Shown here piece after piece: positions 1-64,000 of a DNA stretch of 64,000 bases. Each line of letters opens with the position of its first letter. Positions within the stretch are counted from its first letter, which is position 1. Below the pieces are notes generated by a model, which did no database searches, was not told where the DNA came from, and worked only from the letters and a program-made list of their open reading frames with translations. The stretch covers positions 404,956 to 468,955 of the forward strand of contig JAANDG010000044.1 of NCBI GenBank assembly GCA_036852015.1, read 5' to 3'. Position numbers and translations under genes: made by a program. The stretch comes from Pelodera strongyloides. Taxonomy: Eukaryota; Nematoda; Chromadorea; Rhabditida; Rhabditidae.

Positions 1-508
1 GCAGAAAAGAGGTTTATCTGTGTCTCGAATTTTTCAATGCAAATTTGCAATCTTTTCCCGCGGACGCGGCTACGCATTCGCTGCGCGCCTGAGGACCAGA
101 GTAGAGCAACATTATAAAGTCTCATAAATTATAAGCAATTCCTTACAGACAGGAAATTGAGGATATATCGAGTACCATTTCGCGGAGAAAAATAATAATC
201 ATAAATATCCGCTTTAAAGCGAAACTGACCGGTGCTTGAAACTCATTGTGGACACCAGCATTCTTATGCAGCATATACAAATCAACATAAATTAGAATAA
301 AAAATCGAGCTAAAATCGAGCAAATTAGCATAAATACGCAAGAATTCAGTTGTCCACGGTGCGTTCCAAAAACCGGCCGGTATTTCGGCCCGAGTGTGTC
401 CCCTTCTATAAGAGTGGTTCAATATGTTAAAGCGTATGACTAGTCCCGCAGTCCTGAGCCAGAATAGCGGAGTAGATATGATGTAAAATATACCAAGTCT
501 CCTTCTAG
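1..508. other. Intron sequence upstream of the first visible myosin exon
   Basis: No coding exon is visible here. The myosin exon at 509 is preceded by a splice acceptor (TTCTAG), so this is intron 1 of the myosin gene; the first coding exon, expected to encode about 25 residues, must lie left of the window. The stretch also holds a diverged MITE copy (214-390). Confidence 0.7.
214..390. mobile_element. TTAA MITE family 1, copy a
   Basis: The left end is TTAA followed by AGCGAAACTGACCGG and the right end reads CCGGCCGGTATTTCGG, an inverted repeat. The same body (caccag-cattcttatgcag, aatcgagctaaa, cgagcaa, agaattcagt-gtccac) recurs at 37792, 40347 and 52007. The right TTAA has been lost. It has no coding capacity. 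Confidence 0.8.
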
Positions 509-3500
509 GACCAATCTCGTCCATATGACTCGAAGAAGGACGTCTGGGTTCCAGATGCTGAGGATGGATATGTTGCCGGACAAATTCAATCCACAAAGGG
601 AGACACCGTCAACGTTGTCACCGCCAAGGGCAATGAGGTATGCACTTCTTACAACAGTTATTCCACAGAAACCACACTATTTTATAACTCGTACATTGAT
701 TGCCATTTGGTCTGCCTTCCCTGAATTATAAAAGTTCATTTGGTTCATTTGCTGTCTCTCTACACCCTATGCGCATCACCTTGGTGATAAATTACTGTAA
801 TATGTATGTAGCCGTGCGCCGCCTCCGGGAACTTACTCCATTGGATGGGAAAATCGAACATTTTCGAAAAATGCTCAAACAATATGTGTACGATAGAGCT
901 TTCGGTTCGTTACTTGGGAAATGCTCCAAGTCATAAAAGTTAGAGCAGAAGTGATCAGCGATCTTACCAATCAAGACGAAATGTTGACTTGTTCTACTTT
1001 AGATGACCCTCAAGAAGGAGCTGGTCCAGGAGATGAACCCTCCCAAGTTCGAAAAGGCCGAAGACATGTCCAACTTGTCCTTCCTCAACGATGCTTCTGT
1101 GTTGTGCAATCTGCGTGCCCGTTACGCGGCAATGCTTATCTACGTAAGTTGACAAGTACACAATTTCCTTGTTAAAAAAGAACTTAGAAAAAAGAATACA
1201 TGTACTTACCCTACCTCACTAACCAGGGACTTATCTCGAACACTCAGATCGATGCTGGTGGCTAAGAGTTTAAATTACACATTAGCGAAGAAAATATGAT
1301 TAGAAGAATCAACATGTTGATGTTGTAGACTTGGGTACCCGATGGGCATTCTTGCGCATCAATACTGCTACTGCACTAAAATACTAAATACTGATGTAGT
1401 CATCTCTTGTTCGCAATTTACTGATGAGGTGCAAGGTGCCTAGTTCCGTACTTACATTAAATTTTCCGAATAAACATGAATTGATAGTACACATATTAAA
1501 TTTTCCGATAAAACCTGAAGTGATAGTACACATGTTGTTTGCGCCAACCATAAGAAAAGCGTCGATTACCAATTGTAAGCTTACAAGGGAATGTTTAGGT
1601 TGTTAGGTCAAAAATGTAAATTTGTATATATCACCCTGTAGTAGAAGTATTTTCAGACCTACTCGGGACTGTTCTGCGTCGTGATCAACCCGTACAAGCG
1701 TCTTCCCATCTACACTGACACCGTTGCCCGTATGTTCATGGGCAAACGCCGTACTGAGATGCCTCCCCATCTGTTCGCAGTCTCTGACCAGGCATACAGA
1801 AACATGCTGCTGGACCACGAAAACCAGTCGATGCTGATTACTGGAGAATCCGGAGCCGGAAAGACTGAGAACACCAAGAAGGTTATTTCGTACTTCGCAG
1901 CTGTCGGTGCCAAGCAATCTGAGGCTGAAGGTATCAAGACTGACGATGGTGCCAAGAAGGTCACCCTTGAGGACCAGATCGTCCAGACCAACCCTGTCCT
2001 CGAGGCTTTCGGAAATGCAAAGACCGTCCGAAACAACAACTCTTCCCGTTTCGGAAAGTTCATCCGTATCCACTTCTCTCGCTCCGGACGCGTCGCCTCT
2101 TGCGATATTGAACACTACCTTCTCGAGAAATCTCGTGTCATCCGTCAAGCACCCGGAGAACGTTGCTACCACATCTTCTACCAGATCTACTCTGACTTCA
2201 AGCCGGAGCTCAAGAAACAGCTCTTGCTCGATCTGCCAATCAAGGATTACTGGTTCGTTGCTCAGGCCGAGCTCATCATCGACGGAATCGACGACGTGGA
2301 AGAATTCCAGCTCACGGATGAAGCATTCGACATCCTCAACTTCTCTCCTCAGGAAAAGATGGACTGCTACCGCCTCATGTCTGCCCATATGCATATGGGT
2401 AACATGAAATTCAAGCAGAGACCTCGTGAAGAGCAGGCTGAGCCCGACGGTACTGACGAAGCCGAAAAGGCATCCAACATGTTCGGAATCGACATGGAGC
2501 TGTTCTTGACCGCCCTCACCAAGCCTCGTGTCAAGGTCGGAACGGAATGGGTGTCCAAGGGTCAGAACATGGAACAGGTTAACTGGGGAATCGGTGCTAT
2601 GGCCAAGGGCCTGTACAATCGTGTCTTCAACTGGCTCGTCCAGATGTGCAACAAGACCCTCGACCAGCAGGGTGTCTCCCGTGACTACTTCACTGGTGTG
2701 CTCGACATTGCCGGATTCGAAATCTTCGACTTCAACTCCTTCGAGCAGCTCTGGATTAACTTCGTGAACGAAAAGTTGCAGCAGTTCTTCAACCACCACA
2801 TGTTCGTCCTCGAGCAAGAAGAATACGCTCGTGAGGGTATCCAGTGGACCTTCATCGATTTCGGACTCGACCTTCAAGCCTGTATCGAGCTCATTGAGAA
2901 GCCCATGGGTATCATCTCTATGCTTGATGAGGAGTGCATTGTCCCCAAGGCCACCGACCTGACTCTCGCTCAGAAGCTATCCGACCAGCATCTAGGCAAG
3001 CACCCCAACTTCGAGAAGCCCAAGCCACCAAAGGGCAAACAAGCCGAGGCTCACTTCGCCATGCGTCACTACGCCGGAACCGTACGTTACAATGTAACCA
3101 ACTGGCTTGAGAAGAACAAGGACCCACTGAACGACACAGTTGTGTCCGTCATGAAGCAGTCCAAGGGTAACGCTCTACTGGTACAGATCTGGCAAGACTA
3201 CCAAACCCAAGAGGAAGCCGCCGAGGCCGCTAAAACTGGAGGAGGAGGCAAGAAGAAGGGAAAATCTGGATCGTTCATGACTGTCTCTATGCTCTACAGA
3301 GAGTCTCTCAACAAACTGATGACCATGCTTCACAAGACTCACCCTCACTTCATTCGTTGCATTATCCCCAACGAGAAGAAGCAATCTGGAGTGATCGACG
3401 CCACGCTTGTGCTCAATCAGCTCACTTGTAACGGTGTGCTCGAAGGAATTCGTATTTGCCGCAAGGGATTCCCCAACAGAACCATGCATCCGGACTTCGT

Positions 3501-6500
3501 TCAGCGCTACGCAGTCCTTGCCGCCTCCGCCGCGAAGTGCGATCCTGACCCCAAGAAGTGCGCTGAAGCAATCATGAGCACCCTCGTCAACGAAGACAAG
3601 CTGACAGATGAGAACTTCCGTATTGGTAAGACCAAAGTGTTCTTCAAGGCCGGAATCCTTGCCCATCTTGAGGACCTCCGTGACGACAAGCTCGGATTGG
3701 TGTTCACTGGTCTGCAGGCAGCCATTCGTTCGTACTTGTCCCAGGTAAGAAAGACAACTTATATTTAATGTTCATATTCGTACCACTGACACAGTTCATA
3801 CACTAAAGCTAGCATTCACCACTAGATTATAGAAAAAGTATTGAAACTTAAAATTAAACAATTAAACCAGTTATTAACTCACAAAAATAATCATTTCAGG
3901 CCGAAAAGAGACGTCGCATGCAGCAACGTGCTGGATTCCTCATTCTGCACCGCAATATCCGCACATGGACCGTTGTGCGAACTTGGGACTGGTACCTTCT
4001 CTTCGGAAAGATTCGCCCGATGCTCAAGTGCGGCAAGGAAGCTGAGGAGATCGAGAAGATGGAGAAGAAGATCAAGGAACTTGAAGAGCAGATCGTTAAC
4101 GAGGAGAAAAAGAGAAAGGACTACGAAGAAGGGCATTCTAAGGTGTTGGAGGAGAAGAACGCAGTCTTCACACAACTCGAGGACGCCAAGATGCAGCAAA
4201 GTGAGGTTGACGAAAAGCTTGGAAAGCTTCAAGCTCTCCAGAATGATGGCTCAAAGCAAATTCGCGAGTTGAGCGACCAGTTGGCAGAGCAAGAAGAACG
4301 CAACAATGACGTACAACGCGCCAGAAAGAAGGTCGAGTCAGAGCTCGACAATCTCAGACGTCAGATGGGCGATCTGGAAGCGAGCCTTGCAAAGTCAGAA
4401 GGAGACAAGCAGAACAAGGACCAGCAGATCAGAACGCTGCAGGACGAGATGGCCAACCAGGACGACCTCATTGCCAAGCTCAACAAAGAAAAGAAGGCAC
4501 TGGAGGAGACCAACCGCAAGATCACCGAGGATGTGCAAGGAGAGGAGGACAAATCAAACCACACCACAAAACTAAAGGCTAAGCTTGAGAGAGCGCTCGA
4601 CGACCTCGAGGACCAACTGGAGCGCGAAAAGCGTGCCAGAGGAGAACTCGAAAAGCAGAAGAGGAAGATTGAAGGGGAACTAACCATTGCTTCGGAGAAG
4701 ACAGAAGACGTTGCTCGCATTCGTCACGATCTGGAAAGCAACCTGAAGAGAAAGGAAGCAGAACATCAAGCCATAATAGAAAAACTCGAGGAAGAACAGT
4801 CATTGGTGTCAAAGCTGCAGCGTCAGCTGAAGGAAGGACAGAGCAGAGCTGCTGAGCTCGAAGACGAAGTTGAAAATGAGCGACAGTCGCGAGCAAAGAC
4901 TGACCGTTCCAAGGGCGAGTTGCAACGCGAACTTGATAACCTGAACGACCGTCTGGACGAGCAGGGAGGAATGACAGCTGCACAGATCGAGATCAACAAA
5001 AAGCGTGAAGCCGAACTTGCTAAACTTCGTCACGAGCTTGAGGAGGCCAACCAGAACCATGAGAACCAACTCGCAGCGTTGAAGAAGAAACATACTGACG
5101 CCGTTGCCGAGCTCACTGACCAGCTGGACCAAGTTCAGAAGGCGAAGGCCAGAGCCGACAAGGAGCGTGCACAAGCTGCACAAGATGCCGAGACTATCCA
5201 ATCTCAGATCGATTCCGAGCTCTCAGCCAAGCTACACAACGAGAAGCTGACCAAACAACTGGAGATCCAACTCAACGAACTACGTGCAAAGGCCGATGAA
5301 CAATCTCGCCAGCTTGCCGAGTTCAATTCTCTCAAATCGCGTATGACTGGAGAAAATGGAGACCTCAATAAACAACTTGAGGATGCCGAATCTCAGCTCA
5401 CTCAAATAACTCGTTCGAAGGCGCAACTACAGAGTCAGCTTGAGGATGCCAAGAGAACCGCCGAAGAGGAGGGTCGTGAGCGCCAGCAGTACATGGCACA
5501 GGCAAAGAACTACCAGCACGACATTGAATCCATCAAAGAGTCCATCGAAGAAGAGATGGAAGCAAAGAATGACCTGCTCCGCCAAGTGTCGAAGGCCAAC
5601 GCCGAGATCCAGGCTTGGAAGGCCAAGTTTGAGGGCGAAGGACTGCTGAAGGGGGAGGAACTCGACGAGGTCCGCCGTCGTCAGCAACAGAAGATCAACG
5701 AGTTGCAAGCCATTCTGGATCAGTGTAATTCCAAAATCACCTCACTGGAAAAGACCAAGCAACGACTTGCACTTGATCTGGATGAGGCCCAGGCTGATGT
5801 TGAACGTGCCAACAACTACGTTAATCAACTCGAGAAGAAACAAAAGGGCTTTGACAAGGTTATTGATGAGTGGAGAAGAAAGGCCGACGATCTTTCGGGA
5901 GATCTCGAGATGACGCAGAGAGACGCACGAAACGCCGCTACCGATCTCTACAAGGCTCGTGCCGCGCAAGACGAGCTGAACGAAGTTGCCGAGGGTCTCC
6001 GCCGCGAGAACGGCGCTCTAGCTACTGAGATCAGAGATCTACAAGTACAGCTCGGAGAAGGAGGACGATCTGTCCAGGAGATGCAGCGCATTGTTCGTAC
6101 TCTGGAACTTGAGAAGGAGGAACTTCAGCACGCAGTCGATGAGGCTGAGGCAGCCCTTGAGGCCGAAGAGAGCAAGGTTCTCCGCGCCCAGGTCGAAGTC
6201 TCTCAAATCCGCGCTGAGATTGAAAAACGCATTCAAGAGAAGGACGAGGAATTCGAGAACACACGCAAGAACCATCAACGTGCGATGGAAAGCATGCAAG
6301 CTGCCCTCGAGTCCGAACAGAAGGCCAAGAACGACCTCACAAGGATCAAGAAGAAGCTAGAAGCAGATACAAGCGAGCTTGAGCTCGCCCTTGACCATGC
6401 AAACCTGGCAAACACGGAGGCACAGAAGAACCTCAAGAAGCATCAGGATCAGATCATCGAACTGCAGAGACAAGTCGAGATTGAGCAGCGCACCCGTGAC

Positions 6501-7633
6501 GAAGCTCGCGAGCAGTACTTCAACATGGAAAAGCGCGCTACCCTCCTCCAGTCCGAAAAGGAAGAACTTGCCGTCGCCCATGATGCAGCCGCACGAGCCA
6601 GAAGACAAGCAGAACAAGAAGCCGCCGAGGCTCGCGCCCAAGCCAACGAATACACTGTACAAGTTGGATCGCTGCAGAATGTGAAGAGAAAGCTCGAGGG
6701 TGAAATCCAGGCTCTTCACTCTGACCTGGATGAGACGATCAGTGAGTACCGCACCGCCGAAGACAACTCGAAGAAGGCCATCGCCGATGCAGCTCGTCTT
6801 GCTGAAGCCCTTCGCCAGGAGCAGGATCACTCCGCTCACGTTGATCGTACCAAGAAGGGACTCGAACAGCAGCTCAAGGAGTTCCAGACCCGTTTGGACG
6901 AAGCCGAAGCTGCCGCTCTCAAGGGCGGAAAGAAGGTAAAGCATTCTCAATACATATATTTGCTTATTAGTTGACGAACAAAAATAAGTAAGAAGTGTAA
7001 AAGGTAGAACACCTTGGGGAAAATTTATATTTTATCCATCTTTCAGGTCATCGCACAGCTTGAGAAGCGCTCCCGTGATCTTGAAAATGAACTCGATGGC
7101 GAGCAGCGCCGCTTCCAAAACGCCAACAAGGAGCTGAGCAAGTCGGACCGCAAGATGCGCGAGCTCCAGTTCCAGATCGACGAGGACAAGAAGAACTTCG
7201 ACCGCATCAACGACCTTATCGACAAGCTGCAGAACAAGGTCAAGCAGCAGAAGAAGCAGATCGACGACGCGGTGAGTTAACATTTTATAATTGTCATATG
7301 TTCAAAAATTCTTCATGCCCCAAATAACTGTTTTTGTTTTGCTGTTATTGCCTCTTGCTAGCTACACAATGCCTCGAGACTCGTTAGCTAGCCCAGTACT
7401 GAATCGAGATTAGTTATGCTGCTCTGTTTCAGGAAGAATCTGCCAACACCCACCTCGCCAAGTACCGCCAGCTGCAACACCAAGTGGAAGATGCCGAGGA
7501 GCGTGCCGACATGGCCGAGAACTCCGTTTCCAAGCTGCGTGCCAAGTCCCGTTCGGCCACCACTGGCCTGGGAGGACTCCAGGGCTCCGCTTCAGTATCT
7601 GTCATGCGTGCCCCGAGCCGCAGCAACTTCTAA
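509..7633 (+). CDS. unc-54: Muscle myosin heavy chain (UNC-54-like), first exon missing
   Basis: Sarcomeric class II myosin heavy chain, the actin motor of thick filaments. Exons in frame are 509-637, 1003-1143, 1657-3744, 3900-6935, 7047-7271 and 7433-7633, about 1,939 residues. The SH3-like N-domain is in the first two. The motor carries the P-loop GESGAGKT (1843-1866), switch [10 protein letters not shown] (from about 2032), switch II DIAGFE (2704-2721), a Gly/Lys-rich loop 2 (about 3238-3276) and the SH1/SH2 helix around 3427. IQ-type lever-arm sequence spans the 3744/3900 junction, then an uninterrupted heptad coiled-coil rod and a short non-helical tail ending SRSNF. Stretches such as [20 protein letters not shown] match C. 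elegans UNC-54 closely, but paralogues (myo-1, -2, -3) cannot be fully excluded. The start codon is outside the window. A polyadenylation signal lies at 7688. Confidence 0.95.
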
Positions 7634-7687
7634 CCGAAACTATCTTTTATCGTCTTTCCTATCATAGGCAATACTTTCCCATTTCTG

Positions 7688-7693
7688 AATAAA
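7688..7693 (+). terminator. Myosin polyadenylation signal AATAAA
   Basis: AATAAA lies 55 bases after the myosin stop codon, at a normal distance for a nematode 3' UTR. Confidence 0.7.
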
Positions 7694-7699
7694 AGGCGA

Positions 7700-9063
7700 G
7701 AGAGATTTGATGTTACGACACAACTAAAGTCAGAAACACGAATGTGCTATTCATTTTCCGATAATCACAATATCCAGACACTTAGTAAAGCACCTACAAA
7801 TAGATACCAATTTCCAATCTATACTTCTCTTTTCTTATTCGAAACAACTTCGGTTTGTGGAGAAAATATACACAGATACAGTAATCACCAAGAGAACCCC
7901 GTACAGTTTTTAATGACAATCTTGCTACAGTATCTTAAGTGCTCGAAACGAGCCGGTGCAACTCTGCAAATGTCGTCTCCGGTTGAAGAATGCACACACA
8001 TATGCGTCGTCGTCTCCCACGCACAGAATAGACACCCACAATAGAACAACGGATATTATCTACTATTGTCACAAACACAATAACATGTGCAAACCCCCAA
8101 AATAAGAACACGAAAATTATTTTTATACTTTATTGTTATGAAAGACACTAACAACAAAAACTCGAAGACAGAGCAAAATCTATGCGATCTTCGTCAACAA
8201 ATATAGATAAGCAAAACGGAGAAATCAGCGGAAGAATAAAGGGAATGTGTTGTCTGTTAAAACACCGTTATTACAATAAAGTAGCCTCATTAGCTAGTCA
8301 AACTAAATGACAAATCATAAGGGAATCTCTAGTCTACCTCATACAATATGGAAAATAGATGCAATAAAACAATAAAACTCAAGACCCATTACAAAACAGC
8401 AAGCTCAATAGCAGACCTTTTGACTGATGGAAAACGGATAAAAGATTCCAAAAATGGTCCTACAAGTGACTACGAATGTTTGAAGAAATATCTGGTCTTT
8501 CTTAAGACTCAGAAATATAAAGCATTCAGAACACCAAATAGATCAAAACAAAATGACAAGTAGATATTAGAAAAGAGCCTTCACCAGTTTTGAGCAAAGA
8601 ACACAGAAAACCAAACATTATTTGTCGCAACGTGCTACAGTACTCTCTATATCTAGTGTATCTATAAGAGAAACCCAATTACCCTACTGAGAACAACCAT
8701 CTTGATAAAACCAAACCAAATAAATATGAATCACAGTTCTAGAAGATGAAGAAGACACTCGCTTAGTGAACAGTGAAGTTTGCACAACCTAAAACAGAAT
8801 ATTTCATTTACTGCACATACAGATATAGGATGCGAGTTCGGTAGTATCATTATCACTCTTACTTCGATGTATACAGGGTGCGGAAAGTCTAAATAAAATA
8901 AATCAGAAAGAACCTCAGTTGATGATCGATACAAATAGTCGTAATTAATGTTTTTATTTACCATCACTGACTTTTTTTCTCTTTTCTTATTTAACACTTG
9001 GAGTCCTGCACCTTGAATTCACGATAAAAATAAGGAAGGATGCGAATTCACCTGGCCTACCAA
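7700..9063. other. Convergent intergenic region between myosin and EMC1
   Basis: AT-rich DNA between the two convergent gene ends. It contains the 3' UTR of EMC1 (read on the minus strand). Open frames at 7742-8044 and 8348-8563 have no recognisable protein and sit in low-complexity A-rich DNA. I see no gene here. Confidence 0.6.
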
Positions 9064-12000
9064 TTATGCCCATTGCTGTTTGAGTGCGTGGTTCTTGGCC
9101 AATCGTCGTGCCACAAACGATCCGGCGATTAATCCGACGAGCACAAGACTGATCAGAACGTGGTCAAAGTCGTCTTTGAGAATATCGAAAGTTCCCGAGG
9201 GCGTCAACCTAGTGTAGAAGATGTCCAAACCGTAGGCCAGCATCAATGAGGTCGATTCCAGGCCCGACGGTCTGAAAATAATACATTTGCGGATGATAAA
9301 GTTTGGATTTGAACGTAACTGGGGAACTTGACTAAAAAGGCTAATTATCTAATTGAATGCAAATATGGATTTAGGACCTAGCAGATCGCAGATGGCACGT
9401 TGGGTCAGAGAATAACGACAAACTAGACATACATAGAATTTGCTGGCAATTAACGCCAAAATAAAAAACGAAGGTATGCAAAATCACATACGCAGTCTTG
9501 ATTCCTCTCACATTATGGACTGTCTGGTTGTAGTTGACCATCTCCTCGGACGGGATCGGGATCTCGGGCATATAAGGGATATATCCACCTTCCTCTCTCA
9601 TCTCGGCAGTCAACTCGAGGGGACGCATCGCATCCAACATACGACGGTTCACCTAAAATGCAGTTTAAATGCACTTTCCATTAAAATCACGTTACGGTAC
9701 CCCTATCTAACCTGACGATACGTGCAAATACACTGCTTACAATGCTTACTAGTAAATCATGTTCCGGCCAACCACAAAAAAGGACAAGATATTAATAAAC
9801 TATGCTTACTCCAAAGATGTTTCCAAACGGAAGAGCAATCATCAACGATCTATGGGAGACTCCTTGTTCTGAAAATAATCGTTTGGTTGGCTTTGAAGTC
9901 AAAACAGTCCAATGTTACATATATGTATAACCCGTTATTTTGGAACAAATCCATATGCCTTGACTGAAAATGTATAACTGGAGGTAACAACCAATCATAA
10001 AGAGCTCGGCTAACTGGTAGCTGCCTATAACAGGGTACACGTTACCGTATCCCAAGAGATCGTAAAGACTGTATACCTGTCTCCGAAACATCCATATACT
10101 GAATTCCCTGGCTGAAAATGAAGGCACTTTGCATAACGACCACAGGTTTCTTCGTAGCTGCCAACGAGTCAAACTTCTCCTTATCGGTTAACTCTTCTCC
10201 TTCGTACAACTCGAGAATTCCGATTTCGGTACGACGTCCCTTCTCCGCCCAATAGGAATACTAAAACAGGAAATAGTGTTAACTAAAAGTCCCACAGGTT
10301 GTTACACTGACGTTTCTTGGACTATTTGTACTTTGTACGAGAGACCGAAAGATTATTATCGTATGGTAAGTTGGTAAGTACCAATCATTGTCAATAAGTT
10401 CGAGTTTTTCCATCATCATGTTCCATAAGCCATTAGGATAAACCCAAACTATGTTAGCGCTCTCGCGCTAACAAAGGATATACCCGCAACCCGCTCAACA
10501 TACTAACACAAGTTCCTGACAATCATGATGGAACATTCACAAAAGTTCACTCTAAAAACTTTTGCAACTCTAGTCAAGTTAATTCTACGTACAATTTTAA
10601 GTTACTATTTTCTTTTCCTCAGCTGTGATCCCAATGCTCAAGTGTGCAAAACGACGAAACCGAAACATAATACCCTCTTCCCTTACAAAAGCGCACATGT
10701 TGTAACATAAAGAGCGAATGGGGATTGACGGAATAGACAGACAGAAAGCAGCATGTCTCCCCTACATTCTTTAACAGCAAACATATGCTGGACTGAGAAA
10801 ATGTGAAAAAGAATCTGCTCAAAGTGGGGGGGGGGGCCTGCGATAATTACATTTTCAATAAATATAGCTATAAGGGCATGTACAGAAAATGGAACACCTT
10901 ATCTCGTATGCAACTGTGAATAAGGATAATGTCTAAAATTCTCCAATACTGTAAATCAATTAAGCAAAATTACGCAATACAAATACGGTAATCTTTTTGA
11001 TACAGCAAGTTTCAAACGACAAAAAAAAAATTAAATGTAATAACAATTATAACCAACCGCAACCCAGTTCTCGCAGTGGACCAAATGCACCGGGCTAGTG
11101 GCCTTGTTAAGACGAGCTGTATGGACCATTTGTCCGGAGACGGCGTCTAAACAAAAGGCAAGGTTGGTTGAACATAATCAATATTCATAGAAAGGTTGAA
11201 CCTTCGAGCTTATTACGACTCCCAGTAAGACAGATTGGACAGATGTAAACCAAGTCTTTACGTCAACGTTTCACCTTTCGACATCTTCAGGTCAAAGGAT
11301 TAAATACGTCAAACTTGGGTTTAAACTAAATAATCAATATTTTTGTTCGTTTTTATTATCACAAAAAAATCTTACCAATCATGTGGATAACCACTGTATG
11401 TGCCTTATTGTCGACAACGGCCACGGACACAAGGTTCGGGTTGACATACTTATACATGACAGAACGGTCAATCATCACTCTTCCTTGTGAATGGGTTCTC
11501 TCTGAAATTTTCGGTTAGTCGAACATCTTTTTCTTTGTAAACAGCTCTATAACTTCGTCAATCACAAAACACGAGAAAACAGTTCTTATTCGCGCACTGT
11601 GGCGTATCCATATCTAGCACTAATCAATAGAGCAAGGTCGTAAAAAAATCCCGAAAATTCCAAAGTATCACTCACGTGTTGCGGGTTTTCCCTTCACTGC
11701 GACAACCTTGGAATCCGCAGTCATCTGCAGACTTCCAGTCCACATTTCCACCAGTTTCTTATTCACCAAGTCGACCCTGAATTCGAAAGCTACCGTAACC
11801 GAAATTCGGGCGGGAAAAACGTTCAACCCATGATTTCTGACTACGTATACGAGTGAAACCTTTGTTATCTTCTAGTTACCAGTACTAGTTATACATATTT
11901 ATAACAAACTATGATACTTACCTGAATCCCTTAAGCTCTCCCGTCTCCCCTTCAAGATCCATAATGTGAACGGGAAGTGCATGGCTGACGGACGAAGGAG

Positions 12001-15000
12001 ACAATTCAGGGAAGAGAGAAACCTGGAATTCATAGTTGGAAGTTGGAATACGCATGAAACTCTATAATTTGCTGCACCATGCTCAGGGACAAGGAAATGT
12101 TTGCTGAATTGTTCCAGTTTTATCACCGAAATAGAACAAACATCCTAAAGGTGACTTAGGACCAAATAGTCCTCTAATTTCCACACCTAGTTGACGTCAC
12201 CTCCCTATAAGTTACGTGTCATCCTCGCCATTGAGTAAACATAAACAGAAAGGATCTTGCTAATTATAAAGTCAGGCAACACCAATATAAATAAATATTT
12301 CCCGTGCATTTGACATGACGAGTGCACTAACAAATATTCGACAGGCGAATAACAACAAATAAACGTTTTATTTTTAAACTAATATGAGGCTAATTATTAT
12401 TTACATAAAAGACTATGATTCGCCTTCAGAATACGTGGGTTAAAAATGGAACAAGGTAAATAAAAATTTATACATGCGAGGATACGTACATATAATGTAG
12501 ATTATGGTACGGTACGAATGGAACTATGGAACTACAATTTCGTGAATTATGGGGCTTCCAAGTATGCGGGCAAATTTACCGTATTTTATGACTTCGCGAG
12601 ACCCAGGTATTAATTTCTCATGTCAAATATTCAATTCAGGGAAAATACGGTAAATTTGTCTATACTTGGAAGGGAACGCACAGTTGTTTTTGGCATACAT
12701 GGAAACCCCATTACAATACCCTATTTAGAATGATTGAGAATCGCTTCTCCCCCGCCACCTATCCGCCCACCGGTAGTTGATAGTACAATGACGGTTTATA
12801 GTCATGAGAGGGAATGAAGATAAGATATTGACCACCGGCTACCGCCCACCGGTAGTTGATAGTACAATGACGGTTTATAGTCATGAGCGGGAACGAAAAT
12901 ATTGTTCTCGCTTACAATACGAATAAACCATTTATGGAGTTGGAGCTTTTCCATCTCGAAAAAGTTCCGAGGTTCATATCCATCTGGAGTATATCATGAA
13001 CGCGTCATGAACGCATCATGAACGTACACAACAAAACAGAGAGTATCTTATCATTCCACCGGTATAAGAGCCTGGAACCGAGTTGAAGAAGCAGGCATTC
13101 AGCAACAACCAAACAATGCACTGCGGCATTCATTCCCTACTCGTCTGTACCCTTCTAATGGGGATTCTCGCTACTCCCTTTCCAAATGCTTCTTTTCGTT
13201 CTGCAAGTTATGGAAGTCATGAAGAGCCTTATTCGGATGATGACAATGCTTGTAGATTACCCGACCAATCGTTTCTGGAAGGTGTATCCGAAAGTTCACG
13301 AGACGCATTCGAACAAATTCAAAATGATCTGTCGCTCACTCGAGAACAGTTTTTCAAAAAGGCGAAAGAGTGGGCAAGCAAGGAATCCAAAGCAGTACAG
13401 GTAATGCGCATCACAATCGCTAAAGTTTCTAATAAACAAGATAATTACTTCACGACTGGTATCATGGCTCTTTTTGACTTTCATGGCTCTCTATTTTAGG
13501 AGAAGCTTCAAAAATACTTGGATGCTTTTAACGAGAAACTCAAGGAATACGCCCAAGGATGTGACGACCTGCAAAAAGCAGTGGTTGAGGTTCTTACAAG
13601 TGTAAAGCACCTCTCTTTAGACGCAACTCTTACAGGACTTGAGTTGCAAGCGGAGGTGGAAAAAATCTTCAAGAGAACGCCGAAAAGGCTCGAAAAAATT
13701 GTCGTAAAGCTGCTCGGAGCAATTCAGTGCAAACCACTGCCATCTACTACAGCCACTACGATTTGAAGTTTTACAACTGAATTCTAAATAAACTATTTGA
13801 TTTTGATATATGTATATGTGATTAAGATGTGATATATGTATATGTGATTAAGATGTGATATATGTATATGTGATTAAAGTTTCATCCTCTGATGCACACC
13901 TATACAAAACAAAGTGCCCACAAAGTGTAAATTCACTACGTATGTGTGTCTCATAATGTCAAACATCAAACTACTGGCAAAGCAGCTTTAAAGGGATAGG
14001 TTCATCTCAAATCACCTCTCTTTTTATTGTTTTTATTGATAATAACGCAAGCATCATTCACAATGAAAATTAAATCAATCACAGAACAATACGCCTCGAA
14101 GAAGAAGCTTCCTTTATTGGAAGCTAGTTGATCGGAAGCCAAAATCTAAACTCAAAAACTAATACCTACACTGGCAATTAGCGGGCTAATGGCAAGTAGC
14201 CAAGAGCGAATTAAATGATACTGCACGGGAAATAATGACCTGCCGAGTGTAGTTTGTAACTTGGCTAATTGCCATTAGACCGCTCGATCTGTGTACGGTA
14301 TTAGTTTTTGAGTTTAGATTTTGGCTTCCGATCAACTAGCTTCCAATAAAGGAAGCTTCTTCTGCGAGTCGTATTGTTCTGTGATTGATTTAATTTTCAA
14401 TGTGAACGATATTTGTGCTATTATCAATAAAAACAATAAAAAGAGGGGTGATTTGAGATGAACCTATCCCTTTAAGATAAAACTTCGAAACACTAGATAA
14501 CAAAGAGCGAAACCGAATATATATACTTTTATACTGTAAATAAACCCTTATTCTCAAGGAAATATTGTTCTTCAGCACTTCAGCTAAACTAGTTTTGTTT
14601 CATTTCTTAAAGGGAATGTCAACCCCGGTTTTGCAGGTTAGGCTAAAAAGGCTTATATTTTGTAGGTAAGGAAAGTGAAAACAAAAATAAACAAAAACTT
14701 TTCGATAAAAAGAAAAACAATTTCAAACCCTTCTAAAAAAATGCCTTCACTATGGGATTTCGGTTTTTTGCTCATTTTTTTGGATTCCGAAGCAAAAACG
14801 TCTTTCTAGATGAGTTGCAAAAAAAATATATTTTTTTAATCGCTTTTTGAGAGCTCGATTTTTGAGAGCGCGTGATACAGTAACCAGGAATCTGCGTTGA
14901 CGTTCCCTTTAAAAGAATTTTATAACAAAAGGTCTGTTTCTGATAAGAGGCAGTAAATAATCGACAGATATGCAACTACAAATTGCTGGTTAAATCAGTG

Positions 15001-18000
15001 GCTAGCGTAGTCTTAAGAAACATCGAATAGTAGCAAAATACACGTAAACATCGGTAGCTTCCGGCTTCCGACCAAATACAAATTGAGCATGGTTAAGAGT
15101 TGTGAGCATGGCGAAGAGGCGAAGAGTTGAGACCGTACACAAATTAGACACTGTGCCGATCTTATGTCTCTCTCAAAAAAAAAGTGTTTTACAGGGATAT
15201 TTTTTCTGTGTACAGAAGCAGAAGAACCAAGAACCTTGCCGACTTAAAGCGAAATGGCGCCCGGTTTTTGAAACGCATCTCATACTCCAAACAGATGCAT
15301 TCCTATGTATTTATGCAAAGTGGGGTCGAATTGGGGTAGATTTTTAGTATAATAATGCTCATTTGCATACAATTCATGGAATTTAGTTGTTTCAAAAACC
15401 CGCCGTGAAGAATTCCCAATGGCATTCAGACTCTTCAGGCTTCAGGGCCATAACTTGATCCTTGAGCCCACCGGCCAGCTAACCGACGAATCACCATCCA
15501 GATTAGCATATTACATAATTTTCTTGGCTAACAGTCACATCAACTTGCAGGCACGTCGGAAAACCCCGAGGATACAATACAACACGAACCACCTAGAGGA
15601 TGAAAATGGAGGAGGAACCACGGCTATCAAGTGCTGTATTTGAAAATAAGGACTACGACAGGGAGATGCTGCAAGATAATGGGCAAGATGAAATTACAGA
15701 AATTCCACATCCTCTCTCAAAGAGGAACGGTTTATGTTTTAGATTCGTAAACCTGCTCTCCCTGTCGGACCGTCGGACGAAATGGTAAAGGGAACGTAAT
15801 CGTATTTGCCATTAATTTCTTACTTTTAACGTGACGTCAATGCTATTTTTATATATGATAGTCGTTACTGTATGTCTTAGTGCCACTGAAACAAACAATA
15901 ACGACTATTACCAAAAAAACATCGTTCATTTGAATTCCTCTATCAAATAGTACTATGATTTCTGAACAGTTGATTTGGCTTTGGCTTTGCCTTAAACGAA
16001 GACAAACTTGCAATAAACTCGTCACTGTGTAAACATATAAAGAAAGGGTCTCTTCCATTTCGTTGTCAGACTCCTTATAACAAATAAACATTTCCTGTCC
16101 TTTGGACACGTCCTATATTTAATAATACGGCACTAACAAATATTTACAGAAGCTATTTTAGAACAAAGGGGATGAATCACCTGCACAATATGAGATAACG
16201 GATTGTGAAACAAAGGAAACCCCAAAATTTACATAAGTGCTGGTGGATATACATGACCTGATCGCAGATTCCACAAAACTTCCTTAAGTTAACATAGATA
16301 GTTGAGAAAAATTAACAAGTAAAACCAAAAAGAGCTATCTCGTTTCAGTCGTTTCGCTCGCTAGCTGCTAGCTCCGACTAACAAGTTCCCGTTGTACGTA
16401 CAAGACCGACTCTAGGAACTAGAGCAACCGTTAACCCTGGTGAATTTTCGTAGAGAGGCGGTAATTAAAGGGCGTTCGAGGGTTCGAGTTTTGCTTTTGC
16501 ATCATATGCATACTGTTTCGAAAGATGCGCAACCAACAATTTACTACAGAAGGTCACAAAGTGCGTCAGTAACCCCAAGACGCACGACAAAGCACAGCCA
16601 CCCAGACAGCGGTTACCCCGTTACGTCAAAACAGTTAACGACACCTGCTGACCGGCGGACCAGCTGATAAGAAAGAGTGTAGGCGCTCCTATCACCGCTT
16701 TCTCCCGGTATAAAAGCCTGGAACCGAATTGAAGAAACAGGCATCCAGCAACAACCAACAATGCAGTGTGTCATTCATTCCCTAATCTTCTGTACCCTTC
16801 TAATGGGCATTTTGGCTGCTCCTTCTCGAAAGAGTTCTGAAAGCTCAGGTAGTCATGAAGATCCCCATCCAACGCCAAAGAACAGCTGTGCACCCCCGAA
16901 ACCAACTTTTTTGAAGGATGTGTCTGGCAGATCAAGGGGAGCATTTGAGAAGATCCTGCACGACAAATCCCTTTCGAGAGAAGAGTTCAACAAGGAGGCC
17001 GAAGAGTGGGCTAGCAAGGAATCCGAAGTAGTACAGGTAATCAGTGACCCATTTCCACAATACTCATTCCCGATTCTCGTAGAGGGTAGTATTATTTCAA
17101 GCTATTATTGTTTTGATTTTCATGACCCTAAAGACATTAATGCCTAGATATAAACCATTCACTTTAGGGCAAAATCCACCAATATTTGGACGCAATCAAC
17201 GAGAAAGTCGAGGAATACTCTCAAGGAATCAAAGACGTCCAACAATCGGTGGCGGAGGTCATTGCAAGTGTTGAGGAAGTGTTCTCTGATGCAACTATTC
17301 CAATGAAGGAGATGGAGAAGAGAGTGAAGAAGATCTTCAAGAAAGCACCGAAAAAGATCGGCGAACTTGCCAAGAAAATGTTGGAAGCAGTTCACTGCAA
17401 TCCACTCCCTTGGACCACGGTTGCACCTTCAACTGAGGCTCCCGTGACTGAAGCTCCCGAGACAGATGCTCCTCAAACAGAAGCTCCCGAGACAGATGCT
17501 CCTCAAACAGAAGCACCTGAGACTCAAGCTCCCGAAACTGAAGCTCCTCAGACGGATGCTCTCCAGACAGAAGCCCCCGAGACTGAACCTCCTCAGACTG
17601 ATGCTCCTCAGACTGATGCTCCTCAGACTGATGCTCCTCAGACAGAAGCACCTGAGACTCAAGCTCCCGAGACCGGTGCGCCCCAGACCCATGCTCCTGA
17701 AACTGACGCACCACCGAGTGAAGCACCTGAGACTCAAGCTCCCGATACCGATGCTCCCGAAACTGCTGAGCCAAAGACAGAAGCACCCGAGACAGATGCG
17801 CCTCAGACCGACGTTCCAAATCCAACAGTCGCGTAGGCATTCTACTGACTATCCATGAGAAAACATGGGCTTCGTTTTTATTCAAATTTGTTTGTACATA
17901 TGAAAATCTATACCTGAATAAACAATTTAAAGTACCTATGGGAAGAATACGCCTCCACAACCTGCTGAAATAGCAAAACAGAACAAAGGAGTAAGCTGAT

Positions 18001-21000
18001 ATGTAAACTAACACCCGGTAGCAATAGTCGTATCAGGACGTAGGAGTACGAAGAAAAGAGGAGGTCCGATAAGAGGCATGAAACTGACAGATAAGCAGCG
18101 CCGGAAACAAACTATTCCAAAACAATAAATGTAAATATGTAGTCGTCAAAACGATGTTACATTTGCTGAAACAAAAAAAAAACTAAGTTCTTTTTTTATG
18201 AACAGCATTAATAGCAAGGACTACACAAAAAATATATAGGAACAAGGCCGATTAACAGAAAACCGATATTCCTTTATAAGCACCACATAGTTATTTAACG
18301 AATGTGTTTATGTATCGCTCACAAAGAATTCCTCTCACGCAGATAGTAGAAATCATTCATAAGTGTTTTACAGACAATACTTTGCACGGTGCATAGATGC
18401 TTCCCATTGTTCGAGAAAGAGCAATTCATAACAACAAAAGCCAACCGATCCAATTATTCCAACGACTTTTACAATGTGCCGATTATTTGCATACACCCAT
18501 ATAAAGCTGAGAGCGTCTCCAATTTCACATCAGCAGTTTTCGCTCGACATCCGAACTCAATGAAGTATTCAATTTGCGTGTTGATAATCGCAACATGGAT
18601 GATCTTCAACGATGCCGCGCCTGCCTTCGCTCATACAGATCTGGATGAATCTATCGGAGTTGATCCGGCGGACTGCCCAGCCGACGACGATAATCTTATG
18701 GAGACAACAACCGAACAGATTACAATATTCCCTAACCAGACAACCGATCAGACGCAAGGTGCGACTCGGCAGACGACGGCCGGACAGACAGAAATAGCCT
18801 CCAATCAAACAACAGCGCCAACAAATACTCAGGTGACTACAGAAGGGAATACCAATGTACCAACCACTCGAACCGCCACCGGTACGCCAAAAACGGAAAC
18901 TGAACCGTGTGGGGGAGACGGCGAGTCCGCGGGACTAACGGACGGATCCTCGAAGCCAACAGCTGTTCCTACAGGGCAGACTGGTCCGCAAACCGCCCAA
19001 ACTGGAAAGCCATCCGAAAAGACTAACGCCCCCACCGGGCAGACATTACAGCCAACAGACAAGACCAAGACTGACCTAACCACCGCGAAGATCGATGCAA
19101 CAAAGCAGACAGCACCAACAGACAAAACGAATGCCCCCACCGGGCAGACAGTACAGCCAACAGACAAGACTGACCTCCCCACCACAAATATCGTTCCAAC
19201 AAAGCAGACAGCACAGCCAACAGGCAAGTCCAACCCACCCACCTGGCAGACAGCACAGCCAACGGACAAGACTGACCTCCCCACCACAAATATCGATTCA
19301 ACAAAGCAGACAGCACAGCCAACAGGCAAGTCCAACCCACCCACCTGGCAGACAGCACATCCAACAGACAAGACTGACCTCCCCACCACAAATATCGATT
19401 CAACAAAGCAGACAGCACAGCCAACAGGCAAGTCCAACGCACCCACCGGGCAGACAGTACAGCCAACAGACAAGACTGACGTCCCCACCACAAATATCGA
19501 TCCAACAAAGCAGACTGAGCAAACCTCTGACAACACCAAACTACCTACTGCATTGACCACAGAAGTGCCAACTCAGCAGACACAGCCATCGTCTGCGTCC
19601 GATGACACCAGTACAACACCATCTCCTCACGGTGAAAGTTGCGACGAACCAGATGCATTATTTGTGGATAAAGTTTCTCCGGAATCGAGGAAAAAATTCA
19701 ACCGTCTACTGAGAGACAAATCACTTTCAAGACAACAGCTGGACGATGCTGCAAGAGAATGGGCAAGCGGGGAAAGTGCTGAAATACAGGTACAGAATTA
19801 CAGAATGGTTTAGTCTTTGGTTATTCACAAACCTGCCGAATGAAAAGGTATAAGATGTTAAATGAATAAACCAAGCAATTTGAAATTTATATAAAAACTT
19901 GTAATTTAGGAAGAGGTCGAACAATGGATCAAGGAAGCCGAGAGAAAGGTTAACGCCCATCAAGAAGGTATTAACAAAGTCCAGGAACAAATCTCACAAT
20001 TGGTGGCAAAGGTGCAAGATCTTCACAAAGACAAAGAACATTCACAGAAAGAGAAGGACAGAAGAATCAAGGAGACACTCGGGATGGCACCACACAGTAT
20101 TGCACAAGTAGTGAAGAAGATTCTCGACGCAGTCGTGTGTTAGAATAAAGTTGTCTCTGTCTGTGTTCTTATTTCAAATTTCAAGTTACGTCATGAAAAG
20201 GATTGCACAACTTGACATGTTAGCACCTAAAGAAAACAGAAACACAGGAAACAAAGCTGATTGAGCTGCGAATTCACCAAACCAAAATCGACCACAAAAT
20301 AAACTACTAGGTACAATAAATAAAACAAAGCGGCCACATTGAGATATGTCATGCCAATATGCCAAATCAGTACAATTTACTACTGGATTTGATAGCAAAC
20401 AGCTGAGGCAACTAACCTTGAGATCTTTTCCAATGACAATGACAGAGTGGAGGTGGTTGTCCCCGCAGAATGGCAACAGATCCACCCTTCTGATTGAGTC
20501 GACTTCCAAACGTTGCACAATCTTTCCATTAATCGGGTTGAAGATGACCAAACGACCTTGTCCAGACACCTAAAAAAAACAATCAGTTAAAGTTACTCAG
20601 TGACTGGAAACAAATAACATTTAGGATTGCTGGACTACTAGCCCCTATAACCCACGAATCAATGAATGAACCGCTTGTGTTGCTGTAGTATACAACTGTG
20701 CTCATTAATTACTACCCCAAGCCCCAGGCTTAGGGGTGGCACCCTGCAGACCCTGCAACATATATAAATAACTCACCGGATCTCTGTACGCGACGACTGA
20801 CTGTGCATCGAGATTGAAAAAGGCGGTCGTTCGTTGCACCAAAATTGGGATCTGTAAATAATAAGTCTGACATTGTTGTGCGTCACGATTAGGTACATAA
20901 GATTGGCACAAAAAAATCTTGCCACTTTCCGGGCCATTTAATACGGACAAGTATTGCATAACATTAGTCAAATGAGCGCATTAATTAACATAATAAATCA

Positions 21001-24000
21001 AATTGTATAGTTAAATCTATAAACCATCAACCCAAAACACCCAGCCACCCACCTTTTCCTCCCCGGTTACTGTAACGAGACCGGCTACGTGCTCTCCGAG
21101 GTACATTCTCCATACAATCGATCCATCCGAATTGTCGATTCCGAATACGGTACCATCCAGTGAAGTGGCAACCATCAACTTGCGGAGGTTGAACACATCA
21201 CGCTCCAGGGGCTGGCCTCTCAGAGAACTAAAAAGAATGAAAGAATAAGAAGAACAGATTTTTTTGTTGAGTTCGGTAGGCTAGGTTGCACACATCAAAA
21301 ATATCGCGATATTCCCACGACCTAGATGATTCATTAAGTCTCATACGAAACTCTGTTACCTTGTAATGACATTTGCTCTTTCCATATATTATTTGTAACT
21401 TTAAATATTAATAGTTTATTAGCACCACAAAAGTAGCTAGACCTCCTGATTGCGTCTAGCCTGTGAATGTTTATCTCTCTATTTTGTTTTTAAATCATTT
21501 TGTACACTCCATGGAATAAAGAATTAATATATCACGAGGTAAAAAAGGTAAACAAAATTATTGCTGCAACCATTTCCACAATGAGTGAGTCAGTATTATA
21601 CAAATGCCTCATGTAAAAAAAATAAAATAAACAACAAATCAAACCTCGAGCTCTTGGCCGACGATCGAACTGCTTCCACGAGCTCAGAGAATGAAGACGT
21701 ACGCAACTGGATCAAGAGACCAACCTAAACACAATATCTGATAATCTGATCAAGGACTCAAAGAGACAAGCACATGTTATGACGTAATTTCTACTTTTGC
21801 TACTTCGTGGAATAGGTTAAACGTGCCACACGTCGCGTAGGGCAGCGTGGAGAGAATCATTGAAGAATCTCGTTTCGTTGCAAATTTCTCTTCACAGCAT
21901 ATCTCAAGTTCATCAAAAATATCCCTACTTTCCCAAAACACAACCAAATAACGTACATCGAGAATAGACTTCAACGTCGTGGTTATCCATCTCTTCAGTT
22001 GCTCAGCCTGGGAGAGAACACGACGCACAAACGACGAGAAAACGTTGCCTAAAACACAACGTCCTTGAATGCAAAAATAAACCAAATATACCTAAATTTG
22101 AATTTAATCCAAATATAAAATACTGACACAAATGATTAGGAAAATCATGCTCCTACAGAAGGAAACCAAAAATAAAGCACAAAACAAAATACAGGATAGG
22201 TGCCTAAGCAAACATTCTCCCGTCTCATATTCCGATAAATCTCCGAATAAATAATAAATAAACTACAAATCAACCGACCTTCCTCGTCACTGAATTCGGT
22301 TTCAATGGCAGCCTGGGATTCACTGAGCGGCAGGTCAAGCATCTCCACGGAGCTGATCCGGGCAAGACTTTCCTCTCTAAGAAAAAGTGTTACAGTTAGT
22401 TTCCACATTCCACGAGAATAGATAGAAGAATCAAGCACAGGACCTGTGCAAAAGGAATACAACACAGAGAATCTACGAGTCTCATTGAGCCCGGAAGAGT
22501 CGAGATCCAAATAACAACATAAAAAATATAAAGGTCCGTTTAATGATTCGGAACCAAAATTTAATAAACTGAATACCTGCTCCAGTCAACGTTTGCTGTT
22601 GCCCGTGAAGGATCAATGATAACGTGTTCGATTAGACAATCGGCTCCTAAACACACATAAATAAAGAACCAAAAAGGGCGATATGTAAACGCTAATATAA
22701 TAACTCGTATAAAAGACAATTTAGAGATTTAGACACAAAATGAAAAAAAAATACGGTTCAAATATCGACAGCACAACCACGCACTGATTTACAATATTCG
22801 GCTGGCGTACTGTACAAAATTAATACGTAGCATTTCTAAAAGCTAGCCCGAGTTTTTTAATAACAATTCCGATACATACGCTGTATCAGGGGTACAGGTT
22901 GGTGCGTGAGAACACGCACGAACCTTGGCCACCTCCAGCAGCAATTCGAAATTTATATAATAGACCGAAAGATGGTGTTTTAACAAAACGGTCTATCACT
23001 AAGTAAGCTAAAGAAACCTCAAACCACCTCCATTTAAGCACGGAATTTATACCCTCAATTCAGGGCGGACAAAATCGAATGACCGAGCAAACAATAAAGT
23101 TGAAGCTGTGAAGAAAAATTGTTGCAACTTACTAACTGAAAGCGCTTCCCATTCAGTTCCACGTGCAGAAACATGCAATTCTTTGTGGGGAGCAAGTCCA
23201 GAACCACTGTTCAGATCGATCTATAAAACAAAGAAATTATATACAAAGTGGACGTCGGAATTGAATACGATGTTTACAAATGGAGCACGTATATACTCTT
23301 TAAAAGGGTTAGTAATAATTAGGAAACTTCGGTAGTGTTAACGACAAATAGTTGCATACAAAAACCGAAACATAGTTGCATACACAAACCAAAACGCACT
23401 ATCAATATAGTAGATAATGTATACATTTATATCTATAACAGATAATAAACAACAGATATAAAATCAACATAAAACAACCGACCCTGAAAGCCTCTTTTCC
23501 GTCCTTCAAGTTGTAAACGATTCCTTTGTGAGCAGCGGAGAGAACAACAACGTACTTCGAATCAGTTTTTCCGTCTACTTCTGCTAGCGCGTCTGATGCA
23601 TAAGGCAACGAGAGGACCTAAGAATAATAACAAAGTTAACTGTTAACTGAATTCTTTGCAGAGTACTGGGCATAAAATGTATAAAATCAAGCCGATTGGC
23701 TCCCATCCTTTGAAGACATGATTTCATAAGTTCATACATTAATTATTACAACTGATACTTCGCAAAGAAAAGTAAGGCTTGAATAACGTAACCCACGAAA
23801 AGTAGTACCGTTTTGAAGTTGTCCGTCATATCAAAAATGACCGTTTCGCTTGAAGTTCTCACTCCAACAAGACCTTCCGAAGCGAGGGGCACAATCTACA
23901 ATGATAATTGGTCTACAATGATAATCTACAATCTACAAAACACAATCTACAACTTATAAGGCATGATAACCATTTACACATACAACCAACATAGGATGTA

Positions 24001-26461
24001 TACAGACATAAGCACATTTCCGTCAATAAGATGACAAGTGTACCCAAATCGTACATTAGCTAGCAATGTAAACAACAAATATGTGAAACAAAAATAAAAT
24101 ATGAATAAATGCCTACCTGTCGAATGTGTCCTTTCGTAGTCGTAACTTCCACCTTCATGTCAGGTCCATCAGCCAAAATGTCCACATAATAAAGTGTGGA
24201 TCCGTCGAAGCCAACAGCGTAACGTCCAGCAAGAACAATTCTACAAATGTCAAGAATACTTAAATTGTATGTCTAAGTACTACACTTATAACAGATCGGT
24301 AGATTCCAATTGGTTCAATTGAGCTGAGCTAGACCACAAATAGACAAAATGCTTAGTACTACTACAAAGTAAGAGCTACTAAAGTACTTAATAAACAAAG
24401 AAATAATGTGAACTGACTGAAGAACCAACACGCCGTGAACGTGAACCGAAAAAAATGAACATAAATATATTAAAATAAATTATACCTGTCCTTATTAAAC
24501 AAAGAAACATCCAAGATTCTGTTGAGAACTTGTACTCCCTTCTCATCGACCCATTTGATGTGCATCTACAATACAAATGCAAAAAAAAAATCATTTCAAA
24601 CCTTAAATAAATATGGAAAGATATTTTGCCCCAAAAAATTTAACCCAGACCAACGAATTCACTTCAACTAACGATAATAGCGAAATAAGTATAGTTGCGA
24701 AGCATATTCTTTGTTAATAAAAGATAACCAAAACATAAAAACAATGTAATTAAAAATATACAGAATGAATAATGAATATTATCCAAGCCAACAATAATTA
24801 CCTGTTCCTTGGACTTCGATCCGCCAACGAGCGCCACTCCGCCATCATGTGGTAACGCGGCCACCCAATCACTGCAAATTCAAGGTGAAATTACAAATTG
24901 CCGAAATCCAAAATAGGTACAAATATAGATCAAATTCAAATCTCATATTACAATGGTCGTTAAATCAACAGCAAGACTGTGTATACACAAAAAAGGCACC
25001 AGAAGCACATCTCAAAACATGAACGGGACAAGTAATTCACCAAAGACCTAAATCAGAAAAAGTAAATTCCATTGAACGCACCTATTTTCAAGTTCGTGAT
25101 CCCATTTTCTCTGTCCATCGTCAATTCCAATTGCGGTCGCCCTGTTGTTGGCCACAGCAACGCACACTTTGCCAGAAATTGTCACCGCAGTTTTGCTAAA
25201 AAAAAAATTACATGAATTGTAATGCTACTTCAGCGATTTAATGCCACGCTAACATAAGTGCTGTATTTAGTGGCCAGAAATGCAGTATCATGCAGAAAAT
25301 GAATAATCGACATGTTTCACTCAAATATCAAACTGGAAATCAGAGGGTTTACTACGTAATTTCTGCCTAGTGACTTTACGAACACTTCACAGCTAGACAA
25401 AAAAAGGTTCTCCGAGACGATAATGAAATGGGAAACTCACTGAATGCTGGGGGCTCCTCCAAGATGATATTGTTGCTTCAAAGTTCCGTCCTTTTTCGTC
25501 CAAATACGAACAACACGACCGGCGTCAGCCACAGAGCAAATCACTGAAGAAAATACATTATCATGAACAACAGACTAGTTTCCTCGTGGTAAAAAGGACA
25601 AGGCCCGGCCAAATACGATAAAAAATATACTGAAATTGAAGATCTAATGCAAACCGTCACAAGATAGCATTTGTGCGGTGCATCTCACGAGCAAAAATGT
25701 GAAAACAATATCTAGAAATAGAGAAACAAACCATTCTTGTGCAAAGCGAATGGAACGTATCCAGGATGAGTAGAGGCTTCCAAAACTCGTCTCCACGCTG
25801 AAAATAATAATTCAGCCGCGTTCATTCCATAACTGCGAAACACATCTATTCAAGGTAGCAAGTACAATCAGACCAACCAACAATGTATTAAACAACAGTA
25901 TTATAATAATATAACATTGGCTAACTTACCAATTTCTCCAGTGTTCAAAGAAAGGGCGGCCACCACATTCTCTGTAGTTGACACATAGTATCGTTCAGTC
26001 TTTCCGGTCCGATCGGCTACCACTTGAGAGGGACATCCAACGAACTGCTTTCTCCTGAACAAGACGTTGCGTTACTATACACAATTGCTCAGGAAATAAA
26101 ATAAAGGAATAGAGTGAATTATCCAATACTGCAAAATGGGTAACTGGTTTCTACAATCAAAAAAAGATTAACAATAAGATAAAACGACCAGCCATGGAAC
26201 CTTATGAAAATATGAGACACAGGCTTATCACAGTAGCGTGACATATCATAAAATTGAATACCGGGTTATAATTTTAATGGATACAATGAACAAAACATGG
26301 AAAAACATACTGGTTCGTCAACATCTGTGTTCAGCACTACAACTCTACAAGATAATAAATAAAACAAAGAAAAGAACCAACCAGTCAGACTTTCCAATCT
26401 GGTCTTCAAATAAGGCGAACGTCTGCGCGATTAGCAACAGAAAGGGTAGTAGAACCCTCAT
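9064..26461 (-). CDS. emc-1: ER membrane protein complex subunit 1 (EMC1)
   Basis: EMC1 is the large lumenal and membrane subunit of the EMC, which inserts tail-anchored and multipass proteins into the ER membrane. I traced 26 exons with consistent phases (947 residues): 26382-26461, 25930-26054, 25732-25797, 25441-25543, 25082-25195, 24802-24871, 24486-24565, 24117-24240, 23809-23895, 23483-23617, 23133-23220, 22577-22646, 22279-22376, 21957-22048, 21645-21724, 21053-21227, 20777-20851, 20417-20569, 11922-12022, 11676-11776, 11376-11501, 11058-11146, 10077-10260, 9810-9868, 9492-9652, 9064-9271. A signal peptide ([16 protein letters not shown]) is followed by [10 protein letters not shown], the conserved EMC1 start. 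A beta-propeller region, SREESLA, HSQGRVM and NYNQTV follow, then the C-terminal DUF1620 region and a final membrane helix ending KQQWA. An acceptor 20 bases before the ATG (exon from 26481) suggests trans-splicing. Intron 18 is 8.4 kb and contains three other genes. Confidence 0.95.
12555..12672. repeat. Short inverted repeat
   Basis: The left arm (TTCCAAGTATG then CAAATTTACCGTATTTT) is mirrored by AAAATACGGTAAATTTG then TATACTTGGAA at the right. The element is about 118 bp, non-coding, and lies between an EMC1 exon and the first nested gene. Confidence 0.75.
12763..12891 (+). repeat. Tandem duplication upstream of the first DUF148 gene
   Basis: The block beginning CCGCCCACCGGTAGTTGATA is repeated at 12842, 79 bases later, with nearly identical sequence (GTACAATGACGGTTTATAG in both). 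It lies 220-350 bases upstream of the first DUF148 start and could be a promoter-proximal duplication. Confidence 0.8.
13047..13070 (+). promoter_or_regulatory. GATA site and TATA box of first DUF148 gene
   Basis: CTTATCA (13047-13053, reverse complement TGATAAG) is the kind of site bound by nematode intestinal GATA factors. TATAAGAG follows at 13063-13070, about 46 bases before the ATG. The stretch from the TATA to the ATG is nearly identical to that of the second gene at 16709-16761. Function is inferred. Confidence 0.55.
13116..13766 (+). CDS. Secreted DUF148 (SXP/RAL-2-like) protein 1
   Basis: Two exons, 13116-13400 and 13500-13766, encode 183 residues. The start was chosen at MHCGIHSLL rather than the upstream in-frame ATG at 13083 because the second gene starts at the matching place. 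A signal peptide (about residues 1-20) is followed by an acidic linker and a DUF148 domain: [17 protein letters not shown], then LTREQF and [11 protein letters not shown] before the intron, and a long amphipathic helical part after it, ending with a Cys near the C-terminus (QCKPLP). The family is nematode-specific, often secreted and immunogenic in parasites; its molecular role is poorly known. The intron follows a Gln codon in phase 0, as in the two relatives. AATAAA lies at 13787. The gene lies inside an EMC1 intron on the opposite strand. Confidence 0.88.
13804..13878 (+). repeat. Tandem repeat, three copies of about 25 bp
   Basis: The unit GATATATGTATATGTGATTA plus AGATGT occurs three times directly after the polyadenylation signal of the first DUF148 gene. 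Confidence 0.9.
13988..14475. mobile_element. 488 bp foldback element flanked by TTAA
   Basis: The left end TTAA-AGGGATAGGTTCATCTC is mirrored at the right end by GAGATGAACCTATCCCT-TTAA. The arms extend far inward: the tract CCAAAATCTAAACTCAAAAA near 14140 is matched by its complement near 14310. The TTAA duplication and AGGG start place it with the other piggyBac-like MITEs in the window. Confidence 0.85.
14607..14912. mobile_element. TTAA MITE family 2, copy a
   Basis: The left end is TTAA-AGGGAATGTCAACCCCGG and the right end GTTGACGTTCCCT-TTAA. The same family occurs at 42468-42819, with the same GTTTTGCA tract next to the end. There is no coding capacity. Confidence 0.8.
15244..15412. 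mobile_element. TTAA MITE family 1, diverged copy
   Basis: It begins TTAA-AGCGAAATGGCGCCCGG and TTTTTGAAACGCATC, and ends near 15412 with GTTTCAAAAACCCGCC. The interior has diverged and the right TTAA is lost. Confidence 0.65.
15413..16660. other. Spacer between nested DUF148 genes 1 and 2
   Basis: I see no gene. Open frames at 15419-15643 and 15600-15788 show no family, splice-site support or codon pattern like the neighbours. It is part of the EMC1 intron. Confidence 0.5.
16665..16716 (+). promoter_or_regulatory. GATA site and TATA box of second DUF148 gene
   Basis: TGATAAG lies at 16665-16671 and TATAAAAG at 16709-16716, followed by the same GCCTGGAACCGA block as in the first gene and the ATG at 16761. 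The very short 5' leader begins about 25-30 bases before the ATG if transcription starts at the usual distance. Confidence 0.6.
16761..17836 (+). CDS. Secreted DUF148 protein 2 with C-terminal mucin-like tail
   Basis: Exons 16761-17036 and 17168-17836 encode 314 residues. The signal peptide ([20 protein letters not shown]) is nearly the same as in gene 1. The DUF148 domain runs from about [18 protein letters not shown] through [15 protein letters not shown], across the phase-0 intron, to [11 protein letters not shown] at about residue 170. The remaining 135 or so residues are an acidic Thr/Pro/Glu repeat with a five-residue period ([15 protein letters not shown]). Its many threonines suggest O-glycosylation; this is inference. 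AATAAA lies at 17917. The DNA of the tail is a 15 bp-period minisatellite and probably varies in length between strains. The gene lies inside EMC1 intron 18, antisense to EMC1. Confidence 0.9.
17428..17833 (+). repeat. Coding 15 bp minisatellite (APxTx repeats)
   Basis: Degenerate tandem 15-base units (for example GCTCCTCAGACTGAT, perfectly repeated three times near 17590-17640) encode the Thr/Pro/Glu tail of DUF148 protein 2. Confidence 0.9.
17923..18499. other. Spacer between DUF148 genes 2 and 3
   Basis: Intronic DNA of EMC1 with no gene visible. GATAAG motifs occur at about 18068 and 18089, some 400 bases upstream of the next TATA box; they could be regulatory but such short motifs are common by chance. 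Confidence 0.4.
18500..18506 (+). promoter_or_regulatory. TATA box of third DUF148 gene
   Basis: TATAAAG lies 60 bases before the ATG at 18560. The flanking sequence is unlike the promoters of genes 1 and 2. Confidence 0.45.
18560..20143 (+). CDS. Secreted DUF148 protein 3 with N-terminal mucin-like region
   Basis: Exons 18560-19789 and 19910-20143 encode 487 residues. The start [16 protein letters not shown] gives a good signal peptide; an upstream in-frame ATG at 18389 would bury it, so I prefer 18560. A Thr/Gln/Pro-rich region of roughly 320 residues follows, with about four copies of a 34-residue (102 bp) repeat containing QPTGKSN and [10 protein letters not shown]. The DUF148 domain is C-terminal: [36 protein letters not shown], phase-0 intron after Gln, then a long helical part ending DAVVC. 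AATAAA (20144-20149) overlaps the stop region. The order mucin-then-DUF148 is the reverse of gene 2. The gene is antisense inside EMC1 intron 18. Confidence 0.88.
19096..19515 (+). repeat. Coding 102 bp tandem repeat
   Basis: About four units starting near GGGCAGACAGTACAGCCAAC, each encoding the pattern [27 protein letters not shown]. Neighbouring units are nearly identical at the base level, which indicates recent unequal exchange. Confidence 0.9.
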
Positions 26462-27737
26462 GGATCAAATCGCTTTATTACCTGGAAAAAAGCTAGATAT
26501 TATCGTGGACAGAAATCATACAGGGAAATAACACGAAACCAACGGCAAATAACATCACATAACTTTAGTTTATCATTTAGCTCATATTAACTTTTTACAC
26601 TTCTCAAATGCACTCATCAAGATTTTATGAACGTTCATGAAGTAAAAAAAAATAAAGTGTACTACGGTATGAAGCACATATTTTGTTCCATTTAGGTTGA
26701 CGCCAATTTTTGACCCGCTCTTATTTCCATATGTTGTTATTTAGTTGTAAATTGTATATTAATACAGACTCAATCGGTTGTATTTGTATTATTGATATTA
26801 ATCAATAATACAAATACAACCGATTGAGTCTGTATTAATATACAGTTTACAATTAAATAACAACATATGGAAATAAGAGCGGGTCAAAAATTGGCGTCAA
26901 CCTAAATGGAACAAAATATGTGCTTCATACCGTAGTACACAAAATGATGTCGAATAGAATTCACACCGTATACGAACTGATATTCGCTATCGAAGGAAAC
27001 GATTATAAACGTTTGTTTAACTATAAAAGAACCGTTTGGTTTCAAATTTATTACAATAAAACAGAAACGAAACCGGGATAGAAAAATATGAATTCTCTAC
27101 AAATAAATACGAAGCAACAAATGAACAAACGCATGCAAGAGTAGGGCAACTAAGGCTGTAAGGCAAGTAATAAAACTGAATCAGACCCATATAAATAAAG
27201 GTAAAATCAACACACATCAAAATATAATAGGAGACCAAATATACATATTGTAAGCTCACCACGTTTCTCCCTTTCTCTTATAACAATGAATTATGAAAAA
27301 CATCGTTCTTCTCCCAAAAGAGAGTGAAAAAAGCGATGATGGCTTAGCTTACTAAAGCGGTACATATGCATCCTTATAATTATGTGGGAAAACGAACCAT
27401 TTATACAATGTAGTAAAATAAAAATACAACAAGGCTAAAAATAACACAATCATATAATATAAGGTACAAGCATCGCATAAACTGCATAAAGTGCAGATAG
27501 TACGCACGCATACATACATACATATATACAATACAAACTACACACAACGAAAATCAAGTAAACTACAATAACAAGTAACGACGCAACCGTAATAAAACAC
27601 AACATAAACAATCTAAAAAAGCTGCCGAAACAACTGACTACAAATTAATTTTACGATAAGAAACTAACAAAAGAATGTAACAAAAACATACAGTATCGCA
27701 TATCCAACCCGACTGACTATGCCTCGCTCGCCGTCAT
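26462..27737. other. Intergenic region between EMC1 and the coiled-coil gene
   Basis: Both neighbours are on the minus strand, 1.3 kb apart, which is too far for a typical nematode operon. It holds the putative EMC1 promoter and trans-splice acceptor (exon from 26481) and a large palindrome (26657-26940). No gene is visible; the minus-strand frame at 27017-27262 is low-complexity. Confidence 0.6.
26657..26940. mobile_element. Near-perfect 284 bp palindrome (foldback MITE)
   Basis: The left arm begins GTGTACTACGGTATGAAGC and the right arm ends GCTTCATACCGTAGTACAC. The arms match almost throughout (for example GACGCCAATTTTTGACCCGC against its complement near 26890) with a small AT-rich centre at about 26798. 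No ends are shared with the TTAA or GGGCGC elements. Confidence 0.9.
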
Positions 27738-28456
27738 TTAGCGCTTCATGCGTTTACCTGAAAGTTGAAAGGCATTTCAATAAACACGCAGAACATTCCT
27801 ACAAGTCTAACGATTATTCATTTTATCCGCAATCCACTAAACCTGCGCACAGGTGAAATGTGGAAAAGCGCGCAAATTTCACCCGGGGATAAGCCGATAC
27901 GAGAGAACTTTAACATCGAATGCAAGGCAGTTATCTCGCCAATATCAAAGTGCTACTTCCCCAGGCGCAACTGCAATAAGCAATAGTCGGAAAAAAATAA
28001 CAGAAACACCAATATTCAATCTTCTTATAAATCTGCAAACGGCACGCAGAACGGGGGGCACACTGAATTACACACCATCCTATATAAGATGAATGTATGA
28101 CCTTCCTAGGGCTTCTAGTTGCACTTACTACATAGAAACGTCGGGTAAAGGTTGTGGGACAAGGGTTCTACTTTCAGCTAAACTGTTCCGCCTCTCCAAA
28201 TTGTTCGTCGATAAACTTTCTTACCTCCTTGACGCTTTCGCTTCCGAGTCACTATTTTCTCTTTCACTATTTGAATGTCTGGATCTGGATCAGGATCAGA
28301 AATGGAACCGGAACTCGAACTGGAACCCGAGTGCGCCCATTTTCCTGAATTTTGGATAATTTGTTCATTCTGATTATCAACACAATTAATAATTAATAAT
28401 AATAATTAATAATTAATAATATTAATAATTAATAATATTAATAATAATAATAATAA

Positions 28457-28508
<52 letters not shown>

Positions 28509-31500
28509 TAATCATAATAATAATAATAATAAAAATAATAATAATAATCAATACCGTCTTCCTGCCGCGACTTTTTCTTAGTCTTTCTATGATTCTTCTT
28601 CTTCTCAGCTCCATCAGAAGGCCTTTGTTCAGGGCTGTCGGAGTCGGACACCATGGGCTTCTCCTCACGACACTCAGCATAACTACGAGGAGGAGAATGA
28701 GGGAGAAGGCCACTAAATAACATCGCTTTATAGCTCAAGCATGCTTTCACACAAACAACAAACTTCTGATTTCTGATTATTTCATTCTCTATAACCTTGT
28801 TTTTCATGCTATCTGTTCATGTTTATCATTATATCATGTTTATCATTTTATCATGCTTAGAATTTTCTCATGTTATCTGTAGACGTTAGAACATGACACA
28901 CTTGATCTCTCTTAGTCTCTTACACTTTTTTACATGTTCTATATCTCAGATTTACATTAAATACGCTTTGCGTATTTACATCGTCTTCCTATGGCAGTTG
29001 GTTCACATCAAAACCAAAACATCAGATAAACAAACTCAAGCATTGTATAGTACATGCAGAAGCAGATCTTTGAGAAAAGAAACAATTACCACACTCACAC
29101 ACTGCAATGACAACGACAAAAGCAAGATAAAGATAAACTACTACAGTATGCCTAGTGATAAGATCCCATAATCTGTTCAATTTGCGTTAGCGTAAGAAAA
29201 CAAAAAATAAAACGGCTCACCCTTGAGAATTGGAACGTGATCGCTCGTGCCGTACATAATGAGGTGTTTCTTCAGCTTCGTCACTAGAATGCGAATAAGA
29301 CATTCGTTGAAAACATGAACCATGAACAAAGTGACGCGGGTTCGAGTCCGCTCCACGCCAAGTTTTTCGCAATAGACCAGATTGTTGCCTAGGAGCCAGG
29401 AGGGCTAACAATAAGTCAACTACTCACATCAGGCGCATGTAAAATAGCAAGAATTTTCAAGAGACAACATAGTGGTGTGCAAAGCCGAGTAATATATAAA
29501 GCGTGACACAAGTGTACATAAGCTCAACAAGAACGTATCAATAACCAAAAAGTCTACCTGTCACTTCTGGATGAACTTGAAGAAGGCGACTCAGCAGAAA
29601 TAGACGCATCAAACGGTGCAGCTGAAAGATATGCGAAACAGACGTAAGAGTAGAGTAATACTTACTCTTCCTTACTTTACCTTAGAACCTTACCTTCCCT
29701 AAGGTCTAAGATAAAGTAAGGTAAACTAAGGTGCGCAACCAATCCAACATCAGGCCGCTATCCATATAAAGAGAATAAAGAGATACATCAGGGTCACTAT
29801 TACTATCCGTATGAAAATTGAGAGTGAAGAAGAAAGGCAACATAACGAGTCACCAACTTAAAAAAAAACCCGCCAGAATCAACAAAACTCAAAATGAGCA
29901 CGTTTTTCCATTTCCTTGCTAGTTAGTAAGTTATGGCTTATAACCACCAGCTCTATATTGAAGTCAATTCTTACGTTCATCTAGACTCGCAAGGGGAGCT
30001 GCGTGCCCGTGCGGTGTGGAGGGAAACAGGCCGTTGAACGTTTCTTCTGGGGGAATCACATCCAAAGGTTCGGGGTCCGGAATTCTGTAGCGCTTGTTAG
30101 AACCACGATTTCTCGACCCACTACGCACGCGACGAGGCTCAGGGTCATGCTCATGCTCATCCTCATCGAGATCTCTGGAGGAAGGGACGTAAATAAGCTA
30201 GCCAACAACACAACACAAAGATGATGAAAGATAAATGCATGTGTACGTTTTCCCAATACAAAAAGAAACGCCAGCTCAAAAGGCCAGAGCCTGTGCAAAT
30301 GACACAGTAATCTGCAATTGCAATCAAGAAAAGTAGGTAGTGATTCAGATTTCAATATTCTCAAATATAGTGTACACAATATGCTTCCCAGTTATGAAAA
30401 TGGACTTTATCTCTCTCCCCCTCTCACTCTCTCCCCCCCTCTCTCTCTCTCTCTCTCTACGTCTCTACCTCATCGTCCTATCGGAATCGCTCCTTCTCCT
30501 TCTCCTCAACTGGTCCAGTTCATCTTGTATCGACGCTGCCTTGGTCCTTTCCATCTGAAGTTGAGCGTGAAGTTCTTCATTCCTGGTCTTTAGTTCCTCA
30601 ATCAAACTGGATGCTCGGAGCGCAGCGTTTCTACAAAAACAATCAATAACAATCAAAAATCTAATGTTCCCACAAGGTGTAGTCCAAGTTGCGATTAAAA
30701 ACTGTTATTATCTGTTATCTTTTAAAGAAGTCAATTGCTATTATGCTATCATATCTACACTAAACATCACACGTCCTACTTCTCAGTTCTGGTTATGTTA
30801 GTAGATTAGTACATTAAGTATAAAGACCCAACATTACCTGTCAGCCAAATTGAGATTTTGCAGCAATTGGTCTTTTTCAGTGATAATCGACTGCGCGGAC
30901 CTTTCTGCATTCTCTAACATCTCCTCCAGATCAAGAATTCGGCGTTTGGCGTCTCTAAAATTTTCTAAATTGAAAAAAAAAACACCGCAAATGCATATTC
31001 ACCACACTTAATCGCAGAAATACACAACAAATGATTGCACACAACATACGACCATATAAAACAAGATTTCTGTCTGAAAATGGTCTTTTCTCATTGCACA
31101 CAAACCTCTCGTCCCTTGCGTCTAAAGAAAGTGGAATTAGAATCATCACCTAACGTCTAACACAGGGCATAAACCTCGCCGGTGAGTCCGGAGGTGGGTC
31201 GCGAAATTTCTCTATTTTTATACGTTTCTGATAAATTTCTCGTGCCACCCCCGAGATTTCCCATGCCTAATATTCTAATCGGGAGGTGGTTCAGCCATGA
31301 TCTCTCCAAATTTACGCAATATTCTAACTCCAGCGGTGGTTCGCCGGTGAGCTCGGTGGCGGGCTTAGGCTATGGTCTAACATAAGTAGTTCGGTTTCCA
31401 ATTTCTTACCTTCGAACAAAACAACCATATCATAGCAACACTATACCATACCTTAGTTCCTTTAGTGTTCGTTGAAGTCGATCAGCTTCCTTTTCACGGA

Positions 31501-34500
31501 ACTGTCGCTCAGCGGCAAGCTGCTCCGTGAGACAATTGACCTGTACTGTGAGCCCATGTGTATCTCTGAAAAAATATTTCCATTAATAAGAACAACGAAC
31601 CCCTTCCGTCTGTAACCTAATAGGATACACTTTAGCACAACACAATGATTATGGTTCCATGTTCCATTCAACTGGCCAGTGAATATACTTTCAATCAGAG
31701 CACGATGCATATATATTTCTCATTTTCTCATTCATTATACATAGCTCCAATATTCTCATTTTCTCATTCATTATACATAGCTCCTATAGAATCGTTCAAA
31801 TAGAAAATTGACGCGCTCGATCTCGTTGAGTTGAGTGACCAGGCAGATTGCAATAGTGGTGCTTGAATAAAATGTATATATTCTCATTTTCTCATTCATT
31901 GTTCGTGTTCTTTCGTTGCTTGTTTTTTTGGTGTATTATTGCCTTTTTGTCTTTCGGCTCTTCTGAGCACTTTACTTTGCAATTATGTGAAATAAAGTAT
32001 TTATATATACGACATAAAAGTATTTATATATACGACATACTTGGATTGTTCTTCGGCAGACGACTTCACCCGTACGGCACCTAAAACTTGTTTCATTTAC
32101 AATGCTCAATACAATACAAAGAATGTATGCTGAAGAGGGGTAGGGAAAGTAATTTCTCCGAGAAATTTAATACACCACCACGAATTAAAACACGAGTCAT
32201 TATATTCAGTAAAATGCATCTCTGCATAGCATATAATACGAAATTCGAGAACTCTTTTCTTTTTAGATACAAATCTCTCCGTGATGTTTAATTGTCGACT
32301 TCAAGGTCACGAGTCTGCCCGCCTGCCCGCGGCAATGTTTCAGCAAGACGACTGCTTTTCTTTTCACACATTTTAGTGAGAATGAGCTCATCGGCTGAGT
32401 GGTCTAGTGGTATGATTCTCGCTTAGGGTGCGAGAGGTCCCGGGTTCAATCCCCGGCTCAGCCCATGTTTTGAAGGTTATTTCAGAAACAGAACCTGCGG
32501 CCACTGCCAGTTCTTCCCCGCTTTGAAAAACAGTGCATGCCCGCAGGCTTTCCAACAATGGGAAAGCGAATGGGATACCGGCTGAGTGGTCTAGTGGTAT
32601 GATTCTCGCTTAGGGTGCGAGAGGTCCCGGGTTCAATCCCCGGCTCAGCCCATATTTTGAAGGCCATTCTAACAGAACTTGCTGTCAGGTTCTCTCTCGC
32701 TTTGAACAACAGTGCATGCCCGCAGGCTTTCCAACTATGGGAAGGAGAATGGGATACCGGCTGAGTGGTCTAGTGGTATGATTCTCGCTTAGGGTGCGAG
32801 AGGTCCCGGGTTCAATCCCCGGGTCAGCCCATGTTTTGAAGGTTATTTCAGAAACAGAACCTGCGGCCACTGCCAGGTTCACTCCATATTTGAAAAACAG
32901 TGCATGCCCACAGGCTTTGCAATAAAGGGAAGGAGAATGAGATAGCGGCTGAGTGGTCTAGTGGTATGATTCTCGCTTAGGGTGCGAGAGGTCCCGGGTT
33001 CAATCCCCGGCTCAGCCCATGTTTTGAAGGTTATTAACAGAACCTGCGGCCACTGCTAGGTTCACTCCATCTTTGAAAAAACAGTGCATGCTCGCAGGCT
33101 TTCCAATAATGGGAAGGAGAATGAGATAGCGGCTGAGTGGTCTAGTGGTATGATTCTCGCTTAGGGTGCGAGAGGTCCCGGGTTCAATCAACGGCTCAGC
33201 CCATATTTTGAAGGCCATTCTAACAGAACCTGCTGTCAGGTTCTCTCTCGCTTTGAACAACAGTGCATGCCCGCAGGCTTTCCAATAATGGGAAGGAGAA
33301 TGGGATACCGGCTGAGTGGTCTAGTGGTATGATTTTCGCTTAGGGTGCGAGAGGTCCCGGGTTCAATCCCCGGCTCAGCCCATTCTTTTACCTCACGTCA
33401 TCTGTTATCCCTGCGACAGGCCACCTATTAGTGTAGTGCAGCAGAACTCAAGAACTCGTCGCTTTATGACTCCTAGACTGACAAAGATTGATTTTCCCGA
33501 GCACAAAGAAACAAGTAAAAATTACCACTTTGTGCCTGAAAAGCTTCTGCTTTCGGAAAGACATCCGGTGATTTTGCATAGTTCTCGCCAGATGATCCAC
33601 TGAAAAAATAGGTGTTTTAAACTGATGTTCAAAAATTACCTAAACTGAAATCTGAAATCCAAACACCTGAAAAATCCACAAAAATAAAAATACGTACCTA
33701 GACGAAGATAATAAGACGACCTCAGTTGCCGCAGAAGTCGATTTTCGACTTCTAAAACAGAAATAATTATGAACAGTAAACTCCTGTGGAAAATAGGCTG
33801 TTTCGTGTGATCCACAATGCTCATGGCAAGACAGCGCTAAATTCAGCCGGTTGTCCCAAAACAATAATTACGATTACGGTAACAAAACAAATATTCAACC
33901 AGTGAACCAGTATGGGCATAAATCAGAGTCACTGGAGGCTATTTTTTAATAAATCGTTTACGCTACAAGAGCGTGCACCTGTATTCAACTTGCAACCTTA
34001 TATATTTGAATGAAACGTATCGACCCTCAACCATCTCCAAATTTACGCATGGAATTATACCATGGAAAAAATAGCGAATGATGACCGCAACACTGTTTTT
34101 GCTGACCTTTTTGGGCGAGCAGGTACTGGAAGAGCACCCCGTTTGCTATCATGGAATGGAGTTACCACAGGACAGGGGGAATGAACATTCTGAAGAAAAA
34201 ACTAAACCTAAAAACCAAAACAAACATGGTTAAGGCAGAAATGCATTACACTAACCCCTAAAAACAAAGCTGCAAAACAGGCATATATTCGCATGTGAAT
34301 AAAAAGTTGATCAACTACAGACACTACTACGGTACTCGTAAATGTACCTGTGGTGTAAGATGAGCGTTTTCTGCCGCTTCCATATTCTTCATTACTTGTT
34401 GAAGAAGATTATTTTGCATTTCATGCACTGTTTTTTCGAGACCTGTAAAATCGTGGGTGGAATAGTAAAATGACCAAGTGAAAAGTGATCAGAGGTCCGG

Positions 34501-37500
34501 GGGAGGAACCAAAAAGAGCAAGCGTTCTTTTTTACCTCACAAACCTCACAAACACTTTTTAAACTTCATGGACTATACTTTCACAAATTGTTGGTTTTTT
34601 TCAACAAACTTCAATCAACATTCAACTTAAATCAACATTGCAGAAACCAACATTTGCATTTATCCTCCAAGATGCTGCGGGCACCACGCGATTCTTTTAA
34701 CTAAAAAAAATGTTTTGAAATATACTTCACATTACATTTGAATTTATAAGCGAGCAGCATTCACACTCAATTCAATTAAGTGCAATTGGCTGTCTTCTAA
34801 AAAAAATGTATTCTAAAAACAGCAAAAAGGAGAAGGCCCCGGGGAGATTTGAACTCCCGTCGCAGGATTCAGAGTCCTGAGTGCTAACCGCTACACCACG
34901 GGGCCACAATTCTTCGGGCAACACGTTTGGGGAAATACCAACCCGTGTATCTGTGTAGGCGGAAAATAATACACCTCCCAACCAAAAAATCAGGCAAACC
35001 AAAGGCTTGAAGTCGCAATTCCTAATAAACATTTAGCATCTGCAATAATAATGAAAATAACCAACCGCCTCCTTTAATTTAGCGTTGGAATTATCCAACC
35101 AGTCTAACTCCTCTTCTAGCTTTGTTCGTTTCTCTGCCTGAAAGTAAGACAAGGTAGGGCTGGCAATGGCAATGAACTGATAAATACAACAATCCACAAA
35201 CTTACTCGTCGTAAATAAAAAAAAAATGGGAAAAAAAGGAATTCAGAAACTAACAAAACTGCAGAAATAAGCTCCGCACTCGGTACCTACAGTAACTTTT
35301 TGAACAAAATAAGAATTGTTTAAAATATACATTTTGTATGATCGGTGGAAAACAAAGAACACAGCGCGCAGCAACCATTATGAAATATGAAATAATCGCG
35401 CCTAATCAAGTCTTGAATGATGCAAGTGCATTTCACTATGGAAAAATGAATGTCTTGTAAGTTACGAATGCATACAGAAATAAATATTTACCTACCATTT
35501 CTTTGGCCACTTCATCACGCTGATTTAATTCTTCCTGCAGTTTTTTAATATGTGCGAGTGCCTTCTGAAAAACGGCATTACATACACATGCATAAAGTAA
35601 TGCATAAAGATGTGGGAATTTTACCTGGGTGAAATGTTGTTCATTTTTTTCTGTTTATTTTGTTATTTGACTTACTACATAGATTTTCAGAGCTATCAGC
35701 ATTGTCTAAAACAAATAAACACTGGTATAAACTATTTAAAGTCACAACCATACACCCACAATTAGGGCTAGACATTAGGCAAGTGATAATTTACAATTAG
35801 GAACATCGAAAAAGAGTGATAATTGATAATCCACCTCGAGCTGTTCCTTTTTCTGCTTTAAGAGATGAACGGCATTTTCACGTTGTCTTATGTTGTCGAA
35901 GAATTTGGATCTGTCAAGTAGTCTGTCCTGGAAAAAAACCGTGTCAAGACAAGAGACACACTGCCAATGGGAAAGTTTAGAAATTCAACTAATACTAAAT
36001 ACAGCTCTGCGACAGTTACAGTACTTAATCAACAGTTTTAAGAGCAATGAACAACTACTGAGGAGTTTTAAAAGGGGTCAATTTCAAATAATAATACAAA
36101 TTATTTGATCAAATTCAACAGTGTCTTGTATCCCAATGGGCAAGCATATTCTTGTGGTGACTTAGTAGTATCCTTCATTAATTTGAATTCACTTTATCAA
36201 TTAATGCGATAAATTGATAATGATGACAATGAGGAATACATATATGCTTACTAAAAGAACACCAACCTGAACCTGGCCAACCTTCTTTGATGCTTTAATC
36301 TGTTCATCCAGTTTAGCACTGTGTTCCTGAGAATAACAAACAATAAGGTCAATCACTTACACATCTTACATTGCTTGATCACTTCCTCACAAAATCAACA
36401 TGCCAATATCAATTGTTTCAATCTTGTGTTTATTAAATCAGTTATGTTTGCACATTTTATTTTCAATCATAAAAATGTTTATTACAGGAGAGGAGTACTC
36501 TCTTAATAATTGATACTTTGTATGTCTCTTTTTGTGTGCGTAATAAATATTATATTATTATGATACTCACCCGTTCTCTATTAATAATCAGCAACAGTTG
36601 TTGGTAACGCTTCAGTACTCCCTTTCCACTGATTACGACGTTTGAATTTGAGATCGCATCTTTCTGAACGAATATATCAATAGCACGTGGCTAACAATAC
36701 AGAACATAGACCAAAACACAACATTTAATTCTCTTAATCATGCTCCAATTTAGTTAAAATACCACAAACAAACATAAAGCCTACCAAAATGTGTTGAAGA
36801 ACGTCACCGGTCTCTCCATCTTCAACTTGATCAAGATGTTCGAATAACCTGCAAAAAATAAAAGTCATAAACGCTCGCGCAATGTCCTACTTCGTTAGAA
36901 CCTGTACAAAATAATGGGCTCAGCCGGGGATTGAACCCGGGACCTCTCGCACCCAAAGCGAGAATCATAAACTAGACCACTAAGCCGCGACAAGGAATGA
37001 CTTTAGGAAAGAGAAGTACGAAGACATCATACGTCAAGAATAATTACAATTAGGCTCCAAATATGGCTAATGGTAAAATACTATTGCTTTAGTAGTCGAC
37101 CGCCCCAGAAATAAAGCCTAGATGGAAGTTCACTTTAGAAATAAGAAATATAAAAATTCAATATACACCAATATGAGAAATTATAATAATGATAACCAAA
37201 TGTTATTTATGGAAGAATTGGAACTATTGGGAGTAAGAATAAGAAACTAAAAGTTACATAACGTACACATACAACATACCAAAAATGCAAAAAAATTCGG
37301 GCTGAGCCGGGGATTGAACCCGGGACCTCTCGCACCCTAAGCGAGAATCATACCACTAGACCACTCAGCCGGTAAGAGCAGCTCGGTTTGATAAGGGGAA
37401 GCAACAAGACAATAATTCAAAGACAACAATGCAAATTGACGTCTGCAACACAACAATAAAACGGAAAGAAGTAGATACAAATACAGAAGCAAAAACAGAT

Positions 37501-39587
37501 CCGACAGGAATGGCAAGCGTCGCTCGAAACTCCCACCCACAGAAAATCAGCGAAATGCAAACATAAAAAACATACCTCTGCAAGTGTTTTCCAAACAAGT
37601 TGTCTAGCAGTCCAATAGAACACTCCGAGTCCGAAACATCATCCTGAAAGATTAACTAATATATTTGGAACAAAGAAAAAAGTTCTCCTTATAATTGAAG
37701 CATTTGAAAACATAATTATTTTAAAAAGTTGGTAACCCACACAAAAAGTTTGCTAGCAACTGAAATAGTAAAACTACAAAATGTGTGTGTATTAAAGCGA
37801 AACACCGGTCGGTTTTTGAAACACATCAAGTACACCAGCATTCTTATGCAGCTTATGCAAATAAGTATAAATTACAATAAAAAATAGAGCTAAATTCGAG
37901 CAACTTATTAGCATAAATACGTAAGAATTCAGTTTCCCACGATGCGTTTCAAAAACCGGCCGGTATTTCGCTTTAATATAAGAGTGCGATCTGACCGTTT
38001 GAGTGGCATCACTTTGTTGGCCTATAGTGATCGGACTCTGACAACTCGGCAACGTTTGGGTAAGTGACCGTGACCGCGCGACTGTTGCACGAGCTGAAAG
38101 TAATATGTTCAGAATTTGTGTCATAAAATTTTGGACAAAAATAGTGGTACACAAAAAAAACACACGCCAGGCACATATGTATTGGGAGACTATTGAGGAT
38201 AGGTATTGAGGGAGCATCTCTTATCAAACTGTTCTATACACTGAACTGACAAGACCATACATTCAAGCAAGTCGACTTTATTTATCCAGACGCCAGACGC
38301 CAGACATCCAGACTTTCACAAACAGTGAAGAACAGTTTGCAACAAAAAGAGAAACTTCAACAACAACTGTTACTACAAATACCTTGTTGCGTGTACAATC
38401 CCTCTCCTTGGCCCAATGGAACGGAAACCTCCTTCTTTACTGTTCGAATAAGACTGAGCAGTTTTTCAGACCTGAACAAAACAAACCTGACTTGTAACCT
38501 GTAGCGAGCACAAATTAAGGAAAAATAGTCATCAAGTAATTGCGAACGGTCAATGCGGACAAAGGACCAAGCTACGGTAGACCCGCCAAGCTCAGCCAGA
38601 TGTGATTAACTCGTGATTCGAAAAAGTGTACATAATTACCTAGAAACACGACAGAGAGAACAAATCAACATTCACACATGTGACCAAGAGTAATACAGAA
38701 AGTGGGAACCATTTTGCAAAAGTTTCCGGTTTTCCAACAAGCTGAGGGCGCATTCGAGATGGACATTTCCGGAAAAGAAAAAGAAAACTTTTGGTTCGAG
38801 ATGGATTTCACCAGAAAAGAATGCAATTGCCACGCATACACATGCAAATGATCGATTGATTTTAGTTTCAATTACGGTGCATTTGCATTTTCGACAATTA
38901 TTTTGCATGTATTATTTTTTTTCTCGGTGTCCATCTCGAACCACTTTTTTCTTTTCTTTTCCGGAAAATGTCCATCTCGAATGCGCCCTGACAATCACTT
39001 GGCCACCAATTTCGCTCGTGTTTTCGTTTTTCGGCGGAGACATGTCTTCGTGCACCACCCACAATCTAACATACCGTTCTTGTTCTTTTGTGATTTCCGA
39101 AGGTCCTTTTTCTTGATTGCTCGGGGCATTTTGGTCATCTTGGACTACCTCATTGTTCGCACTGTCTGACGACGTTGAACTATGATCCTGATGGAGAAAC
39201 TCACTAAAAACGAACAGAAAAGTGCTTTTCTTCCAACTCTAGTTACACGCACAGACCAATCAGTAAGTCAACGTGGTGTACATCCACCACGCCGGCTCGC
39301 ACCAACCGCGTGTTCTTTTCCAACGCGAAATTGAACCACACTGGCAAAAGAATCGCGACCAGTGCTTATTTTGTCTTTCTCTTAACAATTAGGCATGCTG
39401 GAATGGAATGCAAACACGAGAAGCGATAGGATAAACATCACAAAGATGCTGATATTAAATTAAATCCTTCTTAAGTGAACAATAACAAAAAAAATATCGC
39501 CGCTAATTAAAGAAAGTCATTCTGAAACAACCATAGAAAGTAAATTAAAACTTACGGCTCCTGTTTGATGCTACGCATCCCATTCAT
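27738..39587 (-). CDS. Uncharacterised coiled-coil protein with charged Ser-rich tail
   Basis: I do not recognise the family. Exons 5'-3': 39556-39587, 39075-39203, 38383-38471, 37576-37643, 36785-36848, 36571-36663, 36267-36326, 35835-35927, 35676-35705, 35496-35564, 35062-35137, 34348-34442, 34107-34189, 33698-33751, 33526-33599, 32041-32080, 31452-31565, 30838-30954, 30469-30630, 29975-30174, 29558-29621, 29221-29283, 28555-28712, 28225-28344, 27738-27757; about 720 residues. Every junction keeps frame except 38383 to 37643, where a small exon of 3n+2 bases must be missing. Exon 1 has an acceptor 11 bases before the ATG, suggesting trans-splicing. Two coiled-coil stretches (exons 6-12 and 17-19) flank a Ser/Pro linker. 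The C-terminal third is acidic, Arg/Ser-rich and ends in a nuclear-localisation-like cluster ([13 protein letters not shown]). A nuclear or spindle scaffold is a guess. Introns hold nine tRNA or tRNA-like genes. Confidence 0.75.
28381..28552. repeat. (AAT)n microsatellite
   Basis: About 170 bases of AAT/AATT repeats in an intron of the coiled-coil gene, directly beside exon 28555-28712. It creates a false poly-Tyr open frame on the minus strand. Confidence 0.95.
31880..32038 (+). mobile_element. Possible LINE 3'-end fragment
   Basis: The stretch ends GAAATAAAGTATTTATATATA, sharing 19 bases with the 3' tail of the LINE at 44680-47396, followed by a partly duplicated TATA-rich tail. It is on the plus strand inside an intron of the coiled-coil gene and touches the donor of exon 32041-32080. 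Confidence 0.5.
32393..32464 (+). tRNA. tRNA-Pro (AGG), copy 1
   Basis: 72 bases. The acceptor stem GGCTGAG pairs with CTCAGCC; the anticodon stem CTCGC/GCGAG encloses TTAGGGT with anticodon AGG; the T arm is CCGGG-TTCAATC-CCCGG. All stems are intact. Confidence 0.96.
32580..32651 (+). tRNA. tRNA-Pro (AGG), copy 2
   Basis: 72 bases, identical to copy 1 in all stems and in the AGG anticodon. Confidence 0.96.
32759..32830 (+). tRNA. tRNA-Pro (AGG), copy 3, one acceptor-stem mismatch
   Basis: As copy 1 except that the 3' acceptor strand reads GTCAGCC, giving a G:G mismatch with base 7. It is probably still foldable but could be less active. Confidence 0.85.
32947..33018 (+). tRNA. tRNA-Pro (AGG), copy 4
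   Basis: 72 bases, same as copy 1. Confidence 0.96.
33131..33202 (+). tRNA. tRNA-Pro (AGG), copy 5, damaged T stem
   Basis: The T-arm 3' strand reads AACGG where CCCGG is expected, breaking two pairs of the T stem. This is likely a decaying copy; the rest matches copy 1. Confidence 0.75.
33310..33381 (+). tRNA. tRNA-Pro (AGG), copy 6
   Basis: It matches copy 1 except TTCGC for CTCGC in the anticodon stem, which leaves a tolerable U:G pair. It is the last unit of the array. Confidence 0.92.
34834..34905 (-). tRNA. tRNA-Gln (CTG)
   Basis: On the minus strand the acceptor stem GGCCCCG pairs with CGGGGCC. The anticodon arm CAGGA-CTCTGAA-TCCTG gives anticodon CTG. The T arm contains GTTCAAATC and the discriminator is T. 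It lies in an intron of the coiled-coil gene, same strand. Confidence 0.95.
36916..36986 (-). tRNA. tRNA-Pro-like (TGG) with degenerate D loop
   Basis: The anticodon loop TTTGGGT gives TGG. Acceptor (GGCTTAG/CTGAGCC with one G:U), anticodon and T stems pair. The D loop reads AGTTTA instead of AGTGGTA: one base shorter and lacking the invariant GG. It may be a pseudogene or a variant gene. Confidence 0.7.
37299..37370 (-). tRNA. tRNA-Pro (AGG), minus-strand copy
   Basis: The body matches the array copies, with CTAAG on the plus strand giving anticodon AGG. The outer 3' acceptor strand is CTGAGCC on the tRNA strand, still pairing GGCTGAG with an internal mismatch. It lies in the same intron as the TGG copy. 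Confidence 0.9.
37792..37976. mobile_element. TTAA MITE family 1, complete copy b
   Basis: The best-preserved copy, 185 bp. TTAA-AGCGAAACACCGGTCGG at the left is mirrored by CCGGCCGGTATTTCGCT-TTAA at the right, with GTTTTTGAAAC against GTTTCAAAAAC. It lies in the coiled-coil gene intron where one exon junction is unresolved. Confidence 0.9.
38743..38991. mobile_element. Foldback element, GGGCGC-end family, copy 1
   Basis: The left end GAGGGCGCATTCGAGATGG and ACATTTCCGGAAAAG are mirrored by CTTTTCCGGAAAATGT and CCATCTCGAATGCGCCCT. It is intronic in the coiled-coil gene. Confidence 0.85.
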
Positions 39588-39598
39588 CAATAGGATGC

Positions 39599-40911
39599 CT
39601 GAAAGGTTGTATTTTTATTTACTACATGTTACATATCATAGCAGACACCAGTAGATTACATGGAAGTTCATAATACATGAATACACGTAAATAAATAATC
39701 ATAATTCAAGTATAGCATTAAACGTGAAATAACGTTCGTTAGCAATAAAAATGTATTTGACTCACAAATAGTTTATCGAAAACAATAAACGAAAAATTTA
39801 CACGACAACCAACCATCCAGATCATTGAAAACAAACACAAATATAGTAAAATGGAAAAAAAATAAGTGTACATCACAAGTATTCCAAATTTTCAAAGAAA
39901 CAAAAAGTACAAAAAAAAGACAAATTTGTAAGTGCTACTAAACTACACCTCAGGGAAGATGGCCGTTGGCACGGCAGTTAATAAATAAAACCGATAAAGG
40001 TATAGGTATGTTAGGGAGAACATAAGGGCATATCAATGTAAGGGACTAGTTATACTTTCTGCATTTCTTTTTTTTTTTCGTCAGAGAGACAGAGAATGTT
40101 GAAAAATATCAAAGATGCTTTCAGTGATTCTTGAGAGAAAAAAATGTTCGGCTTTCAAAGACAATTGCTACCATAAACAAGGTACTTGGTGCAAAAACAT
40201 AACATTCACAATTTGTGTACAACATTAGTTAATCCTATTCGTATTCGTAACCGGTAACCGTACATCGTACAAGAGGCAGATACATCAAAATGTATGAAAC
40301 ATCCCCCCGCAAATTGAATGAAAATTTAAACAAGAAACATATAATAAATAAAGCGAAATACCGGGCCGGTTTTTGAAACACATCGAGTACACCAGTATGC
40401 GTATGCAGCTTATGTAAATGAACATAAAAAATCGAGTTAAATTCGAGCAACTTTGCATGAATATGTAAGAATTCAATAGTCCACGATACGTTTCAAAAAC
40501 CGGCCGGTATTTCGCTTTAAAGAAAAGTCATGAGTAGAAAAAATTAGGAAGGTACGTCACATGTCACCATATGAGAAACAGGCATGAAACTGGATTTTAC
40601 CACAACTTTTGACAACGGGCGAGCTTCTAGAATGGATAAACCCTACGGAATGGGAATACGGTGCACGTGACACGTTCGAATATCCAGTGCGATCAAAAGC
40701 CTTTGAATATACATGTGTATACACACAAATATCTACAGAAAGAAGTGATTCTAATACAACGCACTACTCTATTTGAAAATAATGTATAATAAGAAACACA
40801 TGAACCCATGAACGGGAAAGAAAATCGACGGGTACACTGAAATAATAAGACTGAACAACTGGCCAGCAGGCTTCTTCGTCTCCTCATTTGCCCACACACC
40901 ACAAAGGTGTA
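39599..40911. other. Intergenic region between the coiled-coil gene and the PP1-motif gene
   Basis: AT-rich DNA of 1.3 kb containing a MITE (40347-40520). No gene is visible. Confidence 0.55.
40347..40520. mobile_element. TTAA MITE family 1, copy c
   Basis: It begins (A)TAAAGCGAAATACCGGGCCGG and ends GGCCGGTATTTCGCT-TTAA. The left TTAA has mutated. The body matches the other copies (catcgagtacaccag, agaattcaatagtccacga). Confidence 0.85.
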
Positions 40912-43900
40912 TTACATTTCCAACCGTGCCTCGTCGCCCAGATTCATCAGTTCACATCTCGGAGGAGGAGCCACTCGTTCTAAAACAAAACTTTTATTAT
41001 TATCTATAGGTGCTATTAACAAATCCTAATATCGATTATAATTCTAGATTCGTCGCACTTCAAGTAGCCCATAAGTAACCGATGACCAGGAGTAGACAGC
41101 GTAGCGTGGTGGGTGGCGCGCTCTATTCACAGCATTAGGAGAGCATATTTTGTAAGAGGCAGTCTCTGGTCACTGCTTTCTTATTATATTTTTCAACGAG
41201 CATTTTCACGTTATATTAAAACGTTGCACTAAGTAACCCTTCAACCTACCGTCGGATGAAAAGCGTACTCTCTTACGCGGACGAGGAGCCCTCTGTTGGT
41301 TTTGGACCCCCTGGGTGGCAGGACCGCGATTACTAAGAGTGGGCTTTCTGGAACGATGTAACATAGATGAAAACATCAGACCGATTAGAGTCCAGCCATG
41401 CTACAACTGAAACCAAAATCTCTTACAAACTACACAGGTGTACGGTGTACCTAAAAATAACCAAAATCAATGTAGTAATTACACTACCCTGCTTTGAATA
41501 AATTAACAATGTTAACAGAAGACAGAAGACACAACTAGTTCAGTAGTTCATTTTCATAGCCTTATTAATGAAAATATGCATACAAGTCTTTGTTAGTTTC
41601 CATGTCCCGGCTATGATCAGACGAAGAAAGCATCATGAAATCGAGGTCAAAGGCAAGTTCACTGACTTCCATTCGTCGCCGTTTCATGCAGTCAAATTCA
41701 TCAAGAGATGAGGTAGCGGTTCTGAAACATGGATCTATATAAACTGGTGCGTAAAATACCGAAAATCCCAGCAATTGCCCAGACCAAATTCGGAGGCTAT
41801 TACACATTTAAAATTTGAGTCGAGTGGGAAGTATAGCACATATCAACTGCTAATTGTGCACCAAACATTATTGCAAAAGATTGATAGACACACGTATCAA
41901 ACATTATTGCGCAAGATTTACGCCTTGTTTAAACTGAAATTCTCAGATACTCTAAAGTCCACACTCAAACACTCCAATCACTCTACAAAAGCAAACCCAT
42001 TAACATAAAGCGGCTGGAAACCTGGATGAAGAAACAATAAAGGCATCGGATACCGTAACCACAAAAAATCAAGTTTACTATTACTATACAAAATACCTCT
42101 CAGTGCTACAGGCACGGCGTTTCCTCTTGACTGCCACAGGAAACGGCGAACGAACAAAATTAAAACGCTGCGGCTGCAAATGGTCCATGGAATCGATGGG
42201 GCTGTTGGGTGGGGAGGGAGGAACTGAACAAATTCATTGATTCATCATTCGGAATATGGAACGAAAGCAGAGATTATACTAACCAAATCCGACGTGATTG
42301 CTTAACTGTTATTATATAGGCAACTACCTACGCCTAAATAAAACAGTCTTACAATCGTATGCTTTGCTAGTAAACTAGTTTAGTAGCAGTAGCAGTAGAG
42401 TAGGGTAACCAATAATCACAAATCACTCCTGCCTATGCCTATGAAACACCAAAACGTGATCAAGGCCTTAAAGCGAATGTCAAGCCTGATTCACAGATAT
42501 TCTATAACACGCTGTCACAGCTACCGTAGTTTACACAATTTCTCTCGCGCTCTCCTCTTTTTCTTTGCTGACTTAAACAAATTTCTCTCGCGCCCTCCTC
42601 TTTTTCTTTGCTGTCTAACAGCAAACGGTCCTGCGGCAGAGAATAGTTCTGATTTTGTCCACACGACTCGAATCCCATACTGAAGGAGTTTTTTGGAGGG
42701 GTTTGAAATTGTTTTTCTTCTTACATGAAAGTTTTTGTTTATTTTTATTTTCCTTACCTTCAAAACGCAAGCTTTTTTTTTGAGCCCAACATGCAAAACC
42801 GGCTTGACATTCCCTTTAAATGGGCAGTGCGCAAATAGACGGGATAAGTTTCGCGCGTATATTTATAGATGATGTGTCAGATGGCCTTCGCATTTAAAAA
42901 GTACGGTGTAAGTATAAGTACAAAAAACAGGTACCCGGCGAAGACGAGTGCGTGGACATCGAAGACTCGGAAGTCGCAGGAGCGTCTGTTGAGTATTCTC
43001 CTTCAGAAGTGCAATCACCCGAGGAGGCATCAGATCCGTTGCCCTCAACTTCAGAGTCACTTCCATGCGTTGCGGCATCAGAATCAGATTCCATAGACTG
43101 ATCTCTGGCAAAAGATTGGGAGGATCCCATGAAGTCGGACACAACTTCATCGATATCAGAATGGGAGATCAACGAATGTTCCAAACCCGAATCATCAGGG
43201 TCAGCCTAAAAATAAAAAAAAAAAAAAAATATCACTACTTTATTCACACATACAATCAATCAGATACAACATCAATCAAGTACATGGAACAAGTGCGGAA
43301 GGTTTCTAGCGTCGTGCTTCTTCAATCCGCGGGGGGAATGTGTGGAGGGGAGATTTTTCTTCAGATAATGACGATCCTTGATCTTTCCAATGAGGTTTTG
43401 TGGAGTTATACAGAGTGTTTGACGACGAGACGAAAGGACAAATCCCTCGAAGTCTTCAGGCTAGGCAATGGGGGATTCGCCTCGATTTTCCCCGCCTCGG
43501 TGGCATTGAGTGAGTGTTGTGGCTGGATTCGAACTCGGGTCGGCTGACTGCGAAGCACGGACGTTTCCAATGGGCCACCGAGGCCCTACGAGTTTTTATT
43601 AACTTGACGTGGACTACTTGTATACTGTAACTGTACTGCGTTTGAGTGCAAGAACCACGCAAATTGAATTCAAAACTGTATTCGGTAACTTATGGACAAG
43701 GTACTGCGAATGTTGCGACCTTTTCTTATGTTAGACGAGAAAAGTGATGAGTGAAGAGTGAAGAGGCCAACGCCAAGCCTAGTTATGGGCAGCATCTCCC
43801 CCCCCCCCTACACTGGAACACTGCCTAACGACGGCTGGATGTTACCTGCACTACTTGGCGAGCAGCAGAGGCACTGGGTTGTCTCCAACTGACATCATTA

Positions 43901-43914
43901 GCGCATTCGTCCAT
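40912..43914 (-). CDS. Acidic Ser-rich protein with RVxF (PP1-docking-like) motif
   Basis: Six exons in frame: 43846-43914, 42935-43205, 42097-42223, 41584-41721, 41250-41347, 40912-40979; 256 residues. I do not recognise an orthologue. The ATG lies four bases after an acceptor (TTTAG-AAAA-ATG), as expected of an SL trans-spliced first exon, so I place the start at MDECANDVSW. Residues 24-115 are acidic and Ser/Asp/Glu-rich. Two basic clusters (KRKRR and KRRR) could be nuclear signals. Near the C-terminus the protein has RPRKRVRFSSDE, in which RVRF (about 228-231) fits the RVxF motif that docks regulators on protein phosphatase 1; the flanking basic and Ser/Asp residues also fit. A nuclear PP1 regulator is an inference from one motif. 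Confidence 0.75.
42468..42819. mobile_element. TTAA MITE family 2, copy b
   Basis: The left end is TTAA-AGCGAATGTCAAGCCTG and the right end GCAAAACCGGCTTGACATTCCCT-TTAA, the same ends as 14607-14912. It is 352 bp, in intron 2 of the PP1-motif gene. Confidence 0.8.
43440..43600 (-). mobile_element. tRNA-like (SINE-like) sequence
   Basis: On the minus strand GTGGCCCATTGG resembles an A box and CGAGTTCGAATCC is a good B box about 45 bases later; a complete cloverleaf is not evident. CCGAGGC recurs in the flank. A tRNA-derived SINE is likely but not proven. It is intronic in the PP1-motif gene. Confidence 0.45.
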
Positions 43915-44053
43915 TTTTCTAAAGAACACGACATTTTCAGCACAAGAACAGAAACATACATTCACAGCGAATGTGCACCACAATAAGCCGCAATGGTAAA
44001 ATAAGCGAGTTTATTTGTGGCATAACATAGCGCCTTAGCGCTTCTAAAGCCGT

Positions 44054-44269
44054 TGAGGGCGCATTCGGGCAAAATGCATAAATTTCGCGAAATATTCTGT
44101 TCGAGTTGATAGGGTGAGAGAGTATTGACAAATAAGAGAGCCCAGGAAAAAACATTTTCAAGGCTCTGCGTCTCTCACATGAGAGTGATATTTCGCAGCG
44201 CGCTAACACTGCCTAACAGTGAACTCGAACTGATTATTTCGCATTTTGCCCAACTCGAATGCGCCCTGA
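44054..44269. mobile_element. Foldback element, GGGCGC-end family, copy 2
   Basis: TGAGGGCGCATTCG and GGGCAAAATGC at the left are mirrored by GCATTTTGCCC and CGAATGCGCCCT at the right. The element lies just upstream of the PP1-motif gene. Confidence 0.8.
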
Positions 44270-44679
44270 GAATGCTGCGGGTTCCGTAAAAGGTCAAAGG
44301 ACAGCGAGCGTTATAATCTTGCTTTCGGAAGAGAACGTGGTAAGTTCACTTTCGCCGCCAGATATAAAAGGCGCCATTGAAAGTTGTCCTAGGTCTTGAT
44401 CACTAAAAGCAAAGTGATGCTTGTGATCGCGTTGATTTTGCAGTAAGTGCGCCGCTCCAGGAGCGCCGATCGCACAGTAACTGCTTTTTCCCTCCTTCGC
44501 GTTATGAACGTACAATTGGAAACTAATAAAAACATTATTAAATGCATGAATTTACAAAGATAACTTTATGCGAAACATGTTTCAAAATTCACCGCTGAAT
44601 TGTGCACTTTGCATGCGAAGTCATTCATTCGATTTTCAAATGTGCACCTGCTACGGTACACGACTGCTATTTATATATA
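44270..44679. other. Region upstream of the PP1-motif gene
   Basis: It includes a minus-strand open frame (44294-44515, 73 residues) with rather normal composition but no donor that joins the next exon in phase. It may be promoter or outron sequence. Nothing else is visible. Confidence 0.4.
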
Positions 44680-47410
44680 AATACTTTATTGCGTTAAAAA
44701 AGGCAACAACAAAGCGGGTCGAGAAAAAAAGAAACAAAGAAAAGGAAAATAACAACAAAAACAACAAAACAACAACTCAACAATAAGCATAACAGGGATA
44801 CACAATAACAACAAAAAACGAACAGAAATTACTATGAACGAATGTTTCTAATAGACCTCTCATACAAATCTACCAGGTCCATTTTACCTATCCTTTCTTT
44901 AAAGGCATCAACAGTGCTCAATTTTACCAATTCGTCAGGCAACAAGTTCCACATACGAGTAACCCTAGGCTTAAAAAAGTATAAGGACTGATTAGACCGA
45001 ATAGACTCTTGAAGAAGCGCAAAGGAGTTACCATTTCTGCGTGACCTGCCATTCATTGTGAACATACCGTATAACATTGGATGTGAATGAAAACCTCGAA
45101 CAATTTTAAAACACTCAACGAGATCAATCATAATACGGCGGTGTTGAAGAGAAGTGAGACCAAAAATTTCAAGGCGTTCGGAATAGGGTAAATCAGTGTA
45201 CATATCATAATCTACCTTTCTCAAAGCACGTTTAGTAAAACGACGTTGAACCTTTTCTAATAGATCAATTTCAGCCTTGATATAAGGAGACCAAACAATG
45301 GTAGCATACTCTAACAAAGGCCTACAAAACGAAATATACGATTTACGGTAAACATCAATACTTGGATGGACAAAAGTACGCAAGACACGATTACAAACTT
45401 GAGATGCATTTGAGACTATACGTTTAATATGGAGTTTACAGCTGAGATCGGGAGAAAAAAGGACTCCGAGATCACTTACACAATCAGAAACTTTTGGGAT
45501 GGGCACATCCATAGAACTACCGGTAGCTAGTCGCTGACATTTGGATTCAGAAATAGTCATCTTCCATTTCGTTGCCCAGTTAGCGATGTTAACAAGCTCA
45601 GATTTGAAATTATTGAAGGCAACGAAAGGTTCTGACTTCAACATAACACGAGAAATTTTCACATCGTCTGCATACATAACAATTGAACTATCACCGAGAG
45701 AACATTCGTCAATGTCATTAATATAAATTAAGAAAAGTAAAGGTCCTAAAACGCTACCTTGCGGAACGCCACTATGACAAGAATAAATATCAGATAAAGT
45801 ACTACGATACCGAACCTGGAATGTACGATTAGACAAATAAGAACAAATCCAGTTGCACATGAGTTCAGAGACACCGTAATTTCTAAGCTTGTGCAACAGG
45901 TAGCGATGATTTACAACGTCAAAAGCCTTAGCAAAATCAATGTAAACACACTCTACTTGTTCATGAGATTCTTTCGCAGACAACCATTCATGTAAACATA
46001 ACAGAAGTTGTGAAGTTGTACTACGACCCTTAAGGAAACCATATTGATTTAAAGACAAGAAACCATTCAATTGCATGTGACAAGTAAGCCTAGATTTTAC
46101 AACAAACTCAAAGAGCTTACAAAATGATGATGTGAGAGAAATCGGGCGGTAATTTAAGATTGACGTCTTGGGTGGTTTTTTTGATAATGGGGAGACGAAA
46201 GCATGACGCCATTCCCTTGGAACCTCTCCCGTAAGAAATGATTTGTTAAAAAGTTTACAAAACAACGGAATCAGTACAGACCTAAGTTGCAAAATAACAA
46301 ATGAGGAAATACCCTCAGGAGTAAGAGATTTCTTTGGGCTTAAATTCTTCATAGCACTCTCAACGGAACAAATAGTGAACAGTTCATCCTCAAAAGGCTC
46401 TATTACATTTTTGCGAGCTAAAGGGGGAAGAGGGCAATCGTCATCTAGTAAAAAAACAGAATTAAAATACTTAGCAAAACCCTCAGAGATACACTTATCA
46501 TCAGTTAGAAACTCACCGGGACAATCCGGATTTTCGAACCTCCTGGAGATTGCCATTGGGTCCTTGGTCTTCGAATTGAGATACGCGTAGAAATGCTTGG
46601 GATCATTTGAAGAGACAGCTCTACGCTCAATATTTGATTCAAATTTTTTACAAAGAGAACGATAGCGCTTGTCAGACCGTTCAAACCTTTCTTGGCCACC
46701 GGGTATTTGAATTTGTTCCAAATCACTTTCGACACGCGCTTTCGCCCTAGCAGTATGACAAGGAACACAAATGCGAGGCAAATTATTAAAATCATATGAA
46801 TCCGATGGAAGGGAAAACTCGAGAGAACATTTGATAATATTTAGAAGCAAATCATAATCATCCTGAATTGAGGTATCTGGAGAACAAAAAAGATGAAAAC
46901 CAGAGGACGCAATTAAATGCATGGCTTTTTCAAAATCAGCAGAGTCAAAATTCACATTTTTAACGGTCTTGGTTTCTGACGGTAGATCAACAATAAGATT
47001 GCAGGTCACGCTGTAATGGTCGCTTTTTCCAACAGGAGCACACACCTGAATATTTTCAACAATGTCTGGAGAATTTGAAAGAACAACATCGAGAATGTAG
47101 TTGCTTCTAGTAAACGTAGCAGACAAATTAAGAAAATGCAAATTATTAAGCATGAGAAAATCTTCTAACAACGAACAAAATGTACCAGTAAAGTCTAGAG
47201 AATCATCCTTCACATAAACCCGAAAATTCCAATCACCGAAGAAAACATTCGAATCCCTAACTAATAAATGTTCTTCTAAAAAATCGAAAAAGGCCGAAGT
47301 TTCAGCTGAATTGCAATCAGGGGGACGATAACATAAAAACAAACGCACAATGTCAGAACTGCCATGCAAATCAATAATACATATGTTTGTACGCACAACT
47401 GTACCAATAA
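44680..47410 (-). mobile_element. 5'-truncated LINE (CR1/Jockey-like)
   Basis: The element contains one long ORF (44832-47396) and a 3' region rich in TTG repeats, ending in AATAAAGTATTTATATATA at about 44680. The 5' end stops inside the endonuclease domain. I could not identify a target-site duplication by eye. Confidence 0.85.
44832..47396 (-). CDS. LINE endonuclease-reverse transcriptase, N-terminus missing
   Basis: 854 residues of a non-LTR retrotransposon ORF2. The first 150 or so residues are the C-terminal half of an apurinic-type endonuclease domain: CYRPPDCN, the GDWN motif and the catalytic SDHYSV. The reverse transcriptase follows with NYRPISLTS, YIDFAKAFDVV, GVPQGSVLGPLLFLIYIND and the active site YADD, all intact. 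Thumb and C-terminal sequences complete the ORF. The N-terminal half of the endonuclease is absent, so the copy is 5'-truncated and probably immobile by itself. The reading frame is otherwise open, so the insertion appears fairly young. Confidence 0.92.
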   Translation of the reverse strand: MRTNICIIDLHGSSDIVRLFLCYRPPDCNSAETSAFFDFLEEHLLVRDSNVFFGDWNFRVYVKDDSLDFTGTFCSLLEDFLMLNNLHFLNLSATFTRSNYILDVVLSNSPDIVENIQVCAPVGKSDHYSVTCNLIVDLPSETKTVKNVNFDSADFEKAMHLIASSGFHLFCSPDTSIQDDYDLLLNIIKCSLEFSLPSDSYDFNNLPRICVPCHTARAKARVESDLEQIQIPGGQERFERSDKRYRSLCKKFESNIERRAVSSNDPKHFYAYLNSKTKDPMAISRRFENPDCPGEFLTDDKCISEGFAKYFNSVFLLDDDCPLPPLARKNVIEPFEDELFTICSVESAMKNLSPKKSLTPEGISSFVILQLRSVLIPLFCKLFNKSFLTGEVPREWRHAFVSPLSKKPPKTSILNYRPISLTSSFCKLFEFVVKSRLTCHMQLNGFLSLNQYGFLKGRSTTSQLLLCLHEWLSAKESHEQVECVYIDFAKAFDVVNHRYLLHKLRNYGVSELMCNWICSYLSNRTFQVRYRSTLSDIYSCHSGVPQGSVLGPLLFLIYINDIDECSLGDSSIVMYADDVKISRVMLKSEPFVAFNNFKSELVNIANWATKWKMTISESKCQRLATGSSMDVPIPKVSDCVSDLGVLFSPDLSCKLHIKRIVSNASQVCNRVLRTFVHPSIDVYRKSYISFCRPLLEYATIVWSPYIKAEIDLLEKVQRRFTKRALRKVDYDMYTDLPYSERLEIFGLTSLQHRRIMIDLVECFKIVRGFHSHPMLYGMFTMNGRSRRNGNSFALLQESIRSNQSLYFFKPRVTRMWNLLPDELVKLSTVDAFKERIGKMDLVDLYERSIRNIRS

Positions 47411-48393
47411 ACTGTTTACCTCACACTGACTGTGAATGAATCGGTTATTGTAATTCTACCTTCTACCTTATTTTGTTGTAATTACCCTGTGGCCCTCTCA
47501 AATTGTCATGTAATATTGTGTAATATAGCAAGTGCGTAGAATGTACAAACTGTAAATTGATTTGAAATGAACATAGCTTTTGTACATAGTAACTAATGAT
47601 GTTGATAGTTGCTGTTTGTATATGTTTTCTATATACATGATTTATTCCTCTTTCCAAGTTAGGTAACACCATGTTTTTGTAGTTTGTTTGTTAGTGACAG
47701 TAATCATCAAATTAAATGTGCAGTTGCTGTCTATTTTCCGGAAATGTCAGTATTTTTGGTCAATTACATTTGTTCGGGTTACCGTATTTTGATCTTTCAT
47801 ATCTTGGAGTTTAATAAATTATATTGTTATACATGTTATTGATTTCTGCGGTTTGCACTCCAATTTTCTATCTGTGTTGGGATATTAGTCTTTTGTGTAC
47901 GATTAAAATTTTGATATTGGTGTGGGATTTATTACATTGTAATGTAAGCATGTCGAGTTGGCTAGTTAGCTTACCATCGTCTGGGCCTGGGCTGATGTTT
48001 CATCGTAATTCATTGTAGTAGGCCGTAAACTAACAGTCTTCAGTAGCTTACTGAGGTTTATATTTTAGTTTAGGCTATTTAAGGATTGTGGTCATTAAAT
48101 CTAAACTAAAAGTGAGTATAATTGACTGGTCATTTTTTTGTGTCTATGTCCCGCGGCCTTTTGTTCATTGGTCGTTTTGATCCGGGGGTTTGAATGTTTA
48201 GTACAAAACGGTTCCTTTTTTCTAGACGAGTATTCTAATTTTTAGGCTTGGAGGTTGCTATGTTATTGTTTCACGTTTGTTATTCCCTGTTTATCTGACT
48301 TTTTGTGTTATTACACTCTTATATTTCCAGAGGTCAGGTACGGAGTTTGCTCACTACTTTTTACATAATTTTCTCCTAAACTGACTTACTGGC
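47411..48393. other. Region upstream of the MARCH gene
   Basis: T-rich DNA without a recognisable gene. A possible acceptor TATTTCCAG at about 48330 could begin a 5' exon leading to the MARCH start at 48394. Confidence 0.45.
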
Positions 48394-51300
48394 ATGTCGT
48401 CCGGCAAGAGGACGAACAAGGTTGGTGACTTTTATAGTATATGAAGGCCGGCATACGATGTGGGAAAACTGTACTACCGTATACAGCTGGAAATAGCATA
48501 TTTGTAAATGTCGGCTTTAATGATGTTCGTAGGTGTCTAATGACTAGTGTGTCACGTGGTAAGTAAGTGTTATTTTCTTTTGGCGATATCTCAGAACATG
48601 GTCGCAGTGTTGTTGTGTATCATGCAATGCATAAACATAAAGCTCCAGCTCCGGGGATTGCAAATCGGTATTTTTGGTATCGAATACTCTTTGAAAGCAG
48701 CGTGATTCTGCAAGTATGTAAATTTGGGTCCTGTCGATTTTGAAAGCGTTTAGGCCGCGAGCTTGCTTGTTATATTTCCAGGTAACATTCGAATCTCCAC
48801 TCAACATTTCGTCGCCTGCAGCGTGTCGAATTTGTCACTCCGGAGATAACTCGCTACCGTACTGGGGAGGTGATTTTGGTGAACCGCTAATATCACCATG
48901 TAATTGCAAGTGAGTTTTTTGTTGTCTTGTATCCCTCCCTGGCCAGGAAGTGAACTAATTGAAACCAAAGACCTAGAGCGGGCAGGACCGTGTATTGCAG
49001 ATTGCAGGCACGGGGCACGCACCGAGTTCCTCTTACGAAGACGGGTCTAACCTTACCTGTTTACTTATTTTAGCTTCTTAAGTTTGGTCCAAATTAATTG
49101 TGATGTTTATTATTAGTGGTTTGGGTAGTTATTAGTTATATACAGCCGATTAACAGCAAGCATCAATCATTAATAACGGCGTTCAAGTAAGTTTTAGGAT
49201 ATTACTCTTAACAAGAAAGTTTATGTGAATTCAGGGGTACCACTGGTCTGCTGCACCGTTCTTGTATGCTTTACTGGCTTCGTACTAATTCGACGAAATG
49301 CTGTGAAATTTGCAAGCATGAATTTAAGACTGTGAAGTGAGTTTTCGGTCATGTTTTGGTCATATCATACATCGAGTTATGAAAGAGAAAGAGGTGCTAG
49401 TTCTAGTTTCTACTGTCACGAGCGGTTGCTTTCTATCGTTTGAGCCCATGAGACAAATCCAAATAATACGTTGACTGAACAACTAGTTTCAATTTCAATA
49501 CGTGAACTCTTTTGTGATTGCAAAAAGTGGAACACATACTATCTTACGTTTTGGTGGATTTCCCAACCCCCATATTTTGTTAACAGTTGGTCGTCATCAT
49601 CGTTATTCAAATCAGGGTGCTTCCCTCGTTCACTGATTTCCTTCGTGTCCGCGGAATGGGCGTCTATGGAGATACGAGTCTCGGGGTGGACCTCGTTGTG
49701 TTTGTGGTTATCACGGCCATTTGTTACACGGCCGGTCCAATGCTACTCATCGGAGCTGCGGAGAGTGATGGTGAAGGTGAGGAGTTATTACTTTTATTCA
49801 ATGAACGTCTTAAAAAATTTTTTTAGGGCGCGTTCGAGTTGGGCGGAAAAAGGAAAAACGTGTGTCTGCGTCACTCACTTTGCACACTCTATACGCGGAA
49901 AAGTAGCATGTTTTTCCGCCCAACTCGAACGCGCCTATACTAGTTGAGTGGAATGTAGAGTGATAGGAATACTAGCTTGTGCACCTTTATGAGTTCGGAC
50001 TGTTATAGTGTACTGTGTATTGTAACTTAGGTACCATAGAGGGTACTGTATATGTACAAGGTCACTGTTGTAGTGTATGTGTACAAGGACACTTTTGTAG
50101 TGTTGTGTAGTGGTAATTAGAACCAATAAACATGTTTGCTAGAAGTTAGACATCGAATTTCAGATTGCTTGGGTGCTTATGCTATATATATATATATTAG
50201 GTCGTATTCTTTGGGGCGAGATTCATCGTGCAAATCAAGTGTTAGCCTGAAATGATTATTAATTAAAACAAAGAAGTTTAGCTAGAAACCTATAACCTAG
50301 AGTCTTAGATTGTAAATTTCAGATTGGCTGGCAAAGACTCTTCTCGGTGTGGTTGTCTTGTTCATGCACCTTATCTGGATGATTAGCACGATAACCGCCC
50401 ACTTTGTTCAGTTCAGAGAATGGCGTTACAAATATCCGGTCAGTTTGTTTCTTGTGACCAGATATAAACTACAATTAGTTGTTTTGTGTATACTTCATTG
50501 TTTGTTTGTGGTGGAGCACAATGCATGGAAAAAGGTTGTGTCACCGATAGGAAAATATTGACTGTGGTAAACTAGAACATCCGGCTGCTATCATACGGGC
50601 TACCGTGGTTAGTTACGTAATATTGGCTGGGTAACTCTATCTCCCTCTCAGCATGTCATAGATAGACTGGTTTTGTACAGTAATTGTCTCAAGGCGTTAT
50701 GTTGCGGCGCATGCGAATTGTTTTTTTTTTATATTTACTGTATTGTGAAGCAGTGCTTTAGAGGGACATTTTTGTGGACAAGGAATTGAACGAAACTCTT
50801 GCGCTAAATGACCAGGGAGTCTTGGTAAGTTGTTCTTTCCATTATTGCAAATAAGTGTGGTGTACCGAACCGAATCAGTCTGTTTTTATTCGAGCATACC
50901 TTGTATTTTGCTTCGGTGATATTATCTCTGCTCTGGTGAATTTATCAAAATGCAGTCTGATTACAAAAGATTTATTGCAATAAGCGAGTGAGAAGCCTAT
51001 AAATAGATAAATAATTATTTAATAATGTTGTTAAATTATTATTATTATATCCTATATAATGACACGACGTCTCGGTCTCAAATTATAATAATAATTTTAA
51101 TGTGTTTACATGACTAATGCCCCCGAACCCGAACCACTATTATTATTGTTGTAGTAGGATACTTTCCTTTGCGAGTTTTCCAGTGTTTTGCTGGTTGTGC
51201 TGATTTCCCAAGAATTTTGAAGCGTTCTGAAACGGGGATTTTTATACGCGACAATTTTTTTTTCATCTATCAGACTGTGTTCAAACAATCAAGTGGTGGT

Positions 51301-53861
51301 CCAGATCCTTTATTTGGATTTGGCTTGATCAAATTTTATATTTTCCTCTTTCACTGAGTGTTTTCCAGTGCGGCGGTGCGATCTGCACCCATTTTCTTTA
51401 ATATTGATATATCACTTATGCTGCATTGTAAACCTTTCGAAATTTTATTTTCTTAATTCACAAAGTAAGTCAAGTTCTACCGTCAGTTCTACCGTCTACA
51501 TCCTACAGCCTACAGTACACCTAAACCATAAAATTGATCTGTATCAAGAACAGCTTTGTTCTGTCTCTAGGAATTACTTACTGAAAATAGGTGTCCTTCA
51601 TGATCTGGACTGCATTTTGATCTTGTCGCCCATTGATATATCCATTGCGTGTGAACATTGTTTCCGTTTTTCTTTTCTCTCGTTTATGTAAGAAGTAGAT
51701 GACGATAGGTAAAGCAGGAACGTATAAGTGCATAAAGTTGACGGCTTCCTAAATGCTAGTTATATAGTAGTTGAGGTGTTGAGGTATTACTCGTCGGAAC
51801 GTAGTCATAGGCCCTGAGAAAGTCTTACTTGCTAGAAAAATTGTTATTTTGACTTTTGTCGCGGTGATATGCGTTTGAGGCTAGCGGGTTTACATACTAT
51901 TATCTATCGTCTTGGGGTCCATTTTGGTTTCATCCGGCTCATTTTCACAAAGTAGTTTTTTTTATTAATTTGCCGTAAAAATACTAATAACTAGTAGAAT
52001 ATCCCTTTAAAGTGAAATACCGGCCGGTTTTTGAAACACCTCGAGTACACTATCATTCTTATGCAGATTATGCAAATGAGCATAAATTAGAATAAAAAAT
52101 CGAGATAAGTTCGAGCAACTAAGCATAAATACCAATCCGTGAGAATTCAGTTGTCCACGATGCGTTTCAAATACCGGCCAATGTTTCTCTTTAATGCGAC
52201 AGAATTTTAGATCGACAGCAAAGCAAATACAATAAATACTTTGTAGACAATATTCGAATGTCTACTTTATTTAATTCATTTATATTGTTTTAGATATGTT
52301 GTTTAATGCTTAATTTAGTGATTTTATATAAACTGGATTGTACGCTGTGACTGAAATTACAGGTGGCATTGTTCCCGTGACTCGTTTACCGTTTTTTTAC
52401 GAGTTTTTGTATTCACGGGCGATTATTGTTGCCGATGTTGCTTAAAGTTCTGTTCATCTTCTTTTCGCAGTCTCTGTTCGTCTGAGGCGAATCGCCAGCG
52501 AAAATAAATTGACTGCCTAATCCGCCGACGAAGGAAAAAATTAATGGCGAAACGCCTGGCGAAAATAAATGCAACTGGCGAATCGCCACTCTAAGGGCGC
52601 GTTCGGGTTGCTCTTTCCGAAAGAGAAAGAGGCAAAAACCCCGTTCGGGTTGGACCTTTCCGAAAGGATTTAATGCTTTGTGAAAGTGAAAAGTACAGTA
52701 CACACTTTCCGTGAACACGCAGGGATTTTCGTTTTAAGATTTGAATCGATTTAATTGTGCGCGGTGCATTTCCTTCCGGTCTTGTGCACGTACTGTCATG
52801 TGCCTGCGGGCAGGTCGGCGGTCGGGAAAAAATTCAATGTCGAAATTGTGCACAAGGGCGCAGACCGTGCACATTCAAATAAAAAATCAAAACCCTGCGT
52901 GTTCACGGAAAGTGTGTACTGTACTTTTCACTTTCACAAAGCATTAAATCCTTTCGGAAAGGTCCAACCCGAACGGGGTTTTTGCCTCTTTCTCTTTCGG
53001 AAAGAGCAACCCGAACGCGCCCTAAATACTATGCACAGAGAAAAGAGCATAGCGCGCAGAGAAAAGGGAAAATACGAGTAACAAGCTGGCGGCCTTATCC
53101 AACTTTTTTCATGAGGACTCATATATTCTGTATGGCCGAGTGGTCTAAGGCGCTGGTTTGAGGTTTGGCAGAGGCGTGCCGGCATTGTTCGATTCCTGTC
53201 CTGTCTAATTGTTTTGCCGCATTATTATGAAAAATTCGGCAAAAACAGCGAAGCGCCTGGCGAAACGCTGGTTGTTTAGTCAAAAATGGCGTTTCGCTGT
53301 GCGGGTGGACAGGCGTTTCGCCATTACCTTCGCCTGGCGTTTCGCCAAAAGGGAACGCAGTACTGTCCGTGCCAACATCAGCAGCATGGCACTGGTGGTT
53401 CCGAAACACTGTGGCATTGCGATCGTGAACCAGTGTTCATGTTCCTGTCTCGGAATGAATACGTTGTTGGTTCATTGTTTATGAGAAAAATTGGACTGAA
53501 TACGTTGGTGAGTTGTTGTTTACGGCAATTATCTTAGATTACGTAGCGGGGCAGAGCCTATCTGTAAATTGGTAGTGCCTCGTTAGCTTGTGGCTGACAT
53601 ATTTTCCTCGTAACGTTGATTTGATTTTTTCACTGTAGTAGACGACGACATCGCGGGTGTGCCCGTAACTTGTCATTGCGTACGAAGTTAGTACGCAATG
53701 TTATCTTTGTATTCGTAAGCACAATCATCACTTAAGGCGGAGACTGCGCTGGATCTCGGGATTTTTTTGTGTACGATCACTCCAGTTCCAATGAGCGAAC
53801 CGGGCAAGCCAACCTGCAGGAACTAGAACGTCTTCTGGATTTCAGGGACTCGAACGCTTGA
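48394..53861 (+). CDS. MARCH-type membrane RING-CH E3 ubiquitin ligase (3' part uncertain)
   Basis: Clear in-frame exons: 48394-48420, 48782-48909, 49235-49336, 49616-49776, 50323-50438, 50762-50824 (199 residues). The RING-CH (C4HC3) zinc domain is complete: CRICHSG, then SPCNCKG, LLHRSCMLYWL and CCEICKHEF. Two membrane segments follow, LVVFVVITAICYTAGPMLL and LLGVVVLFMHLIWMISTI, as in MARCH ligases that ubiquitinate membrane proteins in the endosomal system. The last clear exon ends ALNDQGVL. A plausible terminal exon is 53786-53861 (SNERTGQANLQELERLLDF, stop), but its phase needs at least one more exon between, which I did not find. Introns carry two GGGCGC foldbacks and a MITE. No orthologue number is assigned. 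Confidence 0.8.
49825..49937. mobile_element. Foldback element, GGGCGC-end family, copy 3
   Basis: AGGGCGCGTTCGAGTTGGGCG and GGAAAAA are mirrored by TTTTTCC and GCCCAACTCGAACGCGCCT. It is only 113 bp and lies in a MARCH intron 49 bases after exon 49616-49776. Confidence 0.9.
52007..52194. mobile_element. TTAA MITE family 1, copy d
   Basis: TTAA-AGTGAAATACCGGCCGG at the left; TTTCAAATACCGGCCAA and CTCT-TTAA at the right. The body matches the other copies. It is probably intronic in the MARCH gene. Confidence 0.85.
52593..53025. mobile_element. Foldback element, GGGCGC-end family, copy 4
   Basis: TAAGGGCGCGTTCGGGTTG is mirrored by CAACCCGAACGCGCCCTAA. The arms are nearly perfect for about 140 bases each (TCCTTTCGGAAAGGTCC, AAAGTGTGTACTGTACTTTT), with a 150-base loop. 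Confidence 0.92.
53126..53210 (+). pseudogene. tRNA-Leu-like pseudogene or SINE head
   Basis: TGGCCGAGTGGTCTAAGGCG is a perfect type-II tRNA A-box region (Leu/Ser-like) and GTTCGATTCC a perfect B box, but the acceptor stem does not close. Pol III could still recognise it. Confidence 0.55.
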
Positions 53862-54635
53862 AGTAAGCGGAAGAGAAGAGAAGCCACGTTGCACGCATTT
53901 ATCGCTTTCTAATAAGGTATGCAATAATGCAATGCAGTACAGTTTTTGGAATCTAGCGTTTTCAGATATTTCTACCCTCTCTCGTTGACTCGATAAATTA
54001 AATAAGTAAAAAAATGTCTCATGTCTGCAAATTTAAGGTTCGATCAAGCACTATTTGCGTCCTAAACAAAACGCGCCCCCGAAGCTTGGTAGGAAAAAAA
54101 AAACAATTTATCCTTATTGTTGGTGGAATAAAATTTTAGATCTTTGTTTCTGTTCTGTTCCATGCAGATTGCAGGTCGTCCTCTGGATTTATGTGCGATG
54201 GTATAACTTCCTTTCCCATTTCCATTTGTCAAGGGCATTGCTGGTTGGATAAACGGATTTCAAAGTTCAAGGCTTCAAGGTACACATGCTCTTTAATATT
54301 TTAACATAAAGTACTGTTATGCATGTGCTTTCACATGTTTTCTTTGTTGTATTTTGTCTTTGCGTGCCTCTCTGTATCTGGTGATCAGGTACCATTTGTA
54401 GTTTATTTCAAAAATATACTGTAGAAAAAGTTACACTTTGGGTTCATTCGTGAGCCTAGGTTTTTCTCACTCTCATATATTCCTCGTCAAGAACAATATG
54501 CATCGGTATTTTACGTGATCATCAGATACAGTTTCTTTATGTCCCGAGATTGTATCATAAATTTTCTGGCTGTTAACAGGATCACTATCTGGTCACCATT
54601 GATCATTCCACAACTCATCAGCTGTTTTCCTCACT
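53862..54635. other. Region after the candidate MARCH end
   Basis: No gene visible. A small open stretch near 54170-54200 (IAGRPLDLCAM) follows an acceptor and precedes a GT but cannot be joined to anything with confidence. Confidence 0.4.
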
Positions 54636-56250
54636 ATGGAGCCTGGACTAATCGATGGCCTTCCCTACAATATGATTAAAAGTAGGTTTCTTCGTTAACT
54701 CAGTGTGTATCATCTTGTATCATCTTTGTACGATCAATTCGTGGAGACTCTTTATTTCCATTACTTAGCTACTCAGTATACTCACATATACTTGTATGTG
54801 AATTGAGTCTAGATGTGAGAGACAATTCTAATTCTTTTAGTACACGCATACACATACTTGGGTAGTGCCTAGTGTCCTGATAATGTGATGAACTGGGACT
54901 GAATGATGTTCCCTACTGAATGATCGCCATCGCATTAGGGCCACTATTGTAAGTTTTTCGTTTGAATTTTGAAGTTTTTCGTTTGGATTTCGAAACTTTA
55001 TAAAGTTTCAAGTGCGCTTTCGTCGTTTCGTGAGCGTGGAAGGTGGAAAAGTGTAGTTTAAGTACGATTCAAGTAAGTGCGAACGTGTGTGAAGCATACC
55101 CTGATTAATTATACTATTATACCTCAGCGTCGATCGAATGACTGATCAAACTAACCCACCACTTACCTAAATTTTCCTTCTTTTATCCAAGAATCCTTGC
55201 AGGTTTGAGTAGCGTTCGCATCCGAGAGATAGACTCTAGTTCCATCATAATCATATGCCTTTGCTGCTGAGGTACATTCTCGTTTACTTATATTTAGACA
55301 GGCATTGAGGTACTTATTTTAGAATACATGAACAGTTTCCACGGCCCGGAATCCGGATGTAATGATCCTAACTTCATATTGTTTGTTGCTCATTATGGTA
55401 AGTTCTCATCTTTGACTGCCGTATCCCGTACCCGTATAAATTTCTGCCGCTATAAGTTAGAATTTAGAAGCATCGATTTACACTTCATTCATCGATCGAA
55501 TTGTCGATTTATTTGACTACCTCATCATCACTAATTCATAATTTCGTTCTTTATTATCCTTGCAGATTTCGAAGTTGTATCCAACCAAGGCAAAGTGGCA
55601 AAGAGCACATACACAATTGATTAAGAACTGAAGTGTAAGGTAATACTACTTTTGTTATTTCATTGTTGCTTTGAATTTATCCCCTCTGAATGAGCAAATG
55701 CTTAACGAGTTGCAATGACAGTAGTTTTTCAGGGGCGTGTAGTGGATGTTAGTGGATCGCTGTGCATAATGAATATTGATAGGCAAATCATTCCCCAGGA
55801 AAGAATAAGAGATCAGGTTGGATTTTTTATTGAACTTATTGTTTCACATTTGTTTATCAAATTGGGAGCGAGAGCAAGGATCAAACATCGGACGGTTCTT
55901 CTGCTGGCATTCAGCACCCTAACTGGTATTGAGGTTCAATAAAATAGTTAAATTATTATTTTTAGCGTGGCAACTGTTTCTTCAAAGATTTCAGTTTACT
56001 CTGCGGCGGCGGCGTCTCTGTCTTTGCGTGGGTAAGTGAATATTACTTGCCATTGTTAAATGAAAGTTACTGGAAAAGCTTCTCTTTACTGTTACGCGCT
56101 GTAATAATATACTACGGACTTGATTGTTGCAGGTTCATACTTGGCAAACGAATCTACCGCACCAATGGTCACGCCAGCAGCCAGCTTCATAGAGAAGGGA
56201 GAAAGCATGCAAGGGAGGGAGGGAGGGAGCAAGGGAGCATGGTACGTCAC
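54636..56250 (+). CDS. Candidate exons of an unresolved gene
   Basis: Several short open stretches are bounded by good acceptors and donors: 54636-54681 (MEPGLIDGLPYNMIK), from 55203, 55322-55391 (ending FILFVAHY), one around 55568 (DFEVVSNQGKVAKSTYTID, stop), one around 55732-55815 (ending PQERIRDQ) and two between about 55990 and 56240. I cannot assemble them into one frame: the exon at 55203 reaches a stop just before its donor. No domain is recognised. They could be two small genes or none. Confidence 0.25.
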
Positions 56251-56529
56251 ATTTTGATACACTTGTCTTATTATATCACTGCTAGCAGTGTTAGCGTTAC
56301 GTTTGAATGCATATTTGACTTGTCAATGCTTCTGTTTCTAAATTTCTAACCCATTTCTTTTTCGGTCTGTCGATGAAAGAGCTAGACGCTAACGGAGTCT
56401 CCTTTCCCGCTTATATAAATATGTGAATCAGTTGGAGGACGACGATTACAGTGAGTGCCATTGTCATTTCTATGCCATTTCTATTCGATTCGTCATATTT
56501 CTATTCCATTAATGCCATGTATATCTTTC

Positions 56530-56703
56530 TTAAAGCTATATAACAGTTGGTTTTTGAAACGTAAACGTAAGCCTAATTTTCACTCTGTCGCTGTGTGTTC
56601 ATGTAGTGCTTGTAAAGAACTAATGATATTCATTGGTATTGAATAGGAATGGAAATAGAGTGGTCTAAGATACGTTTCCAAAACCGGCTGGCATATCGCG
56701 TTT
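56530..56703. mobile_element. TTAA MITE family 1, strongly diverged copy
   Basis: GTTGGTTTTTGAAACG at the left and CGTTTCCAAAACCGGC with ATCGCG at the right resemble the family ends. The TTAA sites are not kept. Confidence 0.45.
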
Positions 56704-57164
56704 AGGTTTAGCCGTAGCTGTATTGTATGTGTAGATCCTTCCATCCTTGTTGTAATGTATGAGTTAGCAAGCGGCTAACAATATCTTTTATTTTACTGTT
56801 GACTCGAGCCCTATCTTTAGTCTATGCTTTACTAACAATAGGCTAAATTTATTTTGTTGTTCATCAGCGAATGCACATTGAGTGTTGAAAATTTTGCCTT
56901 GTCCTTTGTCGTGCACATTATTTTTCGGTCATATCTTACTCTTCTTATATCTTCTCTGTTCACTGCTTTTACTTTGTTGCACCCGTCATCCTAGAATTCT
57001 ATTACTAGTTTCTTTTTTTTTTGTAATATTATGTTGAAGGTAGCGAGCGATAAGCAATGAATTAGGCGCTATTAGTATATTAATGTTTAATCGGGGTAGT
57101 TTTTTTTTACCATTCCACATTGAGATAGCATTCGCTGTAATGGGGTGCCATGTTCGCGAATCGT

Positions 57165-57405
57165 AATTGCGAAAATTACAAATGCCTGTCCATGTTCGAG
57201 TTCATGTAAATTATGTAAATGACTTTGTTTTGTCCCGCAGCGATTTTGAACCTAGTACGGATAACAGCACGGGCCTGCTCCATTTTAGCTGCAGGACCAT
57301 GTCATTTGTGTCATTCAAATGGGTTACGGTAGGCATTTGGCATGCATGATGCATGTAAAATGATTTGAACATGGACGGGAATTGTACATTTCGCATGTGC
57401 AATTA
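57165..57405. repeat. Inverted repeat of about 240 bp
   Basis: AATTGCGAAAATTACAAATG and CCTGTCCATGTTC at the left are mirrored, with changes, by GAACATGGACGGG, AATTGTACATTT and GTGCAATT at the right. Confidence 0.65.
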
Positions 57406-57530
57406 GCGAACAGGCAAATACGCTATTCCGATGTAGTGTAGTAGTGTATGCCTGTATGCAAATTATTGTACGCAGTGCGCCTATCGATTATCATACCTGA
57501 ATATATTAATTTGCATTCAGTATACACTTG

Positions 57531-57757
57531 TGAAACTCCGCGCAATCGCTGCGCACAAAATAAGGGCCCCGCTGGCCACAGATGTTCTATTTCACTTGGC
57601 GCACCATGTAAAGGCGCGGCAGGTGAGAAGCAAGTGCGCCAGTGGTGCGCCACATGGTGTTAGCGCACCCCTGTCGCACCCGATAGGTGGTGCGCTGCGT
57701 CCCTGTGGCGCACGGCGCACCCTGTTTTCGTGTGCGGCGATGGGGCGGAGTTTCACG
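57531..57757. mobile_element. GC-rich element with GTGAAACTCCGC ends
   Basis: Terminal inverted repeats GTGAAACTCCGC and GCGGAGTTTCAC bound a 227 bp GC-rich body with several GTGCGCCA and GGCGCAC repeats, in strong contrast to the AT-rich surroundings. Confidence 0.75.
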
Positions 57758-58339
57758 TTGTAGAAGAATGTGCAAGCTCAAAGCACGTTTCAAAAACAGA
57801 CCATTATTTCGCTTTGATTAAGCTATTGTACAATACTTCAGACCTTCAAAGATTGCGAGAGAGAGCATTAGACACTGCCCATGCCCAGTAACCTTTTGGC
57901 TACTTTTTTAAGTTCACAAACCACTCTTTCTGCAAATGGGTTAACTTACAATTTTTATGGGTCCATGCAAACATACTACGTTACTATGACCTTAAAACTA
58001 TCGTTTATTGTATATTGAATACAGTATTTAGTAAGAATGCGTACCATAGTAGATAGTACTCTTCTTTTCTATGTATGTCTAAGTGTAGGCTCAATATTGT
58101 GATAGTATTCTTTCCTTCGATGTATAAATGTATCCTTAGTAGACTGAAGCTTATTTGTTGCCGTTGCAGTTTATTTATTTCATTGCCATGGTTTGAATTT
58201 CTTTCTTAATAAAACGTTTCTTGTTATAATTTTATATTTTCGTACTGTATCTGTTGCACAATGCACAGAATATTTACCTATATTATTGTAATTGTCTAAT
58301 TTCATTTATATGTCAAAAAAATTATAATATACTATAATA

Positions 58340-58640
58340 TGTGGCTATATATTAGGCCACATTTGCCCTGAAAGTGCCTGAAAATACACTGGGTTGGCTA
58401 TATCTGGGCCACCCATTGCCCAGGTATCGCCCAAAAATGTGAGGGTCGGCTAGATTTAGGCCACCCACTGCCCAGGTATCGCCCAAAAATATGAGACGTG
58501 GCTACATCTGGGCAGCGGGTGGCCCAGATATCGCCTAAAAGTAGCCGCCTGGGCAGATGGAAGCAACAGCATGGGCTACTTTTGGGCGATTTCTCGGCTA
58601 CTTTCGGGCACTTTGGCACCTGTGGCACTTGTGCCTCTGT
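58340..58640. repeat. Degenerate repeats of a GGCTA/TGGGC unit
   Basis: A unit containing GCCCAGGTATCGCCCAAAAA occurs at about 58418 and 58470 and in changed or inverted form near 58520 and 58580 (CTACTTTTGGGCGAT). Confidence 0.7.
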
Positions 58641-59782
58641 GGCTTCCATGGAGCTTGCTGGCCGCTTTTTGACCGCCGCGGGTCCGCCTTCAGACCCGCC
58701 CGCTATCCCGCCTTAGCTGACCTGAGTCCTCACAAATTAAGGCAAAATGTGCGGAGATACTGTAGGCGATAGTGCGGTGTGATGGCCAAACACTGCACAC
58801 AATCGATTTTTTTCGAAAAGGTTTTTGCTTTCGCACCTACCAAAGGCTTGCAAATTATTCATAATTATTATGAATACAATATGAATTATCAAATAACTGT
58901 TGTTTTACTTAGAAAACTTGCTTGTTCAGTTACGATAGTCTTTTAAAAGGGCACACTCACAAGAAAATTATTGTTTTGTTACTTTGTTTTACATTATCCC
59001 GGTACTCCACATGACAATGGATTTTCATAGTAATTTCTATTCGTAAAAGGCAATTAGAACAGCCCAACGATCTGAAAACCCGTACATTAAATAAAAAAAG
59101 TCGCGTTTCATAAAAGGCTCCTATTCCTATTTCTACGCTGTGCACATTTGTGCTCACAATTTGTTGTTTATTGTCACTGCCTTCATGTACCTGCTTAGAA
59201 ATTCAAGCATATGGTTCCAGTCCGGCCATTCTAATTTCCGTCCCGTATAATTAATATTCTGTAAATACTTTGTCATGTGTACGTTGTCACGTGTAAACTC
59301 GTACGGAGAACCGGAGTAAATTAGAAAAGTTAGAAAAGTATCTTTCTCGCGAGTCCCACCCTTCAAAGGCTGAGGGTCTACATATAAAAAATTTTCCCCA
59401 AATTTTTCAGTGCTAAAACTCCCAGCTTCCTCAAATATGACGAAATCGTTTAACATAATATGCAAAAGGTGATTAGTTTGGAAATGAAGATCCGTAACTA
59501 GATACCGTACACAGAAACAAGAACACAGACAACAAAGGCAAAGGGTTTTGCGGTTCAAACTTTCATAAAACTTCGGATGAACCACACCAATGTATTGAAC
59601 ATTAAAATCCAACTTTTTGGGCGCGAAGATAAACTCTGTCGACAACCAGAAAGTTGTTGACTGCGTTTACTGACGCCTGTTCTTTAGCAGCCCGGAAGAA
59701 TAATGCGTCACTCAACTTCAGGCAGCTCATGAGCTTAGAAAAACATGGCAGGTGCAGGGATTTTCCAGAACACTGAGAGCCG

Positions 59783-60260
59783 ATAAGTTGCGCGCCGCAA
59801 CATTTCGGGAAATAAAATCCGCGCCGCAAAGGAATGGGAAACAAAATGCGTGCCGAATAGAAATGGGGCGCAAAATGCGCGCCGATCCTTTGTGGGAAAC
59901 ACCGGCGCGGAATTTGCGCCCCGCAACATTTCCGCACCGATTCGGCAACGTTTCTGAAAGAGATCGGAGGATCTGCCGTAACTGCAGCTGATGTCCCTAT
60001 ATTTTTCCGCAAGCACAGGTCTCACATTTGTTGTGTGGTCGAGTGGCCTAAGTGAGCTAACAAGAGTGCAGGTTCGATCCAACACCGCTGCTTTCTTTTT
60101 GCAGTTGCTACTTTTCCCGCAACGTTTCCGCACCATTTCGGCAACGTTTTGGAGGTGTTTCCCTCAACAAAACGGCAACCGGTGTTATTGAAAACCCTTT
60201 TGCGGCGCGCATCAAATTATTTTGCGGGAAACACCCCCAAACTGTTGCCGCGCGCAACTC
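59783..60260. mobile_element. GC-rich foldback with internal tRNA-like sequence
   Basis: Left AGTTGCGCGCCGCAACA is mirrored by TGTTGCCGCGCGCAACT. Internal GGGAAACA, CCGCAACATTTC and CCGCACC-TTCGGCAACGTTT repeats form sub-arms around 60030-60085, where GTGTGGTCGAGTGGCCTAAG (A-box-like) and GGTTCGATCC (B box) occur. Confidence 0.65.
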
Positions 60261-61260
60261 TTGAGTTTCGTTGAAGCTTGTGTCTTCGCGACCCCCCCCC
60301 CCCTATTACTAAACTTGCTATAGTTCTTTAAAATACCCAATTTTCACGCTGAATCCACTGGCACTGGGTTTATTTGAAGTAATTGTGATGTTTTTGGAAG
60401 GAAAGTGGAATTTTTGGGTATTCCTTGTACAGCCTTTACTTATAGAATGAATTGATAGAAACTGCGGCGCAGTTTACAGAAAATCGTTTATAAAGATGTT
60501 ACTGTGAATAATACGTTTCCTGTAATTTCTAAGTCTTTCTAAGAACCTCTCAACATTTTTGCGGAGGCCGTTAGAGGCATCCTATGCGACGGCGGACTTG
60601 CGTTTAAGATGCGTATGGGTATGTTTTTCACAATAGGTGGCAATCCAGAAGTGTTTACTTACATGCTACTTGTTGTCAGAAAATACTCAATGGAATGAAC
60701 GGATTCCGCTAGGGGACCTAATGGATAGTGTATCCAGTAAAAAAAACGTTTGACGTGTTTTCGCTTATTTTCGCAAATAACACGAACCTATTTTTTCACG
60801 AAGGGCAAAAATTCTCGATAACTAGAATGTTTCGTAATATGATTTGTTTGAGTAAAAGACTCCTAAGAGTGTCCCGGAGGTCGCTAGAGAATCTTCTGAT
60901 GGAATATGGACCCATGTGTTTTATATGAGTTTTTATATTTTTGAGCGGTTTCCGCTAATTCTGCTTCGGGCAAAAATTCTCGAAAACTAGAAGGTTTCGT
61001 GAAAAGGCTAATTAGGCGTCTCGAAAAGGCGTCTCGAACGTTTTATCCTTGTTTCTTATGAATTTAGCAATTTATAAATTTGAACCGTGCATAAAGTCCT
61101 ACTTGTTGAATTGCTTTCATTGTGTGTCGTTTGTTTTATAATCTTGTGACATCGCTTCGGCTTAAGGCTTTCCATTGCGATTTGATTCCCACGCACGATA
61201 CTCTATTGTGAATTATTTGGTGATGAGATAGTCGTACATTAATATTTATTTGCAGGTGAA

Positions 61261-62560
61261 ATGCAGCGTGGCCGCAAGCGAAACATGACCGACGACCCAA
61301 ATAGAGTGAACACAAAAAAATGGTAAGCAAGTTTATCTGCGGATGATCATCCATATGCTCGATGATCCTGAAATTGCAGCTTTGGCAATTCAGCCAACAA
61401 CTTACTCTTTTGAAGAAATTACTATTTATTTTATATATGATTATGTGATTGTGATATATTTCGTAAAATACGGAAACCTTAACGTTCGCAATAATGGTTT
61501 GTGGACCTTACGGGACATTTTATCTGGAAAATTTAATTTCGGACTTACACATCAAGAGGATTCCAGGTTGAAATCGAGTATATAATTCACGTAGTAATCG
61601 AGCGAGTATATTTTTCTGTGTGTCTGGACCCTCCTCAAATCCATGCTATTTCTCGCCTAGTCCCTAATTAGCGCTCGCACTAAGAACCGAATCCCGCGTT
61701 TCCCGCTTGTTTGGGAGGAAACGTGGGATTACAATTACCGCTAAACTGCGAATGAGGAACATAGGTTCTAATGCTTGGAGAAAACAAAAAATACAGTATG
61801 AATTAGCATAGAAAATTTGAAAAATATGCGCGGGAAACGTTTTTCGCAAGCTAATTCATACTGTATTTTTTGTTTTCTCCAAGCATTGGAACGTTTTCAA
61901 AAAGTCCATCCCGAACGAGGATTTGGCCGAGTTCCTCCCAGAAAGCGCGCGACATAGTAATGAAGAATAACAATCCCGGGTTTTTCGACGATGAGTTGTT
62001 TCTCTCCAACAAATTCATACTTTCAGCATATACTTTCAGTGTAAAGTTTCAATGTGATTTCTTCTGTATGATATGCTTGTTTTGTCTGCTAGGCTAACAA
62101 CTGTACGTTTTCTTGATTTCAGCATGAACAGCCAACGCCAGTCCATAACGAATAACGCAGCAGAGTGCGGACTTCAGGTAAACATTTTTATTTGTAAGAT
62201 AACAAGGTCTATTGATATTATTTCCGTTTAAAATGTGTGTTATGCACTTTATTGTTGTGACATTCCTTTCCTTCATTGTGTCTCATTAACTTTCTTCCGA
62301 ATGAGGTTTTTCTGTCGCATTCGGACTCTATCATTATTCTTCTGGCAATTCTTGCTTGGCGAAGGGTTTTTACCACAGTGTCCAGTCAGTCCAGAATTTT
62401 GCAAATTGCGATGTGGAAGTGTATTGAATGTGCATAATGCATATGTTCTTCAATTCAGGTTGTATGCCGCATTCGGCCAATGGACAAGATCGAAAGGGGG
62501 CAAGGAGAAAAGTTTCTTCCCAAATTTCCCCAAGGAAGTGATGATCAGATCGATTTAGCA
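61261..62560 (+). CDS. unc-116: Kinesin-1 heavy chain (UNC-116/KIF5-like), N-terminal exons only
   Basis: Kinesin-1 heavy chain is the plus-end microtubule motor of axonal and organelle transport. Three exons are visible: 61261-61322, 62123-62177, 62459-62560. The first exon follows TTTGCAG-GTGA-ATG, a likely SL trans-splice site. The last two encode NAAECGLQ then VVCRIRPMDKIERGQ and EKFLPKFPQGSDDQIDLA, matching the start of the kinesin-1 motor domain (CRIRP, FLPKFP). The rest of the motor, with its P-loop, is beyond the window. The N-terminal extension before AECGLQ is about 35 residues, longer than I recall for UNC-116. A second possible start, MNSQRQSI, lies one base after the exon 2 acceptor and would give a normal-length N-terminus. 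The donor GTGGGG at 62561 is slightly unusual. Confidence 0.85.
61768..61890. repeat. Inverted repeat in kinesin intron 1
   Basis: AATGCTTGGAGAAAACAAAA and TACAGTATGAATTAGC are mirrored by GCTAATTCATACTGTA and TTTTGTTTTCTCCAAGCATT. The arms are about 42 bases and almost perfect, with a 40-base loop. Confidence 0.9.
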
Positions 62561-63084
62561 GTGGGGTTTGTTCTTTAGTATTCTTTTAATGTTTTCTTAT
62601 TCTTCTTTTCCATTACCTTCCAACATCCAACAACAAGGAAGGAAGGAAGTTATCATCGTCTGATCCTTTTCTCTTATGGCTTCACTTATGCTTTTTCCCT
62701 TGATCTGCATTGTGTAGTAATATAGAGCAGTTCTGTCTGTCACGTTTCAGATCGGTGGTTAGCAGTAGAGTTACGGGTTTGGGTCTTTGGCCTTAAGGTC
62801 CTTAGGGAAAAATAAGAAATGGCTTTTTTCCGATTATCGATTGCTTATCAGATAATCGATATATGATGATTAAAAAATAAAAGTTGAAGCTTAGACCCCT
62901 AAACGCAATAACTTTAAGTGAATCGAATTTTGATCAAATCAAAAATCGATAAATCGATAATCTAAATTTTGGCAACTTGCCAACTGAACTTAAGCACTTC
63001 CCAGAACATAGTGAAATCGTCAACAGACATCGAAAAATTTATCTAGAGCTTCTGGCCTGGGACCCCGGCTAACGTGCTCCATCT
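62561..63084. other. Start of the kinesin intron after exon 3
   Basis: No exon is seen. AT-rich sequence grades into the satellite to the right. Confidence 0.5.
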
Positions 63085-64000
63085 GGAGAACGAAGAATGT
63101 TGACACAGAAAAAAATCAATAATCAATCGATAATTTTTCCGAAAGCCAAAAATCGGCTTAGGAGTCGAGATAGAGACTCGGGCCCGCTGATCAATAATGC
63201 TCAACTTCGAAAGATAAGTTGAATAGCGAAATTCAAAAAATCAATATCGATCGATAATTTACAGAAATTGCAAAAAGAGAGCCAAACACGGCTTAGGAGT
63301 CGAGATAGAGACTCGAGACCTCTAATCAATACTGCTCAACTTCGAAAGGTAAGTTGAATAATAGAATTGAAAAAATCAATATCGATCGATAATCCATAGA
63401 AATTGCAAAAAGAGTGCCAAAACACGCCTTAGATGTCGAGATAGAGACTCGAGACCTCTAATCAATACTGCTCAACTTCGAAAGATAAGTTGAATAATAG
63501 AATTGAAAAAATCAATATCGATCGATAATCCATAGAAATTGCAAAAAGAGAGCCAAAACACGGCTAGGAGTCGAGATAGAGACTCGGGCCCTCTGATCAA
63601 TATTGCTCAACTTCGAAAGATAAGTTGAATAATAGAATTGAAAAAATCAATACCGATCGATAATACATAGAAATTGCAAGAAGAGAGCCAAACACGGCTT
63701 AGGAGTCGAGATAGAGACTCGAGCCATAGGCTTAAGAACAGAGATAGAGACTCGGGCCCTCTGATCAAAATTGCTCAACTCTCAAAGATAAGTTGAATTG
63801 TGAAATTGAAAAAATCAATATCGATCGATAATCCATAGAAACCGCAAAAACAGATCCAGAATCGGCTTAAGAACAGAGATAGAGACTCGGGCCCTCTGAT
63901 CAAAATTGCTCAACTCTCAAAGATAAGTTGAATTGTGAAATTGAAAAAATCAATATCGATCGATAATCCATAGAAACCGCAAAAACAGATCCAGAATCGG
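63085..64000. repeat. 135 bp satellite, at least seven units, cut by window end
   Basis: The core GAGATAGAGACTCG recurs at about 63166, 63301, 63437, 63572, 63707, 63741 and 63876, giving a 135-base period with one 35-base slip. Each unit also has ATCGATCGAT and TCAACTT-CGAAAGATA-AGTTGA. The last two units are nearly identical. Confidence 0.93.

Follow-up and report, generated by a model that had tools for sequence, protein, structure and literature searches.

In Caenorhabditis elegans, the account in PMC12274878 gives 567 opposite-strand nested pairs of protein genes, equal to 5% of protein genes. Overlapping genes in the worm are about 12 times rarer than in a random model, which speaks for selection against overlaps (PMC2330155). 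One described case is ceh-10, a single gene nested within polq-1, the gene of a DNA-repair enzyme, and this nesting is present in all six nematodes that the account names (PMC12274878). Clusters are described for insects, in which the final intron of CG18675 houses the TipE/Teh genes and an intron of Flo-2 houses GMC oxidoreductase genes (PMC3240667). For the TipE cluster, the same source reports that the expression of host and nested genes is poorly correlated, and that the cluster is kept in most of the insects examined, with a silk moth and a beetle as exceptions. With regard to the nested proteins described below, the reference structure is that of Ani s 5 (2MAR), an SXP/RAL-2 protein for which PMC3945735 describes a six-helix calmodulin-like fold and reports binding of Mg2+.

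The locus analysed here, in Pelodera strongyloides, consists of three antisense genes (G1, G2 and G3) of the Pfam family PF02520 (ANIS5_cation-bd, SXP/RAL-2; formerly DUF148) within one intron of EMC1 (Table 1). Nested clusters of paralogues have precedents, to which the locus adds a further case. The preliminary description had called the nesting unusual, but opposite-strand nesting is common in C. elegans, as the count in PMC12274878 indicates. Like ceh-10 in polq-1 as described there, the genes are protein-coding and lie wholly inside a host on the opposite strand; unlike that single nested gene, they are three paralogues of a divergent family of secreted type. Like the TipE/Teh and GMC clusters, several paralogues share one intron of a conserved gene, but the insect clusters in PMC3240667 belong to other families and another phylum, and the strands within the TipE cluster are mixed. 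The locus offers a clean natural case in which to ask how a cluster of fast-evolving genes can exist within a conserved host.

Table 1. Features of the EMC1 locus; positions are those of the window, the whole 64,000-nt stretch of contig C44 that was analysed.
Feature	Position	Strand	Description
EMC1 (ER membrane protein complex subunit 1) coding region	9064..26461	-	27 exons, spliced alignment to P0001
EMC1 intron 19 of model, host of nested genes	12023..20416	-	8,394 bp, GT-AG, phase 0
G1 core promoter/5'UTR	13059..13112	+	50/54 bases identical to G2's (16705-16758)
G1, two-exon PF02520 gene	13116-13400 + 13500-13766	+	183 aa; PF02520 28.1 bits
Foldback (MITE-like) element in the G1-G2 spacer	13988..14475	.	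488 bp, inverted repeat
G2, two-exon PF02520 gene	16761-17036 + 17168-17836	+	314 aa; PF02520 43.6 bits
G3, two-exon PF02520 gene	18560-19789 + 19910-20143	+	487 aa; PF02520 35.3 bits

The host gene was modelled by spliced alignment of the EMC1 protein of Mesorhabditis belari (P0001, 946 aa) to the window. The model runs on the minus strand from the ATG at 26461 to 9067, with 55.6% identity to P0001 across 942 aligned residues, and the stop codon at 9064-9066 was read from the sequence. In the N-terminal half the model has some uncertain short exons, for example one of 13 nt at 23398-23386, none of which touches intron 19. The borders of that intron are AAG/gttagt ... ttccag/GTT, and the protein alignment is ungapped at the junction, where the M. 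belari side reads IIVVGANKK/FTVFPSL. The flanking exons thus join in phase, as had been claimed, and the other EMC1 introns are indeed far shorter (80-797 bp, median 216, n = 25 of 26, versus 8,394 bp). The assembly is fragmented into 1,171 contigs, and one could suppose that an unrelated piece has been set between the two halves of EMC1. However, all 10 of the 10 exon matches of P0001 in the whole assembly (E <= 0.001) fell at C44:414022-431008, and there was no match to EMC1 elsewhere at this threshold. Both halves are found only on C44, in order, on one strand, in phase and with canonical splice sites, and no second copy nearly identical to the trio was found in the assembly. Because EMC1 matches at a single place with its halves ordered and in phase, we rejected misassembly, which we regard as hardly credible.

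The nested genes span 13116-20143 on the plus strand, wholly inside the minus-strand intron. All three frames are open, and their introns are GT-AG, of phase 0 and placed after a CAG (Gln) codon. G1 has a TATA-type box (TATAAGAG) at 13063 and AATAAA at 13787, G2 has TATAAAAG at 16709 and AATAAA at 17917, and G3 has TATAAA at 18500 and AATAAA at 20144. The best Pfam match of each product is PF02520, covering most of the domain; the curated cut-off of 29.3 bits is passed by two of the three (G2 and G3), and G1 lies just below it with a nearly full-length match (residues 61-163 on 2-102 of 109). The N-termini are all hydrophobic as judged by eye. These features suggest that the products are small, probably secreted, helical domains of SXP/RAL-2 type, and the gene models and domain matches uphold the earlier claim of three open, two-exon, secreted-looking DUF148 paralogues antisense within one EMC1 intron. 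Mucin-like Thr/Pro-rich stretches occur in two of the three products. The tail of G2 is rich in Thr/Glu/Ala/Pro and is encoded by a 15-nt repeat array, and in G3 a mucin-like Thr/Pro-rich repeat stretch with 102-nt repeat units stands ahead of the domain. In searches of a large protein database, none of 72 candidates for the G2 domain and none of 162 for G3 region 345-487 reached E <= 0.01. The domain match is shared with Ani s 5, and the profile match to its structure (2mar_A) is weak and unspecific (E 0.017, positions 20-132 of 144), ranking second after chain 8fjg_A 'H12' (E 0.0098) among 27 listed chains, many of them designed and helical. Mucin-like stretches, and the three-domain modules described next, set the Pelodera genes apart from Ani s 5 as it is presented in PMC3945735.

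Close relatives (E <= 0.001) were found only on C44 and C380 in this assembly. The closest ones outside the EMC1 intron are on C380, where a single-domain gene (c1) is followed by five tandem modules, each with three PF02520 domains. Coding scans of the flanks of this array (68.0-94.0 and 122-141.5 kb) showed frames of coding type near 74.3-76.9 kb and long tandem repeats, but clear exons were few. A second EMC1 copy beside the array was rejected, since C380:88000-128000 gave no hit even at E <= 1 and the rest of the assembly none at E <= 0.001. Comparison with the nearest relatives by the Nei-Gojobori method gave dN/dS of 0.21/1.28 for G2-c1, with changes mostly at third codon positions, 0.33/1.23 for G1-G2 and 0.33/1.74 for G3-M5C. 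It could be argued that G1-G3 are in decay or are not expressed, in view of the long branch of G1 and of a DUF148-like stretch of 37 nt at 15651-15687 of the intron, which may be what is left of a degenerated gene copy. However, their frames are open, their splice sites, TATA boxes and AATAAA signals are intact, and the dN/dS ratios of 0.16-0.27 are well below 1, although dS above 1 is near saturation. We consider decay or lack of expression highly unlikely.

The shared phase-0 intron after Gln had been taken as evidence that the three genes are tandem paralogues. The intron is common to G1-G3, but of 6 PF02520 genes from distant parts of the family (on C618, C314, C76 and C144), all 6 have one at the corresponding place, so that we correct this inference: an intron position shared with distant family members does not show tandem origin. 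We used instead a tree of 13 domain rows, among them 9 of the 15 module domains on C380; left out were M2_B, M3_A and M3_C, which have broken reading frames, M5_A, whose first exon was not found, and the intact M3_B and M4_C. A second tree had 3 outgroup rows added from other PF02520 genes. G3 grouped with the third domain of the C380 modules (100/100). The AU test rejected a topology that unites G1-G3 in a single clade (p 3.2e-6 with 13 rows), and did so again with the outgroups; G1 and G3 sit on long branches, however, and the placement of long rows is unsure according to a warning of the tree tool. Because of these two results, the EMC1 intron holds at least two older lineages, without one recent founder. 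G1 and G2 grouped together (90/88; 83/86 with outgroups). The two genes are 52% identical, and their promoters aligned with a score of 88, compared to a maximum of 32 among 500 shuffles. G1 and G2 are thus likely the result of a local duplication within the intron. Of the origin first proposed, insertion of one founder followed by local duplication, the second part is likely for G1 and G2, and the first is not supported.

The direction of exchange between the two loci is not fixed by the trees, because a tree that pairs G2 with c1 rather than with G1 was not rejected (AU p 0.106), c1 leaves the G1/G2 group when outgroups are added, and the root inside the subfamily floats. A single founder is tenable only if the array on C380 came out of the EMC1 intron: a founder would have entered the intron and diversified there to give the lineage of G1/G2 and that of G3, and a block would later have left to found the array. 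Such an export is compatible with the floating root and with the identical order and orientation of the c1-like (G1, G2) and module-C-like (G3) lineages at both loci. However, the domain lineages on C380 number four (c1, A, B, C), of which the EMC1 intron has only two, so that a move outwards needs extra births or losses, and the simple version, in which G1-G3 form a single clade, is rejected in both trees. We consider this history unlikely.

Instead, we think it probable that the locus is an opposite-strand nested cluster in which EMC1 is spliced across 8.4 kb and the three antisense genes are autonomous, each presumably transcribed from its own TATA-type promoter with its own intron and polyadenylation signal. 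At least two lineages would have moved from C380 to the EMC1 intron, and G1 would have been born afterwards as a local duplicate of G2. The simplest view is that the lineages arrived as one block, because both keep order and orientation at both loci; the evidence for this is order and strand, since a dispersed repeat is the sole piece of intron DNA outside the genes that aligns with C380:88000-128000. If the pattern described for C. elegans (PMC12274878) applies here, the cells that express EMC1 would mostly not be those that express the nested genes, and a nested gene that fires may trigger short EMC1 transcripts. Transcriptional interference between them is possible.

The same genome allows a contrast between the nested cluster and its sister array on C380, where tandem amplification and domain fusion have occurred. 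It is conceivable, though we regard it as quite doubtful, that the EMC1 intron is an old and stable home of a lineage-restricted secreted family, whose outside copies became joined as mucin proteins of three domains (A-B-mucin-C) and continue to multiply in tandem. If this is true, like domains are kept as separate genes in the EMC1 intron and as fused multidomain genes on C380, and the host intron would restrain both copy number and fusion. The intron also contains mobile-looking DNA in the form of the foldback element, whose arms of 179 nt are 95% complementary. Scoring of 40 out of 504 candidates placed the element, this copy included, at no fewer than 40 sites in the genome, each with 97-100% identity.

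The DUF148 (PF02520) genes on the plus strand of the long EMC1 intron, here G1, G2 and G3, quite probably form an opposite-strand nested cluster of at least two lineages. G1 and G2 resemble c1, a single-domain gene on contig C380, and G3 resembles the C domain of the modules that follow c1 on that contig.

The window is the final 64 kb of contig C44 (C44:404956-468955), in an assembly of 159.9 Mb and 1,171 contigs. In a protein search, the closest protein to its EMC1 was that of Mesorhabditis belari (55.6% identity over 942 aligned residues; the proteins of M. belari and M. spiculigera share 65.5%). The species is probably a rhabditid nematode, close to Mesorhabditis or an outlying member of it. 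When the M. belari protein was aligned with splicing allowed, it gave 27 exons on the minus strand. Of 26 introns, 25 measured 80-797 bp (median 216) and the remaining one 8,394 bp, so the other EMC1 introns are indeed far shorter, as the preliminary description had stated. The long intron is of the GT-AG type (borders AAG/gttagt and ttccag/GTT) and phase 0, with a gapless protein alignment across the junction; this agrees with the earlier view that the exons join in phase. When the EMC1 protein was searched against the whole assembly, all 10 matches with E <= 0.001 fell on C44, flanking the intron on both sides; many shorter exons score worse than this threshold. EMC1 was taken as a single-copy gene with its two halves joined correctly.

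Features of the EMC1 nest and of the C380 array (plain coordinates are window positions; the PF02520 cut-off is 29.3 bits, with G1 under it and G2 and G3 over it)
Feature	Coordinates	Strand	Description
EMC1 matches	C44:414022-431008	-	E <= 0.001
Long EMC1 intron	12023-20416	-	phase 0
Direct 60-nt copies	12763-12901		upstream of G1
G1	13116-13766	+	183 aa, two exons; PF02520 28.1 bits
Foldback element	13988-14475		488 bp
Second repeat family	14607-14759; 42658-42821; C380:104528-104695		EMC1 intron; elsewhere in window; array
G3-like stretch	15651-15687		37 nt
G2	16761-17836	+	314 aa, two exons; PF02520 43.6 bits
G3	18560-20143	+	487 aa, two exons; PF02520 35.3 bits
c1 and five tandem modules	C380:94062-121838		c1 first, modules after

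PF02520 was the top Pfam match in all three nested genes, and all have GT-AG splice sites, which bears out the claim of three two-exon DUF148 genes opposite EMC1. A TATA-type box lies 52-60 bp upstream of each ATG, and AATAAA follows the stop codon after 20, 80 and 0 bases in G1, G2 and G3, respectively. By their look, the genes would be autonomous transcription units, and their predicted products are small helical secreted domains, with signal peptides judged by eye only. The C-terminal tail of G2 is rich in Thr, Glu, Ala and Pro and built of 15-nt repeats, and a Thr/Pro-rich stretch of 102-nt units precedes the G3 domain. The structure of one relative, Ani s 5, has been solved: this Mg2+-binding protein folds into six helices in a calmodulin-like arrangement (PMC3945735). 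A profile of the subfamily matched that structure (2mar_A) only weakly (E 0.017, ranked second amid many designed helical chains).

In assembly searches, matches with E <= 0.001 were confined to C44 and C380 (13 for G1, 32 for G2 and 17 for the G3 domain). Remoter PF02520 genes gave 20 exon matches on seven other contigs. The preliminary description had inferred one founder gene followed by local duplication. This was not supported by a tree of 13 domains, including nine of the 15 from the C380 modules: a clade of G1, G2 and G3 was rejected (AU p 3.2e-6) and appeared in 0% of 200 bootstrap trees. G3 grouped with the C domains (100/100), G1 with G2 (90/88), and this pair with c1 (88/88), although G1 and G3 are long branches according to a warning of the tree tool. 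When three domains from other contigs were added as outgroups, the trio was rejected as a clade once more, and support was 98/99 for G3 plus the C domains and 83/86 for G1 plus G2. Our confidence in the main reading is slightly lower because c1 separated from G1 and G2 in this second tree, in which the root position within the subfamily was not fixed. The alternative that G2 pairs with c1, which are 79% and 65% identical in their two exons, survived the test (p 0.106), and duplication between G1 and G2 therefore leans much on their promoter likeness. Upstream of these two genes, 50 of 54 bases are identical (score 88, against a best of 32 in 500 shuffles); the G2-c1 match is weaker (35 against 29), and G1-c1 and G2-G3 gave no excess over shuffles (18 against 30 and 17 against 28).

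The shared phase-0 intron after Gln had been taken as proof of tandem origin. Eight PF02520 loci were surveyed, and six of them were read at the ends of both exons: three from C618 and single ones from C314, C76 and C144. Each of the six carries a phase-0 intron in the matching position; the residue before it is Arg on C618 and C314, Glu on C76 and Gln on C144. This intron is thus an old family trait in this genome and not a mark of local duplication.

Nei-Gojobori dN/dS values were 0.21/1.28 for G2 and c1, 0.33/1.23 for G1 and G2, 0.38/2.08 for G1 and c1, 0.65/1.59 for G3 and G2, and 0.33/1.74 for the G3 domain and the last C380 module; dS in nested-gene pairs is near saturation and allows no dating. 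In each of these five pairs, the third codon position had the most changes (49, 27 and 109 at positions 1, 2 and 3 for G2 and c1). This pattern fits long-kept coding genes.

The nest had been regarded as unusual, but opposite-strand nesting is common: PMC12274878 counts 567 such pairs in C. elegans, which amount to 5% of its protein genes. The EMC1 nest adds another case to a known type. EMC1 would be expected to act like these C. elegans hosts, with expression largely in other cells than the nested genes and perhaps with short EMC1 transcripts where a nested gene is active. According to PMC2330155, worm genes that overlap do so preferentially by nesting, but overlaps in worm are also rarer than under a random model, by a factor of about 12. 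The insect TipE cluster and GMC oxidoreductases likewise have several paralogues within one intron (PMC3240667). Literature searches, none of which combined EMC1 with DUF148, listed nothing on this locus; no claim is made that it is absent from print.

The most interesting context of the nest is the sister array of three-domain modules on C380. Each module runs from domain A through domain B and a long Thr/Pro-rich, mucin-like repeat to domain C. A single open frame joins the second half of A to the first half of B in four of the five, and B, repeat and C share one frame in two (the fourth and fifth). The fourth alone is open throughout; the frame is broken in the repeat of module 1, in B and the repeat of module 2, and in A, the repeat and C of module 3, and a first exon was looked for in module 5 and not found. 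These breaks may reflect decay or assembly error. That each module encodes one protein is inferred from frames and splice sites, because frames are broken or incomplete outside the fourth. The array is young or undergoing homogenisation, because dS between the C domain of module 1 and that of module 5 is 0.11. Beside it, at about 77-94 kb as placed by output order, are long tandem repeats whose open frames reiterate one short peptide motif.

Within the EMC1 intron, the foldback element has at least 40 genomic places at 97-100% identity (40 scored of 504 candidates), and belongs to a recently active MITE-like family. A second repeat family occurs in the intron, elsewhere in the window and in the C380 array. 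The two direct 60-nt copies upstream of G1 are 95% identical, with starts 79 nt apart. Another stretch resembles the end of G3 exon 1 (81%; gapped local score 44, against a best of 28 in 300 shuffles) and is perhaps a relic of a fourth DUF148 copy.
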